A stretch of 64,000 bases of DNA from Lachnospiraceae bacterium. Its GTDB lineage: Bacteria > Bacillota > Clostridia > Lachnospirales > Lachnospiraceae. The stretch is taken from assembly GCA_015057865.1 (NCBI GenBank), contig SVDH01000012.1, positions 1-64,000 of the forward strand, given 5' to 3'. Below the pieces are notes generated by a model. The model had not been told where the DNA came from and did no database searches. It saw only the letters and a program-made list of their open reading frames with translations. Positions within the stretch are counted from its first letter, which is position 1, and every line of letters begins with the position of its first letter. Made by a program: the position numbers and the translations under genes. Below, in pieces: positions 1 through 64,000 of this stretch.

Positions 1-1084
1 GCATAAACTCGTTGGCCATATCCAGATTCGCACTGTCTTTGTTGACCGAGAACTGCAGATTCGGCATGTCAAGGAAGTTAGCACCTTCGTCTGACATGGG
101 AACAGGGATGAAAGTGTATTCAAACGGGCTGGCGATAAATGCCTCGGAACGACTCTCACGTTTCTTTGTCCCGGATACGGTATCTCCGGAGCAAGTCATC
201 ATCGGCACATCTCCTTCAAAGAAACGCAGGATCACGGCATCATAGTTATCTTCGATCTCCGCACAGGCATCAAAATCCACACAGCCATCGCTTAAGAACT
301 GCTCCATTTTCTCAAGTGTTGGCCGCATATACTCCCCGGCTGATGCGTCAAGCGCATTAAGTTTTTCAACAGCCTCTTTATCATGCGCTACGGTTTCGCA
401 GAAGAACGGATAAGCCGTCAACGTGAAGAGTGACGTCGTCTCCTCATTGGTAAAGCCCATCATCGGGCTTTCATATCCCTTTTCACGGAACGCGTTACAC
501 ACTTCTACCAGTTCCTCATAGGTCGCAGGAACGCTAAGGCCTTCTTTTTCAAAAAGACTTTTGTTTACAAGCATGCCATAGGTGTTTGCAAAAACCGGAA
601 CCATCGGAAGTGTACCGTCGTCTGTATTCAGTATGATATTGCTGCGGATACAGTCGAGGTCAAGCCCCAGATCAGAATTGGCAAGATCTTCGGCATGATC
701 GATAGAAGACTGATACTGCTCACGCCCATACATCCAGGAATAATTGACATAGATATCAGGAGCATCGTTTCCATCCAGGACCATCCCGATCATGTTGTTA
801 TAGTCATCCACCTTTGTAAACGTCAATTCCACATTGGGATAATATTCGTTAAACGTGTCAAATTCAGCTTCCAACGCCTCAAAATTGTCGTAACCGCCGG
901 CTACGGTGATCGCGCATTCGGTGGAGGTGTCCAAAGCCGGCTGGAAGCCTTCCTCCGTAGATGTTTCCTGCTGCTGTTGCTGTTCCTGCTGTTGCTGTTC
1001 TTGCTGTTCCTGCTGTTCTGCGCCACATGCGGTCAGTCCCAGAATCATCAGCGCAGCCAAAATCAAGCATAATGTTTTTCTCAT
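1..1084 (-). CDS. Extracellular solute-binding lipoprotein (sugar ABC-type), C-terminus truncated by window edge
   Basis: Minus-strand reading from ATG at 1084: MRKTLCLILAALMILGLTACGAEQQEQQ...; lipobox LTACG, then SBP-like sequence (VAGGYDNFEALEAEFDTFNEYYPNVELTF...). Not in the ORF track because it runs off the edge. Confidence 0.85.
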   Translation of the reverse strand, partial: MRKTLCLILAALMILGLTACGAEQQEQQEQQQQEQQQQQETSTEEGFQPALDTSTECAITVAGGYDNFEALEAEFDTFNEYYPNVELTFTKVDDYNNMIGMVLDGNDAPDIYVNYSWMYGREQYQSSIDHAEDLANSDLGLDLDCIRSNIILNTDDGTLPMVPVFANTYGMLVNKSLFEKEGLSVPATYEELVEVCNAFREKGYESPMMGFTNEETTSLFTLTAYPFFCETVAHDKEAVEKLNALDASAGEYMRPTLEKMEQFLSDGCVDFDACAEIEDNYDAVILRFFEGDVPMMTCSGDTVSGTKKRESRSEAFIASPFEYTFIPVPMSDEGANFLDMPNLQFSVNKDSANLDMANEFM

Positions 1085-3621
1085 GATTGTCCTCCTTTAT
1101 CCTTAATCTTCCGAATTTCCTTGATCACTAATTTGATGTCGACAGGTTTCGCAATATGTCCATTCATTCCTGCCTCAAGACATGCCGTAACATTTTCAGA
1201 AAATGCGTCTGCTGTCATCGCCACGATTGGGATGGATGCTGCCCATGGATCCTCCAGTTTCCGGATCGCTCTGGTTGCATCCAGACCGTTCATCTCCGGC
1301 ATCTGAACATCCATAAAGATCAGTTCATAGCTGCCCTTCTTTGCCGCACTCAGCTTATCCACACAGATGCGCCCGTTTTCTGCACGCTCGGTAGTGATTC
1401 CATACATGCCAAGTATTGCGGATATGATTTCCCAGTTGACATCATTATCCTCCGCTACAAGGATATGCATTCCCTGTAAATCAGAGTAATCGTCTTCCGG
1501 CTCAGTAGATCCGGACTCTTTTCCGACAAAATCGTTGATCTTATCAAAAAGCGTAGAGCGGAAAAGCGGTTTGCTGACAAAGCTGTTCGCTCCTGCTTCT
1601 TTCGCCTTATCCTCGATATCCGACCAGTCATATGCTGAGATCAGTATGATCGGATTGTTTTCGTCTGTCTCGGCGCGAATCTGTCTGATTGTCTCAATCC
1701 CATCTGTTTCAGACATTTTCCGGTCAACAATGACAACATTGTAATCCCGCCCGGAAAGATGCCTGCTCCTGATCATGTCAAGTGCTTCCAATCCGGTTCG
1801 CGTCTGCTGTGCTGATGCGCCAAGAGACGCAAGGATATCACCGGTTGTCTGAAGCATCGTCTCATCGTCAGCAACGATCAGAACGTCCAAGGATTCAAAA
1901 TGCATATCTTCCCGCTGCCTGTCGGCTTCTGGAATATCCAGCACGACAGTGAATGTTGTTCCTTTTCCCTGCTCACTCTCACATTCAATCGTTCCGTCAA
2001 GCAGATCAACCATCTGCTTTGTAATGGCCAGACCAAGACCGGTTCCCTGAATGCTGTTGACACGGCTGTCGATCTGACGCGAAAATGGCTGATACATGGT
2101 CGCCATGAATTCCGGGCTCATACCGATACCGGTATCTGCTACAACATAGGTCAACTGTACGCAGCCCGGTTTGTCGCTCTTCTCCTGGCGAAGCTCTACA
2201 CAGACACGCCCGCCGGGTTCTGTATATTTGATCGCGTTGGAGAGGATATTGATATAGATCTGATTCAGACGAAGCTGATCTGCATACAGGTATTCCTTTT
2301 TGATCTCATTGGTACGGAAGCTGAATTCGATGTTCTTTTCTTTGATCATCGGCTGTGAAATATTCACAAGGTTCTCGACCGTTTCTGCAATGGAAAATGT
2401 CAGAGGACTCAATTTCAGTTTACTGCTTTCCACCTTCGATATATCCAGAATGTCGTTGATCAGTGTCAACAGATGATTACTGGCAAGACGGATTTTCCGA
2501 AGGCTTTCCCCTGTCGACTCCACATCCCCGAGATTCTTCTCAGCGATCGTTGTAAGGCCAATAATGGCATTCATAGGCGTACGGATGTCATGAGACATGG
2601 CAGAGAGGAAATCCGTCTTTGCCTTATTTGCAGACTCAGCCTCCATGGCCGCGATCTGAAGGCGCTTGTTATAGTAAAGTATATATAACAGGTCATAGAG
2701 GAAAAGGATCAGCAAACTGGCAGAAACAACTCCGATCAGCAACCAGTTCTGAGTATTTGCAGCAAGATCCTTCGCCGGCACAAGTCCCAGCAGCGTCCAG
2801 CCAACAGTAGATGTGACCGGTGTAAAGGCAAGTATACACTCCTGTTCGTGCGAGTTGATCATGGAAACGGAACCCGTCGACGAAGTAATCCTGTTAAATA
2901 ATCCATTCGATGATTCCGGATCCGTTGTATTATAAGATCTGTAGAACTCAAAAAAACTGGAATTCTTAAAGCTGTCTCCTTTCAGGATATAATCACCGTT
3001 TGCATCGATCATGGCGATCTCTGCGTTCTCAAGCCCTGTCTGCGGATAAACCCATTTCTGTTCCAGAACCGATATGGGAATGACGCGCAGAAGGACCGCA
3101 TCCTCGGACGTTCCGCTTTCCGGGTCATACAGTTTAACGCTGTTGCAGAAGGCCAGCGACTGCTCACCGTTCATAGGGTTGGTGTAAGCACGGGTGATAT
3201 TGATCGACTTCCCGACTTCATGAATCCAGTCCGTGTTCTTAAGAAGATCTATTCTTTCATAGGAAACAGCATAGTCATCGTCCGTGCCCTGTTTCGGGCG
3301 CGTAGAAAGACCGGTCATTGTATCGAGTGAGATCAGATGAGCCGAAGTGTTCTCAAGCACATGCGAAGCACGGATATAATCAGCCGCTTCTTCCATTGTC
3401 ATGGGCCTGCTGTTAATATAGTTCGCCCATACATCACAGATCCTCTGCTCACCCTCCAGGTAATTCCATGTCACAGTCTCCATGGTGACCGTTATATCTT
3501 CAAAATGTTCTATCTGCCTCTGATATGAATCTCTGTTTGCAATATTTGAGTAGAGTGCAACAAAGATCAATATGGCAACCATGATTATCACATTAAAAAT
3601 GATAATAAAAGTCTTTTTCAT
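1081..3621 (-). CDS. Hybrid sensor histidine kinase with two receiver domains
   Basis: TM-extracytoplasmic-TM N-terminus, SHDIRTPMNAIIGL H-box, GTGLGLAITKQ, two REC domains (VIVDRKMSETDG, IFMDVQMPEMNG). Start taken at MKKTFIII. Confidence 0.93.
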   Translation of the reverse strand: MKKTFIIIFNVIIMVAILIFVALYSNIANRDSYQRQIEHFEDITVTMETVTWNYLEGEQRICDVWANYINSRPMTMEEAADYIRASHVLENTSAHLISLDTMTGLSTRPKQGTDDDYAVSYERIDLLKNTDWIHEVGKSINITRAYTNPMNGEQSLAFCNSVKLYDPESGTSEDAVLLRVIPISVLEQKWVYPQTGLENAEIAMIDANGDYILKGDSFKNSSFFEFYRSYNTTDPESSNGLFNRITSSTGSVSMINSHEQECILAFTPVTSTVGWTLLGLVPAKDLAANTQNWLLIGVVSASLLILFLYDLLYILYYNKRLQIAAMEAESANKAKTDFLSAMSHDIRTPMNAIIGLTTIAEKNLGDVESTGESLRKIRLASNHLLTLINDILDISKVESSKLKLSPLTFSIAETVENLVNISQPMIKEKNIEFSFRTNEIKKEYLYADQLRLNQIYINILSNAIKYTEPGGRVCVELRQEKSDKPGCVQLTYVVADTGIGMSPEFMATMYQPFSRQIDSRVNSIQGTGLGLAITKQMVDLLDGTIECESEQGKGTTFTVVLDIPEADRQREDMHFESLDVLIVADDETMLQTTGDILASLGASAQQTRTGLEALDMIRSRHLSGRDYNVVIVDRKMSETDGIETIRQIRAETDENNPIILISAYDWSDIEDKAKEAGANSFVSKPLFRSTLFDKINDFVGKESGSTEPEDDYSDLQGMHILVAEDNDVNWEIISAILGMYGITTERAENGRICVDKLSAAKKGSYELIFMDVQMPEMNGLDATRAIRKLEDPWAASIPIVAMTADAFSENVTACLEAGMNGHIAKPVDIKLVIKEIRKIKDKGGQS

Positions 3622-3741
3622 GCTTTGATCTCCCACAAGAAGCCAAGCCTTCATTATCGGGGTCCAATCGTCTCCGTCAAGACATAATAACATTATACAG
3701 CATTTGGAACATCTTTTCTTCCTGTTTTTATTATTTCCGCA

Positions 3742-3775
3742 TAAAAATCCCCACTGTCCTACTAACAGTGGGGAT
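3742..3775 (-). terminator. Intrinsic terminator after XRE-AbrB gene
   Basis: 11-bp perfect stem ATCCCCACTGT/ACAGTGGGGAT, 7-nt loop, then U-run on minus strand. Confidence 0.8.
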
Positions 3776-3786
3776 CAACAGGGTTA

Positions 3787-4233
3787 TTAATTATGGCTGT
3801 GATCGCAATCGATATCCATATTTTCCATAGCTCTTTCCATGTTCGCCATGAATGCTTTGTCCGGTATCAGAGCAATCCCGATTTCATCACTCAGAACGAT
3901 CAAACGTTGACCTCCCGTCAGCCCGAACAGATCTCTTGCCCCTTTTGGGATGACGATCTGGCCTCTGTCATTCACCGCAACAGAGCCCCAGATATTCTTC
4001 CCTTTTGGGGCGGGCGGGATCATTCCCACGCCTTCTACGGGTTCTGTCCTGACCAGACTGTCAATGGTCGTTCCGTATACTTCTGCCAGAAGACTGCATT
4101 TTTCAATATCAGGGACGGTGGCACCGGTCTCCCATTTTGCATAAGCCTGTCGTGAAATACCGATTTTTTCCGCAATCGCTTCCTGCGAAAACCCATGAAT
4201 ATTCCGCAGCATGACCAGATTGTCTTTCAACAT
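3787..4233 (-). CDS. XRE-family HTH fused to AbrB/SpoVT-like domain regulator
   Basis: HTH: FSQEAIAEKIGISRQAYAKWETGATVPDIEK; AbrB-like: GSVAVNDRGQIVIPKGARDLFGLTGGQRLIVL. Confidence 0.85.
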   Translation of the reverse strand: MLKDNLVMLRNIHGFSQEAIAEKIGISRQAYAKWETGATVPDIEKCSLLAEVYGTTIDSLVRTEPVEGVGMIPPAPKGKNIWGSVAVNDRGQIVIPKGARDLFGLTGGQRLIVLSDEIGIALIPDKAFMANMERAMENMDIDCDHSHN

Positions 4234-4246
4234 TGCCGGTTTCTCC

Positions 4247-4909
4247 TCAAAGATCTATTTTTTCAAACTGCCTGCATGCCCTCTTGCATGACAGTACGGT
4301 GATCAGCAGGAAAATGAGAATTCCTGCTGCCAACATGATCAGCTGTATGACAATATCATCCGTACCGAACGCATTCAGCTTTTCCAGCCCCGGCACATGA
4401 TGAAGTGCCTCTGCCAGAATGATAACCAAAAAGCAAATAATAATAAATGTAACAAAGGGACGCGCAAACTTGTAGGCTGTTTTGAAGAATCCACAGACAA
4501 AGATCCAGTTAAACAACCCGAAGATCACGCAGGCCATCCCTAAAGCGAAGAAATTTGCATTCATCAGAGCATTGTTTTGATATACATCAGACTGTGAAAA
4601 GACCGTCATTCGAAGGACAACTGCACATGCCATCAGCAGAAAGGCGCAGCCTTCAATCATGCAGACGAACAGATATTTCCCTTTTACGACATCTTTTTTA
4701 GCTATCGGCAGCAGTGCTGAAAACACAAAATCGTTTGCTTCTCTTGCTGTCTGGAAACTCTGGAATAATCCGAGAGACACAAAGAACGTACCGCACAGGA
4801 TGGGATAACCGGGCAGGAAAAACATCAGCCCGAACAGGATAAACAGGTAAGAGAGTACTGATGCGCTTAACCGCATTTCTTTCCGAAGTACATTACGCAT
4901 GAGCAGCAC
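4247..4909 (-). CDS. ABC-2 type transporter permease
   Basis: Multiple hydrophobic segments; overlaps the upstream ABC ATPase gene. Confidence 0.75.
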   Translation of the reverse strand: MLLMRNVLRKEMRLSASVLSYLFILFGLMFFLPGYPILCGTFFVSLGLFQSFQTAREANDFVFSALLPIAKKDVVKGKYLFVCMIEGCAFLLMACAVVLRMTVFSQSDVYQNNALMNANFFALGMACVIFGLFNWIFVCGFFKTAYKFARPFVTFIIICFLVIILAEALHHVPGLEKLNAFGTDDIVIQLIMLAAGILIFLLITVLSCKRACRQFEKIDL

Positions 4910-5615
4910 CTCCTTCTAATCGGAGTATCGTATCTTCAAGGCTTTCACCCGGTCCGGAATACTGCCGGATAAAATCTTCCCTCGACGTTGCTGCGATAAT
5001 ACGACCCTTTGAAATATATACGATATCATCTGCGCACTTTTCGATATCGGAAATAATATGGGTGGAGAAGAATACAGCCACCCCTTCATTTCTAAGCTCA
5101 GCAAATATTCCAAGCAACTCGTTTCGGGAAAACGGATCCAGACCGCTTGTCGGTTCATCCAGGATCAGCACTTCCGATTTGTGAGAAAGCGCAAGCATCA
5201 GATTCACTTTCACCTTCATCCCGTCGGACAGCTCAAGCGGCGTTTTCATTTCGTCTATCGCAAAAAGATCAAGATACTTCCTGTAAGCTGCTTCATCCCA
5301 TGTGTCATAGAATCTTTTTACAATATCTACGATATCCCGTATCCTCTTCCTTGGATACCAGCTGACGGTTCCTGTAGAATAGCCGATGCGTTTCTTTATA
5401 TCCGCCTCATTGTCCACAAGGGAGCTGCCAAAGAACCTGATCGAACCGCCATCCGGATGGGTCAGGTTCAGCATGGATTTGATCGTTGTCGTTTTTCCCG
5501 CGCCGTTTCTGCCGATAAAACCCGTGATCCTTCCACTCTCCAGTCCGAAGGATATATTCTTTAACGCAAATGAAGGATACTTTTTTATCAGATCCTGTAC
5601 TTCTACAATAACCAT
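4893..5615 (-). CDS. ABC transporter ATP-binding protein
   Basis: Walker A GRNGAGKTT; Walker B VLILDEPTSGLDP. Confidence 0.93.
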   Translation of the reverse strand: MVIVEVQDLIKKYPSFALKNISFGLESGRITGFIGRNGAGKTTTIKSMLNLTHPDGGSIRFFGSSLVDNEADIKKRIGYSTGTVSWYPRKRIRDIVDIVKRFYDTWDEAAYRKYLDLFAIDEMKTPLELSDGMKVKVNLMLALSHKSEVLILDEPTSGLDPFSRNELLGIFAELRNEGVAVFFSTHIISDIEKCADDIVYISKGRIIAATSREDFIRQYSGPGESLEDTILRLEGGAAHA

Positions 5616-5766
5616 AAAAACCTCCCAAAATTTGATTTATATGATTATTGTAAATTGCAGTTGCCAAAACATCTACCAACTACACATAACAGAATTTTCC
5701 GTTTTTCGTAATGTTTGGTTGCGTTATCTGTTTCAGCTGTGAGAGACAAGCAGCCTGATGTTGCTC

Positions 5767-6084
5767 TTACTTCTTTTTCTTCTTCGGTGCAGGCAGTTCA
5801 GCATACATTGCCTCAACCAGTTCTTTCAGGAACTCCCTGTTCTCCACATCGTCAACAAGCAGCATTTCCTTTGCCCCTTCATATGGCAGTTCCATCTCTG
5901 CGTCCGGCATCATGTTCACTGCTGATTTCACAGGCTTAACGAGAAAGCGGTCATCGTATATGCCGCCGATCACCTTTCCCCGATAGTAGATGATGTATTC
6001 TCCCATCATAGCGCGAGAGGATATGTCATCCAGAACAGAAAGCTGATCCATTATGTATTCTAAATAACCTTTACTTGAAGCCAT
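5767..6084 (-). CDS. TfoX N-terminal domain-like protein
   Basis: MASSKGYLEYIMDQLSVLDDISSRAMMGEYIIYYRGKVIGGIYDDRFLVKP...; TfoX_N-like motif. Confidence 0.8.
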   Translation of the reverse strand: MASSKGYLEYIMDQLSVLDDISSRAMMGEYIIYYRGKVIGGIYDDRFLVKPVKSAVNMMPDAEMELPYEGAKEMLLVDDVENREFLKELVEAMYAELPAPKKKKK

Positions 6085-6141
6085 TACATCTCCTTCTCCG
6101 AATCTTTTAACATGCCTGGAGGCAACACCATTGATGTCGGT

Positions 6142-6188
6142 GCTATGACCGAAATTGTCCAAGATTTTTGCTATGGCCGAAATTGTCT
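6142..6188. repeat. Pair of 19-nt imperfect direct repeats (gctatgRccgaaattgtcY)
   Basis: gctatgaccgaaattgtcc (6142-6160) and gctatggccgaaattgtct (6170-6188): 17/19 identical, 28-bp period. Confidence 0.8.
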
Positions 6189-6217
6189 ACCGATACATCT
6201 CTATAAACTTGAATTTG

Positions 6218-7435
6218 TCAGCAGCAGGGAGCAGCAGACGCAGATCGCCAGATGTCACGTTCTATACAGACATTCAGCCCACAGCAACCGGCTGGTTCCA
6301 AACCATATTTCAGATACAGTTCCGCAAGCATATCCTTGGTTTTACGGAAGTAATCAAGGCTTGTGGGCTTCATGGAGCCATTGACAGGCTTGCCGAAGGG
6401 CATCCATACCGAGGCACTGGGGATCACACCGCGTTCAGCCAGATAAGTCGCGCCTTCCTTGAGCGTTTCAAATGGCTCGAGGCCAATGATGAAGTTGCAG
6501 AAGGACTTGCCAGGGCCGTACTTGTCAGCAATATAAGTCAGCGCATCCAGATGCCGCTGCTTCGTCGTAAAGCTGCGCTTGCCCGGGGTGATACTCTCTC
6601 CGAGCTTGTCATCCCATACCTCGAGAGAACAGGCGATGCGGCTCGCGCCCATGTCAAAATAGCGATCGATCACATCATGCTGCTCCGGAGGCGTGATATA
6701 CAGAAGAAGTTCGCCCTTTAATGCCTTCCGCGCACCGCTTTCAAGCATGTCGCGCATATAGGCTGTGATGTACTTCTCCTCTGTCTCTGCTTTTAAAGTT
6801 GAGCCTCCGGTAAGCTGCATGCTGTTGACCCCGTCATGCTCCACAGCATAGAGAACCACTTCAGATACATCGCGGGGGCTGGGGATAAAGGGCATCGGCT
6901 TATGTCGTTTCGCCAGTGCCTCGAACTGTCCGCCGGAGAAGCAAAACTGACAGGGTTTTCCTGCGCAGGCGTAGTCACAGGGCCACAGGCACTGGAAGGC
7001 CACCCAGTCACAGCCCTGCAGTACGGCGTTCCCTATAAAGGGCATTCCCGAACTGGTCTTTTGCTTAAAAAACTCTGTGCCCGGCATCAGCTCAACCGGA
7101 GTGACAGGGTCTCCCTTATACAGCAATGCCGGCTTCCCGTCAACAAGGGAGAGGCGGAAATCCGTTTTCATATCGTTCATGTATTTGAAAAGCTTGAGAT
7201 TATCCCAGGAGAACATAGAAGAAAGCGTACTGAGATGAAAACCCAGATCTGTGGCCATCACGATCGTCCCGTCCGGCAGTTTAAAGCTGTTGCAGGTCAG
7301 AGCATTGGGATAGATACGGTAATCTTTTCCGCACTTCTGATAGACCTCCCGATCGATTATGATCCCTCGGCTGACGACCAGACATTTGAGTTCTACGGAA
7401 TCGACAGTCTCTCCTAAAACCTTATAGTACATCAT
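6218..7435 (-). CDS. Radical SAM-like protein
   Basis: CLWPCDYACAGKPCQFCFSGG cysteine cluster, MQLTGGST, FIIGLEP; RBS GGAGG before MMYYKVLG. Confidence 0.8.
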   Translation of the reverse strand: MMYYKVLGETVDSVELKCLVVSRGIIIDREVYQKCGKDYRIYPNALTCNSFKLPDGTIVMATDLGFHLSTLSSMFSWDNLKLFKYMNDMKTDFRLSLVDGKPALLYKGDPVTPVELMPGTEFFKQKTSSGMPFIGNAVLQGCDWVAFQCLWPCDYACAGKPCQFCFSGGQFEALAKRHKPMPFIPSPRDVSEVVLYAVEHDGVNSMQLTGGSTLKAETEEKYITAYMRDMLESGARKALKGELLLYITPPEQHDVIDRYFDMGASRIACSLEVWDDKLGESITPGKRSFTTKQRHLDALTYIADKYGPGKSFCNFIIGLEPFETLKEGATYLAERGVIPSASVWMPFGKPVNGSMKPTSLDYFRKTKDMLAELYLKYGLEPAGCCGLNVCIERDIWRSASAAPCC

Positions 7436-7472
7436 GTATTTCCTCCACAAATCCCGATTTATGTGTCTAAAA

Positions 7473-8966
7473 TCATAATGAAATCCCTGGCTTATACTCC
7501 AGTTCTTCGATATCCAAATCTACCCGGATATATCCGTCAACTTTTTCCCTACGTAAAAGAACTACCGTCTCCACATGCACCGTCTGCGAAAACTGATCAA
7601 CCGGCCGCACCTTTGCCACCTGATATCCGCCATCGCACAGGATCCGCAGATCCCTTGCAAGTGTTGCCGGATCACAGCTGACATAAACGATCCGCTCCGG
7701 TGCCATCTCCAGCATGGTTTTCAGAAGAGATACTTCACATCCTTTACGTGGCGGATCAACAACGATCACATCCGGGTGAGCTGCTTCTTTGTGCTCGTCC
7801 TTCTGCTTGTCATAAAAAGCCGGCACGATCTCTTCTGCCTTTCCTGTAAAGAAAGTAACATTTTCAATCCCGTTAAACTTCGCGTTTTCCTTTGCATCCG
7901 CGATCGCCTCCGGAACGATCTCAACACCGTAGACATGCTTTGCCTGCTGCGCCAAAAACAGTGATATCGTTCCTGCGCCGCAGTATAAATCCCATACCGT
8001 CTCCTTACCGGTCAGACCGGCATATTCCAACGCCGTCGCATACAGCTTTTCTGTCTGCTTTGTATTGACCTGAAAGAATGATTTTGGCGAAATCCGATAG
8101 GTGATATCAAGCAGTTTTTCTGTGATAAACGATTCGCCCCGGATCAGACGTACTTCATCCCCCAGGATGACATTTGTCTTCTCCGTATTTACATTGACAG
8201 AAAAGGAATGCATACCCGGAATCGCAAATAAGTCGTCTGCCAGCTGTTCTTCATTTGGAATCTTTTTTCCATTGATGATCAGGCAGACCAGGATCTGACC
8301 TGTCGCAAATCCTTTCCGGATCAGCACATGACGGACCAGGCCTTTGCCGCTTGCTTCATCATATGCTTTGATCCCATAATGTTCCATATGGGAAATCACA
8401 ACATCTAAAATCTGTCGATTCACAGGCACGCCCAAAGCACAGTCTCTGTTTTCAATGATCCGATGGCTGCGGCCTGCATAAAATCCCGTAATGATCCTGC
8501 CGTCCTGCGATGTGCCGATCGGAAACTGTGCCTTGTTACGGTAGTAATATGGTTCGTCCGATCCGATGATCGGTTCCATACAGATTTGTGAGGCTCCTGT
8601 TTCTCCAACCGACTCTCCCGGCAGTATCACCGAAAACCCGCCGATCCGCTCCAGCACATCCTTGACTTTGCGCGTCTTGAATTCCAGCTGTTTCTCATAG
8701 GAAAGTGTCTGCAGCTGACATCCGCCACACGGTCCGGCAAATGCGCAGTTCGGTTCCACGCGGTCCGGGGACGGCTTCAGGATCCGGATCAGCCGCGCAT
8801 ATGCATAGGTCTTTTTCACCTTGGTAATACCTGCCAGGATATGATCTCCCGGCACGGCGTCACGCACAAAAAGGACGGCACCGTCCACACGGCCGATGCC
8901 CTCCCCATTTGATCCGATATCTTCGATCGTCAATTCGATTTCGTCATTCTTTTTAAAACTCAGCAT
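7473..8966 (-). CDS. rlmD: 23S rRNA (uracil-5-)-methyltransferase, RlmD/TrmA family
   Basis: TRAM N-terminus, CAFAGPCGGCQLQ Fe-S cysteines, DLYCGAGTISLFLA, VDPPRKGC, VYVSCDPATLARD. Confidence 0.93.
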   Translation of the reverse strand: MLSFKKNDEIELTIEDIGSNGEGIGRVDGAVLFVRDAVPGDHILAGITKVKKTYAYARLIRILKPSPDRVEPNCAFAGPCGGCQLQTLSYEKQLEFKTRKVKDVLERIGGFSVILPGESVGETGASQICMEPIIGSDEPYYYRNKAQFPIGTSQDGRIITGFYAGRSHRIIENRDCALGVPVNRQILDVVISHMEHYGIKAYDEASGKGLVRHVLIRKGFATGQILVCLIINGKKIPNEEQLADDLFAIPGMHSFSVNVNTEKTNVILGDEVRLIRGESFITEKLLDITYRISPKSFFQVNTKQTEKLYATALEYAGLTGKETVWDLYCGAGTISLFLAQQAKHVYGVEIVPEAIADAKENAKFNGIENVTFFTGKAEEIVPAFYDKQKDEHKEAAHPDVIVVDPPRKGCEVSLLKTMLEMAPERIVYVSCDPATLARDLRILCDGGYQVAKVRPVDQFSQTVHVETVVLLRREKVDGYIRVDLDIEELEYKPGISL

Positions 8967-8994
8967 TTGTCAGTAACCTTTTCGGATATGTGTA

Positions 8995-9948
8995 TCAGAT
9001 TTCATTCCTCCCGGTCCGCCTGATATTAGAATCGAACAGGTGATTAAAGCCCTGCCATTCCAGATTGTTCTCGGGGATCGATGCGATCGCTTCTTTAAAG
9101 CTCTCCATTTTCGCATCCAGATTGTCCGCCATGGAAAGCGCGATTGCTTCTGCCAGGGCCGGTTTTTTCGGCGATCCGTATTCCAGTTCCCCATGATGTG
9201 ACAGAATGCAGTGCAGAAGCTCATTGGCAAGCCGCACCGGAAAATCAGGGATCCTGGAAATCTGATTGCGGATCTGCATTGCTCCGATCGTAATGTGACC
9301 CAAAAGCTGTCCGGCATCGGTGTAATCATTCTCCGGGAATGTAGACAGTTCATCCAGCTTTCCGATGTCATGCAGCATCGCCGCGGTTAACAGGAGATCT
9401 CTGTTTAAAAACGGATACTGCATACTGATGAAATCACAGTTCTGCGTCACGGAAAGCGTATGCTCCAGAAGTCCGCCGACAAATCCGTGATGTACCGACT
9501 TGGCTGCCGAATGGTTTTGAAACCGCGCCGCAAAGCTCTCATTCTCAAAAAACAGCTCTGCCAATGCCTTTAAATGCGGATTCTGCAGATTTTTCACAAA
9601 CTTCATCAGTTCCTGATACATCTGTCCGATGTCTTTGCTGCTGACCGGAAGATAATCTGACGGGTCATATTCTCCTTCTCCGACCTTGCGGATCCGCTTG
9701 ATATTCAGCTGCGGTGCACCCTGAAACATCGTCACATCACCGACGACATAGACATAGTCGAGGGAATCAAAGTCTTCGATCCCGGCCGAGTTGACATCCC
9801 AGATCTTAGCAGAAAGCGTTCCTGTCTTGTCCTGCAATGTCACATTGTCATATGGTTTTCCTGCTTTTGTCAGCGCATTCTGTTTTTTCTTACAGAGGTA
9901 AACCTCCCCAACGCGGTCTCCCTCACGCAGTGTTTCAATATATTTCAT
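8995..9948 (-). CDS. YhaM-like 3'-5' exoribonuclease (OB-fold plus HD domain)
   Basis: OB-like N-terminus (LQDKTGTLSAKIWDV); HD motifs HHGFVGGLLEHTL, LLTAAMLHDIGK, LLHCILSHHGELEYGSPK. Confidence 0.88.
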   Translation of the reverse strand: MKYIETLREGDRVGEVYLCKKKQNALTKAGKPYDNVTLQDKTGTLSAKIWDVNSAGIEDFDSLDYVYVVGDVTMFQGAPQLNIKRIRKVGEGEYDPSDYLPVSSKDIGQMYQELMKFVKNLQNPHLKALAELFFENESFAARFQNHSAAKSVHHGFVGGLLEHTLSVTQNCDFISMQYPFLNRDLLLTAAMLHDIGKLDELSTFPENDYTDAGQLLGHITIGAMQIRNQISRIPDFPVRLANELLHCILSHHGELEYGSPKKPALAEAIALSMADNLDAKMESFKEAIASIPENNLEWQGFNHLFDSNIRRTGRNEI

Positions 9949-9960
9949 ATGTTTTTCCTT

Positions 9961-11721
9961 CTATAGAGCAGACTGATCCAGTCCTTCTTCTTCTGTCAGC
10001 AATTCTTTCACGATTTCTGTGATCTTTGTAAGATCTGCTTCGTCTTTTCCTTCCATGTTCAGAACCATTACAGGATCATGAAGGGAAGCGCGGAGCAACA
10101 GCCAGCCTGTCGGTTCTCCATCGAAGCGGATCCGCACACCTTCATAAGCCAGAGGCAGTGCATATCCTTTTTCCTCCGCTTTCTCTTTGAACCGTGCAAG
10201 GACATCTGTGCCATATGTACCGAAATCTTCTTCCAGGATTTTAAAACGGACTTCTCTGTCTGCACACTCCATCACAAGATTTGCGATCAGATGATCGATC
10301 GTTTCTCCTTTTTCCTTTGCTTTCGCGACTGCTGCCAGAAGCTTGACCGCCAGATAAGCGCCGTCATCCAGATAATAGTTTTCTTTCAGACACCCGTGTC
10401 CGGAAGTCTCCATCGCAAGCGGACTGTTTGTTCCAGCTGCATTCAGTTCTATACACTTGTCGATCACATTTTTATAGCCTCGCTTAAAGCAAAGATGCTT
10501 CAATCCCAGATCCTTTTCCAGGAAATCGGTCAGACGGTCAGATGTCACTGAATCCGTGATGATCGTACTTCCGGGATTCTCAGGTGCCAGGATCGCAGCC
10601 ATCATCGCGATGATCGCGTCACGGTTCAACGGTGTGCCGTCAGAAAGAACGGCTGACATCCGGTCAACATCGGTATCGAAGATCAGGCCAAGGTCTGCGT
10701 GATTCTCAAGCGTCGCTTTCACGATCGCGGCCATTGCTTCTTTGTTTTCCGGATTCGGCTCATGATTCGGGAACATGCCGTCCGGGTCTAAGAACTGGCT
10801 GCCGGTGGTATCTGCACCCAATACATCGAGAATCTTTGTCACAAAGAATCCCCCTGCACCGTTTCCGGCGTCTACCACGATATGCAGGCCTGAAAGCGGC
10901 CTGGTACCTTCTTGATCGGAACTGTCTCCTTCCGTTGAGATTTCTTTCGGAAGATCAGTTTCTACTGCATTGGCCGCCTCTTTATCTTCTCCCGGCACAC
11001 GTGTGATCGGCGCCGTTTCATCTTCCACTTCCGTTACAACCGGAAGATCTGCCGGCTCGAATCCCGTCTCTTTGCGGATCGCATTCGCCAGATTTGCTGC
11101 ATACAGCGTGATCAGGTCGAAGCTTCTCGGTCTGGGTGACAATCCCGTTCCTGTCGCCAGTACTTCATCTGCTTCGAGCTTTGCCGCGCGCAGCAGGATC
11201 TCTCTGATCTGTGACTTTTCAAGCCCGCCCTCTATTGTGAAAAACTTAATTCCGTTTCTGTGAAACGGCAGATGGCTTGCCGTGATCATGCAGCCGCCGT
11301 CATAGTTTGTCTCCGGATAGATCGTAGACATAAACATCGCCGGCGTCGATGCCATCCCGCAGTCAACTGCGCATGCATCACTCAATCGGATCCCCTGCAT
11401 GAACACTTCCATTATATCCGGTCCTGTGATACGGGAATCACGTCCTACGCCAACCTTCATCTCTGCAGGCTTCTTCCCGGTCTGGTCAGAAAGCCATCCC
11501 GCAAAAGCCATACCGATATAGCGGACTGCCGCCTCTGTCAGGTTCACAGCTTCCCCCTTCGGTCCCTCGCAGGCAACTCCGCGGATATCGCTGCCGTTTT
11601 GCAGCTTCAGATACGTTTTGCCAAGATCAGTTCCGGCAACATCTTCGTAAGAAATCTGAGGTGTCACTGCCTGTTCGGACTTCTCTTCCCGCTCTTTTTT
11701 CTTTTTCCCGAATTTCCACAT
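9961..11721 (-). CDS. Phosphomannomutase/phosphoglucomutase family protein
   Basis: TASHLPFHRNGIKFF phosphoserine loop, FDTDVDRMSAV metal loop, METSGHGC, RFDGEPTGWLLLRAS. Confidence 0.92.
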   Translation of the reverse strand: MWKFGKKKKEREEKSEQAVTPQISYEDVAGTDLGKTYLKLQNGSDIRGVACEGPKGEAVNLTEAAVRYIGMAFAGWLSDQTGKKPAEMKVGVGRDSRITGPDIMEVFMQGIRLSDACAVDCGMASTPAMFMSTIYPETNYDGGCMITASHLPFHRNGIKFFTIEGGLEKSQIREILLRAAKLEADEVLATGTGLSPRPRSFDLITLYAANLANAIRKETGFEPADLPVVTEVEDETAPITRVPGEDKEAANAVETDLPKEISTEGDSSDQEGTRPLSGLHIVVDAGNGAGGFFVTKILDVLGADTTGSQFLDPDGMFPNHEPNPENKEAMAAIVKATLENHADLGLIFDTDVDRMSAVLSDGTPLNRDAIIAMMAAILAPENPGSTIITDSVTSDRLTDFLEKDLGLKHLCFKRGYKNVIDKCIELNAAGTNSPLAMETSGHGCLKENYYLDDGAYLAVKLLAAVAKAKEKGETIDHLIANLVMECADREVRFKILEEDFGTYGTDVLARFKEKAEEKGYALPLAYEGVRIRFDGEPTGWLLLRASLHDPVMVLNMEGKDEADLTKITEIVKELLTEEEGLDQSAL

Positions 11722-11734
11722 ATAACCTATCCTT

Positions 11735-14140
11735 TCATGCAAATGTCACGATCGTAACGCCGACATCACCTTCGCCATAAGCGCCAAGATGATAATCTGC
11801 AACATATTTCTGACGTTTCAAATGCGCGTGTACCGCATTTCGCAATGCGCCGGTTCCTTTTCCGTGAACAATACGAACACTGTTTAAATGGGCAAGATAT
11901 GCATCATCCAGATACTTATCCAGCAATGGAATGGCTTCATCAACCGTTTTGCCGATCAGGTTCAGTTCTGCACTGACATTGGCAGATTTGTTCATCTTAA
12001 GCTCGCCCATGGCGCTTCCGTTTTTCCGGGCGGTATTCTTTTTCTTTTTGACCGCATACGGATTGTCATCCTCGATCAGAACCAGATCTTTAATATTGAC
12101 CTTATAGCGCAGGATTCCCATCTGTACCATCAGGTCGCCTTTTTTATCCGGCAGCGTGTGTACGACACCCTTCTGATTCATGCTTAAGACCTTCACATCA
12201 TCGCCGATCCTTAACTTGTTTGGATTCGGTATGTTGTGGTTCTCAGTCGCCTGTTTCTTCTGTAAGGACGCCTTCCCGCTGGCTGACTGCATTTTTTTGC
12301 GGACTGCTTCACGCTCCCGCTCCATCGCAGCCATGTCGGCATTTCCTGCTCCGTATTTATGGAAGTTCCGAATGGTCTGGTCAGCGACCTCTTTGGCCTC
12401 TCTTAAGATGCCTGCCGCCTCTTCATTCGCTTCCCTGATGATCTTTGCCTTGCGCTCCTCCAGGCGGTCTTTCTGCTCGGAAAGCTGCTTCTTTAACCGC
12501 TCCATCTCTTCACGGTAAGCGCTGATCTGCTCCTGATCCTTTTCCAGCTTTCTTCTGCTGTCCTCAAGATCTGCGATCACATCCTCGAAACTCTCTGTTT
12601 CCTGTGAGATCCTTTCCTTTGCATCTTCGATCAGGTGTTTCGGCAATCCGATCTTTTCCGATATCGCAAAGGCATTGCTCTTGCCGGGGATTCCGATCAA
12701 CAGATGATAGGTCGGACTGAGCGTCTCGACATCGAACTCACAGCATGCGTTTTCCACGCCTTCCGTGCCAAGCGCATAAAGCTTGAGCTCACTGTAATGT
12801 GTCGTCGCCATCGTCATGCTGCCACGTTCCCGCAGCGACTCTAAGATTGCCACTGCCAACGCCGCGCCTTCTTCCGGATCGGTTCCCGCGCAAAGCTCGT
12901 CGAACAATACGAGCGACTGGTCATTGGCGCCTTTTAAGATATTGACGATATTGGTCATATGGGAAGAAAACGTACTGAGGCTCTGCTCAATACTCTGCTC
13001 ATCTCCGATGTCCGCATAAATCTTCTGAAAAACAGGAAGCATCGACCGGTCGCCTGCCGGAATATGCAGGCCTGCCTGTCCCATCAGAGAAAACAACCCT
13101 ACCGTTTTCAACGAAACGGTCTTTCCGCCGGTATTCGGACCCGTTACGACAAGCACATGGAAGTTTTCTCCCATATAAACATCGATCGGAACAGCCTTTT
13201 TTTGATCCAGCAGCGGATGACGTCCCTTTCGGATCCTTAAAATCCCCTTGTCATTGAATTCAGGCCGCATGGCATTCTGATCCAATGCCAGTTTCCCCTT
13301 TGCAAAAATAAAATCCAGTTCTTTTAAAATCCGGAAATCCGCTTCCAATAACGCGGAATATTCATTCGTCTGTTCAGAGAGTTCCGCCAGGATCCTGTCG
13401 ATCTCTTCTGCCTCTTTTCCGAATGCTTCCCGCAGATCGTTGTTCAGCTTTACAACTGCCATCGGTTCCACAAAAAGTGTCGATCCGCTTGACGACTGAT
13501 CATGTACCATCCCGGGCACATCACCTTTATGCTCCGCCTTAACCGGCAGACAGTATCTGCCGTGACGCATCGTAATGATCGGATCCTGCAGATAGGTTCT
13601 TCCGGCATTGCTGTTTACGATCTGCTGGAGAGATGCACGGATCCTGTCATGGATCCCGCGGATGGATCTGCGGATCTGTCTGAGTGCCACAGATGCTTCA
13701 TCGCTGATCTCATCTTCTGCGATAATGCATCTTCTGATCTCCTCAGCCAAAGGCGTACACGGTTCCAACCCGTCAAACAGCCCCTGCAGCGAATCCGACG
13801 GCAGATCATCCCTGTCTTCCCGTCCGTATGCCTTTGCCCGTCTGGCCACTTCCAAAAGCCTTCCGACCTGCAACAGTTCTGCCGCGTTCAGTACACCTCC
13901 CATTTCAAGGCGCTTCAGCATTACGTTCGGATTTTTCATCCCTGCAAAAGATACATTTCCTTTGCGAAGGATCCGCGCAAGCGCATCTGAAGTCTCCTGC
14001 TGTGCACGCAGGATCTTTCCCAGATCACGCATCGGTTCCAGTTTCCTGCACAGCACGATACCGTCCTCAGAGGTTGCCCGTTCCGTAAGCATCTCTATGA
14101 TTTTGTCATATTCTAATATGTGGTAAACTTTCTTATTCAT
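11735..14140 (-). CDS. mutS2: Endonuclease MutS2
   Basis: VVTGPNTGGKTVSLKTVGL Walker A, LVLFDELCAGTDPEEG, C-terminal Smr domain (VRIVHGKGTGALRNAVHAHL). Confidence 0.96.
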   Translation of the reverse strand: MNKKVYHILEYDKIIEMLTERATSEDGIVLCRKLEPMRDLGKILRAQQETSDALARILRKGNVSFAGMKNPNVMLKRLEMGGVLNAAELLQVGRLLEVARRAKAYGREDRDDLPSDSLQGLFDGLEPCTPLAEEIRRCIIAEDEISDEASVALRQIRRSIRGIHDRIRASLQQIVNSNAGRTYLQDPIITMRHGRYCLPVKAEHKGDVPGMVHDQSSSGSTLFVEPMAVVKLNNDLREAFGKEAEEIDRILAELSEQTNEYSALLEADFRILKELDFIFAKGKLALDQNAMRPEFNDKGILRIRKGRHPLLDQKKAVPIDVYMGENFHVLVVTGPNTGGKTVSLKTVGLFSLMGQAGLHIPAGDRSMLPVFQKIYADIGDEQSIEQSLSTFSSHMTNIVNILKGANDQSLVLFDELCAGTDPEEGAALAVAILESLRERGSMTMATTHYSELKLYALGTEGVENACCEFDVETLSPTYHLLIGIPGKSNAFAISEKIGLPKHLIEDAKERISQETESFEDVIADLEDSRRKLEKDQEQISAYREEMERLKKQLSEQKDRLEERKAKIIREANEEAAGILREAKEVADQTIRNFHKYGAGNADMAAMEREREAVRKKMQSASGKASLQKKQATENHNIPNPNKLRIGDDVKVLSMNQKGVVHTLPDKKGDLMVQMGILRYKVNIKDLVLIEDDNPYAVKKKKNTARKNGSAMGELKMNKSANVSAELNLIGKTVDEAIPLLDKYLDDAYLAHLNSVRIVHGKGTGALRNAVHAHLKRQKYVADYHLGAYGEGDVGVTIVTFA

Positions 14141-14177
14141 CGATATCAATTCTATCATGTGCGCAAAATTGGCACAA

Positions 14178-14209
14178 GAAAAACAGCAGTCCTTTTACAG
14201 AACTGCTGT
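14178..14209 (-). terminator. Intrinsic terminator of the ribosomal superoperon after rplQ
   Basis: ACAGCAGT/ACTGCTGT stem with U-run on minus strand. Confidence 0.8.
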
Positions 14210-14237
14210 CTTTTCGTAAACCTTTTGTAATCTGATC

Positions 14238-14762
14238 TTATACCAGCTCGAGTACCACTTCCATCGCGCCGTCGCCCTTACGCGGTCCGATCTTGATGAT
14301 ACGGGTATAACCACCGTTGCGGTTCTCATACTTCGGAGCGATCTCTGTGAACAGTTTATCCACCAGATCAACCTCTTTACGGTCTCTCTTCTTCTCAGCC
14401 GGCTCTACTACCGGATACAGAACCTTCATGATCTCACGTCTAGCATGCAGACGGGACGGAAGATCCTTTTTGATGGTCTTGTCCACTTCTTCGTATACGG
14501 TACGCTTCTTGCCGTCAACAACCTCTTTGATCCGCTTTCCGTCAGCATCTTTCTTAGCGACTTTTGCTTTTACGGTAACTTCTTCAAAATTGTCTTTTTC
14601 TTTGACAGCCTTTGCGATCAGACGCTCAGCAACCTTGCGGACTTCCTTTGCTCTCGCTTCGGTCGTAATGATACGACCATTGTAAAGCAGTGCTGTTGTC
14701 TGGTTGCGCAGAAGCGCTTTTCTCTGGTCAGATGTTTTACCTAATTTACGATACTTTGCCAT
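14238..14762 (-). CDS. rplQ: 50S ribosomal protein L17
   Basis: [49 protein letters not shown]; lysine-rich internal extension. Confidence 0.97.
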
Positions 14763-14937
14763 GATTTCCTCCTCCTTAGGTACATCAGTCATCGCGCTTT
14801 GGTCATCTTACATGACTGATGCTCATGAATGTTGTCAGATCCTTTTCCCGGATCCTTTGGTTGATCGACAGATCGGATGCCTGTGGTCTTACTCCTCCTG
14901 CCGTATAGAAACAGATCTTCCTTTTGGGGATCTGTTC

Positions 14938-15900
14938 TTAAGCTTCTTCTCCCTGATTCAGGGAAAGGCCAAGCTCATTCAGCTTCGCAAGAACTTCCTC
15001 TAATGATTTACGGCCCAGGTTACGAACCTTCATCATATCGTCCTGTGTCTTATTGGTCAGCTCCTCTACCGTATTGATTCCGGCACGCTTGAGGCAGTTG
15101 TAAGAACGAACGGAAAGCTCCAGCTCATCAATGTTCATCTCAAGAACTTTCTCTTTTGATGTCTCATTGTTCTCGATCATGACCTCTGCTTCCTGTCCCT
15201 TTTCAGACAGGTCTACAAACAGGCTCAGATGCTCACTCAGAACTTTAGCAGCAAGGCTGACTGCATCGTCCGGACGCAGTGTTCCGTCTGTATATACCTC
15301 TAAAGTCAGTTTGTCATAGTCGGTCACATTTCCGACACGTGTATTCTCTACATTGAGATTTACACGCTCAACCGGTGTGTAGATCGAATCGATCGCGATG
15401 ACACCAATCGGTGTATCATCAGATTTATTACGATCCGCACTGACATATCCTCTGCCTTTTGTGATCGTCAGTTCCATGAACAATCTGCAATCTGAACCGC
15501 CATTTAAATGAGCGATCTCGAGATCTTTGTTAACCACTTCAATATCTGAATCTGCCTGAATATCGGCACCTGTTACAGTACCTTCTCCTTCAAACTCGAT
15601 GTAAGCAACTTTTGCTTCATCGGTTGAGCTGGTATTCTTCAGTGCGATTTCCTTGATATTCAGAATGATCTCTGTTACATCCTCTTTTACGCCCGGAATG
15701 GTTGAAAACTCATGCTGTACACCGTCAATCTTTACCTGACTGACAGCCGCACCCGGCAGAGAGGAAAGCATGATTCTGCGTAATGAGTTGCCCAGTGTTG
15801 TTCCATAACCTCTTTCAAGGGGCTCAACGACAAACTTTCCATATTTATTATCTTCTGAGATTTCAGCAATCTCAATTTTCGGTTTTTCAAAATCGAACAA
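14938..15900 (-). CDS. rpoA: DNA-directed RNA polymerase subunit alpha
   Basis: [32 protein letters not shown]-terminal [20 protein letters not shown]. Confidence 0.98.
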
Positions 15901-15922
15901 CGCAAGCCCTCCTTATGTACTA

Positions 15923-16516
15923 TTACTTGGAATACAACTCGACGATCAGCATCTCATCAACAGGAACGTCAATCATGCTGCGCTTCGGAATCTCCTTTAC
16001 AGTGCCGCTTAAGTTCTCCTGATCAGACTCCAGCCACTCCGGAACGATACGGCTGCCTGTTACTTCAAGGATATCTTTATAGCGCTGCATTGTCTTGCAT
16101 TTTTCTTTGATCTCGATCACATCACCGGCTTTTACCTGGTAGGACGGAATCTGTACACGCTTGCCGTTTACCAGAACATGTCTGTGATCAACAATCTGTC
16201 TCGCCTCTTTACGGGTTCTTGCGAAGCCCAGACGAAATACAACATTGTCCAGTCTGCACTCAAGCATTGCCATCAGGTTCTCACCTGTCATGCCTTTCAT
16301 GCGGTCTGCCTTCTCATAGTAGTTATGGAAAGGTTTCTCCAGAACGCCATAAATGAATTTGGCTTTCTGCTTCTCACGCAGCTGAAGACCGTAATCAGAA
16401 ATCTTACGGCTGGAACGCTTCAGCGTACGATTGGATTTCTTATCGATGCCAAGATAAGCCGGCTCCAGGCCGAGTGATCTGCATCTTTTCAGAACAGGTA
16501 CTCTATTTACTGCCAT
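15923..16516 (-). CDS. rpsD: 30S ribosomal protein S4
   Basis: MLECRLDNVVFRLGFARTRKEARQIVDHRHVLVNGK. Confidence 0.98.
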   Translation of the reverse strand: MAVNRVPVLKRCRSLGLEPAYLGIDKKSNRTLKRSSRKISDYGLQLREKQKAKFIYGVLEKPFHNYYEKADRMKGMTGENLMAMLECRLDNVVFRLGFARTRKEARQIVDHRHVLVNGKRVQIPSYQVKAGDVIEIKEKCKTMQRYKDILEVTGSRIVPEWLESDQENLSGTVKEIPKRSMIDVPVDEMLIVELYSK

Positions 16517-16542
16517 TTTGGCTACCTCCTAATAAATCAGAA

Positions 16543-16938
16543 CTATACGCGACGACGTTTTGGCGGGCGGCATCCGTTATGCGGTACTGGTGTAACGTCT
16601 GTGATGCTTAATACCTGCAGACCATTTGCACCCAGTGCACGGATTGCTGCTTCTCTTCCTGAACCCGGACCCTTTACAAATACGTCCACAGTCTTCAGAC
16701 CATGGATCAGAGCCGCTTTTGTCGCAGTCTCTGCTGCCATCTGTGCAGCATATGGAGTAGATTTCCTTGAACCTCTGAATCCAAGACCACCGGCACTTGC
16801 CCATGACAGAGCATTGCCCTGTGCATCCGTTAATGTAACGATTGTATTGTTGAAGGAAGCCTGGATATGTGCCTGTCCATGTTCAACGTTTTTCTTTACG
16901 CGTCTTGTAGTTGATCTTCTCGCAACTTTTTTCGCCAT
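16543..16938 (-). CDS. rpsK: 30S ribosomal protein S11
   Basis: [58 protein letters not shown]. Confidence 0.98.
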
Positions 16939-16965
16939 AATAAAACTAACCTACTTTCTTAACTT

Positions 16966-17334
16966 TTATTTTTTCTTGTTTGCAACGGTTCTTCTCGGAC
17001 CTTTTCTTGTCCGCGCATTCGTCTTGGTCTTCTGGCCGCGAACCGGCAGACCCTTTCTGTGACGGATTCCGCGATAGCATCCGATTTCCTGCAGTCTCTT
17101 GATGTTCATCGCTACTTCACGACGCAGATCACCTTCTACGACCTGAGTCTGATCGATCACATCACTGAGACGCTTTACTTCTTCGGCCGTCAGATCTTTG
17201 CAACGGGTGTCCGGATCAACGCCTGCTTCCGCGATGATGCGCTTAGCGCTGGAAACACCGATTCCATAGATATAAGTAAGACCGATCTCTACACGTTTGT
17301 CTCTTGGTAAATCGACACCTGCAATACGAGCCAT
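16966..17334 (-). CDS. rpsM: 30S ribosomal protein S13
   Basis: [56 protein letters not shown]. Confidence 0.98.
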
Positions 17335-17480
17335 GTGTGTTCATACCTCCATTGATTCTTTGTTTCGGTTTTTTGTTCCATACAGCCAGGCCCTCATACA
17401 GCTCCGGAATACTCCGGCCTGAAATGTGTGTATGCACCAGCACTGTATTTTCGCTTTCCGCGTCCTCGGTATCAAAACGC

Positions 17481-17503
17481 AAAAAAGCCAGTGGAATCCA
17501 CTG
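17481..17503 (-). terminator. Terminator-like hairpin inside the rpmJ-rpsM gap
   Basis: RNA CAGUGG-AUU-CCACUG then GGCUUUUUU; preceded by a second hairpin CAGCAGU-UAAU-ACUGCUG (17516-17533). Confidence 0.6.
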
Positions 17504-17574
17504 TTTTATGAATAACAGCAGTATTAACTGCTGCAGCCGCCTTCATAATAAATAAGAAAAAAGATTTGTTAGAA

Positions 17575-17688
17575 TCATCCCTGACGCTGTTTATGCTTCG
17601 GGTTTTCGCAGATGATTCGGATACGACCTTTGCGCTTAATGACTTTGCACTTTTCGCACATCGGCTTCACTGATGAACGTACTTTCAC
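17575..17688 (-). CDS. rpmJ: 50S ribosomal protein L36 (zinc-ribbon form, GTG start)
   Basis: Minus reading: (M)[36 protein letters not shown], 37 aa; AGGAGG RBS upstream; GTG start, so absent from ORF track. Confidence 0.96.
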
Positions 17689-17794
17689 AGTATCTTCCTC
17701 CTTTCTCAAAACATCCGGAAATACGCATAGTACTCCCTTGTTCTTTTAAAGCGTCGGTAAAGATTATAGCATGACGCCAAACAGAATACAAGTA

Positions 17795-18013
17795 TTATTT
17801 TGCACGCCAGATAATGCGTCCTTTTGAAAGATCATAGGGGGAAAGCTCCAGAGTAACTTTGTCTCCCGGCAGGATCCGGATAAAGTTCATACGCAGCTTG
17901 CCGCTGATATGTGCCAGTACCTCATGACCGTTTTCCAGCTCTACCTGAAACATTGCATTCGGGAGTTTTTCTTTTACAATTCCCTCTACTTCAATGACAT
18001 CCGCTTTTGACAT
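17795..18013 (-). CDS. infA: Translation initiation factor IF-1
   Basis: [72 protein letters not shown]. Confidence 0.98.
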
Positions 18014-18017
18014 TCAA

Positions 18018-18290
18018 CTAAACCTCCGCTTGTTTATATAATCTCAATGCCCTTTTCATCGTGAGATCCGTACACTCGCCGAGTGCTTCTCTCACATCCT
18101 CCGGCAGATGGATGATCGGCTGTATATGCCGTCTGTTCTTTTTCTTGGGACGATCTAATGTCCTGCTTTCTCCATCGGCAAGAAGAACCTCTTCGTCATC
18201 ACTTGCGATGATGACATATATCTTTCCTTTGTCGTGACCGCAGAGGGAAACGCAAAGCTTCCCTCTGAGGTCCGTATCATATGTTTTCAT
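18018..18290 (-). CDS. KOW-domain RNA-binding protein
   Basis: GHDKGKIYVIIASDDEEVLLADGESRTLDRPKKKNRRHIQ; located between adk and infA. Confidence 0.85.
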   Translation of the reverse strand: MKTYDTDLRGKLCVSLCGHDKGKIYVIIASDDEEVLLADGESRTLDRPKKKNRRHIQPIIHLPEDVREALGECTDLTMKRALRLYKQAEV

Positions 18291-18931
18291 CAGCCTACGA
18301 TTCCGATAATGTCAGCAAATACTTTATCCATCGGCTGTGTACCGTCTACGGATGAAAGGATTCCCTCATTTTTATAGTAATCGATCAACGGCTGTGTCTG
18401 CTCATGATATACATTCAGACGGTTCTGAACAGTCTCCGGTTTGTCGTCATCACGAAGGATGATCTCAGAACCGCAGCGGTCGCAGATACCTTCTTTTTTC
18501 GGCGGGATGTTGATGATATGATAAGTTGCTCCACATCCTAAGCATGCACGTCTTCCGCCCATTCTCTCAACGATCTGTGCATCGTTTACTTCGATATCGA
18601 TCGCGTAATCCATCTTCTGTCCGATCGCATTCAGTGCTTCTGTCAAAGCCTCTGCCTGCGGGATCGTTCTTGGGAAACCATCCAGGATAAAACCGTTTGC
18701 ACAGTCTTCTTTCTGGATCCGGTCTACTACCAGGTCACAAACAAGCTCATCCGGCACCAGCTCTCCGGCATCCATATAGCCTTTTGCTTTTTTGCCAAGC
18801 TCTGTTCCTTCTTTGATATTCGCACGGAAAATGTCTCCGGTGGAAATATGCGGAATGCTGAACTTATCTGCGATCTGCTTTGCCTGTGTGCCTTTTCCTG
18901 CGCCGGGTGCGCCAAGCATGATGATTTTCAT
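18290..18931 (-). CDS. adk: Adenylate kinase
   Basis: [38 protein letters not shown]; zinc-finger lid CLGCG...CDRCG. Confidence 0.98.
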
Positions 18932-19016
18932 ATGGTTACCTCCCGTCTATGCATAAATGTATTGCATGAAACACCTTTAGGGAAGCACAGGATGCGTACT
19001 TCCCTATTATTTTTGG

Positions 19017-20339
19017 TTATGAATTCAGGAAACCTGAATAATTCCGAACCAGCATCTGTGAATCGATCTGCTTTAAAGTCTCAATAACAACACCGACGAT
19101 AATGATCAGTGAGGTGCCGCCGAATGAGATCGACGCATTAAAGAATCCCTCAAAGAAGATCGGTATGATCGCAACGATCGACAGACCGCACGCTCCGATA
19201 AAGATGATATATCCGAGCATTGTCTGCAGATAATCACTGGTTGGTTTGCCCGGGCGGATACCCGGAATAAAGCCACCGGATTTTTTCATGTTGTTTGCGA
19301 CTTCCAACGGATTGAATGTAATCGTCGTATAGAAGTAAGCAAACGCGATGATCAGCAGGACATATACTGCCAGGCCGATCGTATAAACCGGTCTTGCAGG
19401 ATCGCACCAGTTCGACTGACTTAACATGTTCAGGATGAATCCGCCGGGACCGCCCGGATTCTTTCCGAGCAGCTGCGTGATCACTACCGGGAACATCATG
19501 ATCGACTGTGCGAAGATGATCGGGATAACGCCTGCTGTGTTGACACGAAGCGGAATATGTGAGGAGTTTCCTCCAACCTGTGTTCTTCCTCCGAATACTT
19601 TTCTGGAGTACTGAACCGGAATCCGACGCTCCGCGCCCTGCAGCATAACAACCAGAATGATGACTGCCAGGATGATCGCAATGATGATCGCGCCTGCAAG
19701 GATCATGTTCTGAATGTTTTTGCCGATGACAAACTGCTGCCATAACGCACGCAGATCATACGGGATACGGGAAATGATGTTGATCGTCAAAACGATGGAA
19801 ATACCGTTTCCGACGCCCTTTTCCGTGATCCGCTCACCAATCCACATCAGCGTTGTCGAGCCTGCTGTCAGTGCTGCAACTGCCATAATGATATGCAGCG
19901 CATCGTACTGAATCAGATATCCCTGTCTGCCGAAGCCAACAGCCATAGCGATAGACTCGCCAAGAGAAAGAGCAACGGTCAGATAACGCGTGATCGCCGT
20001 CATCTTTTTCCGTCCTTCTTCTCCTTCTTTATGCCATTCCTCAAATTTCGGAATCGCAATGGTCAGAAGCTGCATGATGATCGATGATGTGATGTATGGC
20101 GTAATGTTCAATGCGAAGATTGACATGTTTTCAAAAGATCCACCGGTGATCGCATCAAAGAATCCCAGATTGCCGCCACTGCCAAGATTTGCTTCCATCC
20201 ACTGTTTGAAAAACTCGCCATTAACCCCTGGCATCGGAATCTGACTTCCGATTCGGATCACCACCAGCATCAGAAATGTAAAGATCAGACGCTGGCGAAT
20301 CTCCGGTGTTTTAAAAGCATTTTTGATTTTGGTCAGCAT
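19017..20339 (-). CDS. secY: Preprotein translocase subunit SecY
   Basis: IGSQIPMPGVN, MGIGERITEKGVGNGIS-type segment, KSGGFIPGIRPGKPTSDYL. Confidence 0.98.
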   Translation of the reverse strand: MLTKIKNAFKTPEIRQRLIFTFLMLVVIRIGSQIPMPGVNGEFFKQWMEANLGSGGNLGFFDAITGGSFENMSIFALNITPYITSSIIMQLLTIAIPKFEEWHKEGEEGRKKMTAITRYLTVALSLGESIAMAVGFGRQGYLIQYDALHIIMAVAALTAGSTTLMWIGERITEKGVGNGISIVLTINIISRIPYDLRALWQQFVIGKNIQNMILAGAIIIAIILAVIILVVMLQGAERRIPVQYSRKVFGGRTQVGGNSSHIPLRVNTAGVIPIIFAQSIMMFPVVITQLLGKNPGGPGGFILNMLSQSNWCDPARPVYTIGLAVYVLLIIAFAYFYTTITFNPLEVANNMKKSGGFIPGIRPGKPTSDYLQTMLGYIIFIGACGLSIVAIIPIFFEGFFNASISFGGTSLIIIVGVVIETLKQIDSQMLVRNYSGFLNS

Positions 20340-20782
20340 TAAACTACCTCTGCACTTCCCCCAGCAGCTTCGATTTTTTCCTTAGCGGATGCTGAAAATG
20401 CGTTTGCCTGTACAGTGAGCTTTTTGGTCAGCTCGCCGTTGCCCAGAATTTTAACTCCATCTCTCGGATTGCGTACGATTCTGGTCTCAACAAGCATGTC
20501 CACTGTAACAACCGTGCCGTCTTCGAACCGCTCAAGAGCAGCTACATTTACCGGGATGATCTCTTTTGCGTTGATATTTGTAAAGCCTCGTTTCGGAATC
20601 CGGCGATATAAAGGCATCTGTCCACCTTCAAATCCCGGTCTCGGAGCTCCGCCCGAACGAGCTTTCTGGCCCTTATGTCCTTTGCCGGCTGTCTTGCCGT
20701 TTCCGGAACCATGGCCTCTGCCCCTTCTGAAATTATTGCTGTGCTTGGAGCCTTCCGCCGGACTTAAATTTGATAAATCCAT
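20339..20782 (-). CDS. rplO: 50S ribosomal protein L15
   Basis: [44 protein letters not shown]. Confidence 0.98.
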
Positions 20783-20804
20783 CATGGTACCTCCTTCTCC
20801 TATC

Positions 20805-20987
20805 TTATACTTCTTCTACTTCTACAAGATGTTTCACCTGGAATACCATGCCGCGGATTGCCGGATTGTCCGGTTTTTCAACAGTTGCATGCATTTTACG
20901 CAGTCCAAGCGCTTCTATGGTTTTTTTATGCTTTGGTTTTGCACCGATCGGTGACTTAACCAATGTGATCTTTAATGTATCAGCCAT
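20805..20987 (-). CDS. rpmD: 50S ribosomal protein L30
   Basis: [51 protein letters not shown]. Confidence 0.97.
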
Positions 20988-21002
20988 TGTAAACCTCCTG
21001 TT

Positions 21003-21512
21003 TTAACCTAAGATCTCGTCGATACTCTTACCGCGTGCTTTGGCAACTTCTTCCGGAGATTTCAACTGGCTAAGCGCATCGATCGTTGCAAGTACAACGT
21101 TCTGCTTGTTGTTTGAGCCCAGTGATTTTGTACGGATATTACGGATACCTGCAAGCTCGCAAACGCTACGTGCCGGACCACCTGCGATAACACCGGTACC
21201 TTCCGGGCTTCTCTTAAGCAGTACGTGTGCGCCGGTATGCTTTCCGACAATATCATGCGTGATACTGTTGTTCTTATCCAGCTTAACCTCGATCAGGCGC
21301 TTTGTTGCATCTTCTTTTCCTTTGCGGATCGCTTCCGGAATTTCAGTTGCTTTGCCCAGGCCTGCGCCAACATGACCATTGCCGTCACCTACAACTACAA
21401 GGGCTGTAAAACGCATGTTACGTCCACCCTTTACTACTTTGGTGACACGCTTGATCGTTACAACTTTTTCTTCCAGCTCAAGCTGGTCAACATCAATAAT
21501 TGTACGTTTCAT
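21003..21512 (-). CDS. rpsE: 30S ribosomal protein S5
   Basis: [53 protein letters not shown]. Confidence 0.98.
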
Positions 21513-21529
21513 GTGTTACTCCCCTCCTG

Positions 21530-21898
21530 TTAAAAGTCTAATCCGGCTTCGCGTGCTGCGTCTGCCAGTGCCTGTACTTTACCCTGATAGATAAAACCGC
21601 CACGGTCAAATACAACTGTTGTGATACCTGCAGCAAGCGCTTTCTTTGCGATCGCGGTACCAACCTGTGCGGCTGCATCTACGTTGTTTGTCTTCTCACA
21701 GGCTTCTTTGATTTCTTTTTCAAGAGTGGAAGCTGCTGCCAGTGTACGGCCGGCCTCGTCATCGATAATCTGAGCATACATATGATTGTTGCTTCTGAAT
21801 ACAGCCAGACGCGGTCTTGCGGCAGTACCTGCTAAGTTTTTACGAACTCTTGCGTGCTTTTTTACACGATTTGCAGTTCTGGATTTTTTATTAACCAT
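21530..21898 (-). CDS. rplR: 50S ribosomal protein L18
   Basis: [42 protein letters not shown]. Confidence 0.98.
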
Positions 21899-21917
21899 TT
21901 CTATGCCTCTCCTTTAA

Positions 21918-22454
21918 TTACTTACCGGTCTTACCAACCTTGCGTCTGATATGCTCATCAGCATACTTAATGCCCTTGCCCTTATACGGCTCCGGACGTT
22001 TCTTGTCGCGGATTTCAGCCGCATACTGGCCGACTTTTTCCTTATCGATACCTTTGACGATGATTTTGTTACCGTCAACTTCTACTTCTACACCTTCCGG
22101 ATCTTCCATCTCTACCGGATGAGAGAATCCAAGGTGAAGTGTCAGCTTTTTACCCTGCTTGATCGCACGGTAACCAACACCGTTTAATTCAAGATTCTTC
22201 TGATAGCCGGTGTGAACACCTACTACCATGTTATTGATCAGTGATCTGGTCAGACCATGGAGTGCCCGGTTTCTCTTCAGATCATTCGGACGCTCAACGA
22301 TGATCTCCGCACCTTCCTGTTTAATGGTCATTTCCTCCGGCAGCACTCTCTCAAGTGTTCCCTTCGGTCCTTTAACTGTCACCAGATTATTTTCTGCGAT
22401 CGTAACGGTTACGCCGTCCGGGATCGCGATTGGCATTCTTCCTACACGTGACAT
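21918..22454 (-). CDS. rplF: 50S ribosomal protein L6
   Basis: [45 protein letters not shown]. Confidence 0.98.
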
Positions 22455-22490
22455 GCCCGTACCTCCAATTTTTTCATAGTCGCTGCCGGC

Positions 22491-22892
22491 TTACCAAACA
22501 AATGCCAGTACCTCGCCGCCAACCTGTAATTTTCTAGCTTCTTTGTCTGTGATCACGCCCTGGTTTGTAGAAAGGATTGCTACACCCAGACCGCCAAGCA
22601 CACGCGGGATCTCATCTTTGCCTGCGTAAACACGAAGACCCGGCTTAGAGATTCTCTTGATGCCGCTGATGATCTTGTCATTCTTTGTTGCGCCATATTT
22701 CAGTGTGATATGGATCACATCAAAGCCGCCTTCATTAACGATTTCATATTTTGTGATATAGCCTTCTTTTTCCAGAATGTCAGCAATGGCTACTTTCATT
22801 TTTGAAGAAGGAATATCTACTGTGTCATGTTTTGCAGTATTGGCGTTACGGATTCTTGTAAGCATATCTGCAATCGGATCACTCATTGTCAT
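22491..22892 (-). CDS. rpsH: 30S ribosomal protein S8
   Basis: [53 protein letters not shown]. Confidence 0.98.
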
Positions 22893-22905
22893 GATTATTT
22901 CCTCC

Positions 22906-23091
22906 TTACCAACTACTCTTCTTTACGCCCGGGATCTCACCCTTATAAGCCAACTCACGGAAACATACTCTGCAGATACCGTATTTTCTAAGGTATGCAT
23001 GCGGACGTCCGCAGATCTTGCAGCGGTTGTATTCTCTGGTGGAGAATTTCTGCTTACGCTGCTGTTTGATTTTCATAGATTTCTTTGCCAC
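22906..23091 (-). CDS. rpsN: 30S ribosomal protein S14 (zinc-binding type Z)
   Basis: [46 protein letters not shown]. Confidence 0.98.
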
Positions 23092-23106
23092 TATCCTATC
23101 CTCCTG

Positions 23107-23646
23107 TTAACGTGCAAATGGCATACCGAACTGTGCCAGCAGCTCACGTCCTTCTTCGTCTGTCTGAGCTGTGGTAACAACGATGATATCCATACCTCTG
23201 ATCTTATCAACCTTATCGTACTCGATTTCCGGGAAGATCAGCTGCTCTTTGATACCCATGGAGTAGTTTCCACGTCCATCAAAGGAATTCGGATTCACGC
23301 CGCGGAAGTCGCGGACACGCGGAAGTGCCAGGTTAACCAGGCGATCCAGGAATTCATACATACGCTCACTTCTAAGTGTAACCATACATCCGATCGGCAT
23401 ACCCTCACGAATCTTAAAGTTCGCAACAGATTTTTTAGCCTTTGTGATGACCGGTTTCTGACCGGAGATGATCTCCAGGTCTTTCATAGCGGACTCCAGG
23501 ATCTTGGCATTTTCTTTTGCTTCACCAACACCCATGTTGATTACGATCTTGTCAATTTTCGGAACCTGCACAACATTTTTGTAGCCGAATTTTTTGATCA
23601 TCGCATCAACGATTTCATTTTCGTACTGTTCTCTCAGTCTGCTCAA
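23107..23646 (-). CDS. rplE: 50S ribosomal protein L5
   Basis: [60 protein letters not shown]. Confidence 0.98.
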
Positions 23647-23663
23647 TGTTAAGCCCTCCTTTC

Positions 23664-23969
23664 CTAATCAATCACATCGCCGGTCTTCTTTGCATAACGA
23701 ACTTTCTTGTCTCCGTCAAATTTGAAGCCGATTCTTGTTGCTTCGCCTTTGTGCAGATACATTACGTTCGATACATGGATCGGACCTTCTTCTGTGATAA
23801 TGCCGCCTGCAGGGTTGCCTGCGCCGGGCTTAACATGCTTTGTGCGCTGATTTACACCTTCAACGATTACGGTGTCTTTTTTCGGATCAACAGAGAGAAC
23901 CTTTCCCTCTTTTCCGAGATCTTTTCCGGCGATCACGCGAACGGTATCACCTTTTTTGATTTTCTGCAT
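23664..23969 (-). CDS. rplX: 50S ribosomal protein L24
   Basis: [27 protein letters not shown]. Confidence 0.98.
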
Positions 23970-23980
23970 GATCGTACCTC

Positions 23981-24349
23981 CTACAATACTTCCGGAGCCA
24001 GAGAAACGATCTTCATGAACTGTTTTTCACGAAGCTCTCTTGCTACCGGTCCGAAAATACGGGTTCCTCTCGGTGTCTTGTCATCTTTGATGATGACTGC
24101 TGCGTTCTCGTCGAAGCTGATGTAAGAACCGTCTTTACGACGTGTGCTTCTCTTTGTGCGAACGACAACTGCTTTTACGATATCACCTTTTTTGACAACG
24201 CCGCCTGGTGTTGCATCTTTAACCGTAGCAGTAATAATGTCACCGATGTGTGCATATCTTCTGGTCGAGCCGCCCATAACACGGATGCAAAGGATTTCTT
24301 TTGCTCCGGTATTGTCGGCTACTTTCAGTCTGCTTTCCTGCTGAATCAT
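23981..24349 (-). CDS. rplN: 50S ribosomal protein L14
   Basis: [50 protein letters not shown]. Confidence 0.98.
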
Positions 24350-24362
24350 ACTGACAGCCTCC

Positions 24363-24620
24363 TTATCTTGCTTTCTCGATAATCTCGACCAGTCTCCATC
24401 TCTTATCTTTGGATAACGGTCTGGTCTCCATCACACGTACTCTGTCGCCGATGCCGCACTCATTGTTCTCATCGTGTGCCTTCAGGCGGTACGTTCTTTT
24501 TACGATCTTATTGTAAAGTGGATGTCTTACACTGTCTTCAATAGCAACCACGACCGTCTTATCCATCTTGTCGCTGACCACTTTTCCGACACGCGTCTTT
24601 CTCAGATTTCTTTCTTCCAC
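24363..24620 (-). CDS. rpsQ: 30S ribosomal protein S17
   Basis: [48 protein letters not shown]. Confidence 0.98.
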
Positions 24621-24651
24621 AATGGTCTCCTTTCAAGGATCTTTCCTGTGA

Positions 24652-24852
24652 CTATTCCGCCTTCTCGGTCATAACAGTCTGGATCCTGGCAATATTTCTC
24701 TTGACTTCTTTGATTCTTCCTGTGTTCTCCAGCTGGTTTGTTGCATTCTGGAAACGCAGATTAAAGAGTTCTTTTTTTGCATCTACGAGCTGTGCTTTCA
24801 GCTGTGCAGCGTCGTAATTTCTTAATTCTTCTAAATATTTACTTGATCTCAT
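24652..24852 (-). CDS. rpmC: 50S ribosomal protein L29
   Basis: [42 protein letters not shown]. Confidence 0.97.
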
Positions 24853-25280
24853 TACTGTTCACCGCCTTCTAAATCCGCACGGGAAACAACCTTGCACTTG
24901 CATGGCAGCTTGTGCGATGCAAGACGCAGAGCTTCACGGGCTGTGTCTTCAGGTACACCGGCAATCTCGAAAAGTACGCGTCCCGGTTTAACAACTGCTA
25001 CCCAGTACTCCAGGGCACCTTTACCGGATCCCATTCGGGTCTCAGCAGGTTTTGCGGTAACCGGCTTGTCCGGGAAAATCTTGATCCAGACTTTACCGCC
25101 TCTCTTTACGTGACGGGTCATCGCTACACGGGCTGCCTCGATCTGATTGGAACGAATCCAGCAGGGTTCGGTAGCAACGATACCAAATTCACCATTGGTG
25201 ATCCGTGTTCCTCTGGTCGGTTTGCCGGCCATAGATCCGCGGAACTGTTTCCGATGTTTTACTCTTTTCGGCATTAACAT
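24852..25280 (-). CDS. rplP: 50S ribosomal protein L16
   Basis: [42 protein letters not shown]. Confidence 0.98.
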
Positions 25281-25930
25281 TATCTATCTCCCCCTTCTGC
25301 TTTCTTCGGAAGGATTTCGCCTTTGTAGATCCAGACTTTAACACCTACTTTACCATAGGTTGTATCTGCCTCAGCGAATCCATAGTCGATATCAGCGCGC
25401 AGTGTCTGCAGCGGGATGGTTCCCTCACTGTAGAACTCGGTACGTGCCATATCAGCACCACCCAGACGTCCGGAAACGGATGTCTTGATTCCAAGTGCGC
25501 CGGCTCTCATGCATCTTCCCATGCAGGATTTCATTGCACGACGGAAGGATACACGGTTTTCCAGCTGTGCAGCGATGTTTTCTGCAACAAGCTGTGCATC
25601 TTTGTCCGGTCTTTTGATCTCTTTGATGTCTACGATGAGCTTCTTGTCAGTGAACTTCTGAAGGTCTTTCTTCACCTTCTCGATCTCTGCGCCGCCCTTA
25701 CCGATAACAACGCCCGGTTTTGCGGTGTAGATTGTGATTTTTACACGGTCACTGGTACGCTCGATCTGGATATCAGAGATTCCTGCACTGTATAATTTCT
25801 TTTTCAGAAACTGTCTGATATTGTAATCTTCTACGAGAAGGTCTGCGAAATTGTCTTCCGCATACCATTTTGAACTCCAGTCTTTAATGACTCCTACTCG
25901 TAAACCATGGGGATTTACTTTCTGTCCCAT
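25280..25930 (-). CDS. rpsC: 30S ribosomal protein S3
   Basis: [26 protein letters not shown] motif [19 protein letters not shown]. Confidence 0.98.
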
Positions 25931-25940
25931 AATACTCCTC

Positions 25941-26327
25941 CTATTTCTCGTTCAGCACGATCGTAATGTGGCAGGTTCTCTTTTCGATACGATAAGCTCT
26001 GCCCTGTGCTCTTGGCCGGATACGCTTCATTGTCGGACCTTTGTTTGCGTAGCATTCTTCCACATAAAGGTCATCTGCTCTCAGTCCATTGTTGTTCTCT
26101 GCATTAGCGATTGCAGATTCCAACAGCTTTTTGATCACGCTGGAAGCGTAGCGAGGATTGTAGGTTACGATAGCGAGTGCAGTTGCTACGTCCTTGCCGC
26201 GGATCGCGTCGAGTACGAAGCCTGCTTTCTGCGCAGACATTCTTGCGTAAGATAACTTAGCAGAAGGTCTGGTGTCTTTATTCGCATTTCTCTCTCTTTT
26301 GATCTGGGATCTATGTCCTCTTGACAT
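25941..26327 (-). CDS. rplV: 50S ribosomal protein L22
   Basis: [53 protein letters not shown]. Confidence 0.98.
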
Positions 26328-26346
26328 TTTATAGCCTCCTTTAAGT

Positions 26347-26628
26347 TTATCTTACACCGCTCTTCTTTTCGTCTTTACCGTGTCCTCTGTAGGTACGGGT
26401 TGCGACGAACTCACCGAGCTTATGTCCAACCATGTCTTCCGTGATGTATACCGGAACATGCTTTCTGCCGTCATGTACGGCAATGGTATGTCCGACGAAT
26501 GACGGGAAGATCATGGAGCGACGGGACCAGGTCTTGATGACCTGCTTGTCGCCGGATTCATTCATTGCATCGATCTTCTTTAATAAGCTTTCGTCTGCGA
26601 AAGGTCCTTTTTTTAATGAACGACCCAT
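26347..26628 (-). CDS. rpsS: 30S ribosomal protein S19
   Basis: [67 protein letters not shown]. Confidence 0.98.
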
Positions 26629-26644
26629 TTTCTTACCTCCCTAA

Positions 26645-27490
26645 TTACTTAATGGCTCTGCCGTCTCTTCTTCTGACGATCAGTTTGTTAGATGCTTTCT
26701 TCTTCGGTCTGGTCTTCAGGCCAAGTGCCGGCTTACCCCAAGGTGTGCACGGACCCGGACGTCCGATACCGGTCTTACCTTCACCACCACCATGCGGATG
26801 ATCGTTCGGGTTCATAACAGAACCGCGGACGGTCGGGCGGATGCCCATGTGGCGTTTCCGGCCTGCCTTACCCAGATTGATCAGGTTATGGTCGCCGTTG
26901 CCGACTACGCCGATCGTGGCGCGGCAGTTTGCCGGAACCATACGCATCTCACCGGAGGGAAGACGAAGCGTTGCATATTTACCTTCTTTTGCCATCAGCT
27001 GCGCGGAGTTACCTGCGGAACGAACCATCTGTCCGCCCTTGCCCGGATGCAGCTCGATGTTGTGAACCTGTGTACCAACCGGAATGTTTGCAAGCGGCAG
27101 GCAGTTGCCTACACGAACTTCTGCTTCCGGTCCGCTGACAACGGTCATACCGTCTGTCAGACCCTGCGGTGCCAGGATATAAGCTTTTGTACCATCCTGA
27201 TAGCAGATCAGCGCAATGTTTGCTGTACGGTTCGGATCGTACTCGATACCGATTACCTTTGCCGGCATACCGTCTTTGCTGTTACGCTTGAAATCGATGA
27301 TTCTGTATTTTTTCTTTGCACCGCCGCCGCGATGTCTTACTGTAATTTTACCCTGGTTGTTTCTTCCAGCCGTCTTTGAGGATGATACCAGCAGGGATTT
27401 CTCCGGAGTTGTTTTTGTGATCTCGGAAAAATCAGAGCCGGTCATGTTACGTCTGGAAGGTGTATACGGGTTATAAGTTTTGATTCCCAT
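26645..27490 (-). CDS. rplB: 50S ribosomal protein L2
   Basis: [62 protein letters not shown]. Confidence 0.98.
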
Positions 27491-27506
27491 TGTATGCTCC
27501 TTTCAA

Positions 27507-27818
27507 TTACAGACCTGCAAAGATTTCGATATCCTTGCTGTCTTCCGTCAGTGTGACGATTGCCTTCTTGGTATCGGCTTTCTTTCCGCTGATCACGCCC
27601 TGACGGGTGTTACGACGGCTTGCTTTGCCTGTCTGGTTCAGTGTGCGAACCTTTGCCACCTTGACATCGTCAAACATCTTCTCTACAGCTTCCTTGATCA
27701 TGGCTTTGTTTGCCTCCGGATGAACCAGGAATGTGTATTTTTTCTCTGCCATGAGATTCATGCTTTTTTCTGTAACCACTGGTTTGAGGATTACGTCATA
27801 GTACTGAATGTTTGCCAT
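27507..27818 (-). CDS. rplW: 50S ribosomal protein L23
   Basis: [51 protein letters not shown]. Confidence 0.98.
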
Positions 27819-28438
27819 TATGCATACACCTCCTCGATGGTTGCAACGGCATCCTTTGTTACGACAACTGTGTCATATTTCAGGATGTCATATACATTGA
27901 TGGTATTCGTCAGTGCGGTTTTGACATCTTTTACGTTTGCAGCTGAGCGGATGACGGTCTCATCATTGTCATTTAATACGACCAGCGCTTTTGCAACGTT
28001 TAAGTTGTTCAGCACGTTTACGAAATCCTTTGTCTTGATCGCATCCAGCTTCAGTTCATCCAGAACAACGAACTTGCTGTCAGCAACTTTTGCGGAAAGT
28101 GCAGATTTTAATGCTGCTCTCTTTTCCTTTTTGTTTACCTTCTGTGTGTAGTCACGCGGTACCGGTGCGAATACAACGCCGCCGCCTGTCCACTGCGGAG
28201 ATCTTGTAGAACCCTGTCTTGCATGTCCGGTTCCTTTCTGTCTCCAAGGTTTTCTTCCGCCGCCGGATACTTCCGAACGGGTTTTGGCTTTCTGTGTGCC
28301 CTGGCGGTTGTTTGCCAGCTGTGCAACGACTGCCTTATGTAACAGATGCTCGTTTGGCTCTACTCCGAAGATTGCATCATTGAGATCGATCGTTCCCACT
28401 TCTTCGCCAGCCATATTATAAACAGATACGGTTGCCAT
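27818..28438 (-). CDS. rplD: 50S ribosomal protein L4
   Basis: [48 protein letters not shown]. Confidence 0.98.
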
Positions 28439-28466
28439 CTGTATGTCCTCCTTTCCTCACTAAGCG

Positions 28467-29144
28467 TTAAGCCTTAACAGACTCTCTGATTGTAACCAGT
28501 GCTTTCTTCGGGCCCGGTACAGAGCCTTTGATCAGCAGCAGGTCGTTCTCCGCATCAACGCGAACAACTTCCAGATTCTGAACAGTTACTTTCACGCTTC
28601 CCATGTGACCCGGCATGCCTTTGCCCTTGAATACCTTGCTCGGGCTGGAGCATGCGCCGTTGGAACCCTGATGGCGATGGAACTTGGAACCGTGTGTCAT
28701 CGGACCTCTGTGCTGTCCGTGACGCTTGATCGCGCCCTGGAATCCCTTACCTTTGGAGATTGCAGTTGCATCGACCTTATCGCCGGCTTCAAAGATATCT
28801 GCTTTGATTTCATCAGCCAGATTGTAATCTGCAGCGTTTTCAAACTTGAACTCGCGGACAAAACGCTTTCCGGATACGCCGGCCTTATCGAAATGTCCTT
28901 TCTGCGGTTTGTTTACGCCATGACGGTTGCGGACTTCTTTTCTTCCGGTTGCATCAACATTGACTGCTTTTTCCTTCTTGTCCACAAATCCTACCTGAAC
29001 TGCAGAGTAACCGTCGTTTTCTTCTGTCTTGATCTGTGTTACACAGCAAGGACCAGCCTGCAGTACGGTAACCGGGATCATCTCTCCGCTTTCATCGAAG
29101 ATCTGGGTCATCCCGATCTTGGTTGCCAGAATCGCTTTTTTCAT
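28467..29144 (-). CDS. rplC: 50S ribosomal protein L3
   Basis: [53 protein letters not shown]. Confidence 0.98.
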
Positions 29145-29192
29145 AATTTTCCTCCTTCTACAGCGGAACGCTTTCGCGCTCATTCTAGAATG

Positions 29193-29504
29193 TTACTTCA
29201 TCTTAATATCAATGCTAACACCAGCCGGAACTTCCAGTCTTGTCAGAGCATCAACTGTCTTCTGTGTCGGTGCGATGATATCGATCAGTCTCTTGTGTGT
29301 TCTCTGTTCGAACTGCTCTCTGGAATCTTTGTATTTGTGTACCGCACGAAGGATTGTAACAACTTCCTTCTTCGTGGGAAGCGGTACCGGTCCGCTGACC
29401 TCAGATCCATTCTTCCGAACTGTTTCGATGATCTTCTTAGCGGACGCATCCACCATTTCATGATCATACGCTTTGAGGATGATTCTCATCTTCTGATTTG
29501 CCAT
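29193..29504 (-). CDS. rpsJ: 30S ribosomal protein S10
   Basis: [76 protein letters not shown]. Confidence 0.98.
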
Positions 29505-29788
29505 AAAAATACCTCCATTGTTGCCTCGCAAGCCGCCTGCTTTCAGCCTGTGCTTTTCGCAGAAAAAAATCACCAGCTTCGCACTTTAGTTCAGTACGAC
29601 AAGCGGTGACTGTACACTCTCCCGTGTGTGTCCTCCCCTCATGAGATTCCACAAACACATTCTGATCTGCTTTCGCAGCTATTGAGTACAGTGACTTGTC
29701 GCCAGTTTCCTAACATGACATTCGCTCCACGGAAAACCTGCCACAACGGGCAGCAACCTCACGCTTCACAGCTATCAATGCCACAGCA
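29505..29788 (-). promoter_or_regulatory. Structured 5' leader of the S10 operon (candidate attenuator)
   Basis: About 284-nt untranslated leader; terminator hairpin and alternative antiterminator helix readable by hand (see findings). Confidence 0.75.
29563..29609 (-). terminator. Intrinsic terminator within the S10 leader
   Basis: RNA UCACCGCUUGUCGUACU-GAACUAA-AGUGCGAAGCUGGUGA followed by UUUUUUU; about 15 bp with small bulges. Confidence 0.8.
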
Positions 29789-29794
29789 CGAATC

Positions 29795-29823
29795 ATTATA
29801 ATCGAATGTAATGAAGAATGCAA
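29795..29823 (-). promoter_or_regulatory. Sigma-A-type promoter of the S10 operon
   Basis: Minus strand: TTGCAT (29823-29818), 17-bp spacer, TATAAT (29800-29795). Confidence 0.85.
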
Positions 29824-29898
29824 GGGGTTTTTTTCAAGTTTTTTTTGCCGTATAATCATGGGCATATAATTAGTTTATTTATAAGGAAGGAACACAAT

Positions 29899-30819
29899 AT
29901 GTGGTTAGCATCCAACTGGAAAGATTACGAAGTGCTTGACTGCTCCGGCGGCGAGAAGCTGGAGCGCTGGGGCGAATACCGTCTCGTGCGGCCGGACCCG
30001 CAGGTCATCTGGAATACGCCAAAGAAGGATCGGTTCTGGAAAAAGCCGAACGCGCATTACCACAGAAGCAAAAAGGGCGGCGGAGAATGGGAGTTTTTTG
30101 ATCTTCCGGAGCAATGGGATATCCACTACTCTCTTCCAGAGAACGTTACATCCTCAAACTCCTATGCAGCACACAAAGAGCTGACCTTCCGTCTGAAGCC
30201 GTTTGCCTTTAAACATACGGGTCTGTTCCCGGAGCAGGCCGCAAACTGGGACTGGTTTTCACAGTTGATCGCCGAAGAAGCGGACAAAAGAAACAGCAGC
30301 CAGCCTGTCAAAGTATTAAACCTTTTTGCCTATACCGGCGGTGCGACGATTTCCGCTGCTGCCGCAGGCGCACACGTGACACATGTCGATGCGTCTAAGG
30401 GCATGGTAGGATGGGCAAAGGAAAATGTCGCTGCTTCCGGACTTGCTGATGCCCCGATCCGATGGCTTGTCGATGACTGTGTCAAATTTGTCGAGCGGGA
30501 GATCCGTCGCGGCAATCATTATGATGCGATCATCATGGATCCGCCATCCTACGGCCGCGGCCCGAAGGGCGAAATCTGGAAGATTGAAGAGCGGATCCAT
30601 CCGCTCGTAGGTCTCTGCACCAAGATCCTCTCAGATGATCCGCTCTTCTTTTTGATCAATTCCTATACCACCGGTCTGCAGCCGGCTGTTCTTTCTTATT
30701 TAATAGGAAGTGAATTAAAACCATTTGACGGTCAGATTACTTCCAGTGAGATCGGTCTGCCTGTCACAGACTCAGGACTTGTGCTGCCATGCGGTGCCAG
30801 CGGGCGATGGAGCAGGTAA
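29899..30819 (+). CDS. Class I SAM-dependent methyltransferase (RlmI/K-like)
   Basis: VLNLFAYTGGATISAAAAGAHVTHVDASKGMVGWAKEN; IIMDPPSYGRGPKGEIWK; RBS AAGGAAGG before MWLASNWKDYEVL. Confidence 0.88.
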   Translation: MWLASNWKDYEVLDCSGGEKLERWGEYRLVRPDPQVIWNTPKKDRFWKKPNAHYHRSKKGGGEWEFFDLPEQWDIHYSLPENVTSSNSYAAHKELTFRLKPFAFKHTGLFPEQAANWDWFSQLIAEEADKRNSSQPVKVLNLFAYTGGATISAAAAGAHVTHVDASKGMVGWAKENVAASGLADAPIRWLVDDCVKFVEREIRRGNHYDAIIMDPPSYGRGPKGEIWKIEERIHPLVGLCTKILSDDPLFFLINSYTTGLQPAVLSYLIGSELKPFDGQITSSEIGLPVTDSGLVLPCGASGRWSR

Positions 30820-30821
30820 TC

Positions 30822-32435
30822 CTATTCTCCGCGAAGTGACTTTCGGTATTCGGCAGGCGTGACTGAATAAATCTGCTTAAAAGCATCAACAAAACGTCTT
30901 ACATTATTATAGCCGACCTTTTCGCTGATCTCGTACGTCCTGTCATCTGTTTCCTGAAGCAGCTTCAAAGCTGCTTCCATCCTTACCTTTGTCAGGTATG
31001 CTTTGTAATTCATACCGGTTTCTTTTTTAAACAGAGCACTGAAATAGTTTTTGCTCACACATGCCACATCGGAAAGCAGGCTGATGGAGATTTCTTCCAT
31101 ATAATGATCACGAATATATTGCTTGACATCTTCGATCAGAATGCTTTCTCTGCTTTTCCCTGCTTCGCTGATATGATGCAGCAGTTCTTCGTAATACAGC
31201 ATGATCTCATCCATAACTTCCCGATAGGTATTCTTCTTTTCAATTCTTTCCTGCAGATTATCCTGTAATTCATAAAAATCTTTTTGAATCATTCGATATT
31301 GCATCAGTTTCTCCGCAATCATTCCTGTAAAATGCATACAGCGATTTTCTGTTGCAAAACGATTTCCATAGAACATTTTGCCAATCAGAATTAAGGTATC
31401 CATTACATTCTTTAGTGTTTCTCCATCCCGGGAAACAATGGAACGGAATACAATGTCTGTCATTCTGTTAAATTCTTCATTGGATTCCTCGAATGATTTG
31501 TGGAGCTCCTGAAAAAGAATGATCGGACGTTCTTCGTAATAATAAAGATCAAATGCGTATTTCGCAGTACGAAATGCATTTTTAAGCTGTTCAGGGCTGG
31601 ATGACGGCATTCCGATCCCAATCAAAAGACGCACTTGGTATTCATCCTCGATTTGCTTTTTCATCGGCAGGATACCTGATTCATAGAGTGTACCTTCTTC
31701 CTTTTCGGGCCAGAATACCAAAAGCTGCAGGCAGGCATCCTCCCTCCTGACCACGACACCTTCTACATACTCTCCAAGCAGTTCACTGATCCTGTTATAT
31801 ACCGCAAACCGGATCAGATTATATCGTTCGAAAGATGTCTGTTCCAGTTTTGCAGCAATATCCGGTCGAATACCGATACAGACACCCACAAATACTTTTT
31901 CTGACAGATCAATCCGGTACCTGTTTAAAACCATCTGTTCAAACGTTTCCGTCACTTCCGGCAGACAGCCGGCATTTCTGATCAGATCCTCCAGTTCACT
32001 CTTTTCCTCCCGAAACACTTTTACCGTTTCATGATCCGTCCTGTTACCAATGGCTTTTCGGACAGCCTGTTCGAGCTCATCAGCCCGAACCGGCTTTAAC
32101 AGATAATCGACAGCACCATTCTTCATTGCTTCCTTTGCATAAGAAAACTCGCTGTATCCGCTGATAAATATAAACTGTGTATTCTGCGACTTTTCTTTTG
32201 CATTTGCAAGCACCTGTAACCCGGTCAATCCGGGCATTTTGATATCTGATACCACGATGTCCGGCATATATACATCCATATACGCTTCCAACTGTGAACC
32301 ATCTTCTGCCAAGGCAACAACTTCTGCATCTACCAGAGACCAGTCAATTAGATTTTTCATCCCATTACGAATAACTGCCTCATCATCTGCTATAATTACA
32401 CGCCACGACATCTTTTTCTCCTTATTTGTCATCAT
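30822..32435 (-). CDS. YesN-type response regulator (REC plus AraC HTH)
   Basis: VIIADDEAVIRNGMKNLIDW; IVVSDIKMPGLTGL; C-terminal AraC HTH (DVACVSKNYFSALFKKETGMNYKAYLTKVRME). Confidence 0.93.
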   Translation of the reverse strand: MMTNKEKKMSWRVIIADDEAVIRNGMKNLIDWSLVDAEVVALAEDGSQLEAYMDVYMPDIVVSDIKMPGLTGLQVLANAKEKSQNTQFIFISGYSEFSYAKEAMKNGAVDYLLKPVRADELEQAVRKAIGNRTDHETVKVFREEKSELEDLIRNAGCLPEVTETFEQMVLNRYRIDLSEKVFVGVCIGIRPDIAAKLEQTSFERYNLIRFAVYNRISELLGEYVEGVVVRREDACLQLLVFWPEKEEGTLYESGILPMKKQIEDEYQVRLLIGIGMPSSSPEQLKNAFRTAKYAFDLYYYEERPIILFQELHKSFEESNEEFNRMTDIVFRSIVSRDGETLKNVMDTLILIGKMFYGNRFATENRCMHFTGMIAEKLMQYRMIQKDFYELQDNLQERIEKKNTYREVMDEIMLYYEELLHHISEAGKSRESILIEDVKQYIRDHYMEEISISLLSDVACVSKNYFSALFKKETGMNYKAYLTKVRMEAALKLLQETDDRTYEISEKVGYNNVRRFVDAFKQIYSVTPAEYRKSLRGE

Positions 32436-34251
32436 CTTCCTCTAACCAGATCGGCAGATGATAGGTTACGATTGTCCCAAATCCAGGTATGCTCTCAATG
32501 TCATACCCATATGCTTTTCCGCAATTGATCCGGATTCTGTCATAAACATTTTTCATACCAACACTGACGTCACCGGTTGCCACTCCGGCAGAAATATCTT
32601 CATCGACAACCAGATCCATCACTTGCTGCAGACGTTCCGGCTCTATCCCGACACCATTATCCATGACGATGATATTGAGTCCGTCATCTTTCCTATTCGT
32701 TTTGATTTCAATCGTTCCGCCATCTTTTTTCGGCCGCAACCCATGTCTGATCGCATTCTCAACCATTGGCTGCAGGATCAGCTTAGGTATCCAAAGCTGA
32801 CGATCCTCTTTGGAAACATCAACACGCAGTGCTATCTTATCCTCATAACGAACTCTCATGATCACAAAATATTCTTCGAGCATTTTGAGTTCATCGCCAA
32901 GAAGTGCACGGTCTGTATGGCTCCCCATCACATACCGAAGTTGGAATGCCAGGCTTTCCAGCATTCGAGCCGCCTTCGGATCATCTTGCTCTAAAGCCGT
33001 CATCCTAATCACATCCAATGTATTATACAGATAATGCGGCTGTATCTGCATGCGAAGCGCATTTAATTCCGCATCCCGCTGCATGATCTCTGCGACATAC
33101 ACACGGTTAATATACCGTTCCAGGTCCGCTGCCATCCGATTAAATCCATCTGCGATATCCTCCATTTCATCAGCCGTATGTATATCAACCCTGGCCTTGA
33201 GATTTCCTTTCTGCGCTTCCTCCATTCCAGCCTTGATCTGCTTTGCCGGTGCCATCAGTCGATTTGAAAACCACATGTACAAAAGGAGTAGTACAAACAG
33301 GACAAAACTCAGGATCAGGATCATCAATGCACGTCCCTGAAAATAAGATCCCATCATCTCATGCCGGCTTAATAGCAGGACACTATATAGATCCGTCCCC
33401 GTCAGTTTGCGATACAACAGTACACTGCCGGCCTTTCGCAGTTCTCCTGTTTCTCCCGTAATCTCCTTTTGCCAGGCACTTAACGGATCAGCTTCATACC
33501 GGTAGACCTTTTCATCCTCTGCATACAGATAATGCCCCAGGTTCGGATTATAAATATAGAAGCTTCCGTCCCGGACATTCATTTTCTCTGACATTTCATT
33601 CAGAACTTCAATATTCACATCTGCATATACCGTTCCCAATATCCGGTCTTTCGCATACCGGATATCGCTGATATCCATGATGTTTCTAGAAAGAGAAAAG
33701 ACGTAATCATCGGATTCTACACATATACCTTCTTCCGGCATTGTTTCCAGAATACTAAGATCACGAAGATCCTCTCCCTGCTCAGACGAATCACGTAATG
33801 CCGTAAAGTTTTCACCGTCTGTACGTAGCACTTTTTCCTGATCAATATAGAGACTGTAAATCTCTCCATTCTGATCCCGAAACCGCATCGACGCTATATA
33901 GGGACTGCTTTCCATACTGTAACGAAGCGCATCGTGGACGATCATCTTTCTTTGATTTCCATGCATTTCCGCAGTCGTAAGCGCATCCGAAAAACTGAGA
34001 TCCGAACCATTGGAATAGTCATAAAGTCGCCCGATCGCATCGTCAACAGACGCCAGAGTATCCTCTGTATTTTTCGCAAAGTATTCATTGATCTGTATGT
34101 AATTATCGACCATAACACCTTCAACGGCCTTGTGATATCTGGCATAATAGAGCAAGCCCAAAATCATCAACGGAAGCACTCCAAGAATCAGGAATCCCAT
34201 GACCATTTTCTGATATGTTGTTTTTGGAGTAAGCCGTCTTTTTTTATTCAT
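32422..34251 (-). CDS. YesM-type sensor histidine kinase (HAMP, His_kinase, HATPase)
   Basis: LRMQIQPHYLYNTLDVIRM; PKLILQPMVENAIRHGL; VMDNGVGI. Confidence 0.94.
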   Translation of the reverse strand: MNKKRRLTPKTTYQKMVMGFLILGVLPLMILGLLYYARYHKAVEGVMVDNYIQINEYFAKNTEDTLASVDDAIGRLYDYSNGSDLSFSDALTTAEMHGNQRKMIVHDALRYSMESSPYIASMRFRDQNGEIYSLYIDQEKVLRTDGENFTALRDSSEQGEDLRDLSILETMPEEGICVESDDYVFSLSRNIMDISDIRYAKDRILGTVYADVNIEVLNEMSEKMNVRDGSFYIYNPNLGHYLYAEDEKVYRYEADPLSAWQKEITGETGELRKAGSVLLYRKLTGTDLYSVLLLSRHEMMGSYFQGRALMILILSFVLFVLLLLYMWFSNRLMAPAKQIKAGMEEAQKGNLKARVDIHTADEMEDIADGFNRMAADLERYINRVYVAEIMQRDAELNALRMQIQPHYLYNTLDVIRMTALEQDDPKAARMLESLAFQLRYVMGSHTDRALLGDELKMLEEYFVIMRVRYEDKIALRVDVSKEDRQLWIPKLILQPMVENAIRHGLRPKKDGGTIEIKTNRKDDGLNIIVMDNGVGIEPERLQQVMDLVVDEDISAGVATGDVSVGMKNVYDRIRINCGKAYGYDIESIPGFGTIVTYHLPIWLEEDDDK

Positions 34252-35587
34252 TCGCCTTCTCCGTTTCCATTCGGGTTAGCCATGCTGTCTGTATCTTTTC
34301 TGCAGCTTCCTCTGCAGACTCATCAGAACCCAGGTATGCTTCAATGATTTCCAGCATATCTGCCTCAAAATTCTGCGGACAACTGGAATTGCCTATATAA
34401 TCTATCACTTTTTTTGTACTATTCTGATTAGATTCCATAATGTCAGCACGAATACCGTCCTGCGGTCCTGTCACCGATTCAATCTCCTTTACCGGAAATG
34501 TCAATGTGTTTTCACATATTCTGCTGTAATTATCCTGAGAATAGAAAAACTCCAGAAAACAGACCGCGGCCTGATATACCTCTTCGTCCTTGGCGCATTC
34601 TTTTGACAGCGCCCAAAAAGTGTCCTGATTTTTAGCCGCAAAAGTCCTCCCTTCCCGGTCCGGCACCAGAAACCACCCGGCCTCAAATACATCCGTTTCC
34701 TGCATTCCGGCTGCAGTCCATGGACCTGTAAATACCATTGCCACATTTCCATTCGCAAGCATATAGGGGAGCGTTCCGTCGCTTACGGCCCTCCAGTCCT
34801 CGTTGACATACTGATTTTCAAAAAGCCCTTTCATGTCATCAAGCATTTGGACCACTTCCGGATCTGTCCAGGAAACAAGTCCGGCTGCGGCATCATTCAG
34901 CCAGTCTCCATTCTTCGAGAGAGCATCTGTCCGGAAATAATGATTCACCCAATACTCCATATGCCAAAGGTCCTCCCCAGCCACACCGATCGGGACGATT
35001 CCATTCTCTTTCAAAACACTGCAAATATTCAAAAATTCATCATACGTTGCAGGTTCTTTTAACTGATATTGTTCAAAGATCTTTTTGTTGTACAGGATTC
35101 CGTTTGTCGTTTCAACAGCTCCTACTGCCCAGGTTTTTCCGTCATCCTGATAGACATAGGAAATATCTTTGCTGACTTCATCAGGGATCGGCGCAAGATA
35201 ATTCCCATCTACATATGCCGCCGGTGTTTTTAACTGGACGATATCACCAAGTTCATTTCTTGCGATCCGCCTTGCAAGAACATCTTCATATACAACGTGT
35301 TCATAATCTGGTTCATAAGTTACCCGGATCTGTGGATATGCCTGCTCAAAATCCGCAACCGTTTGTTCAATCTGGGCATTCCATTGCGGATTCTGAAACG
35401 CAAAGGTCAGACTGATCTCTGTAACAACTTCCGGCTCCTGTTTTTGACGCAAGCCCAGATATGCCTTCACAGAATCCGACATCAGACTAAAAAAAAGCGC
35501 AAAGAGTACAGCAACAGCTATAATACTTGCTATGTACACTTTGCGATTTAAAAAAAGGTTGTTTGGAGGTTTATTCTCTTTCATCAA
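34244..35587 (-). CDS. Membrane-anchored extracellular solute-binding protein
   Basis: N-terminal TM without lipobox; SBP_bac_1-like body (VADFEQAYPQIRVTYEP, FTGPWTAAGM). Confidence 0.9.
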   Translation of the reverse strand: MMKENKPPNNLFLNRKVYIASIIAVAVLFALFFSLMSDSVKAYLGLRQKQEPEVVTEISLTFAFQNPQWNAQIEQTVADFEQAYPQIRVTYEPDYEHVVYEDVLARRIARNELGDIVQLKTPAAYVDGNYLAPIPDEVSKDISYVYQDDGKTWAVGAVETTNGILYNKKIFEQYQLKEPATYDEFLNICSVLKENGIVPIGVAGEDLWHMEYWVNHYFRTDALSKNGDWLNDAAAGLVSWTDPEVVQMLDDMKGLFENQYVNEDWRAVSDGTLPYMLANGNVAMVFTGPWTAAGMQETDVFEAGWFLVPDREGRTFAAKNQDTFWALSKECAKDEEVYQAAVCFLEFFYSQDNYSRICENTLTFPVKEIESVTGPQDGIRADIMESNQNSTKKVIDYIGNSSCPQNFEADMLEIIEAYLGSDESAEEAAEKIQTAWLTRMETEKANE

Positions 35588-35659
35588 TTATCATTCTACA
35601 GTAAAGCAGAGCCCTATAAAACATGTTTTTTTGTGAAAAACAGGATGTTTTTTGCGAAT

Positions 35660-35697
35660 AACAAAAGGACTCACAATACTCTGCGAGTCCCTTTGTT
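35660..35697. terminator. Intrinsic terminator after beta-helix lipoprotein gene
   Basis: 13-bp stem AACAAAAGGACTC/GAGTCCCTTTGTT (one G-U on minus-strand RNA). Confidence 0.75.
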
Positions 35698-35745
35698 ATA
35701 TCTATTCATGAAAAAGAGGTTTGGATTGACTTGGTATTAGTTATT

Positions 35746-37710
35746 TTACAGGTCTCCGGCCTTCAGAGTTGTGCCTGTATAATCCTTGCCGGCTACTGTG
35801 AGGGTTACATCGTTCGGAATAACAACCTGTGCGTCATCACTGATTGTCAGAGAAGATACAGCGGATGTTGCTGCCACATTCCATACGGCATCTTTCTCAA
35901 GCGTCATATTTACGGCATTTGCGCCATTATCATTGATCATGTTGGCAACCTGGCCCATGTTAAAGTACTCATTGATGCTGTAGGAAGTCAGCTGATACTG
36001 ATCTGCGTAAGCAGCTGCATCATCAGCATTATCAAATGCATATCCGCCGTCAGCCTTCAATGCTACAGAACCATCGTAGCTTACATGGATTGCAGATGTT
36101 GATGCTGCTGCGCCATTTAAGACAGCACCTTCTCCGAGTGTTACATTCAGTGCCGAGCCGTTCAGTCCGTCTGAACCTGACGCATTGTAAATATTGCCTT
36201 CATAGGTTCCATTGGTAAAGGTAAAGGTCTGTACCTGTTCCGCTGCTTCTGCAGCATCTGTTGTAAAACCTGCAGATTCTTCATGAACAGGCTTGAAGTT
36301 CATCTGTCCACCGTTTGTATTTGCCGGATCGTCTGCATCCATCATTCCACCGGTAGTCGCATCGTCATTATCCATTACCTGGATCAGCACACCACCGTTT
36401 TTGATCGCAGAATCATCAACAGTTGCTGTCATTGTCTCATCGGAAGAACCTGTTTTAACAAGGAATGTTGTATATGCAGAGTTTACTTCTGTACCGTTTT
36501 CGATCGCGATATTGTTTTCACCCTGATGGAACATGAAACCAAATGTATCGGAGTTGATCACGGTATTCTTGTCTTCCTGCGCTTCATAAGTCTCAGTTGT
36601 TTCGCCGGCAGAATTCTTCAGGTCATACGTCTCTCCTGCCTTAATATCGGTATAGGTTGCTGTTCCGCCTGTAAAGATCGTTGCATATGTTCCGACATTC
36701 AGTTCTGAACCTGCAAATGTCTCAACTGCATTACCGATCGCGTATGTACCATAACCGGAACCATAGTTTTCGGTATATGGATTGTCAAGCGTTTCGGAAA
36801 TCTGGCCGCCATCAGCCTGCAGAGCTGCCGCTGCACTTTCGTCCTGATTGTTCAGCGTCAGGCTGGTGTTATAAACATTCAGATACATGTTACTGCCTGC
36901 ATCCGTGGAAAGTACTGCCCATGCGCCTGCAGATGTCTCAGAATCAGTTACGTTTGTTGTCGTATCGTCACCTTCCATATTGGTTCCGCGTGCTGTTCCC
37001 ATGATACCCAGGATCCACGGCGGTGCTACCATCAGCTGCTGGTCAGGTGTATTCAGATAATCTTTATAAAGGGTTCCGCCATCTGACTGCAGCGTTACAT
37101 TATGAAGTGATACAACCGAACCGCTGTCTGCAAATACCGGCATCGTTGCCACACCACTGGTATGAATCTCAGAATCCTCGACAGTCAGCTTTGCATTTTC
37201 ACCAAATGCTGCCAGTACGGTACCCTTACCGGAGAAATCGCAGGTATCTGTTCCATCCGCATTGGTCAGGAAATTGAAGATCGAGTTTTTGATCGTATAC
37301 TCTGTGTCGACTACCATGACACCATTGTCGCCACTCTCGGAGTCCTCGATTGTGATTCCTTCCGCTACGGAAGCATCATAACTACCACCGCTGATTCTGT
37401 CAGTGGATGATTCCGCCTCATCAATTCCTTCTGCCGTAACAAACAGTGCTGCATCATAATCATAATCATTCCCGCCGATCGTAGATGCATCTGTTCCACC
37501 GCCATTCCAGGAACCGATCTGTCCCTCTACCGGTGTCTTGTCCATTTCACCCGGACCACCCGGACCGCCTTCTGCTTCTGCAGAGACACCTTCACCGCCT
37601 GCCGAAGAGCCTGCCGGCGCCACTTCAGAACTACCGCAGCCCACCATGGAAGCCGTCATGGCTGCGATCATCATTCCTGTCAGTAATAACGCAACTTTTT
37701 TTCGTTTCAT
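35746..37710 (-). CDS. Large acidic lipoprotein with beta-helix-like repeats
   Basis: MKRKKVALLLTGMMIAAMTASMVGCGSSE (lipobox MVGC); Gly/Thr/Asn/Asp-rich repetitive beta-strand-like body. Confidence 0.75.
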   Translation of the reverse strand: MKRKKVALLLTGMMIAAMTASMVGCGSSEVAPAGSSAGGEGVSAEAEGGPGGPGEMDKTPVEGQIGSWNGGGTDASTIGGNDYDYDAALFVTAEGIDEAESSTDRISGGSYDASVAEGITIEDSESGDNGVMVVDTEYTIKNSIFNFLTNADGTDTCDFSGKGTVLAAFGENAKLTVEDSEIHTSGVATMPVFADSGSVVSLHNVTLQSDGGTLYKDYLNTPDQQLMVAPPWILGIMGTARGTNMEGDDTTTNVTDSETSAGAWAVLSTDAGSNMYLNVYNTSLTLNNQDESAAAALQADGGQISETLDNPYTENYGSGYGTYAIGNAVETFAGSELNVGTYATIFTGGTATYTDIKAGETYDLKNSAGETTETYEAQEDKNTVINSDTFGFMFHQGENNIAIENGTEVNSAYTTFLVKTGSSDETMTATVDDSAIKNGGVLIQVMDNDDATTGGMMDADDPANTNGGQMNFKPVHEESAGFTTDAAEAAEQVQTFTFTNGTYEGNIYNASGSDGLNGSALNVTLGEGAVLNGAAASTSAIHVSYDGSVALKADGGYAFDNADDAAAYADQYQLTSYSINEYFNMGQVANMINDNGANAVNMTLEKDAVWNVAATSAVSSLTISDDAQVVIPNDVTLTVAGKDYTGTTLKAGDL

Positions 37711-37741
37711 TTTTTCCTCCTTTTGCCGTATGTTCCGGCGA

Positions 37742-39100
37742 TTATTCTGCTTGCTTTGCCTCTTCCAGACCTCTCTGTGCATCTTTGCCAAGGCCGCGGT
37801 CAAGCGCATTCGCATCTTTCATATTCAACATCGCAAATGTTGCAATCAAACCGATGATGATGATCACGATCAGGATTCCATACGCCAGGGTACCCTTTCC
37901 ACTCTGGATCAACATAACCATCATCATCGCTGCCACTGCCGACGGAATCAGCTGAATCGCCATGATAATACGGTTTGCTGACTGATACTCACGACGTCCG
38001 TATGCAAAGCTTGTGATACACGGATGCATTGTCGGCACACCACCTGTCATGCATGCTACGCCAAAGCCCCATCCGATCATCAGGCCAACGTGTCCGCCTT
38101 CCGGCTGAAGCATCAGGCAAAGGACCGGGATCAACTCTGTCAGACCAAGTACGATAGAAGCCTTAACTGATCCGAATTTGTCATCCAGGAATCCAAATAC
38201 ATAGGACATCGGAATACCGAGGATTGCGCCCATTGACAGCCATTTTACTGCTGTCAGCCATACTTCGATTCCGCCAAGTGACATGTATCTGACTGCCATA
38301 GAACCCATGCAGGCGTTGATGATAAACTGGAATGCGCCAAAGGAAATAATCAACAGCCATGCCTTCTTCTGTTTTAATACTTCACCAACAGTCAGCTTGA
38401 CTTCATCATTTGCTTCTGAAAGTGGTGCGTGATCCGCACCGTCCGGATATAATCCTGCCTCTTCCGGTGTGTCTTTGATACCAACTGCTACGATGATACA
38501 GATTACAACGATGATAACCGCGATTCCAACATAGAACGGACGATAGTCGCCACCCATTTTATTTGCGATCATGGTCGTCATGACAGATGTGCCGACCACT
38601 GAGAAAATCGGTGAGCCCATTGTGATGATACCCATGATCTGTCCGCGGAACCGGATGAACCAGTTAGCTACCAGCATGAACCCTGCCATCTGAAGGATCA
38701 TACATCCGCAACGCACAACAAACAGTGAGATGAAGAATAATCCGTAATTACCGGATGCTGCGCCGCCATTGCAGTCAAGGCCATTTGCTGCCACAATACC
38801 TAATGTTGCAATCGCTGTAATGATCATAACGATGATCAAAGGCTTCTTAACGCCAAACTTAATGAACAGGGTTCCGTAAATAAATGTCAAAATAATACAA
38901 ACAAAGTTTCCGACTGTCATCGGCAGCTGCGTCGCAGATGCTGCCCATCCTCCTCCGTCTTCCGTGATAAATGCCTGAATGATATTGATCTGATCATTCT
39001 GCAGACCGGAATACAGAAACATGAATACGATACCCAATATACAAAGCAGTACCGCATATCCCTTAAACTTCCGAGAATTTTTTGCTGCTTCCTGTGCCAT
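37742..39100 (-). CDS. MFS transporter, OFA (oxalate:formate antiporter-like) type
   Basis: 12-TM-like hydrophobicity; WAASATQLPMTVGNFVCIILTFIYGTLFIKFGVKKPL; MGIITMGSPIFSVV. Confidence 0.85.
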   Translation of the reverse strand: MAQEAAKNSRKFKGYAVLLCILGIVFMFLYSGLQNDQINIIQAFITEDGGGWAASATQLPMTVGNFVCIILTFIYGTLFIKFGVKKPLIIVMIITAIATLGIVAANGLDCNGGAASGNYGLFFISLFVVRCGCMILQMAGFMLVANWFIRFRGQIMGIITMGSPIFSVVGTSVMTTMIANKMGGDYRPFYVGIAVIIVVICIIVAVGIKDTPEEAGLYPDGADHAPLSEANDEVKLTVGEVLKQKKAWLLIISFGAFQFIINACMGSMAVRYMSLGGIEVWLTAVKWLSMGAILGIPMSYVFGFLDDKFGSVKASIVLGLTELIPVLCLMLQPEGGHVGLMIGWGFGVACMTGGVPTMHPCITSFAYGRREYQSANRIIMAIQLIPSAVAAMMMVMLIQSGKGTLAYGILIVIIIIGLIATFAMLNMKDANALDRGLGKDAQRGLEEAKQAE

Positions 39101-39206
39101 TTTTCCTCCCTTTCCTCATCCTTCATTTTCAATCAAGGAATGAAACATCTTTCTTTTTTGAACGGTTACATTTTCGTTATGAAAATTCTTACATATCTGA
39201 AAAAAA

Positions 39207-39247
39207 AACAAAACGCCACTTTCTTTGAAAAAAGTGACGTTTTTTTA
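39207..39247. terminator. Terminator hairpin downstream of MATE gene
   Basis: aaacgccactttctttgaaaaaagtgacgtttttt; A/T runs on both flanks. Confidence 0.65.
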
Positions 39248-39289
39248 GATTAAAACTATGATGCTATTTGGTTTTGAATATACGATAAT

Positions 39290-40660
39290 TTACGCTTCCT
39301 GCGTCCGTTTTTTGATCCACTGGTGCTTCTTAAAATGCACGAACACCGGAATACTCTTAAACACCTGGTCTGACTGGATGCATAAGACGACCCATACCAC
39401 AGGCAGCTTCCACCAGAATGCTGCCATAAAGGACAACGGCATGACAATACACCAGATGCAGATCAGATTCATATTTGCCATAAACTTCACATCGCCTGCG
39501 CCGCGCATGATACCTGCGCTGACCGGCATCTGATAGGACATTCCCACCATAACGAAACACATCAGGATGATCAATTGATCCGCCAGCTTTAAGGCTTCCG
39601 GAGAGAGTCCGCTGTATATGGTTAGCAAAGGCAACCGCAATGCGAACAGAAGCAGTCCCAGTATGATTCCCACGGCAAGGGACAGTACACTTAGTGTCCG
39701 GGCGTCCTCTCTGACTTTGGCATCAATACCCTCACCCACAGCTTTTCCGATCATAACTGCTGAAGTCAAACTCATGGCCTGTACGACGACTTTCAAATAT
39801 TGATAAAAAGTCGTAGCCACTGAGTTCGCTGCCAAAGCATTCGAGGAAAGGCGTCCCAGGATTCCTGTCTGGATCGGAATGGAGACTGCCCACAGGATCT
39901 GCGAGATCAGCACCGGCATGAATACCTTCCGGTAGTCGGTCCGCAGCTGCCTGTCAAATTTCAGGAAGTTTTCAGAAAACAGCTTTAATCTCGTATCCTT
40001 CTTCCAAAGGAATATAATGACAATCATAAATTCCACGACCCGCGCGATCAGTGTTCCGATCGCAGCGCCTTTAATCCCCATCTCCGGGAAACCGAACCGG
40101 CCAAAGATCAACGTATAGTTGATCGCAACATTGATGATCAGTGAAACCAGTGAAATGCCAAAGGATATCTTTACGATCTCAACACTGCGTAAGGCAGCCA
40201 TCAGCACGTTTGTCAAAAGAAACAGCAAAAACGTGTATTTGATGATCGACAGATAAACCACGCCTTCACTGATCACTGCAGCATCCTGTGTAAAGATGGC
40301 GATCAGTTGTGACGGCATAACCGCGCTGATTGCGATCGCAGCCACACCACAGATAAAGGCGAGCTTCACGGCGATGCCTGTGACACGACGAACCGGTGAG
40401 AGCCTGCGTTCACCCCAATACTGGGAAGCAAGAACAACCAGTGCCTCACCGATCGACAGTGCGATCTGCTGCACGATAAAGAAGATGGAATTGACAGTCG
40501 TTGCTCCATTTAACGCAGCCTGGCTGTAATGACCGAGCATCATATTATCTGCCATATTGACACTGTAGGCCACCAGGTTTTGCAATGCCACCATCAGAAA
40601 CAGCGGTAATAAGGATTTATAAAAATCCCGGTCTTTTGTAAAAAACGTTTCCTGGTACAT
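39290..40660 (-). CDS. MATE family efflux transporter
   Basis: LPLFLMVALQNLVAYSVNMADNMMLGHYSQAALNGATTVN; 12-TM-like profile. Confidence 0.9.
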   Translation of the reverse strand: MYQETFFTKDRDFYKSLLPLFLMVALQNLVAYSVNMADNMMLGHYSQAALNGATTVNSIFFIVQQIALSIGEALVVLASQYWGERRLSPVRRVTGIAVKLAFICGVAAIAISAVMPSQLIAIFTQDAAVISEGVVYLSIIKYTFLLFLLTNVLMAALRSVEIVKISFGISLVSLIINVAINYTLIFGRFGFPEMGIKGAAIGTLIARVVEFMIVIIFLWKKDTRLKLFSENFLKFDRQLRTDYRKVFMPVLISQILWAVSIPIQTGILGRLSSNALAANSVATTFYQYLKVVVQAMSLTSAVMIGKAVGEGIDAKVREDARTLSVLSLAVGIILGLLLFALRLPLLTIYSGLSPEALKLADQLIILMCFVMVGMSYQMPVSAGIMRGAGDVKFMANMNLICIWCIVMPLSFMAAFWWKLPVVWVVLCIQSDQVFKSIPVFVHFKKHQWIKKRTQEA

Positions 40661-40673
40661 CGTTTTTCCTCAA

Positions 40674-40703
40674 TGAGTCAAGGGGGACGGTTCTTTTGAC
40701 TCA
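40674..40703. repeat. Palindromic intergenic element TGAGTCAA-N14-TTGACTCA
   Basis: tgagtcaa gggggacggttctt ttgactca: 8-bp perfect inverted repeat around GGGGGACGGTTC. Confidence 0.75.
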
Positions 40704-40928
40704 CTAGTCCTCCTGCAGGCGTTCGATCATTGCCCAGAGGCTTTTCACGCTGTTAAAGTTCTCCGGAATGATTTCTGCTGCGGTAACAGTGATATCATAC
40801 TCTTCGTTGATGATGGAGATGATCTGAAGCACATCCAGTGAGTTCAGCTGCTTACTGTCCACCAGATCCTCTGCATCCCAGTCTACATCATCTTTAAAGT
40901 CTTCCAGCAACTCCAGTAATTCTTCCAT
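40704..40928 (-). CDS. Acyl/aminoacyl carrier protein (DltC-like)
   Basis: 74 aa acidic; LVDSKQLNSLDVLQIISIINEEYDITVTAAEIIPENFNSV with candidate phosphopantetheine Ser (NSLD). Confidence 0.85.
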   Translation of the reverse strand: MEELLELLEDFKDDVDWDAEDLVDSKQLNSLDVLQIISIINEEYDITVTAAEIIPENFNSVKSLWAMIERLQED

Positions 40929-41017
40929 TTCATTTCCTCTCTTTCCTTCAGATGATTCTATTATAGTCTGTTTTCACTCACAATCAAATATACACTGCCG
41001 CCTTAAAACGATCCTGC

Positions 41018-42613
41018 TCAAATCCGGCCTGTCGCCCGCAGATACGGGATCGCCCATAACACCAGCAGGATTACGGTAATGAACACGCCCATCACACCAA
41101 TCTGCTTTGTATTGCGCAGCGTTCCCAGGATATCTTCTTTCTTTCTTTCCGTTTCCGGTACAACGAACATCCGCTCTCTTGCCGCTGTTTCTTCGCTCGT
41201 GACTCTTGTCAATGCACTTCCGATGATCATCGCGACGATGTTGCATTCCATTCCAAACAAGCTCGGGTCAAGCCAGACAGGAAGCGTTACCCCGGTAAAG
41301 TGCTGGAACAGCCGCATTCCGAAGCAGGCCAGGAAACCGGTCAGCATACCGGCAAATGCACCCGCTTTTGTCAGCCGTTTACTCAAAACACAGCCAAGCG
41401 CAACCGGCATCCATGCGGCCGATACGATCGCGCCGCCCAAGAACATGATCCAGAAGATCGAAGGCGGATTGGTCAGTGCAAAAGTAAGAACAACAACACT
41501 TGCAATTACCATAAAGATCCGTCCGGTCCGAATATGGTGTTCCTTCTCTTTTCCGAGAATATCATTGGCAAACGATGCGCCGATCAGTGACAGGAACGTC
41601 GTCGCCGAAGAGATTCCTGCTGCAAGTACACCTGTCAAAAGCAATACGCCAAGGATCTTCGGCAGCAGGTTCATCGCCGCCCAGATCAATACATGTGACG
41701 GATCATCGAGATCCGGATGCATCAGATTGACAAACACTGCCGACATTCCCACAAGCAATTCCAAAAAAAAGATTCCAAGTGCTGCCGGCAAAGCGGATCT
41801 GACAACCGTATGCTCGCTTTTTGCCATCAGATAACGGCTCGACTGCCACGGTCCGATCATACAGACAGACATCCATACGATTCCGTAGATCAGCCCCCAG
41901 GCCACATTCTCCGCACCGGTATCATAGATCACGCCCGGCTGACCCTTCCAGGACAGATAATCCGTCAGCTGCGGTGAGGCCGCAATCTCGGCGATTGAAT
42001 GAAACCATCCGCCGGTCCGCCAGGAGATAATGAACGTAGCCACGACCAGAATACCCGTAAACAGCGCTGCCATCATCGTATCCGTGATCAATACACCGGT
42101 CGAGCCGGAAAGGATCGTCAGGATTGAGAATACGATCAGTGCCAGAATGACACACAGCTTATAATCGACACCTGTTACAACTGTCATCAGCGTTCCGATT
42201 CCCTGTACCGTCGCCAGAAGATACACTGTCATCGTGATCACAGCTGTAATAGCTGCCAGATTTTTCATTTTTTTCGAGCAGAACCGTTTTCCGAAAAACT
42301 CCGGGATCGTCAGTACTTTACTCCTTCGCAGATACCGCCCGAAAAATACGGCACCGATGATATATCCCGCCAGCTGCATGCTTGAAAGAATGATCATCGG
42401 CGTAAATGCGCCCTGGAAGAATGTCGACGCATCTCCCATAAACATGCCTGTACTGGTATAAGAGGCGATCAGGGAACCGGCGATCAGTAACGCCGGTGCC
42501 CGCCGCCCCGCGACATAGTAATCTTCTGTCGTACGGATCCTTCTGCTGACCCAGGCACCAACCATGATATAGACGGCCATTGAAATACACATGCCGAGGA
42601 AATAAATATTCAT
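41018..42613 (-). CDS. Sodium:solute symporter (SSS) family protein
   Basis: RRIRTTEDYYVAGRRAPALLIAGSLIASYTSTGMFMGDASTFFQGAF; multi-TM. Confidence 0.88.
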   Translation of the reverse strand: MNIYFLGMCISMAVYIMVGAWVSRRIRTTEDYYVAGRRAPALLIAGSLIASYTSTGMFMGDASTFFQGAFTPMIILSSMQLAGYIIGAVFFGRYLRRSKVLTIPEFFGKRFCSKKMKNLAAITAVITMTVYLLATVQGIGTLMTVVTGVDYKLCVILALIVFSILTILSGSTGVLITDTMMAALFTGILVVATFIISWRTGGWFHSIAEIAASPQLTDYLSWKGQPGVIYDTGAENVAWGLIYGIVWMSVCMIGPWQSSRYLMAKSEHTVVRSALPAALGIFFLELLVGMSAVFVNLMHPDLDDPSHVLIWAAMNLLPKILGVLLLTGVLAAGISSATTFLSLIGASFANDILGKEKEHHIRTGRIFMVIASVVVLTFALTNPPSIFWIMFLGGAIVSAAWMPVALGCVLSKRLTKAGAFAGMLTGFLACFGMRLFQHFTGVTLPVWLDPSLFGMECNIVAMIIGSALTRVTSEETAARERMFVVPETERKKEDILGTLRNTKQIGVMGVFITVILLVLWAIPYLRATGRI

Positions 42614-42765
42614 CTTATTTCCTCCTTCCCGCCGGACGAACGCTCCGGCTCTGAGCCGCCTTCTGTATCAAGATACGGGCCATACTCTCTTTTGATTCTT
42701 TTATACGCAAGGACGCTCGCGATCACGATCCACACGCCGACAAATACAGCAATTACGATTTCCAT
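42610..42765 (-). CDS. Small membrane protein (51 aa) overlapping the symporter start
   Basis: Minus reading: MEIVIAVFVGVWIVIASVLAYKRIKREYGPYLDTEGGSEPERSSGGKEEIR*; its TGA overlaps symporter ATG (ATGA). Confidence 0.75.
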   Translation of the reverse strand: MEIVIAVFVGVWIVIASVLAYKRIKREYGPYLDTEGGSEPERSSGGKEEIR

Positions 42766-42766
42766 T

Positions 42767-44338
42767 TTACAATTCCTTCATTTGCTCTTTTAATGTCCGC
42801 CTGTCAATCTTCCCATGCAGATTGTGCGGCAGCTCTTCCATCTGTCTGATCTTTTCCGGCACCATATATTCCGGCACCAGAGCCTTCAGATGTGTTTTCA
42901 GTGCTTTTCTGTCAATCTCCCCGCTGTAATACATGATAATACGCTGCTTTTCATTGTCATAAAAGCAAGCGTTTTCCTCGACGCCGGAAACGGAAGCCGC
43001 ATTCGCCTCGATCTCTCCAAGCTCGATCCGGTGTCCCATATGCTTGATCTGGAAGTCTTTCCTTCCGGCAAATTCCATCTCTCCGTACTGGTTAAACTCC
43101 ACCAGGTCTCCGGTCCGGTAGATTTTCTCCGGATAACAGGTATTTACCGGATTCTGGACAAATACCGCATCCGTCAGGTCCTGTCTTCTGTAATAACCAT
43201 AGGCAATGGACGGACCGTAGATACAGAGCTCGCCCTGTTTTCCCGGTTCACTCACTGCCTGATTGTTTTCATCCAGCACCAGAACACCGATATTTGAAAA
43301 CGGGATGCCAATCGGCAGGCGGTCATTGTCGGCAAATTCTCTGTCCACTTTATAATAGGTCGTTCCGTCTGTACTCTCCGTCGGCCCGTAGGCGTTGATA
43401 AACGTCGCTTCCGGAAGCTCTTCCATCCAGGCTTTCAACGGCGGAATCTGCATCACCTCGCCGCCAAAGATCACTTTTTTGACACTGGAGATATCCGCCA
43501 GACCAAATGCCTTCATCCGGACGATCAGCGATAACGCCGATGGAACCCAGTAAAGCATCGTGATCTTGTGCTCTTCAATATATTTCATGATATAAGCCGG
43601 AAATGCATAATACATCTTCGGCACAATATGTGTCGTACAACCGACACAAAGCGGCGAAAAAATCTCCACGACCGCCATAACAAAGTATAGCGGTGCCTGC
43701 AGCACACTGCTGTCATTTGCCGTGATGTCATAATCTTTCGTCACTGCTTCGATGTAGCGGATCACCGACTCATGCGGTGTGACGACGCCCTTCGGATCCC
43801 CGGTTGATCCTGATGTAAATAAAACGTACAGAATATCGGTCGGCAGGATCTTGCGGCCGGCATCTGCGATCAGCTCTTCATCGACACCCTGCATGACAAG
43901 ATCCTCCAGGAAAAACACCTGTGTCTCTCCCGCGACCTGTGCGATCTGTTCTGCATTCTCTCTGACTGTTAAGAAGGCTTCCGGCTGCAATGTGTCAAGG
44001 ATCTTCTCTACTCTGGATAACGGCATCTCCGTATCCAGAACCGTATAGAAATTGCCGCTATAGGCCACACCCAGCATCGCCAGAATGCAGGAGATCGACC
44101 GGTCGATATAGATCGCAACCGGTTTTTTCAGCAGGTCTGATTTAATCAACCCCTGCGCGATTGCCTGTGACTGTTTCCGAAGATCTGAAAAGCTGATCTT
44201 TCGTTCCGGTTCCTGAAATGCTGTTTTATCCGGACAGATTGTTACGATCTCATCCAGAAAATCTGTTATGATACGAGCCAATATTTCATCCTCCGTTTTT
44301 AAAATCTTTCGTATTCTACACGAATCGACCGCAGACAC
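42767..44338 (-). CDS. Amino-acid adenylation/AMP-dependent ligase (DltA-like)
   Basis: LYVLFTSGSTGDPKGVVTPHESV; NAYGPTESTDGTTYY; IYRTGDLVEFNQYGEMEFAGRKDFQIKHMGHRIELGEIE. Confidence 0.9.
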   Translation of the reverse strand: MSAVDSCRIRKILKTEDEILARIITDFLDEIVTICPDKTAFQEPERKISFSDLRKQSQAIAQGLIKSDLLKKPVAIYIDRSISCILAMLGVAYSGNFYTVLDTEMPLSRVEKILDTLQPEAFLTVRENAEQIAQVAGETQVFFLEDLVMQGVDEELIADAGRKILPTDILYVLFTSGSTGDPKGVVTPHESVIRYIEAVTKDYDITANDSSVLQAPLYFVMAVVEIFSPLCVGCTTHIVPKMYYAFPAYIMKYIEEHKITMLYWVPSALSLIVRMKAFGLADISSVKKVIFGGEVMQIPPLKAWMEELPEATFINAYGPTESTDGTTYYKVDREFADNDRLPIGIPFSNIGVLVLDENNQAVSEPGKQGELCIYGPSIAYGYYRRQDLTDAVFVQNPVNTCYPEKIYRTGDLVEFNQYGEMEFAGRKDFQIKHMGHRIELGEIEANAASVSGVEENACFYDNEKQRIIMYYSGEIDRKALKTHLKALVPEYMVPEKIRQMEELPHNLHGKIDRRTLKEQMKEL

Positions 44339-45660
44339 TCACAGTCTTTTTTGCCCTTTTGTTTTGCATAGACACGGTACTGCTTCGTCCCGGTTTTTGT
44401 CTCTGGATAAACAAATGTAGCATCCGGTCCATATGGGCGGACCACCTGATACTTTGCATCCGAGTCACTCAGATCCTTCTCCGCAAACGCATACTCCACC
44501 TCCACCGCAGACCCTGTCCATGGTGTTGCCGTAATTTCTACGCCTTCGCCCGGAATGATATGCTGCTCCAGGTAGAGACTGTCGATCCGTCTGACAGAAG
44601 AATAATATTCTTCATCAGAGAAAAACATGTCCGCACCGGATTGTCCATTTTCTTCTTTTATCCAGACATCTGCCAGAACTGACGAAAACTTATCCGCACC
44701 TGTCACATTGCAATGCTCCCAATCTTTGAAATCATCTTTTGTCATCAAAAGATAATCCGGACGGATCAGGTTAAAATCATAATAGGAAACATCTCTTTTT
44801 GCCAGAAACTGTTTGATCACGGCATTGCGTTCCATATAGGCCGGGCCGGTCCGAAGGACCCAGCTGTAAGTGTTCGGAACGCCGATCACCATGAGTTTTG
44901 CATCGTGCTGCCGGCAAATCTCGCAGATCTCCCCCAGTTCATTCAGCGCATCTTCCGAAAGCATATCAATCGTCCATTCTTCCGGCTTAACCGATGCGTT
45001 AAAATCATAATCATTGATCTGTGTAAACGGTTTGAAACCATCCGGTTCGCGGTTGTTGTTCCAGTTTGCACTTGCCGGCTGCTCTCCCGAGATCTTCGCT
45101 TTCACATTCTTCTGCCAGGACCCCTTTGCGCCTCTGCTGCTGACCCATGGAAAGAAGTAGTTGACGGATTCCGTATCTTTTCCATACTCCGGGTCAAACA
45201 TGAAACCGGCAGCATTTTTCATCTTCACGCTGATTGGCTGTCCGGTATTTCTTGCACGGACAAACGCCGCCTCCGGACGGCTGTGTCTTTCATGCCCTTC
45301 TCCAAGGAAGTATGGATCCAGTGCCAGAACCACTGCCTTAGGTTCATGTTCTTCCATCACCATTTCCAGAAGCTCTTTCGAATGATACAGCGACTGTGCA
45401 TTGGTTCCCATATTAAAGGAATGCAGCCCTGTTTTTTCATCGATCACAGACGGATCGATTCCCTCATAGCAATGGGAATCTCCCAGATAAACCATATCCA
45501 GACTGCCCTTTTCCATCTTGCGGTATTGTTCAAACATCGCTCCGCTGGCCGAGCTGTAAGGAGTGATCAAAAATGTCGCAACCGCATTCAGTACAATGAT
45601 CCCCGCAAGCAATGCGATAACCCAGAGGATCCGTTTTTGGCTCTTTTTAGAAATTCGCAT
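44299..45660 (-). CDS. DltD-like SGNH-type membrane-anchored protein
   Basis: N-terminal TM; DMVYLGDSHCYEGIDPSVID; DWEHCNVTGADKFSSVLADVW; C-terminal beta-rich extension. Confidence 0.78.
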   Translation of the reverse strand: MRISKKSQKRILWVIALLAGIIVLNAVATFLITPYSSASGAMFEQYRKMEKGSLDMVYLGDSHCYEGIDPSVIDEKTGLHSFNMGTNAQSLYHSKELLEMVMEEHEPKAVVLALDPYFLGEGHERHSRPEAAFVRARNTGQPISVKMKNAAGFMFDPEYGKDTESVNYFFPWVSSRGAKGSWQKNVKAKISGEQPASANWNNNREPDGFKPFTQINDYDFNASVKPEEWTIDMLSEDALNELGEICEICRQHDAKLMVIGVPNTYSWVLRTGPAYMERNAVIKQFLAKRDVSYYDFNLIRPDYLLMTKDDFKDWEHCNVTGADKFSSVLADVWIKEENGQSGADMFFSDEEYYSSVRRIDSLYLEQHIIPGEGVEITATPWTGSAVEVEYAFAEKDLSDSDAKYQVVRPYGPDATFVYPETKTGTKQYRVYAKQKGKKDCECLRSIRVEYERF

Positions 45661-47215
45661 AAACAAATCCTCCTCCCACATCCTGAACATATGAGAAAGA
45701 TGCTATCGTCAGGAATATCAGCAGCATCCAAATGCCCCAGCGGACCGCCGCATTTTTGTTTTGGATCCATAAAAAGACATCCGTTCCGCGCTCCCGCATC
45801 ACGCTGCAGATAAATACGATTGCAATTGCGATCAGAACCAGGACCGGCACAAATGCTACATCCTTTGCAAGTGTTTTATTAATGATGCTCTCAACCGTAG
45901 ACAGGTCCCAGTCCGGTCTTGTAAAGACGCACCGCAGCGCGATAAAGCTGTCTGCAACACGCTGATACTGTTCAAACAAAAGACCGATGCATACCAGGAT
46001 AAATGTCCTTATGATCTGGAACACATGGAATCCGCCGGACTTCATATCGATATGCAATTTTTCGGCAAGACGTTTGAAAACCGGTGCCAAGAGTTCGCTG
46101 ACTGCGATCAAAACGCCGTTATATAATCCCCAGAAAACATAATTCCAGCCGGTTCCGTGCCAGATACCGACGATCAGAAATACGACCACATTTCCAATCG
46201 CTGCCGGCAGGATCCTTCCGGTATTGCCGAACTTTTTCACGCCCCATTTCATGACGTTCATCATCGGCTTCGTAACGGCAAGCGGATAAAACACATAATC
46301 CCGCATCCATGCACCAAGTGTGATATGCCAGCGTCTCCAGAAATTAGCCATAGACGTTGCAAAATAAGGCTGCTCAAAGTTCTTAAGCATCTGTACGCCA
46401 AACAGGCCGGAGACCGCCATTGCCATATCGATCCCGCCTGAAAAGTCTGCATATTCCTGCATTGCAAATGCCAACATGCCAAATACGACCACTGCACCGC
46501 TCTGCTCACCGACCGGTGCGTCATAGATCATCTGTACCGTTTTTGCCAAAACATCTGCGATCGCATACTTTTTGAATGCGCCAAACAGGAACAAAGCGGC
46601 CATCCTGCAGAATGTATCCCAGTCAATCGAATGGCTGCAGAAAAACTGATCGCGAAGTTTGTTGAACCGGTTGATCGGTCCCTGAATAATCTGCGGGAAC
46701 CAGGAAACAAATAGCAGAAAATGGAAATAATTCTTCTCATGTTGATACTTTCCGTTATAAACATCTGCCAGATAGGAAACTGCCTGAAATGTGTAAAACG
46801 AAATGCCAAGCGGCAGGATCAGTCCTGTACTAAGCAGGCCCCCTTCCTGTCCCGGAAGCAGATTACAGATCTTAAACGCTGCCAGCATGCCAAAGTTGAT
46901 CACCAGAATGACAATCAGCACAAACCGTTTCTTTCTGATATATTTCTTTTTGATCGCTTTCTTTTCTTCTTTTGTGATTCCTTCTCTTTTTTGCTCCTGT
47001 TTTCGTTTTTCATTTAACCGGTCAAGGAGCTTTGCCGCGCCCCAGATGGTCACAGATGTGATCAGCAAAAACAGAACCCGCCAGCCTGCTAGCCATACAT
47101 AAAACAGCATACTTCCCACAAGAAGCAAAATCCACTGCTTTTTCCGGCATACTGTGTAATACAGGATAAACAAAATAGCCACAAAAAGGAAAAATAAGAT
47201 TGAATAAAACTGCAT
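45647..47215 (-). CDS. MBOAT family O-acyltransferase (DltB-like)
   Basis: PLGISFYTFQAVSYLADVYNGK; FPQIIQGPINRF; FWRRWHITLGAWMRDYVFYPL; GIWHGTGWNYVFWGLYNG. Confidence 0.95.
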   Translation of the reverse strand: MQFYSILFFLFVAILFILYYTVCRKKQWILLLVGSMLFYVWLAGWRVLFLLITSVTIWGAAKLLDRLNEKRKQEQKREGITKEEKKAIKKKYIRKKRFVLIVILVINFGMLAAFKICNLLPGQEGGLLSTGLILPLGISFYTFQAVSYLADVYNGKYQHEKNYFHFLLFVSWFPQIIQGPINRFNKLRDQFFCSHSIDWDTFCRMAALFLFGAFKKYAIADVLAKTVQMIYDAPVGEQSGAVVVFGMLAFAMQEYADFSGGIDMAMAVSGLFGVQMLKNFEQPYFATSMANFWRRWHITLGAWMRDYVFYPLAVTKPMMNVMKWGVKKFGNTGRILPAAIGNVVVFLIVGIWHGTGWNYVFWGLYNGVLIAVSELLAPVFKRLAEKLHIDMKSGGFHVFQIIRTFILVCIGLLFEQYQRVADSFIALRCVFTRPDWDLSTVESIINKTLAKDVAFVPVLVLIAIAIVFICSVMRERGTDVFLWIQNKNAAVRWGIWMLLIFLTIASFSYVQDVGGGFVYANF

Positions 47216-47350
47216 GTTAACGATACCCGTTTCCTTGCAGGATTCCTTTCACCTTAAACTGTGTTAAAAAACCACACCGTTCCTACTATACCACAAATTT
47301 CTATAATGGAAGCATTTTTCATAAAAACTATGCATCTTTTTTACACGCTC

Positions 47351-47380
47351 TTGACTTTCCGTTTCAAAAACATAGATAAT
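47351..47380 (+). promoter_or_regulatory. Putative promoter of the mobAB-type fusion gene
   Basis: TTGACT (47351-47356), 18-bp spacer, GATAAT (47375-47380). Confidence 0.6.
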
Positions 47381-47417
47381 AAGTAAATACGTTGAATCAA
47401 ACAGGGGGGGTAACAAG

Positions 47418-48563
47418 ATGAACTATGCATTGGTAATACTCTGCGGCGGGCTCAGCAAAAGAATGGGATTTGATAAAACATTTCTTCCTTTTGGAGACTG
47501 CAGCCTGTTACAATATCAGGTGAAGCGCTATTCTCCATATTTTCAGAACATCTATCTGTCCGTGCCGGCATACAGAAACAGACCCGTTGACTATCAGGCG
47601 ATCTGTGGCTGTAGGGCAATCGAAGATATGGTCGAAAACTATGGTCCGATCGGCGGTCTTTACAGCTGTTTTCAGAATACAGAAGAAGATATTTTATTCT
47701 TTACATCCGTTGATGCGCCATTTACAGATCCCGCACTTGCAAAAGAAATTTGTGAAGCACTGATCGATCAGCCGGAAGCAGATGTCTGCGGCATCCAGGA
47801 TCCGGAAGGCCGTACACAGCCTTTGTTTACTGCATATTCCCGCAGGATCCTGCCATGGTTAGAGCATGCCTTAGAGGATAACAATTACCGGCTCCGCGCG
47901 ATGCTTCGCAGGGTGAATGTTCATATCTTAGACCGGTTTCTTCCCACCGATCAGTTTTTTAACATGAATGATCCCGCTACCTATTACTATGCATTAAACA
48001 AGCTTTCGCAAAAGCTGCCCGGTGCATTTCCCGCAGACTTTGCAACTGCCCAGCCAAAACAGCCGACATCGATTCCATCCCTTTCCTTTGTCGCCAAATC
48101 CGGCACCGGAAAGACGACTTATCTCGAGAAACTGCTTCCGCTCCTGAAAAAGGAACTGCTGCGGATCGCGGTTGTCAAGCATGACGCACACGGCTTTGAG
48201 ATCGATAAGCCCGGGAAAGACAGCTATCGCCTCACGCAGGCCGGCGCAGATCATATGATCCTGACTTCCAAGGATAAGACAGCTGTCATCTTCTCCCACA
48301 AAGAGCAGAATCCTGAGCTGTCCTTTATCTTAAAACACATCGAAAATGTAGACCTGATCATTACAGAAGGATATAAACTTGGCGACCAGCAAAAGATCCA
48401 TATCTTACGCAAAGGGCATTGCGAAGCACCGATCGTCGATACCGATAAAATCATCGCTTATGTGACAGATTTTCCCTATGAAGCAGATGTTCCGGTATTT
48501 GACTTAAACCGTCCGGAAGACATCGTGCCGTTCCTGCTGACCAGATTCCGTCCGGATCTCTAA
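47418..48563 (+). CDS. Fused molybdenum cofactor guanylyltransferase MobA - MobB protein
   Basis: MobA: ALVILCGGLSKRMGFDKTFLPFG; MobB: SFVAKSGTGKTTYLEKLLPLLKK..RIAVVKHDAHGFEIDKPGKDSYRLTQAGAD. Confidence 0.9.
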   Translation: MNYALVILCGGLSKRMGFDKTFLPFGDCSLLQYQVKRYSPYFQNIYLSVPAYRNRPVDYQAICGCRAIEDMVENYGPIGGLYSCFQNTEEDILFFTSVDAPFTDPALAKEICEALIDQPEADVCGIQDPEGRTQPLFTAYSRRILPWLEHALEDNNYRLRAMLRRVNVHILDRFLPTDQFFNMNDPATYYYALNKLSQKLPGAFPADFATAQPKQPTSIPSLSFVAKSGTGKTTYLEKLLPLLKKELLRIAVVKHDAHGFEIDKPGKDSYRLTQAGADHMILTSKDKTAVIFSHKEQNPELSFILKHIENVDLIITEGYKLGDQQKIHILRKGHCEAPIVDTDKIIAYVTDFPYEADVPVFDLNRPEDIVPFLLTRFRPDL

Positions 48564-48662
48564 AAACGATACTTTATGGTATTCCCACCGTATTCTATGC
48601 AGAAACAAGATAGAACACTACTTACTCTGCATAACTGTTGTTTGACAACAAGGCCTATAATA

Positions 48663-48677
48663 GTATTGTAACAATAC
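48663..48677. promoter_or_regulatory. 15-bp palindrome upstream of MerR-family gene (candidate operator)
   Basis: GTATTGT-A-ACAATAC, just downstream of TTGACA (48642-48647). Confidence 0.5.
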
Positions 48678-48736
48678 AGTTTGATATCAGAAAAGATGCC
48701 TCAAAACCGGCATCCGATTTGAATAACAGGTGGACA

Positions 48737-49621
48737 ATGTCTTCAGATTACGCTTCTATCAATCGAAAACTGTCGATATCAGAAATGGCGCAGATTCATG
48801 ATATCACGCGTCAGACTCTGATCTATTATGACAAGATCGATCTCTTTAAACCGGCGATCACAGAAGAAAACGGCTATCGATATTACAGCACACTACAGAT
48901 CCCGCAGCTTCGCGAGATCTGTTTTCTGCGCGCGATCGGTATGCCGATCGATGAGATCCGCAAACACAATGCGTCCAACAGCTTCGATACTGCGATCGAT
49001 CTGTTAAAAGCACAGAATCAAAAGCTGCAAAAAGAAATAGACAATCTCAGAAAGCAGCAGAACAAGATTAAAAACCGACTGCGGATCTACGAGCATGCGC
49101 CGGATTATTTCGACGCGGAGTACAAACCGTTTATCCGCCATCTGCCGGAGCGCCATGTATATTATCATCCATGGAATCATGAGGATCTGACCAGACACGG
49201 CCTGCACTTTGCGCTGATGCGTACCTGGAACCAGGCAGAGCAGATGGGATTTCTCCCGTCGAACCAGTATGGCTCCCTGATCTTTTTAGAGGATGTGCAT
49301 GCCGGCGATCCGTTTGCACATGCAGGCTGCTGCAGCCTGATCTTCCCGGACGAACACGATCACCCGGAAAACGGAGAAGGCTATTATGTGCTGCCAGCCG
49401 CTGATTATGCCTGCCTGCAGCATTTTGGCATGCCGTATGAACCCCAATACTTAGAACGTCTTTTAACCTGGATCAAGGACAATGATTACACGGTCTTTGA
49501 TAACATTTACGACAAATGTGTCTTAGATGCCAGCTTCTATGAGAACAGTGACAATACGATGGATTTCTGCGAACTGCAGATCCCGATCCGCGGCACCAGA
49601 AGTGCCATGCTGGTATCATAA
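48737..49621 (+). CDS. MerR-family transcriptional regulator with C-terminal effector-binding domain
   Basis: LSISEMAQIHDITRQTLIYYDKIDLFKPAITEENGYRYYSTLQIPQLREICFLRAIGMPIDEIRK. Confidence 0.9.
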   Translation: MSSDYASINRKLSISEMAQIHDITRQTLIYYDKIDLFKPAITEENGYRYYSTLQIPQLREICFLRAIGMPIDEIRKHNASNSFDTAIDLLKAQNQKLQKEIDNLRKQQNKIKNRLRIYEHAPDYFDAEYKPFIRHLPERHVYYHPWNHEDLTRHGLHFALMRTWNQAEQMGFLPSNQYGSLIFLEDVHAGDPFAHAGCCSLIFPDEHDHPENGEGYYVLPAADYACLQHFGMPYEPQYLERLLTWIKDNDYTVFDNIYDKCVLDASFYENSDNTMDFCELQIPIRGTRSAMLVS

Positions 49622-49640
49622 CAAAAGAAGAAGAAACATA

Positions 49641-49670
49641 GAAAAGCCATCCGTTTCCGGATGGCTTTTC
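49641..49670. terminator. Bidirectional intrinsic terminator between convergent genes
   Basis: gaaaagccatccg-tttc-cggatggcttttc, perfect 13-bp stem. Confidence 0.85.
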
Positions 49671-49728
49671 TACGTCATTTATGGGAGGAGCGCAATTGCG
49701 CATCCTGTCAAAGGTAAATGGTTGGTAA

Positions 49729-50706
49729 TTATCTTCTCTTCTTTCCAAGCATGTCGACTGCTACTACGATGATCAGGACCGCACCGATGACGATCTTCTG
49801 TACAGAAGCAGAGATACCCATGATGTTCAGACCGGTACTGATGACGCAGATAACGAAAGCGCCGACAACTGTCTTTGCAAGTTTACCCTCGCCACCCATC
49901 AGACTGGTTCCGCCGATGGATGCTGCCGCAATGGCAAGAATGTTATATCCTCCGTCTGCCACGTTCGGGCTTCCTGTCATCAGACGGGATGCCAGTACCA
50001 GACCTGCGATCGCTGCACCAAGTCCGTTCAGTGTAAAGATCAGGACCGTATATTTGTCAACATTTACACCTGACAGTCTAGCAGTCTTTTCATTACTGCC
50101 GATCGCATATGTGTAACGTCCCATCTTTGTATTATTGATCAGATAGAGACAGATGATAAAGAAAATGATCGCGATGATAAACTGTGACGGAATATTGATC
50201 TTGCCCGGGATCAGCGCCAGTGTTTTGCCGCCCCAGAACTCAAACGGAACTGCTGCGTCCGATACATGATTGATCCGGATGGAAGTCTCATGCGTCAATA
50301 CCAACGCCAGACCACTGGCCGCATACATCATACCGGCTGTCATAATGAAGAACGGTACGCGCAGCTTTGCGATACAGAAACCATTGATAAAACCGCATAC
50401 CAGTCCCACGATGATGCCTACGATCGACGCCGGAATACAGGACATGCCTGTCTGCATACAAAGAGAAGCAACACAGCCGACCAGTGCCGCGATCGCGCCG
50501 ATCGAAAGATCGATCTTTCCGCTGATCATGACAAATGTCATGCCACAGCCAAACAGAATGTATACTGCGCCGGTTCTTAAAAGGCTGGTTAAGTTACCCC
50601 AGCTGAAGAATCCCTCTCCTACGATTGAAAAGAATACGATGAGCGCAACCAGTATGATATACGTTCCATATTTTTCATAGATTTTTTTCCCAATTGATGC
50701 CTGCAT
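49729..50706 (-). CDS. Sugar ABC transporter permease (RbsC-like)
   Basis: MTFVMISGKIDLSIGAIAALVG; GSPNVADGGYNILAIAAASIGGTSLMGGEG. Confidence 0.93.
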   Translation of the reverse strand: MQASIGKKIYEKYGTYIILVALIVFFSIVGEGFFSWGNLTSLLRTGAVYILFGCGMTFVMISGKIDLSIGAIAALVGCVASLCMQTGMSCIPASIVGIIVGLVCGFINGFCIAKLRVPFFIMTAGMMYAASGLALVLTHETSIRINHVSDAAVPFEFWGGKTLALIPGKINIPSQFIIAIIFFIICLYLINNTKMGRYTYAIGSNEKTARLSGVNVDKYTVLIFTLNGLGAAIAGLVLASRLMTGSPNVADGGYNILAIAAASIGGTSLMGGEGKLAKTVVGAFVICVISTGLNIMGISASVQKIVIGAVLIIVVAVDMLGKKRR

Positions 50707-50716
50707 AACCAACCTC

Positions 50717-52234
50717 CTAAATGTCAAGCATGAGTCTTAACATTTTCTTTTTCAGATCCTTTTCCGTGTCCTCAAACTCCCCAACTTTATGTCCTTCCCG
50801 CATGACAACGATGCGGTTGCACAATCCGATCAGCTCATCCTCTTCGGACGAGATTACGATCACGCCGATCTTTTGCTTCACCAGATTCTGTATGATCCGG
50901 TAGAAGTCTGCCCGGGCGCCTACGTCAACGCCTCGGGTCGGCTCATCCAAAAGCAGGAGATTTGGTCTTGCCATCAGCCATTTCCCAAGGCAAACCTTTT
51001 GCTGGTTACCGCCGCTGAGATTCTCGATGGCCTGGTCTTTTCCGGTCGTCTTGACCTTCAGGCTTGCGATCTGTTCCTCCACCTCTTTGTTCTCTTCCCT
51101 CTTATCGATATGGAAGTTCTTTCCGAGGCGGTTTAAGTTACTGATGCTCATATTCTCAAGGATCGAGCGGACTGCCATGATCCCCTCTTCCTTCCGGTCT
51201 TCACTGACATATCCGATGCCCTTCTTCACCGCATCCTGCGGCGACCTGATATTGAGCTTTTCTCCTCTATAGATAAACTCGCCGGCATCCAGATGATAGA
51301 CACCGAAGATCGTCTTTGCGATCTCTGTCCGGCCGGCTCCCGCCAGTCCGGCAAATCCGAGTATTTCTCCCTCTTTTAATTCGAAGCTGACATCTTCGTA
51401 CAATCCTGCGCTGCTGACATTTTTTGCTTCGAAGATCACATCCCCTGTTTCACGGTATTTCTCCGGGAACTGGTTCGTATTCTTCGATCCGATGATTCCC
51501 TCTAACAGACGGTGTGTATCCACATACTGAATGTCGTCGGTAAAGATCAGCTTGCCGTCCCGCAAAAGTGTGATCCTGTCACAGATCCGGTACACTTCCG
51601 ACATGCGGTGCGTGATATAGATCATTCCGACATTCCGTTCCTTCAGACGTCTCATCAGTGCAAACAGCTGATCCGTTTCCTGCAGCGTCAGGGAAGATGT
51701 CGGCTCATCAAAAATGATCAGATCTGCATCCAGGTTCATCGCTCTTGTGATCTCGATCATCTGCTGCATTGCGACCGGAAGATCACCTGCGCGTGTGTCG
51801 AGGTCAAGGTCGATACCTACCTCCTGCATGACTTCCTTTGCGCGCTTTCGCATCGCTTTCCAGTCATAAACGCCTGCTTTGTTTGTGATCTCGTTTGCAA
51901 TAAAGATATTTTCCAGCACGCTCAGATGCGGAAGGATGTTCAATTCCTGAAATACCATCGTTACACCATCCCGCTGCGCATCCGCAACGCGTGTCATGAT
52001 CTTCGGCTCTCTTCCGTCATGACTGATGTAAGCTCCTTCATCCGGCGTATAAACGCCCGCAAGGATCTTCATAAGGGTGGATTTTCCGGCGCCGTTTGCG
52101 CCCATCAGCGCATGCACTTCGCCTGCATATGCATGAAACTCCACATCATCCAATACCTTCGTTCCGCTGAACGTCTTGGAGATGTTTTTCATGACCAGTA
52201 TTTCTTTTTTTCCGGCTGCTTCTTTGTTTTCCAT
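50717..52234 (-). CDS. Sugar ABC transporter ATP-binding protein (RbsA-like, two ABC domains)
   Basis: GANGAGKSTLMKILAGVYTPDEG; DLIIFDEPTSSL; ENLSGGNQQKVCLGKWL; LLLDEPTRGVDVGA. Confidence 0.95.
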   Translation of the reverse strand: MENKEAAGKKEILVMKNISKTFSGTKVLDDVEFHAYAGEVHALMGANGAGKSTLMKILAGVYTPDEGAYISHDGREPKIMTRVADAQRDGVTMVFQELNILPHLSVLENIFIANEITNKAGVYDWKAMRKRAKEVMQEVGIDLDLDTRAGDLPVAMQQMIEITRAMNLDADLIIFDEPTSSLTLQETDQLFALMRRLKERNVGMIYITHRMSEVYRICDRITLLRDGKLIFTDDIQYVDTHRLLEGIIGSKNTNQFPEKYRETGDVIFEAKNVSSAGLYEDVSFELKEGEILGFAGLAGAGRTEIAKTIFGVYHLDAGEFIYRGEKLNIRSPQDAVKKGIGYVSEDRKEEGIMAVRSILENMSISNLNRLGKNFHIDKREENKEVEEQIASLKVKTTGKDQAIENLSGGNQQKVCLGKWLMARPNLLLLDEPTRGVDVGARADFYRIIQNLVKQKIGVIVISSEEDELIGLCNRIVVMREGHKVGEFEDTEKDLKKKMLRLMLDI

Positions 52235-52288
52235 ATCCAGCTGCCTCTCTGTTCCTTTCGCAGAACATTTCTCTTATTATCCGCAGGA

Positions 52289-52321
52289 ATCCCTGTCGCG
52301 GGATTGCCCCGCGGCAGGGAT
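52289..52321. other. GC-rich hairpin between SBP and ATPase genes
   Basis: ATCCCTGTCGCGG-gattgcc-CCGCGGCAGGGAT; no U-run on minus strand. Confidence 0.6.
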
Positions 52322-52365
52322 CGCTTTATGTTATTTGCTTCAGATTAAGGATATCACGTTTTGCT

Positions 52366-53508
52366 TTACAGAGCCATTCCGTTCTCAACAAATGTTCTCA
52401 TGTAATCGGAAACGGTTTCGATCGGGCTGCCCATGCTCCACTGATCCAGCTCTTCGCCGTGCGGCAGATACTCGTCTACGTTCTCAGCCGTGATGATGGT
52501 ATCCGGAGTGATTGTTGTATATGTGCCGTCATCATTCTGTACGATGCCCTTGGTATCAGGTGCTTCGCCGTTGATCATTGCATATGCCTGCTGTACTGCA
52601 TAGTAACCCTGCAGGATGGACCAGTCGTATGCGGAACCATAGATCTTGCCGTCTTTGATAGACTGCAGTGCGATCAGGTTGCCATCGATACCTGCTACAA
52701 CTACGCCGTCATCTCCGCCTACTGTGAAGCCGTTCTCTTCCAGAGCTGTTACAGCGCCAACTGCCATCAGGTCGTTGCAGCAAAGAACTGCGTCAACATC
52801 TTTTGTGGTCTGAAGGATATCAGACATTACCTGAACTGCTGTATCCTGGTCGTATTTACCGGTGTTCTCTGCTACCAGTGTAGCACCGCTCTCTTCGATT
52901 GCGCGCTTGAAGCCTGCTGTACGCTCGTTAGAGGATGTTGCTGCGTCTACACCACGAAGTACAACAACGTTTCCGCTTCCGCCGATCTGGTCGATGACGT
53001 TCTTAGCCAGGTTATAAGCCATTTCCTCATGGTCTACACCGATGAAGGTCGGAAGGTATTCTGCTACGTCTGCATCCCAAACATTTGTAATACCTGTATC
53101 AACTGTGATGAACGGAATGCCTGCATCGTGTGCTGCCTGAACTGCTGCGCTCACGCCGTCAGAATCATCTGCTGTCAGGATCAGTGCGTCAACGCCTGCG
53201 TTGATCATATCTTCACACTTGGTAACCTGCTGCTCAACTTCAGCCTCAGTATTTGTATTATCTACACGTACATTGATACCCAGATCTTTTCCTGCGAGAA
53301 CCGCGCCGTAGGAAATATCCTGGAAGTGTGCGTTGGACGCTGTCTTAACAACGATACCAACTTCAACATCTGATGACGGAGCTGCTGCTTCGCCGCCAGC
53401 GCTTCCTGCTGCCTGGCCGCCGTCATTGCTGCCGCCGCATGCTGCAAGTCCAACTGCCATAACTGCAATCAAACCAACTGCTGTGATTTTTGCCAATCTC
53501 TTTTTCAT
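52366..53508 (-). CDS. Sugar ABC transporter substrate-binding lipoprotein (RbsB-like)
   Basis: MKKRLAKITAVGLIAVMAVGLAACGGSNDGG; periplasmic-binding-protein I fold motifs (INAGVDALILTADDSDGV). Confidence 0.95.
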   Translation of the reverse strand: MKKRLAKITAVGLIAVMAVGLAACGGSNDGGQAAGSAGGEAAAPSSDVEVGIVVKTASNAHFQDISYGAVLAGKDLGINVRVDNTNTEAEVEQQVTKCEDMINAGVDALILTADDSDGVSAAVQAAHDAGIPFITVDTGITNVWDADVAEYLPTFIGVDHEEMAYNLAKNVIDQIGGSGNVVVLRGVDAATSSNERTAGFKRAIEESGATLVAENTGKYDQDTAVQVMSDILQTTKDVDAVLCCNDLMAVGAVTALEENGFTVGGDDGVVVAGIDGNLIALQSIKDGKIYGSAYDWSILQGYYAVQQAYAMINGEAPDTKGIVQNDDGTYTTITPDTIITAENVDEYLPHGEELDQWSMGSPIETVSDYMRTFVENGMAL

Positions 53509-53684
53509 TGTTCTCCTCCTCTTGCTTTCGCACCAGGTCTTTAATCAATACATTTCTTTTTGTTTGTATTACGTTGACCATCTCTTGACGTATACAACTA
53601 TATCACGTTTAAAAACCAATGGTTATTCATTCAGTAATTTCATTTATTCACAAACAAAATTAGTGTATTCAAATATTTGTATTC

Positions 53685-53729
53685 AAAAAATGCCAATTGT
53701 ATACTCATTGGTATACCGTTGGCATTTTT
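53685..53729 (-). terminator. Intrinsic terminator after flavodoxin gene
   Basis: aaaaaatgccaattgtatac-tcattg-gtataccgttggcattttt. Confidence 0.75.
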
Positions 53730-53756
53730 CGTATTTTTTGATTGGCTTTTTCTATC

Positions 53757-54179
53757 CTATGCCAGAGCTGCACCCAGAGCCTTGCAGGCTGCAAGATCAT
53801 CATCCTGTGGATACTCATTTGCCATCACACAGTCTGCTTTCAGCACAGCGCCTGCTGCTTTCGCGCGGGCTTCCCAGTCTCTCATCCATTCACCGTCGCC
53901 CCATCCATAGGAACCGAACAGCGCAATGTTCTTTCCGGAAAGGGAACCTTCCAGATCTGTAAACATCGGATCAAATTCTGATTCTTCCAGAACTTCCGCA
54001 CCCATTGCCGGGCAGCCGAATGCGACGCCGTCATAGTCTGCAAGCTGTTCCTTTGAAAAATCCGACGGTCCTAATACGTCTACTTCAGCACCTGCGTCCT
54101 TTGCGCCATCAGCAACAGCATCTGCCATCGCCTGTGTATTTCCTGTTCCACTCCAAAATACTACTGCTACTTTACTCAT
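53757..54179 (-). CDS. Flavodoxin
   Basis: MSKVAVVFWSGTGNTQAMADAVADGAKDAGAEVDVLG; IALFGSYGWGDGEWMRDWEARAKAAG. Confidence 0.95.
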   Translation of the reverse strand: MSKVAVVFWSGTGNTQAMADAVADGAKDAGAEVDVLGPSDFSKEQLADYDGVAFGCPAMGAEVLEESEFDPMFTDLEGSLSGKNIALFGSYGWGDGEWMRDWEARAKAAGAVLKADCVMANEYPQDDDLAACKALGAALA

Positions 54180-54198
54180 GGTTTTTGCTCCTTTCGTC

Positions 54199-54744
54199 TT
54201 ATCTAACCAGCTGTTCCAGTGAGTTTCCTTCTTTGTTCTTTCTGCAATAGGCATTGGTACATCTTTGATAATTCGCAAACATCCTCTTTGCTTTTGCCTC
54301 ATCTCCGTAAACCTTCCAGCAGCCACTGCACTTTACGCCTTCGACCGGACTGTTCATAAAGCCTTTCACATCCTCCGGCGGATAACCGAGGAAGAGTCCG
54401 ATCTCATGCGGGAATCCGTCACCGGAAGCCAGGCGCTTGACCAGGCGCACGATACAGCTCTGTACCTCTTCAGTAGGATATCCCTTTTCCAAAAGAATCT
54501 GTCTGGCATCCTCCCTGCTCAGATCAGCATTCAACATAGCCGGACGGTACAGATAGATCAACACCGTTTTCTCTGTCTGCTTTAAGATCAAAGCCCTTAA
54601 TCCTTTTGGCACAAGAATCTTGTTCAGTCGGCGGATCACATCGATATAATCCTCACCCGGTTCTCTTTGCACAGAAAACAGATTCCCTGTTTTGATTCCT
54701 GCAAGCGTCGGCGCGCAGTGACGGATGATATACTGTTCAGACAT
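54199..54744 (-). CDS. DUF3793-family protein
   Basis: MSEQYIIRHCAPTLAGIKTGNLFSV; HEIGLFLGYPPEDVKGFMN; VKCSGCWKVYGDEAKAKRMFANYQRCTNAYCRK. Confidence 0.8.
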   Translation of the reverse strand: MSEQYIIRHCAPTLAGIKTGNLFSVQREPGEDYIDVIRRLNKILVPKGLRALILKQTEKTVLIYLYRPAMLNADLSREDARQILLEKGYPTEEVQSCIVRLVKRLASGDGFPHEIGLFLGYPPEDVKGFMNSPVEGVKCSGCWKVYGDEAKAKRMFANYQRCTNAYCRKNKEGNSLEQLVR

Positions 54745-54765
54745 AGTTTGTCTCTCCTTATTATC

Positions 54766-54868
54766 GTTAGATACTGCTAACCTGTGCCCCAAACAAAACC
54801 GCCGGTCTTACGGCGGTATGTTGGTTAGCTATGTCTAACATGTTAGCATTGATCCATTTCTATGTCAA
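54766..54868 (-). promoter_or_regulatory. Promoter with multiple GTTAG/CTAAC palindromes (candidate metal-regulator operator)
   Basis: Minus TTGACA (54868-54863)-17 bp-TAACAT (54845-54840); GTTAG-N6-CTAAC at 54766-54781 and 54824-54839; CTAACATGTTAG at 54835-54846. Confidence 0.65.
54798..54817 (-). terminator. Hairpin/terminator in DUF3793-flavodoxin leader
   Basis: ACCGCCG-taagac-CGGCGGT followed by TTTGTTT on minus strand. Confidence 0.6.
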
Positions 54869-54875
54869 GATACCC

Positions 54876-55757
54876 TTATAAAATTCTTTCTCCCAATCCA
54901 CTCGCGTCATATCCTTCCACACTTTCCACTTCCTTGCGGAATTCATCAGACTGAATGATATAAAGCAGCTTACGGAATTCATCACGGTCAAGATCGTTCT
55001 CGCGAAATACAATATCGTAGCTTTCCTGTTTCAACGGGATGAAGTCAATCCCGTCTACCATGCGGCTGAATTTCTCTGTTCCGATCGCAACATCTGCATT
55101 CTGTCTGGCCACTGCTGTCGCAGCGATGAAATGGGAAGATGCCTCATCATTGTATCCGTAGATCTTCCGGGTATCGATTTCCATCTTTTTACACATCTCA
55201 TCGATGAAGATCCGGATGCCGCTGCCCTTATCGCGGTTGATGATCCGTACATCGTTCCTCGTCAGATCCGTAAAGTCTTTGATGTTTTTCGGATTGCCCT
55301 TCTGCACATAGAACCCCTGCCAGCGGCGATACAGATGATATACCGCAAGGCGCTCTCCCGGCAGCATCCGTGTCACATACGGCAGATTATAGGTGTCGCT
55401 TTCCGCGTCCCATAAATGGCAGGTCGCCACGCAGTTATCATTATGATACATCTCATACAATCCGCGATAGCTTCCCATCGGGGAACGGAATGCGGTCATT
55501 TTGGTATTCTCATCATCATTAAACAACGCACAAAGAGAATCGAGCAGCACATCTTGTCCGCAGATGATGATCTTATCCGGTACGTCTCCACTATTTGGAA
55601 CACCCATATAATCCATCAGGTCACGATGCGCGATCCGAAACTGCTTCCCCATTTTAGTGGCCCGAAGTTCGCCACGCTTGATCATCTCATATACTGTTGT
55701 TTTTTTGAGCTGCAGCATATCCGCAACTTCCTGTGGTGACAAGAATTTTTCTTCCAT
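54876..55757 (-). CDS. Excisionase-type HTH regulator with PBP-like domain
   Basis: FLSPQEVADMLQLKKTTVYEMIKRGELRATKMGKQFRIAHRDLMDYM; PBP_like: VRIINRDKGSGIRIFIDEMCKKM. Confidence 0.85.
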   Translation of the reverse strand: MEEKFLSPQEVADMLQLKKTTVYEMIKRGELRATKMGKQFRIAHRDLMDYMGVPNSGDVPDKIIICGQDVLLDSLCALFNDDENTKMTAFRSPMGSYRGLYEMYHNDNCVATCHLWDAESDTYNLPYVTRMLPGERLAVYHLYRRWQGFYVQKGNPKNIKDFTDLTRNDVRIINRDKGSGIRIFIDEMCKKMEIDTRKIYGYNDEASSHFIAATAVARQNADVAIGTEKFSRMVDGIDFIPLKQESYDIVFRENDLDRDEFRKLLYIIQSDEFRKEVESVEGYDASGLGERIL

Positions 55758-55785
55758 TTTAACAACCCCTTAATTATGTGAAACG

Positions 55786-56466
55786 CTATTCTTCAAACAT
55801 ATCGATGGTTCTGTGAAGCAAAGCGACCGTACTTTCCACCGGATATCCGAACAGCAGACCGACCGTTGCAAGCTCCTCATTGCCCAGGCAATTGTGTATC
55901 TCGATCGGGCATTCTTTTGCATTGCCAAACCAGTTCAATTCTTTTGCAAAATATTCCTGCATCTTCTCTTTATCAAGTTCGATGCCGCTTTCCCGGTACA
56001 CAGAGAGGATCTCATCCAGATCAAAATAGTCCGCCAGCGTCCCCTTCCTGCTGATGTAAAGCATGTACTGATACTCTTCGATGTTAAACGGGAAGCAATA
56101 ATAGCCTTCTGTCGTATCTGCAATGATCTTCATATATTCTTCTGCCGTATCAGGATAGATCGTTGCCGCAATCTTTTTCCCTTCCTGTACAGAATAATTC
56201 ATATAGGAAACCACCGGGATAGGCCCATAATTATTACTGCAGCAGATCAGATTGTACCAGCTGAGATACGGACTCTGATACCTTTCTGCGCAAAGCGGAT
56301 AATGAAACCGCTTGCAGGGTACTTCTTCTGCTCCCGGCACCTGAAACTGATAGGTCAGTGTGACGATGACTTCATCATCCTTAATTTCCCTATATAGAGA
56401 AAAAACGATATCACATTCTCCTATATCATATTTTTGTTGCAAAAGCAACATATTGTCATTTCCCAT
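55786..56466 (-). CDS. Hypothetical protein with DUF3793-like C-terminal motif
   Basis: MGNDNMLLLQQKYDIGECDIVFSLYREIKDDEV...; C-terminal LATVGLLFGYPVESTVALL resembles EIGLFLGYPPEDV of the neighbouring gene. Confidence 0.6.
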   Translation of the reverse strand: MGNDNMLLLQQKYDIGECDIVFSLYREIKDDEVIVTLTYQFQVPGAEEVPCKRFHYPLCAERYQSPYLSWYNLICCSNNYGPIPVVSYMNYSVQEGKKIAATIYPDTAEEYMKIIADTTEGYYCFPFNIEEYQYMLYISRKGTLADYFDLDEILSVYRESGIELDKEKMQEYFAKELNWFGNAKECPIEIHNCLGNEELATVGLLFGYPVESTVALLHRTIDMFEE

Positions 56467-56487
56467 GGTTACACCTTTCCAAATCAG

Positions 56488-56530
56488 AAAAGAGGCAGCA
56501 GGCACTGCACATGTACCCGTTGCCTCTTTT
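56488..56530. terminator. Intrinsic terminator between GntR and hypothetical gene
   Basis: AAAAGAGGCA ... TGCCTCTTTT inverted repeat with flanking A/T run. Confidence 0.7.
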
Positions 56531-56570
56531 TATAAAGCGTTTCAGGCTTCGCGCCTTTCTTTAGATAGGA

Positions 56571-57257
56571 TTACAGATTATAACGTCCGATCACAAGTTT
56601 TTCAATATAGTACTGTTTGATGTACTGCTCATGCTCTCTAAGTGCTGCGATCGCAGCATCCAGATCACGCGACTTGATCGCTTCTAACATCTTCACATGC
56701 TGTGCATCACTCTTTTGGCTGTGCTCCTGATCTCCGAATGATGTAACATCAAAACGGCGCTTCTGATTGACCAGCATTTCAAAGATGTGAGTCAGGCGCT
56801 TATTATTTACGCGGCGGATGATGTATTCATGAAAACGGATATCCCACTCCATTCGCTCTTCGTAGCTCTTCTCTTCCGACAGATCCAGTGTTTCCTGAAT
56901 GATACGGTCAAGCTCCTGATCGGCAATATCGCCGTAGTTTTTGAGCGATACCTGCAGTGCGTATACCTGAAGAACCTCCAGAAGATCATAAACCTCTAAA
57001 ATATCCTCCAGTGTATATTCCGGAACGATGATTCCCTTTCCCGGTTCTCCCGAAAGAAGACCATCCTTTACAAGCTGGCGCAGCGCATAGCGGACCGGTG
57101 AACGGCTGACGCCATATCGTTCTGTCAGCTTTCGCTCTACCAGAACGGTTCCAGGCGGGAACTCGTTTTTTAAAATATCGTTCTTGATCTGCTCATAGAG
57201 CATCTCTTCTTTTGTCGTCTGAAGATTCTCTCCCAATGTAGTGCCGCGGTTACTCAT
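56571..57257 (-). CDS. GntR-family regulator (FCD domain)
   Basis: LYEQIKNDILKNEFPPGTVLVERKLTERYGVSRSPVRYALRQLVKDGLL. Confidence 0.93.
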   Translation of the reverse strand: MSNRGTTLGENLQTTKEEMLYEQIKNDILKNEFPPGTVLVERKLTERYGVSRSPVRYALRQLVKDGLLSGEPGKGIIVPEYTLEDILEVYDLLEVLQVYALQVSLKNYGDIADQELDRIIQETLDLSEEKSYEERMEWDIRFHEYIIRRVNNKRLTHIFEMLVNQKRRFDVTSFGDQEHSQKSDAQHVKMLEAIKSRDLDAAIAALREHEQYIKQYYIEKLVIGRYNL

Positions 57258-57306
57258 CTCATTCTCCCGTGATTATAATCCATTTCACAAAAACCGTTGC
57301 CATGCC

Positions 57307-57873
57307 TTAGTTCTCTGACGCCAGTTTACGTCCAACTTCATACGCTTCCCGTTTCAGTTCTTCGTTGTGCTCTGCTGTCTCCGGATTGTTCGCATTCATG
57401 CAGACCAGACGATGTACTTCTTCTAATCCAAAGCTCGGGAACAGTGTGCCTGCCAGGAAATCAAAATAGGAATCGTGCATGTGCGGATCATCCATTTCCT
57501 GCGTGTAGACTGTCACGATCTTCTTTGCCCCGTAACGCGGCGCTCCTTCATTCCCCATCAGCGGGAAGAAGCGATCATACATGTTCTTTACCATACCATT
57601 GATCTGCATAAAATAGATCGGAGATGCAACAACGATCGCATCTGCGTCTTTCACATCTTCAAGTGCCTTGGTCAGCTCATCTGTGATGGAACATTTTCCG
57701 TCATTGATCCGGCAGCCGAAGCATCCCATGCAGGCTGATGCACGCATTTTAAACAGCGTATACCTTTTCACTTCCGCATAGTGCTCCTTTGCACCTCTCT
57801 CGATCATATTTAAAATGGTAGAATTATTTCCATCAAATCTCGGACTTCCGTTAAACATTACAATCTTTTTCAT
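57307..57873 (-). CDS. Flavodoxin-fold NAD(P)H-dependent oxidoreductase
   Basis: MKKIVMFNGSPRFDGNNSTILNMI; SACMGCFGCRINDGKCSITDEL; VASPIYFMQINGMVKNMYDR. Confidence 0.9.
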   Translation of the reverse strand: MKKIVMFNGSPRFDGNNSTILNMIERGAKEHYAEVKRYTLFKMRASACMGCFGCRINDGKCSITDELTKALEDVKDADAIVVASPIYFMQINGMVKNMYDRFFPLMGNEGAPRYGAKKIVTVYTQEMDDPHMHDSYFDFLAGTLFPSFGLEEVHRLVCMNANNPETAEHNEELKREAYEVGRKLASEN

Positions 57874-58066
57874 ATTGTCTCTCCTCTTCATGAACCACTA
57901 CTTGTTCTTTTGAACCATATTCATTGTATTACTTATTGGGATACCACAGTTATTCCAATTTGTCCAGTACTTATGCAGAACTGACAAATGAGTATTCCGA
58001 AGAGCTGTGATAGCCACATGCTTTTCACTGTAATACGGATACCACAGCAAATTTCTGACTTTGATA

Positions 58067-58096
58067 TTGTATTGAGTACATACAATCCTGTACAAT
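58067..58096 (+). promoter_or_regulatory. Putative promoter of degV-family gene
   Basis: TTGTAT-18 bp-TACAAT. Confidence 0.45.
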
Positions 58097-58160
58097 GATA
58101 AGGAAATCTATGTTAAACAACATGATTGTATCTCGACTGTCAGCATGAAAGGATATACTT

Positions 58161-59039
58161 ATGAGAGAGATTCTAATCAGTACAGAAAGCGGCTCCGACC
58201 TTCCGCCGGAGCTGATCAAACGCCACGATTTCCATGTTGTCCCGATGCATGTGATCATTGAGGACACGGACTATGCCGACGGAACCATTCCTGTCGATAT
58301 GGTTTTTGAACATTTTGAACGCACCGGAAAGGTCCCTTCCACTTCTGCTGTCAACGTGGCAGAATACCAGGAATTCTGGTCAAAGCTCCAGAAAGAGCAT
58401 CCGGATTGTGTGATCATGCACTTTACCTACAGCAGTCTGGCATCCTCAACGCATCAGGCTGCCATGATCGCCGTAAGGGATTTTAAAGACATCTATATCA
58501 TTGATACCAGGCAGGTATCAGGCGGCTGCACCGCGCATATGGTCGCCTCCTGGAAACGGATACAGGAAGTAAAATCTGCTGTCACTGACTATCAGGCTCT
58601 TGCAGATGAGCTGCAGGCTCTTGCAGATGAGCTGCAGGCTCTTGCAGACAAGGCCGTATGTCATTTTGTTCCCAATAAGCTGGATTACTTAAAAGCCGGA
58701 GGCCGGGTTTCTAATGCAGAATATCTCGGCGCTACACTTTTGAGTTTAAAACCGCTGATCGAAATGGTCGACGGCAAGCTGATCGCCACAAAAAAATACC
58801 ACGGTCCAATGAAGCGCTGGGTCGATAAGTTTATGGACGATTTCACGCAAAAATATAACCTTCGGAAAGACTGCCTCTACCTGATGTACGGCAAAGGTCT
58901 TTCAGAAGAGGTATTAAAACGGATGGCTGAAAACGCCAAACGCCTCGGCTTTGAAAGCTATGAATATGTTATGACCGGTTGTGTCATTTCCTGTCATGGC
59001 GGGAAAGGTGCAATTGGACTGGCGGGGATGCTGGAATAA
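58161..59039 (+). CDS. DegV family protein
   Basis: MREILISTESGSDLPPELIKRHDFHVVPMHVIIEDTDYADG; VIMHFTYSSLASSTHQAA; IIDTRQVSGG. Confidence 0.93.
   Translation: MREILISTESGSDLPPELIKRHDFHVVPMHVIIEDTDYADGTIPVDMVFEHFERTGKVPSTSAVNVAEYQEFWSKLQKEHPDCVIMHFTYSSLASSTHQAAMIAVRDFKDIYIIDTRQVSGGCTAHMVASWKRIQEVKSAVTDYQALADELQALADELQALADKAVCHFVPNKLDYLKAGGRVSNAEYLGATLLSLKPLIEMVDGKLIATKKYHGPMKRWVDKFMDDFTQKYNLRKDCLYLMYGKGLSEEVLKRMAENAKRLGFESYEYVMTGCVISCHGGKGAIGLAGMLE
58593..58649 (+). repeat. In-frame 21-bp tandem repeat (QALADEL x2 plus partial third)
   Basis: caggctcttgcagatgagctg at 58593-58613 and 58614-58634, partial copy 58635-58649. Confidence 0.95.
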
Positions 59040-59069
59040 AGCTGTTCCGACACATATGAAAAGAAACAA

Positions 59070-59912
59070 ATGACAAATCAAACAGATGCTACGGGTTTAC
59101 AATTACAGTTAACAACAAGGGTGATCAAATGGATTGCCCTTTTTTCGATGCTTTGTGATCATTTTGCCAAAGTCTTTCTGATCGGTCTGATCAATCACCC
59201 CTGGCCAAATGCTTCCACAACCGCATTCTTTCATTCAGAGCAGATCATCCGACTCTATGAAGTCCTTCCACATTTCGGGAGACTGGCTTTTCCTCTATTT
59301 GTTTTTCTTTTAGTAGAAGGTTTTTATCTGACAAATAACCGCTGGAAGTACCTGCGGCGTATCTTTATTTTTGCTCTGATCTCCGAGATTCCTTTTGACC
59401 TGGGCTTCCGTTATAAAAACCTGGCCCCGGCCACAGGAAAGCTCATTGAGTTCAGCTATCAGAATGTCCTGTTTACCCTTGCCATCGGTCTGTTTGCCAT
59501 GATCCTGATTGAGATGATCCTGACAAAGTTCGGTACCACGTCACCTGTTTCGATCCTCATCGTCTTTATCGCGATCGGCTGTGTCTGGCTTGGGAACCGG
59601 CTCGATGTCGATTACCATGCATATGGCGTTGCGGCGATTCTGATCGCCTATGCGATCCGGAAAGTCGGCAGTATCCGGTCAGGCGGCAAATCCGTTTCCC
59701 CGCTTCCCCTTCCATGGCGGACAGCGGAAATGCTCCTTCTGATCATCCCGCTGATCCTCATGAACACATCCGAGGCCTGGGCGCTGATCGATGTAGGGCT
59801 GATCGCGCTTTATTCCGGCAAACGCGGCGGACGGATGAATAAATGGTTCTTTTATGCGTTCTATCCCGCACACCTTTTCATCCTTGCCCTGCTTCGGATC
59901 ATTCTGACTTGA
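59070..59912 (+). CDS. TraX family membrane protein
   Basis: RVIKWIALFSMLCDHFAKVFL; GRLAFPLFVFLLVEGFYLTNNRWKYLRRIFIFALISEIPFDL; FYAFYPAHLFILALLR. Confidence 0.88.
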   Translation: MTNQTDATGLQLQLTTRVIKWIALFSMLCDHFAKVFLIGLINHPWPNASTTAFFHSEQIIRLYEVLPHFGRLAFPLFVFLLVEGFYLTNNRWKYLRRIFIFALISEIPFDLGFRYKNLAPATGKLIEFSYQNVLFTLAIGLFAMILIEMILTKFGTTSPVSILIVFIAIGCVWLGNRLDVDYHAYGVAAILIAYAIRKVGSIRSGGKSVSPLPLPWRTAEMLLLIIPLILMNTSEAWALIDVGLIALYSGKRGGRMNKWFFYAFYPAHLFILALLRIILT

Positions 59913-60573
59913 TCCGGCCGGCTGACATTTCTATGATCTGATCCGCATAGTCTCTGGCTGCATTTTCATGCGTGACCAAAAGTACGGCTGCACCTTCTTT
60001 TGCGATGTCCTTTAAGATCTGCAAAACCGTTTCCGTGTTTTCATCATCCAGGTCTCCGGTCGGTTCATCCGCAAAGATCACTTCAGGCTTCCGGATCAGC
60101 GCTCTGGCGATCGACATACGGCGCATCTCACCGCCGGAAAGCTCTGCCGGCATGCAATCTGCGATCTGCGTGATGTCCATCCTTTCCATCAGTTCGTGGG
60201 CAAATGCAAGTCCTTCTGCCGGATCCCCGTACAAAGAATAAGGCAGCAATATGTTTTCCGTCACATTCAGACTCATGATCGCGCTCTGGCCCTGCGGCAC
60301 AAATCCGAAGTGCTGATTCCGAAGACGCGAAAGTGCCTCATCATCCAGCTGATACAGATCCTGTTCTCCAAAAAGCACCCTGCCTCTGGTCGGTGCAAGC
60401 AGTCCCGAGAGCATATTGACAAGCGTGCTCTTGCCGCTCCCGGACCGCCCGGTCAGCATCGTCAGCTTTCCCGGTTCCAGTGTAAAATCCGTCTCATACA
60501 CTGCGGTAAAAACATTCGAGTCTTTCGTTTTTCTCAAAAAATCTTTTTGTATCTTTTCTGCTCTTAATACCAT
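59899..60573 (-). CDS. ABC transporter ATP-binding protein (LolD/MacB-like)
   Basis: MVLRAEKIQKDFL; GRSGSGKSTLVNMLSGL; SGGEMRRMSIARALIRKPEVIFADEPTGDLDD. Confidence 0.93.
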   Translation of the reverse strand: MVLRAEKIQKDFLRKTKDSNVFTAVYETDFTLEPGKLTMLTGRSGSGKSTLVNMLSGLLAPTRGRVLFGEQDLYQLDDEALSRLRNQHFGFVPQGQSAIMSLNVTENILLPYSLYGDPAEGLAFAHELMERMDITQIADCMPAELSGGEMRRMSIARALIRKPEVIFADEPTGDLDDENTETVLQILKDIAKEGAAVLLVTHENAARDYADQIIEMSAGRIKSE

Positions 60574-60584
60574 ACTGTCACCTA

Positions 60585-61790
60585 TCAGTTTTCTCTCAGG
60601 ATCAGACCTGTGTCCATCCTGCTGATCTTTCTGCTTGCCACGATGCTTGTCAAGGATCCTGCCACGGCAGAAACCACCAGGGAAATGACTGCAACCACGA
60701 CGATCCACGGCACGTCAGGTGTCAGATATGGCATGCCAAGCTGTGTCTCGATGAAATTGCCAAACGGGATCATGACAAGACAGCCGATCACCACGCCGAT
60801 CACACTTCCCGCAAAACAGATCATGGCCGCCTCCTGCATCACGATCCGAGACAGCCGTTTTCTCGACGCGCCGCTTACACGCAGGATGGCAAATTCTTTT
60901 TTCCGTTCGTTCGCACTCATGGTAAACGCGATCACAAGGATCACAAGGGCCAGCACCCAGATCGCGACTGCCAGTCCGGTAATGATGTTGGAGATGCCTG
61001 ACAGACTTCCGGAAATGCCTGAGATCATGTTCCGCGTCTGCACGGCCTTCACCTTACGGACATGGATATTGATGTCATTTAAGACTTCTTCAATGCTGTA
61101 TCCATCCGCCACATTGATCAGAACACAGGAGACAACACGGTCAGGATCGATATCCGAAAAATAGTTCATCCCCAGATCCAGAGATGCCTGCAAAAGTGTC
61201 TTTAACGTGTTGTGGTTCATATAAACAGCTGTATCCAGACTGGTCCCCGTCTTATCCAGCTTTGCCGCCACATGGACATCCTGGTTGTAAAACGTGAGCG
61301 TATCTCCGACAAATGCATTCAGATCATTACCCACAACAACTTCCATATCATTCAGCGTGGAATCATAGGATTTCCGGATCCATGGCGTGATCGTAAAGTC
61401 TGTTTCCGGTTCAAAGCCGATCAGCTGCACGGGGATCGAGCAGCATCCTGAGCTTGCCGACGCCAGAAAAAACTGTGCGGAGATCTGTCCGATGCCTTCT
61501 GTCTGCGCAATCTTTTCATACGCATCTTCATCCATATAGAAATATCCAGTGTTTCCCTGCAGGACGATGTTTTCCAGATCGGAATGTGCGGCCGCCTGCT
61601 TCGGAACAACCATGATATCAGCCCCCAGCCGGTTCTGCAGCGAATCCAGTCCGCTCTTTAACGAATGCTGCGCCACGGTTCCAGCAAAGATCGCAAAGCT
61701 TAAAAAAGCTGCCAGTATGATCAGCGCAATGCTTCTTCCTGTCCGTCGGCACAGATTCCGATATGCAATGCTTGATCTTAGTTTTTTCAT
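60585..61790 (-). CDS. FtsX/MacB-like ABC transporter permease
   Basis: MKKLRSSIAYRNLCRRTGRSIALIILAAFLSFAIFAG; three C-terminal TM segments (FAILRVSGASRKRLSRIVMQEA). Confidence 0.88.
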   Translation of the reverse strand: MKKLRSSIAYRNLCRRTGRSIALIILAAFLSFAIFAGTVAQHSLKSGLDSLQNRLGADIMVVPKQAAAHSDLENIVLQGNTGYFYMDEDAYEKIAQTEGIGQISAQFFLASASSGCCSIPVQLIGFEPETDFTITPWIRKSYDSTLNDMEVVVGNDLNAFVGDTLTFYNQDVHVAAKLDKTGTSLDTAVYMNHNTLKTLLQASLDLGMNYFSDIDPDRVVSCVLINVADGYSIEEVLNDINIHVRKVKAVQTRNMISGISGSLSGISNIITGLAVAIWVLALVILVIAFTMSANERKKEFAILRVSGASRKRLSRIVMQEAAMICFAGSVIGVVIGCLVMIPFGNFIETQLGMPYLTPDVPWIVVVAVISLVVSAVAGSLTSIVASRKISRMDTGLILREN

Positions 61791-62722
61791 AATGGATAGT
61801 CCTCCTCTGCCATCGGATATTCTCTGTAAAAATCATCTGTCATAAATTCCGGATCTCTTTTATGCTCCCCGAAATTCCGATCGCATTTTAAGTAATAATC
61901 TGTCGTCTCAAGTGTTTTATCCCATGTGACATCCAGATTGTAATATTTCCCGTCAATCTCTACGATATTCCAGGAATGGTATTCTTCCCAGTCATCCAGG
62001 TAACCGGTCCCCGCGATGATCCTTGTCGAAACGCCGCATTCCCGAAGAAGCCGGTACATCAGCACACAATACCCCTGACATACCGCTGAGTGCTTAAACA
62101 GCGCTGAATAAGCTGTTGTCGCAAGATGATAATCCGGTTTTCTGCGATGCGGTGTGTAATAACTCACGTGATCGTAAACATACGCATAGACGGCTTTTAC
62201 CTTCTCATAGTCTGTGGTATTCTCATCAAACCCGAACGATGCAACGATCCTGTCAATCTCCTCCGTTACCTCTTCTTCCCAGGAAAGATAGGTGTAGTAT
62301 TCCGGGATGATCTTAACCGTATATTCCTTCTCCTGACGTCTGAACAGGCCTTTACCCGGATCATAACCGTATCTGGTCTCATATCCGCCATACTGATAAC
62401 GAATGTAATCCCCTTCCTGCGGGTCTTGGGTTTCTGCCAATGCTTCTTCCATCAGATCATCAACGATCGCATCCATCTCATCCATACTGTCTACATGTGC
62501 CGTGAACCGGATCGTGATGGTCTGTGCATGGTTTTTAAGCCCGCTTCTGATCGCCTGTACGGTTTCTTCCTGATTCGAAAGGGTCAGTCCGGAATAGCTT
62601 TGGAGCTGTTTCTGATGGTACTCTTCTGCAACTGTTCCAATAATCAAAAATGCGACGGCCACCAGTACAACAAACAAAATGACCGCCCGCCGTTTAATTT
62701 TTCTTCCAGACAGCAATTGCAT
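61787..62722 (-). CDS. Transglutaminase-like domain protein, membrane anchored
   Basis: N-terminal TM; ALFKHSAVCQGYCVLMYRLLRECGVSTRIIAGTGYLDDWEEYHSWNIVEIDGKYYNLDVTWD (Cys-His-Asp). Confidence 0.92.
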   Translation of the reverse strand: MQLLSGRKIKRRAVILFVVLVAVAFLIIGTVAEEYHQKQLQSYSGLTLSNQEETVQAIRSGLKNHAQTITIRFTAHVDSMDEMDAIVDDLMEEALAETQDPQEGDYIRYQYGGYETRYGYDPGKGLFRRQEKEYTVKIIPEYYTYLSWEEEVTEEIDRIVASFGFDENTTDYEKVKAVYAYVYDHVSYYTPHRRKPDYHLATTAYSALFKHSAVCQGYCVLMYRLLRECGVSTRIIAGTGYLDDWEEYHSWNIVEIDGKYYNLDVTWDKTLETTDYYLKCDRNFGEHKRDPEFMTDDFYREYPMAEEDYPL

Positions 62723-63407
62723 TGGAATTCACCAAAAGATGTTCAATATCGATCCCTGCAGGACAGATATCCCTGCAGGCAAGCGACTTCCCGCAGCCGT
62801 TGTAAATATATTTCCGGTAAGCACGCTTGACTTCTCTGCGCTCTTTCCCCGTCAGCTCACTGATCAGACGGACCGTCGGGACAAACCCGGCCGTTCCCGC
62901 AAAGGTTCCGCCCGCATAGAAGTTCGGGCAGATCTCCAGACAGCAGCCGCATTGCAGGCAGCGCGATCCCTCATATGCCAGATCATACTTTTCCTGTGTC
63001 AGATTCGCCTCATCCCGCAGCCAAACGCCGATCTGCTTCAGGTTTTCATACATGATGCTCCTATCAACCATCAGATCCGCGACTACAGGAAATTTACGCA
63101 GTGGTTCCAGTGTGATCACAGAGTTCTTCCCGTCTGTCAGATCACGAAGCTTCGCATCACATGCAAGGGCAGGGCGCCCGTTGATCCGCATCGCACATGC
63201 GCCGCACTTTTTCTGCAGACAGCTGCACTCCCAGACGATCGGTTCAACCGGATTGCCTGTATGATCCGACACATCAGGATTGGCATTGATCGCTGTCAGT
63301 GCCGTCGCAACGGTCTCCCGCTCATCTTCTGTCTCAAAAGGAATGATCTGGTGGTATGGTATTCTCTTTTCTCTGTCCATCCGCAGGATATCTAAAGAAA
63401 CGTTCAT
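62694..63407 (-). CDS. Succinate dehydrogenase/fumarate reductase iron-sulfur subunit
   Basis: CSCLQKKCGACAMRINGRPALAC; CLQCGCCLEICP; CGKSLACRDICPAGIDI. Confidence 0.92.
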   Translation of the reverse strand: MNVSLDILRMDREKRIPYHQIIPFETEDERETVATALTAINANPDVSDHTGNPVEPIVWECSCLQKKCGACAMRINGRPALACDAKLRDLTDGKNSVITLEPLRKFPVVADLMVDRSIMYENLKQIGVWLRDEANLTQEKYDLAYEGSRCLQCGCCLEICPNFYAGGTFAGTAGFVPTVRLISELTGKERREVKRAYRKYIYNGCGKSLACRDICPAGIDIEHLLVNSNAIAVWKKN

Positions 63408-64000
63408 CCTAATCTCTCCGGCAGATCACGGAATGTCAGTTTGATTCCGTCATCCGTATTGTTTACAAGCAGTGTTTTCCGATATGTTTCTTCCCGCTCG
63501 GGATAGTCCTCACGATAGTGTGCGCCCCGGCTTTCTTTTCTGGCAAGCGCGCACTGAAGCATCGCTTCGGCCAGATGGAACCGCTGCTCCTCACGCTGAT
63601 TCCGAATCTTTTGGCGCATTGCCTGTAACGCATCAAGTGATTCGTTTAAACGGGCCTCATTTCTGACGATTCCCAAACCTGAAAGCAGGATGTCCCGTAC
63701 TTCATAGACAAATGCCGGTGCGGCAGGCTCCAGCAATCCTTCCTGCGTCTTCCCTTCTTCTGTAATCCGTTCCGCTTTGAACGGTACATTTTGCGGATCC
63801 GTTCCGCTTTTTTGCTGAAGCTTCGTTTCGAGCAGTTCCGCCGTCAGCGGTTTTTCCGACAGTGGATCATCTGCATCGATCCATCCGTAAAGCAGATTCT
63901 CCGCTGCAGTTTTTCCGCCAAACACCGCTCCCAGCAGAGAATTGCCGCCCAACCGGTTTGCACCGTGATACTGGCTGGTACACTCTCCTGCCGCATACAG
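63404..64000 (-). CDS. Succinate dehydrogenase/fumarate reductase flavoprotein subunit, N-terminus beyond window edge
   Basis: Minus reading at edge: LYAAGECTSQYHGANRLGGNSLLGAVFGGKTAAENLL; QREEQRFHLAEAMLQCALARKESRGAHYREDYPER. Confidence 0.93.
   Translation of the reverse strand: MYAAGECTSQYHGANRLGGNSLLGAVFGGKTAAENLLYGWIDADDPLSEKPLTAELLETKLQQKSGTDPQNVPFKAERITEEGKTQEGLLEPAAPAFVYEVRDILLSGLGIVRNEARLNESLDALQAMRQKIRNQREEQRFHLAEAMLQCALARKESRGAHYREDYPEREETYRKTLLVNNTDDGIKLTFRDLPERLG

Follow-up and report, generated by a model that had tools for sequence, protein, structure and literature searches.

A predicted autogenous transcription attenuator in the S10 operon leader of a Lachnospiraceae bacterium and the conservation of its competing helices

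Architecture of the rpsJ leader

The stretch analysed here (the window) comprises 64,000 nucleotides of a Lachnospiraceae bacterium (contig SVDH01000012.1, positions 1 to 64,000 of the forward strand), in which a 5' leader of ∼285 nt has been located on the minus strand between rpsJ (29504-29193) and a divergent methyltransferase-like gene on the plus strand (29818-30819). The S10 cluster, the largest ribosomal-protein operon, begins directly downstream of this leader and has the gene order rpsJ-rplC-rplD-rplW-rplB-rpsS-rplV (S10, L3, L4, L23, L2, S19, L22), as far as it has been checked. The product of the divergent gene is a class I methyltransferase that weakly resembles the 23S rRNA methyltransferases RlmK/RlmI, every NCBIfam match lying below its cut-off. 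Judging from the promoter TTGCAT-17-TATAAT, transcription of the leader probably starts at about 29788; a sigma-70 scanner has overlooked this promoter because its -35 hexamer matches in three of six positions only. The -10-like box seen in relatives lies mostly 20-23 nt 5' of the leader, and at a distance of no more than 45 nt in 114 of the 139 family loci.

An S10 leader of Firmicutes was reportedly described by Yao et al. in 2007. The Rfam search of the window has matched the S10-Clostridia ribosomal protein leader RF03136 (Eckert and Weinberg, 2020; PMC7247131) ∼11 nt 3' of the predicted transcript start and 192 nt before the start of rpsJ, thus within the 5' UTR and with the promoter immediately upstream. 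The match reaches 91.1 bits against a gathering threshold of 35.1, covers the full length of the model (1-81) without any non-standard pair, and stands before the same downstream gene as in the described family. A further match, to Ysr197, has been dismissed as far below its cut-off. The Rfam model ends at position 81, that is, 5' of both the antiterminator and the terminator described below, whereas the window continues into both.

Three overlapping pairings have been found in the leader (Table 1). The preliminary description of this DNA had placed an intrinsic terminator with a U7 tract on the minus strand, and exactly this hairpin has been recovered at the same positions, with a folding energy of -19.6 to -20.0 kcal/mol and directly adjoining the U-tract. 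Among 1000 dinucleotide-shuffled versions of the region, 3 contain a hairpin with an energy of -15 kcal/mol or lower beside at least six U, and none contains one of -20 kcal/mol or lower. The antiterminator consists of a 7-bp part (CGACAAG/CUUGUCG) and a 6-bp part (CUGUAC/GUACAG). As CUUGUCG lies inside the 5' arm of the terminator, the 7-bp part cannot coexist with the terminator; the incompatibility that had been ascribed to the whole pairing thus holds for this part, whereas the 6-bp part has no overlap with the terminator in the window. The third pairing is helix P3 of the RF03136 fold, whose strand GACA (29700-29697) is common to P3 and to the 5' arm of the antiterminator. The attenuator layout proposed earlier has therefore stood, and it had been incomplete with respect to the sensor, a catalogued leader, and to P3 as a third exclusive helix.

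Minimum-free-energy folding of the growing chain has yielded P3 first, then the antiterminator with 13/13 pairs while the 3' end lies at 29595-29583, and finally P3 together with the terminator from 29567 onwards. In the complete RNA, the terminator state is favoured over the antiterminator state by 7 kcal/mol (-69.8 versus -62.7), and antitermination must therefore be kinetic or assisted. The stability of the whole leader is unremarkable (z -1.0), so that the case rests on conservation and not on energy.

Table 1. Features of the S10 operon leader and adjoining genes in the window (RNA sequences are those of the minus-strand transcript)
Feature	Positions	Strand	Basis or remark
-35 element TTGCAT	29818..29823	-	sequence; 17-nt spacer to TATAAT
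-10 element TATAAT	29795..29800	-	sequence; -10-like box also in relatives
RF03136 S10-Clostridia ribosomal protein leader (sensor domain)	29696..29777	-	covariance-model match
Leader helix P3, UGUC 29720-29717 / GACA 29700-29697, then GUUA/UGGC	29697..29720	-	Rfam structure line; anti-antiterminator
Antiterminator 5' arm part 1, CGACAAG	29695..29701	-	shares GACA with P3
Antiterminator 5' arm part 2, CUGUAC	29686..29691	-	sequence, alignment of relatives
Linker hairpin 1, CUGC-GAAA-GCAG	29667..29678	-	folding; sequence variable in relatives
Linker hairpin 2, GUGUUUGUG...CACACAC	29624..29659	-	folding; ACACACACGG side conserved in family
Antiterminator 3' arm part 2, GUACAG	29610..29615	-	sequence, alignment of relatives
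Antiterminator 3' arm part 1, CUUGUCG	29597..29603	-	within terminator 5' arm
Intrinsic terminator hairpin	29570..29609	-	arms UCACCGCUUGUCGUACU 29609-29593 and AGUGCGAAGCUGGUGA 29585-29570
U7 tract	29563..29569	-	sequence
Shine-Dalgarno GGAGG of rpsJ	29512..29516	-	detached from terminator in the window's genus
rpsJ (uS10), first gene of the operon	29193..29504	-	NF001861, 154 bits, cut-off 85
rplD (uL4), candidate ligand gene, third in the operon	27818..28438	-	TIGR03953, 269 bits, cut-off 130

Conservation of the helices among relatives

Matches to RF03136 have been obtained in 280/299 genomes at the level of the family, 154/197 of the order, 141/246 of the class and 107/250 of the phylum, counts in which the genome draws overlap (some genomes are shared) and which include some matches below the cut-off. 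The leader is situated upstream of rpsJ in almost all fetched loci that have enough sequence; the relatives with names, found through L4, are mostly Lachnospiraceae, and the family-type platform is present in Roseburia inulinivorans and Eubacterium ramulus. Downstream of the sensor, the family and the order share a platform of the form GRCGACAAG(G)UCACUGUAC - linker - ACACACACGG...GUGUACAGUCACCRCUUGUCGUACU - loop - AAGURCGAAAAGGAGGSGACUUUUUUU-AUG. Its antiterminator 3' arm is recognisable by sequence in 194/229 loci, and it has been detected in 52/60 family genomes with exactly one copy each, the reversed-pattern control giving 0. Conservation of the terminator and of the two antiterminator arms extends across Lachnospiraceae and the order, over more than 100 genera, and compensatory changes have been seen in both helices. 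This is the reverse of the lack of conservation and covariation in relatives that, according to the preliminary description, would have spoken against an attenuator 5' of rpsJ.

The extent of covariation differs between the helices. Using the MAFFT alignment A1 of 59 sequences in place of a rigid alignment of the arms, 90.6% of the terminator cells have been found paired, with double-sided changes in 8 pairs and 20 cells, which 0/500 shuffles reach; for the antiterminator, 95.0% of the cells are paired and 4 pairs are doubly changed, a number reached by 4/500 shuffles. With the rigid, sequence-anchored alignment the number of doubly changed cells had been just 5, owing to the near-invariance of the arms and to indels that put the distant loci out of register. 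P3 is paired in 92% of the cells in relatives and almost invariant in sequence, as expected for a strand that would be bound to two partners, and its covariation is accordingly uninformative. Taken together, covariation is strong for the terminator and modest for the antiterminator, distant relatives showing evident compensatory changes; within the family, the antiterminator arms and P3 are so invariant that covariation there is weak.

Several of the exchanges are visible by eye, e.g., CGAUG/CAUCG (L225), CGAGA/UCUCG (L241) and CGGCA/UGCUG (L237), and in class-level relatives the arms have diverged and yet pair, as GGUU(U/C)C/GGAACC in L255 and L257 (GGUUCC/GGAACC in the latter), as CUUUAAGAC/GUCUUAAG in L186, and also in L254. 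When the duplex formed by each locus with its own 5' arm has been ranked against swapped ones, the own arm has come out in the top 3 of 48 for 12/29 distant loci, with ∼1.8 expected. Since the winning duplex in several of these loci differs from the GCGAC-anchored one, this test may be taken as supportive of the antiterminator, not as conclusive.

The linker segment ACACACACGG, which lies outside the antiterminator, shows strong conservation in the family and faces a variable partner strand, GUGUG; it is possibly a second recognition element.

Proposed control of the operon and its signal

Considering these structures together, we regard it as likely that the leader controls its operon autogenously, as a transcription attenuator with three states that exclude one another and with uL4 as the most probable ligand. 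In the free leader, with the polymerase between ∼29595 and 29580, CGACAAG...CUGUAC would pair with GUACAG...CUUGUCG, and the antiterminator formed in this way would sequester half of the terminator 5' arm, so that transcription would proceed into rpsJ-rplC-rplD and beyond. A ribosomal protein of the operon, uL4 (rplD) being the likeliest, would when in excess bind the RF03136 fold and keep P3 (UGUC/GACA) closed; GACA would thereby be barred from the antiterminator, the terminator (29609-29563) would form, and termination would occur ∼60 nt 5' of the rpsJ start codon. We infer a ribosomal-protein signal, L4 as that protein, and the direction in which protein means off: as P3 shares GACA with the antiterminator, a protein holding P3 closed would favour termination. 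That the ligand is one or another ribosomal protein encoded in the operon is held with good confidence, and L4 is the leading candidate by analogy with the precedent of E. coli, with a chance that we put at even or slightly better.

The mechanism class as such is known (B. subtilis rplJL, infC). For the rplJL leader of B. subtilis, the logic of anti-antiterminator, antiterminator and terminator has been established with L10(L12)4 as the ligand (Yakhnin, 2015, as described in PMC10931766). The window resembles this system in having the three mutually exclusive elements 5' of a ribosomal-protein operon, namely a terminator between leader and gene, an antiterminator over its 5' arm, and a sensor helix over the 5' arm of the antiterminator; it differs in its unrelated sensor RNA and operon, and in that its ligand is a candidate only. 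The operon is the same as that controlled by the S10 leader of E. coli, in which transcription also terminates prematurely inside the leader, with L4 stabilising a NusA-promoted pause and with control exerted on both transcription and translation (PMC10931766). A competing antiterminator is not mentioned there, whereas in the window a strand of the leader is shared with one. A third system, the rpsJ motif RLC-47-1 of C. difficile and relatives (three Peptostreptococcaceae genera; PMC11109978), is likewise a predicted ribosomal leader 5' of rpsJ in Clostridia, a likeness by description only; in the part of that paper available to us, its authors do not describe a terminator or antiterminator.

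An attenuator that senses something other than a ribosomal protein encoded in the operon, such as another ribosomal protein, the speed of RNA polymerase or NusA/NusG, or a small molecule, is in our estimation rather unlikely. Mimicry of the L4-binding region of 23S rRNA has not been found: a plain sequence comparison with domain I of the 23S rRNA of a relative has given a score of 22, which 146/200 shuffles reach, and the search of the window's own assembly for 23S rRNA has returned no match. Moreover, Eckert and Weinberg (PMC7247131) caution that the assignment of ligands is uncertain and that there may be cis elements to which no ribosomal protein binds. Against these points, RF03136 has been described solely as a ribosomal leader of S10, and its position 5' of rpsJ is retained almost throughout the fetched loci.

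The leader and the mechanism class are thus already known, and what is informative is the conservation of the platform and the way in which lineages have rewired it. For the RF03136 leader, neither an expression platform nor a mechanism is stated in the accessible main text of PMC7247131. No description of the conserved platform has been found in the accessible main texts, and literature searches for an experimental study of the RF03136 leader in Clostridia have found none. Control of S10 in Clostridia rests on predicted leaders, with the mechanism unstated in those main texts, and a near-invariant platform in more than 100 genera of common gut bacteria gives exact bases for mutation and an exact 3' end to be sought.

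Shine-Dalgarno placement and other platforms on the same sensor

In most relatives the terminator and the ribosome-binding site coincide. AGGAGG lies within the terminator 3' arm and the U-tract extends up to the AUG in 135/139 family and 50/53 order loci, and in an independent set the same layout has been seen in each of the 58 loci with a recognised platform motif. This hairpin (median z -3.9), in which the Shine-Dalgarno sequence is paired in 183/186 relatives, could stop transcription and, upon read-through, hide the ribosome-binding site. Control in these relatives therefore need not be purely transcriptional, and both levels may act together. One might go further and regard the leader as primarily a translational switch, in which the hairpin hides the Shine-Dalgarno sequence, the U7 is a mere spacer, and the version in the window is a remnant or a secondary adaptation. 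Apart from the paired Shine-Dalgarno sequence, such a reading may draw on phylum-level relatives (L183-L208), in which the terminator platform is absent and the leader ends 13-22 nt before the AUG in 23/26 loci, suggesting direct translational control, and on some class-level loci that have retained a Shine-Dalgarno-adjacent hairpin without a U-tract. We consider it quite improbable, however, as the terminator in the window, ∼45 nt from the Shine-Dalgarno sequence and with a perfect UCACC/GGUGA stem followed by U7, is sensible for transcription only, and as a U-tract of at least five immediately 5' of the AUG has been kept in 136/139 family and 50/53 order loci.

The view that the arms match by chance, around a constitutive terminator of the ordinary kind or an intergenic hairpin, would agree with the unremarkable stability of the whole leader; it is extremely unlikely, and as a sole explanation ruled out by conservation, given arms and terminator that have persisted over more than 100 genera with their pairing preserved via compensatory changes, and a comparable terminator in only ∼3/1000 shuffles.

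The exception to the combined layout is the window's genus, represented by two species (the window and L064), in which an intact terminator lies ∼60 nt before the AUG, apart from the ribosome-binding site. In both, the arm has the sequence AAGUGCGAAGCUGGUGA-U7/8 and complements UCACC perfectly, and the ribosome-binding site follows ∼45 nt further downstream. Judging from these two species, the terminator of this genus would have been freed from doubling as ribosome-binding site. The 60 nt between terminator and start codon (29569-29504 in the window) include GCGAAAAG...AGGCGGCUU, a sequence similar to a decayed copy of the GCGAAAAGGAGGCGGCUU arm of the family.

Beyond the attenuator proposed for the window, RF03136 may drive several platforms across the phylum, a view for and against which we find the balance about equal. 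The family and order would use a dual terminator containing the Shine-Dalgarno sequence and a U-tract abutting the AUG; the window's genus would have split these functions, with a stand-alone terminator; other Clostridia would use a different terminator, its 5' arm often complementary to the last strand of the leader; and further out, the leader would act beside the ribosome-binding site. Such lineages would form a natural series showing one RNA sensor moved between transcriptional and translational control. Among the 37 class- and phylum-level loci with long leaders, a different linker hairpin with UUUU has been found in 24, often as CCCGG...CCGGGUUUU, and its 5' arm is complementary to the last strand of the leader over at least five Watson-Crick bases in 13. 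In the class-level loci L162-L182 and L249-L265, the linker terminator is often CCCGG...CCGGGUUUU and frequently complementary to the last RF03136 strand, CCGGGCG; judging from its sequence, it seems to form an attenuator platform of its own on the RF03136 sensor. Three loci of one class-level group (L178, L255 and L257) combine a GGUUC/GGAACC-like antiterminator with a UCGURCG/CGUACGA or ACCUAA/UUAGGU hairpin beside or around the Shine-Dalgarno sequence and lack the U-tract, an arrangement that is probably a translational version.

Follow-up and report, generated by a model that had tools for sequence, protein, structure and literature searches.

Teichoic acids are D-alanylated by the Dlt system (DltA, DltB, DltC, DltD and DltX), in which an operon encodes a stand-alone adenylation enzyme, a separate carrier protein, an MBOAT protein and an SGNH transferase. 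The shuttle tyrosine lies within the FxYxxF motif of DltX (PMC12148441). In PatA and other MBOATs the FxYxxF motif is fused to the MBOAT itself, and those systems are described as acyl-CoA-dependent (PMC12148441). PatA/PatB and related MBOAT-SGNH O-acetylation systems pair such an MBOAT with an SGNH protein, the donor of PatA being acetyl-CoA.

The window, a 64,000-nucleotide stretch from the genome of a gut Lachnospiraceae bacterium (2.16 Mb, 59 contigs, 98% complete), carries a locus that shares parts with both systems. It consists of seven minus-strand ORFs and a terminator:

45647 to 47215, minus strand: MBOAT acyltransferase, DltB/PatA-like, 522 aa (Pfam MBOAT, 51.6 bits, E 1e-13)
44299 to 45690, minus strand: putative SGNH/GDSL-type membrane-anchored transferase in the DltD/PatB-like position, 463 aa (motifs and position)
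42767 to 44338, minus strand: stand-alone adenylation enzyme, here A, 523 aa (Pfam AMP-binding, 237 bits, E 4e-70)
42610 to 42765, minus strand: putative single-TM symporter accessory protein, 51 aa (MEIVIAVFVGVW...; matched by small ORFs upstream of SSS)
41018 to 42613, minus strand: SSS-family Na+:solute symporter, here SSS, 531 aa (Pfam SSF, PF00474, 109 bits, E 3e-31)
40704 to 40928, minus strand: carrier protein with a DltC-like role, here C, 74 aa (PP-binding, E 1e-4)
39290 to 40660, minus strand: MATE exporter (MatE, E 5e-43)
39210 to 39243, minus strand: terminator-like hairpin at the operon end (15-pair stem and T-run)

The original prediction had described these seven ORFs, in this order and on this strand, as a set with the activation-carrier-transfer logic of Dlt in an atypical arrangement (B-D-A-x-SSS-C). 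The seven genes, the Dlt-like logic and the unusual order are all borne out. The genes overlap or nearly touch up to SSS, with successive spacings of -44, -40, 1, -4, 89 and 43 nt, the last two being the SSS-C and C-MATE gaps. This spacing is operonic, and the locus is a single tight minus-strand operon. There is no strong terminator between C and the MATE gene, the sole strong terminator-like hairpin lying downstream of MATE (39243-39210), and the exporter is probably co-transcribed with the rest. Upstream, a divergent gene at 47418-48563 (plus strand) encodes a MobA-like/MobB fusion, and a MerR regulator follows at 48638-49621.

The MBOAT has a catalytic-type histidine, His353, within the motif WHGTGW. 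It scores 164 bits against the DltB equivalog model TIGR04091, below the cut-off of 375. Its C-terminus carries an acyl-shuttle motif, FVYANF, which contains Tyr519. Because the MBOAT itself carries this motif, the operon appears to join a Dlt-type donor to a PatA-type transferase; where PatA uses acetyl-CoA, the operon encodes an adenylation enzyme and a carrier. Of 50 MBOAT ORFs in the loci retrieved, most of them next to DltA-like genes, 45 have a terminal F-x-Y-x-x-F/Y, and the hybrid of fused motif and adenylation enzyme is therefore general among the relatives rather than specific to the window.

The predicted SGNH protein has a GDSHxY motif (GDSHCY, with Ser72) and a distal D/H pair, Asp323 and His326. 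It has no Pfam or NCBIfam match at 1e-3 (Lipase_GDSL_2 is weak, E 0.04), and DltD was found neither in Pfam, even at E 10, nor in NCBIfam at 1e-3. Its assignment comes from these motifs and from gene position, the fold itself having no profile support. Homologs of the gene are also found in the loci of relatives. By motif, the conserved histidine, the FxYxxF and the SGNH partner place the operon in the broad class of MBOAT-SGNH surface acylation.

The carrier has a predicted phosphopantetheine site at Ser30 (LNSLD), and its homologs adjoin A in relatives. It matches PP-binding alone, with no NCBIfam DltC model at 1e-3. There is no DltX; no separate microprotein with a C-terminal FxYxxF was found, the motif being on the MBOAT. 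A scores 285 bits against the DltA model TIGR01734, below the cut-off of 559.85.

No DltA above the cut-off is present in the genome. A second, sub-threshold Dlt-like set (A, C, MBOAT and SGNH) lies on contig C55 (L004, 7268-11665). Large CDP-glycerol/glycosyltransferase fusion genes flank it on both sides, and it adjoins a CDP-glycerol glycerophosphotransferase-domain protein. The A protein of this set keeps Asp235 (pocket code DAKCFVLGIK) and likewise falls far short of the DltA cut-off. A third MBOAT is encoded at C55:34272-35819. Among 120 sampled genomes of the family, DltA above the cut-off occurs in two, and 47 have one or more matches at E 1e-80 or lower.

Judged from these sequence comparisons, the operon is not a canonical Dlt operon. 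It is Dlt-like in its working and fails the defining features that were tested, so it is not filed as Dlt but as a variant within MBOAT-SGNH surface acylation. No published description of it was found in the open-access literature; subscription journals may hold one.

The substrate pocket of A was read at GrsA positions 235-236-239-278-299-301-322-330-331-517, which were assigned by way of the familiar motifs of adenylation domains. The resulting code is VMVYIGADGK. Position 235, where alpha-amino-acid adenylation domains have Asp, is Val220 in A, as an alignment to LgrA also indicates, and the acidic position 330 is Asp324. Other SSS-linked A domains read VMFYIGGDVK, VMLYMGADIK, SFVVFGLDTK, VLFYFGLDIK, IMPYMGLEMK, VMLFMGMDIK, SMLYFGFDTK and IMTMIGADGK; true DltA reads DLMVLCTVAK. 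A tree of 66 A domains places the ten SSS-linked ones in one 13-row branch (SH-aLRT 91), completed by L006, L008 and L009. SSS linkage changes four times on this tree, against 9.5 in shuffles. Every one of the 13 has V, I or S for Asp at 235 and D or E at 330. The A protein of the window falls outside the true DltA branch.

Without Asp235, an alpha-amino acid is disfavoured as the substrate; and since the loss is clade-wide and accompanied by an acidic 330, a cationic carboxylate with no alpha-amino group is probable. Since A neither groups with true DltA nor has the alpha-amino anchor, D-Ala itself appears unlikely, as had been proposed. Comparable pockets occur in BurA-A and ATRR-A: Asp235 is gone, an acidic residue stands at another pocket position, and the zwitterions activated are DMSP and glycine betaine (PMC7496086). 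These domains are parts of assembly-line or reductase enzymes, whereas A is stand-alone. Asp330 is not specific for betaine, because it is common to a related clade that retains Asp235 (DNLFLCLDAK). Asp235 is likewise absent from clades with no SSS (SMLYLALDIK).

Two wider groups were seen alongside. A Dlt-like family, widespread in Clostridia and often in the order A-C-MBOAT-SGNH, has the pocket SMxYxALDIK with no Asp235, and no symporter was seen in its members (L067, L075, L076, L078, L082, L083, L036 and others). A large Lachnospiraceae/Treponema DltA-like group (many of L013-L084) has both Asp235 and Asp330 (DNLFLCLDAK/VK), a pocket suggestive of a diamino acid substrate.

Conservation of the SSS linkage was followed in GTDB genomes, through 80 relatives of A, and by whole-genome searches. 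The arrangement of A, small protein and SSS is found in ten loci, namely the window, L005, L007, L011, L012, L053, L066, L069, L070 and L103; in L103 A and SSS are present and the small protein was not recognised. Because these ten recur with SSS proteins 56-66% identical and different flanks, the linkage is more than chance. L005 is a very close, same-genus-like relative at a contig end, with a partial SSS 94% identical. The contrary outcome, an A inside DltA and an SSS linkage not conserved, was looked for and neither part of it was found. The symporter is rare: matches at E 1e-60 turned up in 4 of the 392 order-level genomes, 6 of 397 at family level, 2 of 391 at class level and 1 of 300 at phylum level, each count including the genome of the window, and the phylum-wide sample added nothing new. 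In L007 a transposase-like ORF (6279-7224) appears to have been inserted after SSS, ahead of the carrier gene. L103 has a type II thioesterase-like gene (7772-8506, minus strand) directly after the carrier; its product may edit carrier that has been wrongly loaded.

The MATE exporter and the 51-aa protein, both named as members of the cassette, fared differently. The exporter is present in the same-genus locus L106 and was otherwise not found beside A in the relatives; as a core part it was rejected outside the genus. Where the start of SSS is in view, a similar small ORF (29-53 aa, MEIxIAxxxGxW) almost always directly precedes it, whether or not the locus has A. As such ORFs precede SSS homologs that have no nearby A, the 51-aa protein belongs to the symporter, most likely as a subunit, by analogy with YhdT-PanF and YjcH-ActP. 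A role as DltX was rejected, since it ends in KEEIR with no FxYxxF and travels with SSS. The E. coli acs-yjcH-actP operon likewise joins an AMP-forming synthetase, a small membrane protein and an SSS symporter for the same acid; however it feeds central metabolism, and the small proteins have no obvious similarity.

A model of SSS (pLDDT 83) matched SGLT, SiaT and CHT1 structures in a fold search, which confirmed the predicted fold and nothing beyond. By profile it matches a bacterial CHT (9rws, E 3.8e-14). The CHT choline symporters (SLC5A7, sfCHT) share the SSS fold; overall similarity is distant and their aromatic cage is partly kept. In the profile alignment the cage residues W62, W141 and W254 correspond to Tyr52, Tyr131 and Trp256, and the equivalents of Y91 and W406 are the non-aromatic Gln80 and Met390. 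The five-residue CHT1 cage (W62/Y91/W141/W254/W406) is aromatic in SSS at three positions and identical at one. Trp256 is invariant in the family of this symporter and aligns with CHT Trp254/Trp298, the residue in contact with the choline ammonium; this position is His in PutP, PanF and ActP and Asn in vSGLT. A Tyr at 52 or 131 is not distinctive, being also found in PanF/ActP or PutP/ActP. Column 52 (Tyr/Phe) is weak evidence, because it is the only one of the 22 columns separating A-linked from other members that maps to the CHT pocket. Plain choline import is insufficient as a role for SSS, because adenylation needs a carboxylate, which choline lacks.

Seven SSS relatives (43-50% identity) have no nearby A (L097-L100, L104, L105 and L108). 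They sit in surface-polysaccharide loci, four of the seven beside choline-kinase/LicC fusions or LicD. The Lic-1 system (LicA, LicB, LicC and LicD) imports a small cationic compound and decorates a surface polymer with phosphocholine; in contrast to the operon it activates by CTP and transfers a phosphodiester, not an acyl ester. In L097, L104 and L105, SSS adjoins or closely flanks an HTH-nucleotidyltransferase-choline-kinase-like fusion, LicD is found in L097 and L100, and L105 has in addition a BCCT and an APC permease. L098, L099 and L108 have SSS among polysaccharide genes. The fusion protein (L097 7164-8939, L104 7512-9284, L105 11979-13751) comprises a winged HTH, a LicC-like nucleotidyltransferase and a LicA-like choline kinase, and among 383 genomes of the order, 32 carry related proteins. 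In 20 LicCA loci surveyed for transporters, BCCT occurs in three and a distant APC in one, most having none recognisable. Genome G364 has a second LicCA locus, with a BCCT, and its SSS-linked LicCA may for that reason use a compound other than choline.

In the A clade, L008 has no SSS; an APC permease stands directly after C and shares 40% identity with the APC that separates SSS from LicCA in L105. L006 and L009 have neither SSS nor APC in view. That the SSS and APC families occur in loci of both kinds suggests a common class of substrate.

From this we infer a pathway of import, activation, loading, shuttling and transfer for a cationic acid with no alpha-amino group, a reading that we hold to be somewhat better than evenly probable. 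SSS and its 51-aa subunit would import the carboxylate using the Na+ gradient. A would adenylate it and load it on the Ser30-phosphopantetheine of C. The MBOAT would then move the acyl group across the membrane onto its own Tyr519, from which Ser72 of the SGNH protein may take it and esterify a cell-envelope glycopolymer. The APC of L008, of a family common to the Lic-like L105, supports this pathway; L006 and L009, where neither transporter is in view beside A, and the lack of acceptor genes near the operon speak against it.

The best guess for the substrate is a betaine (glycine betaine, gamma-butyrobetaine, carnitine or a relative), followed by an omega-amino acid. The fuller picture, a surface glycopolymer esterified with a quaternary-ammonium acid that a dedicated symporter of choline type takes up from the gut, is tentative, with rather less than an even chance. 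No OpuAC betaine ABC protein was detected in the genome, which counts in favour of the main reading; no LicD gene was found either. No acceptor or polymer genes flank the operon. A teichoic-like acceptor is plausible: L008 has a CDP-glycerol glycerophosphotransferase-domain protein, a TagD-type cytidylyltransferase and an IspD/TarI-type cytidylyltransferase, and L070 has an IspD/TarI-type cytidylyltransferase near its A locus. The suggestion that substrate and acceptor may both differ from those of Dlt is supported as regards D-Ala and, given L008 and L070, not supported as regards a non-teichoic acceptor.

The same pathway might instead handle an omega-amino acid (beta-alanine, GABA or 5-aminovalerate), imported by SSS or the APC permease, its distal amine bound by Asp324 at position 330. 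Losing Asp235 while keeping Asp330 is what removing the alpha-amino group of a diamino acid would leave, a related clade retains both residues, and APC permeases, one of which is in the L008 cluster, often carry amino acids. Trp256 and the transporters shared with choline-kinase-like loci indicate rather a quaternary or alkylated amine, and we regard this alternative as unlikely, though worth weighing. It is improbable that SSS moves a compound unrelated to the substrate of A, such as an osmolyte whose uptake is coupled to envelope changes, and is merely co-regulated. SSS relatives do occur in surface-polysaccharide loci of different chemistry, with polysaccharide genes alone around L108; but SSS lies between A and C where genes overlap or abut, goes with a single A clade and is replaced by an APC permease in L008. 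Ordinary D-alanylation, with a divergent DltA activating D-Ala and a symporter that imports alanine or is a passenger, has the identical activation-carrier-transfer parts and DltA models among the best full-length NCBIfam relatives of A in its favour, but is very improbable given the wide margins by which the DltA and DltB cut-offs are missed, an A with no Asp235 outside the true DltA branch, the missing DltX and the conserved SSS linkage.

If the import-and-transfer pathway for a cationic acid is right, Dlt-like machinery would have diversified beyond D-Ala in gut Clostridia, and surface charge could depend on a diet- or host-derived compound. The operon would also join a carrier-protein donor to an MBOAT with a built-in shuttle motif, a kind of MBOAT otherwise tied to acyl-CoA donors (PMC12148441). 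Should the substrate prove to be a betaine, the surface would gain a pH-independent positive charge, and D-alanylation and phosphocholine decoration would be joined by a third route.
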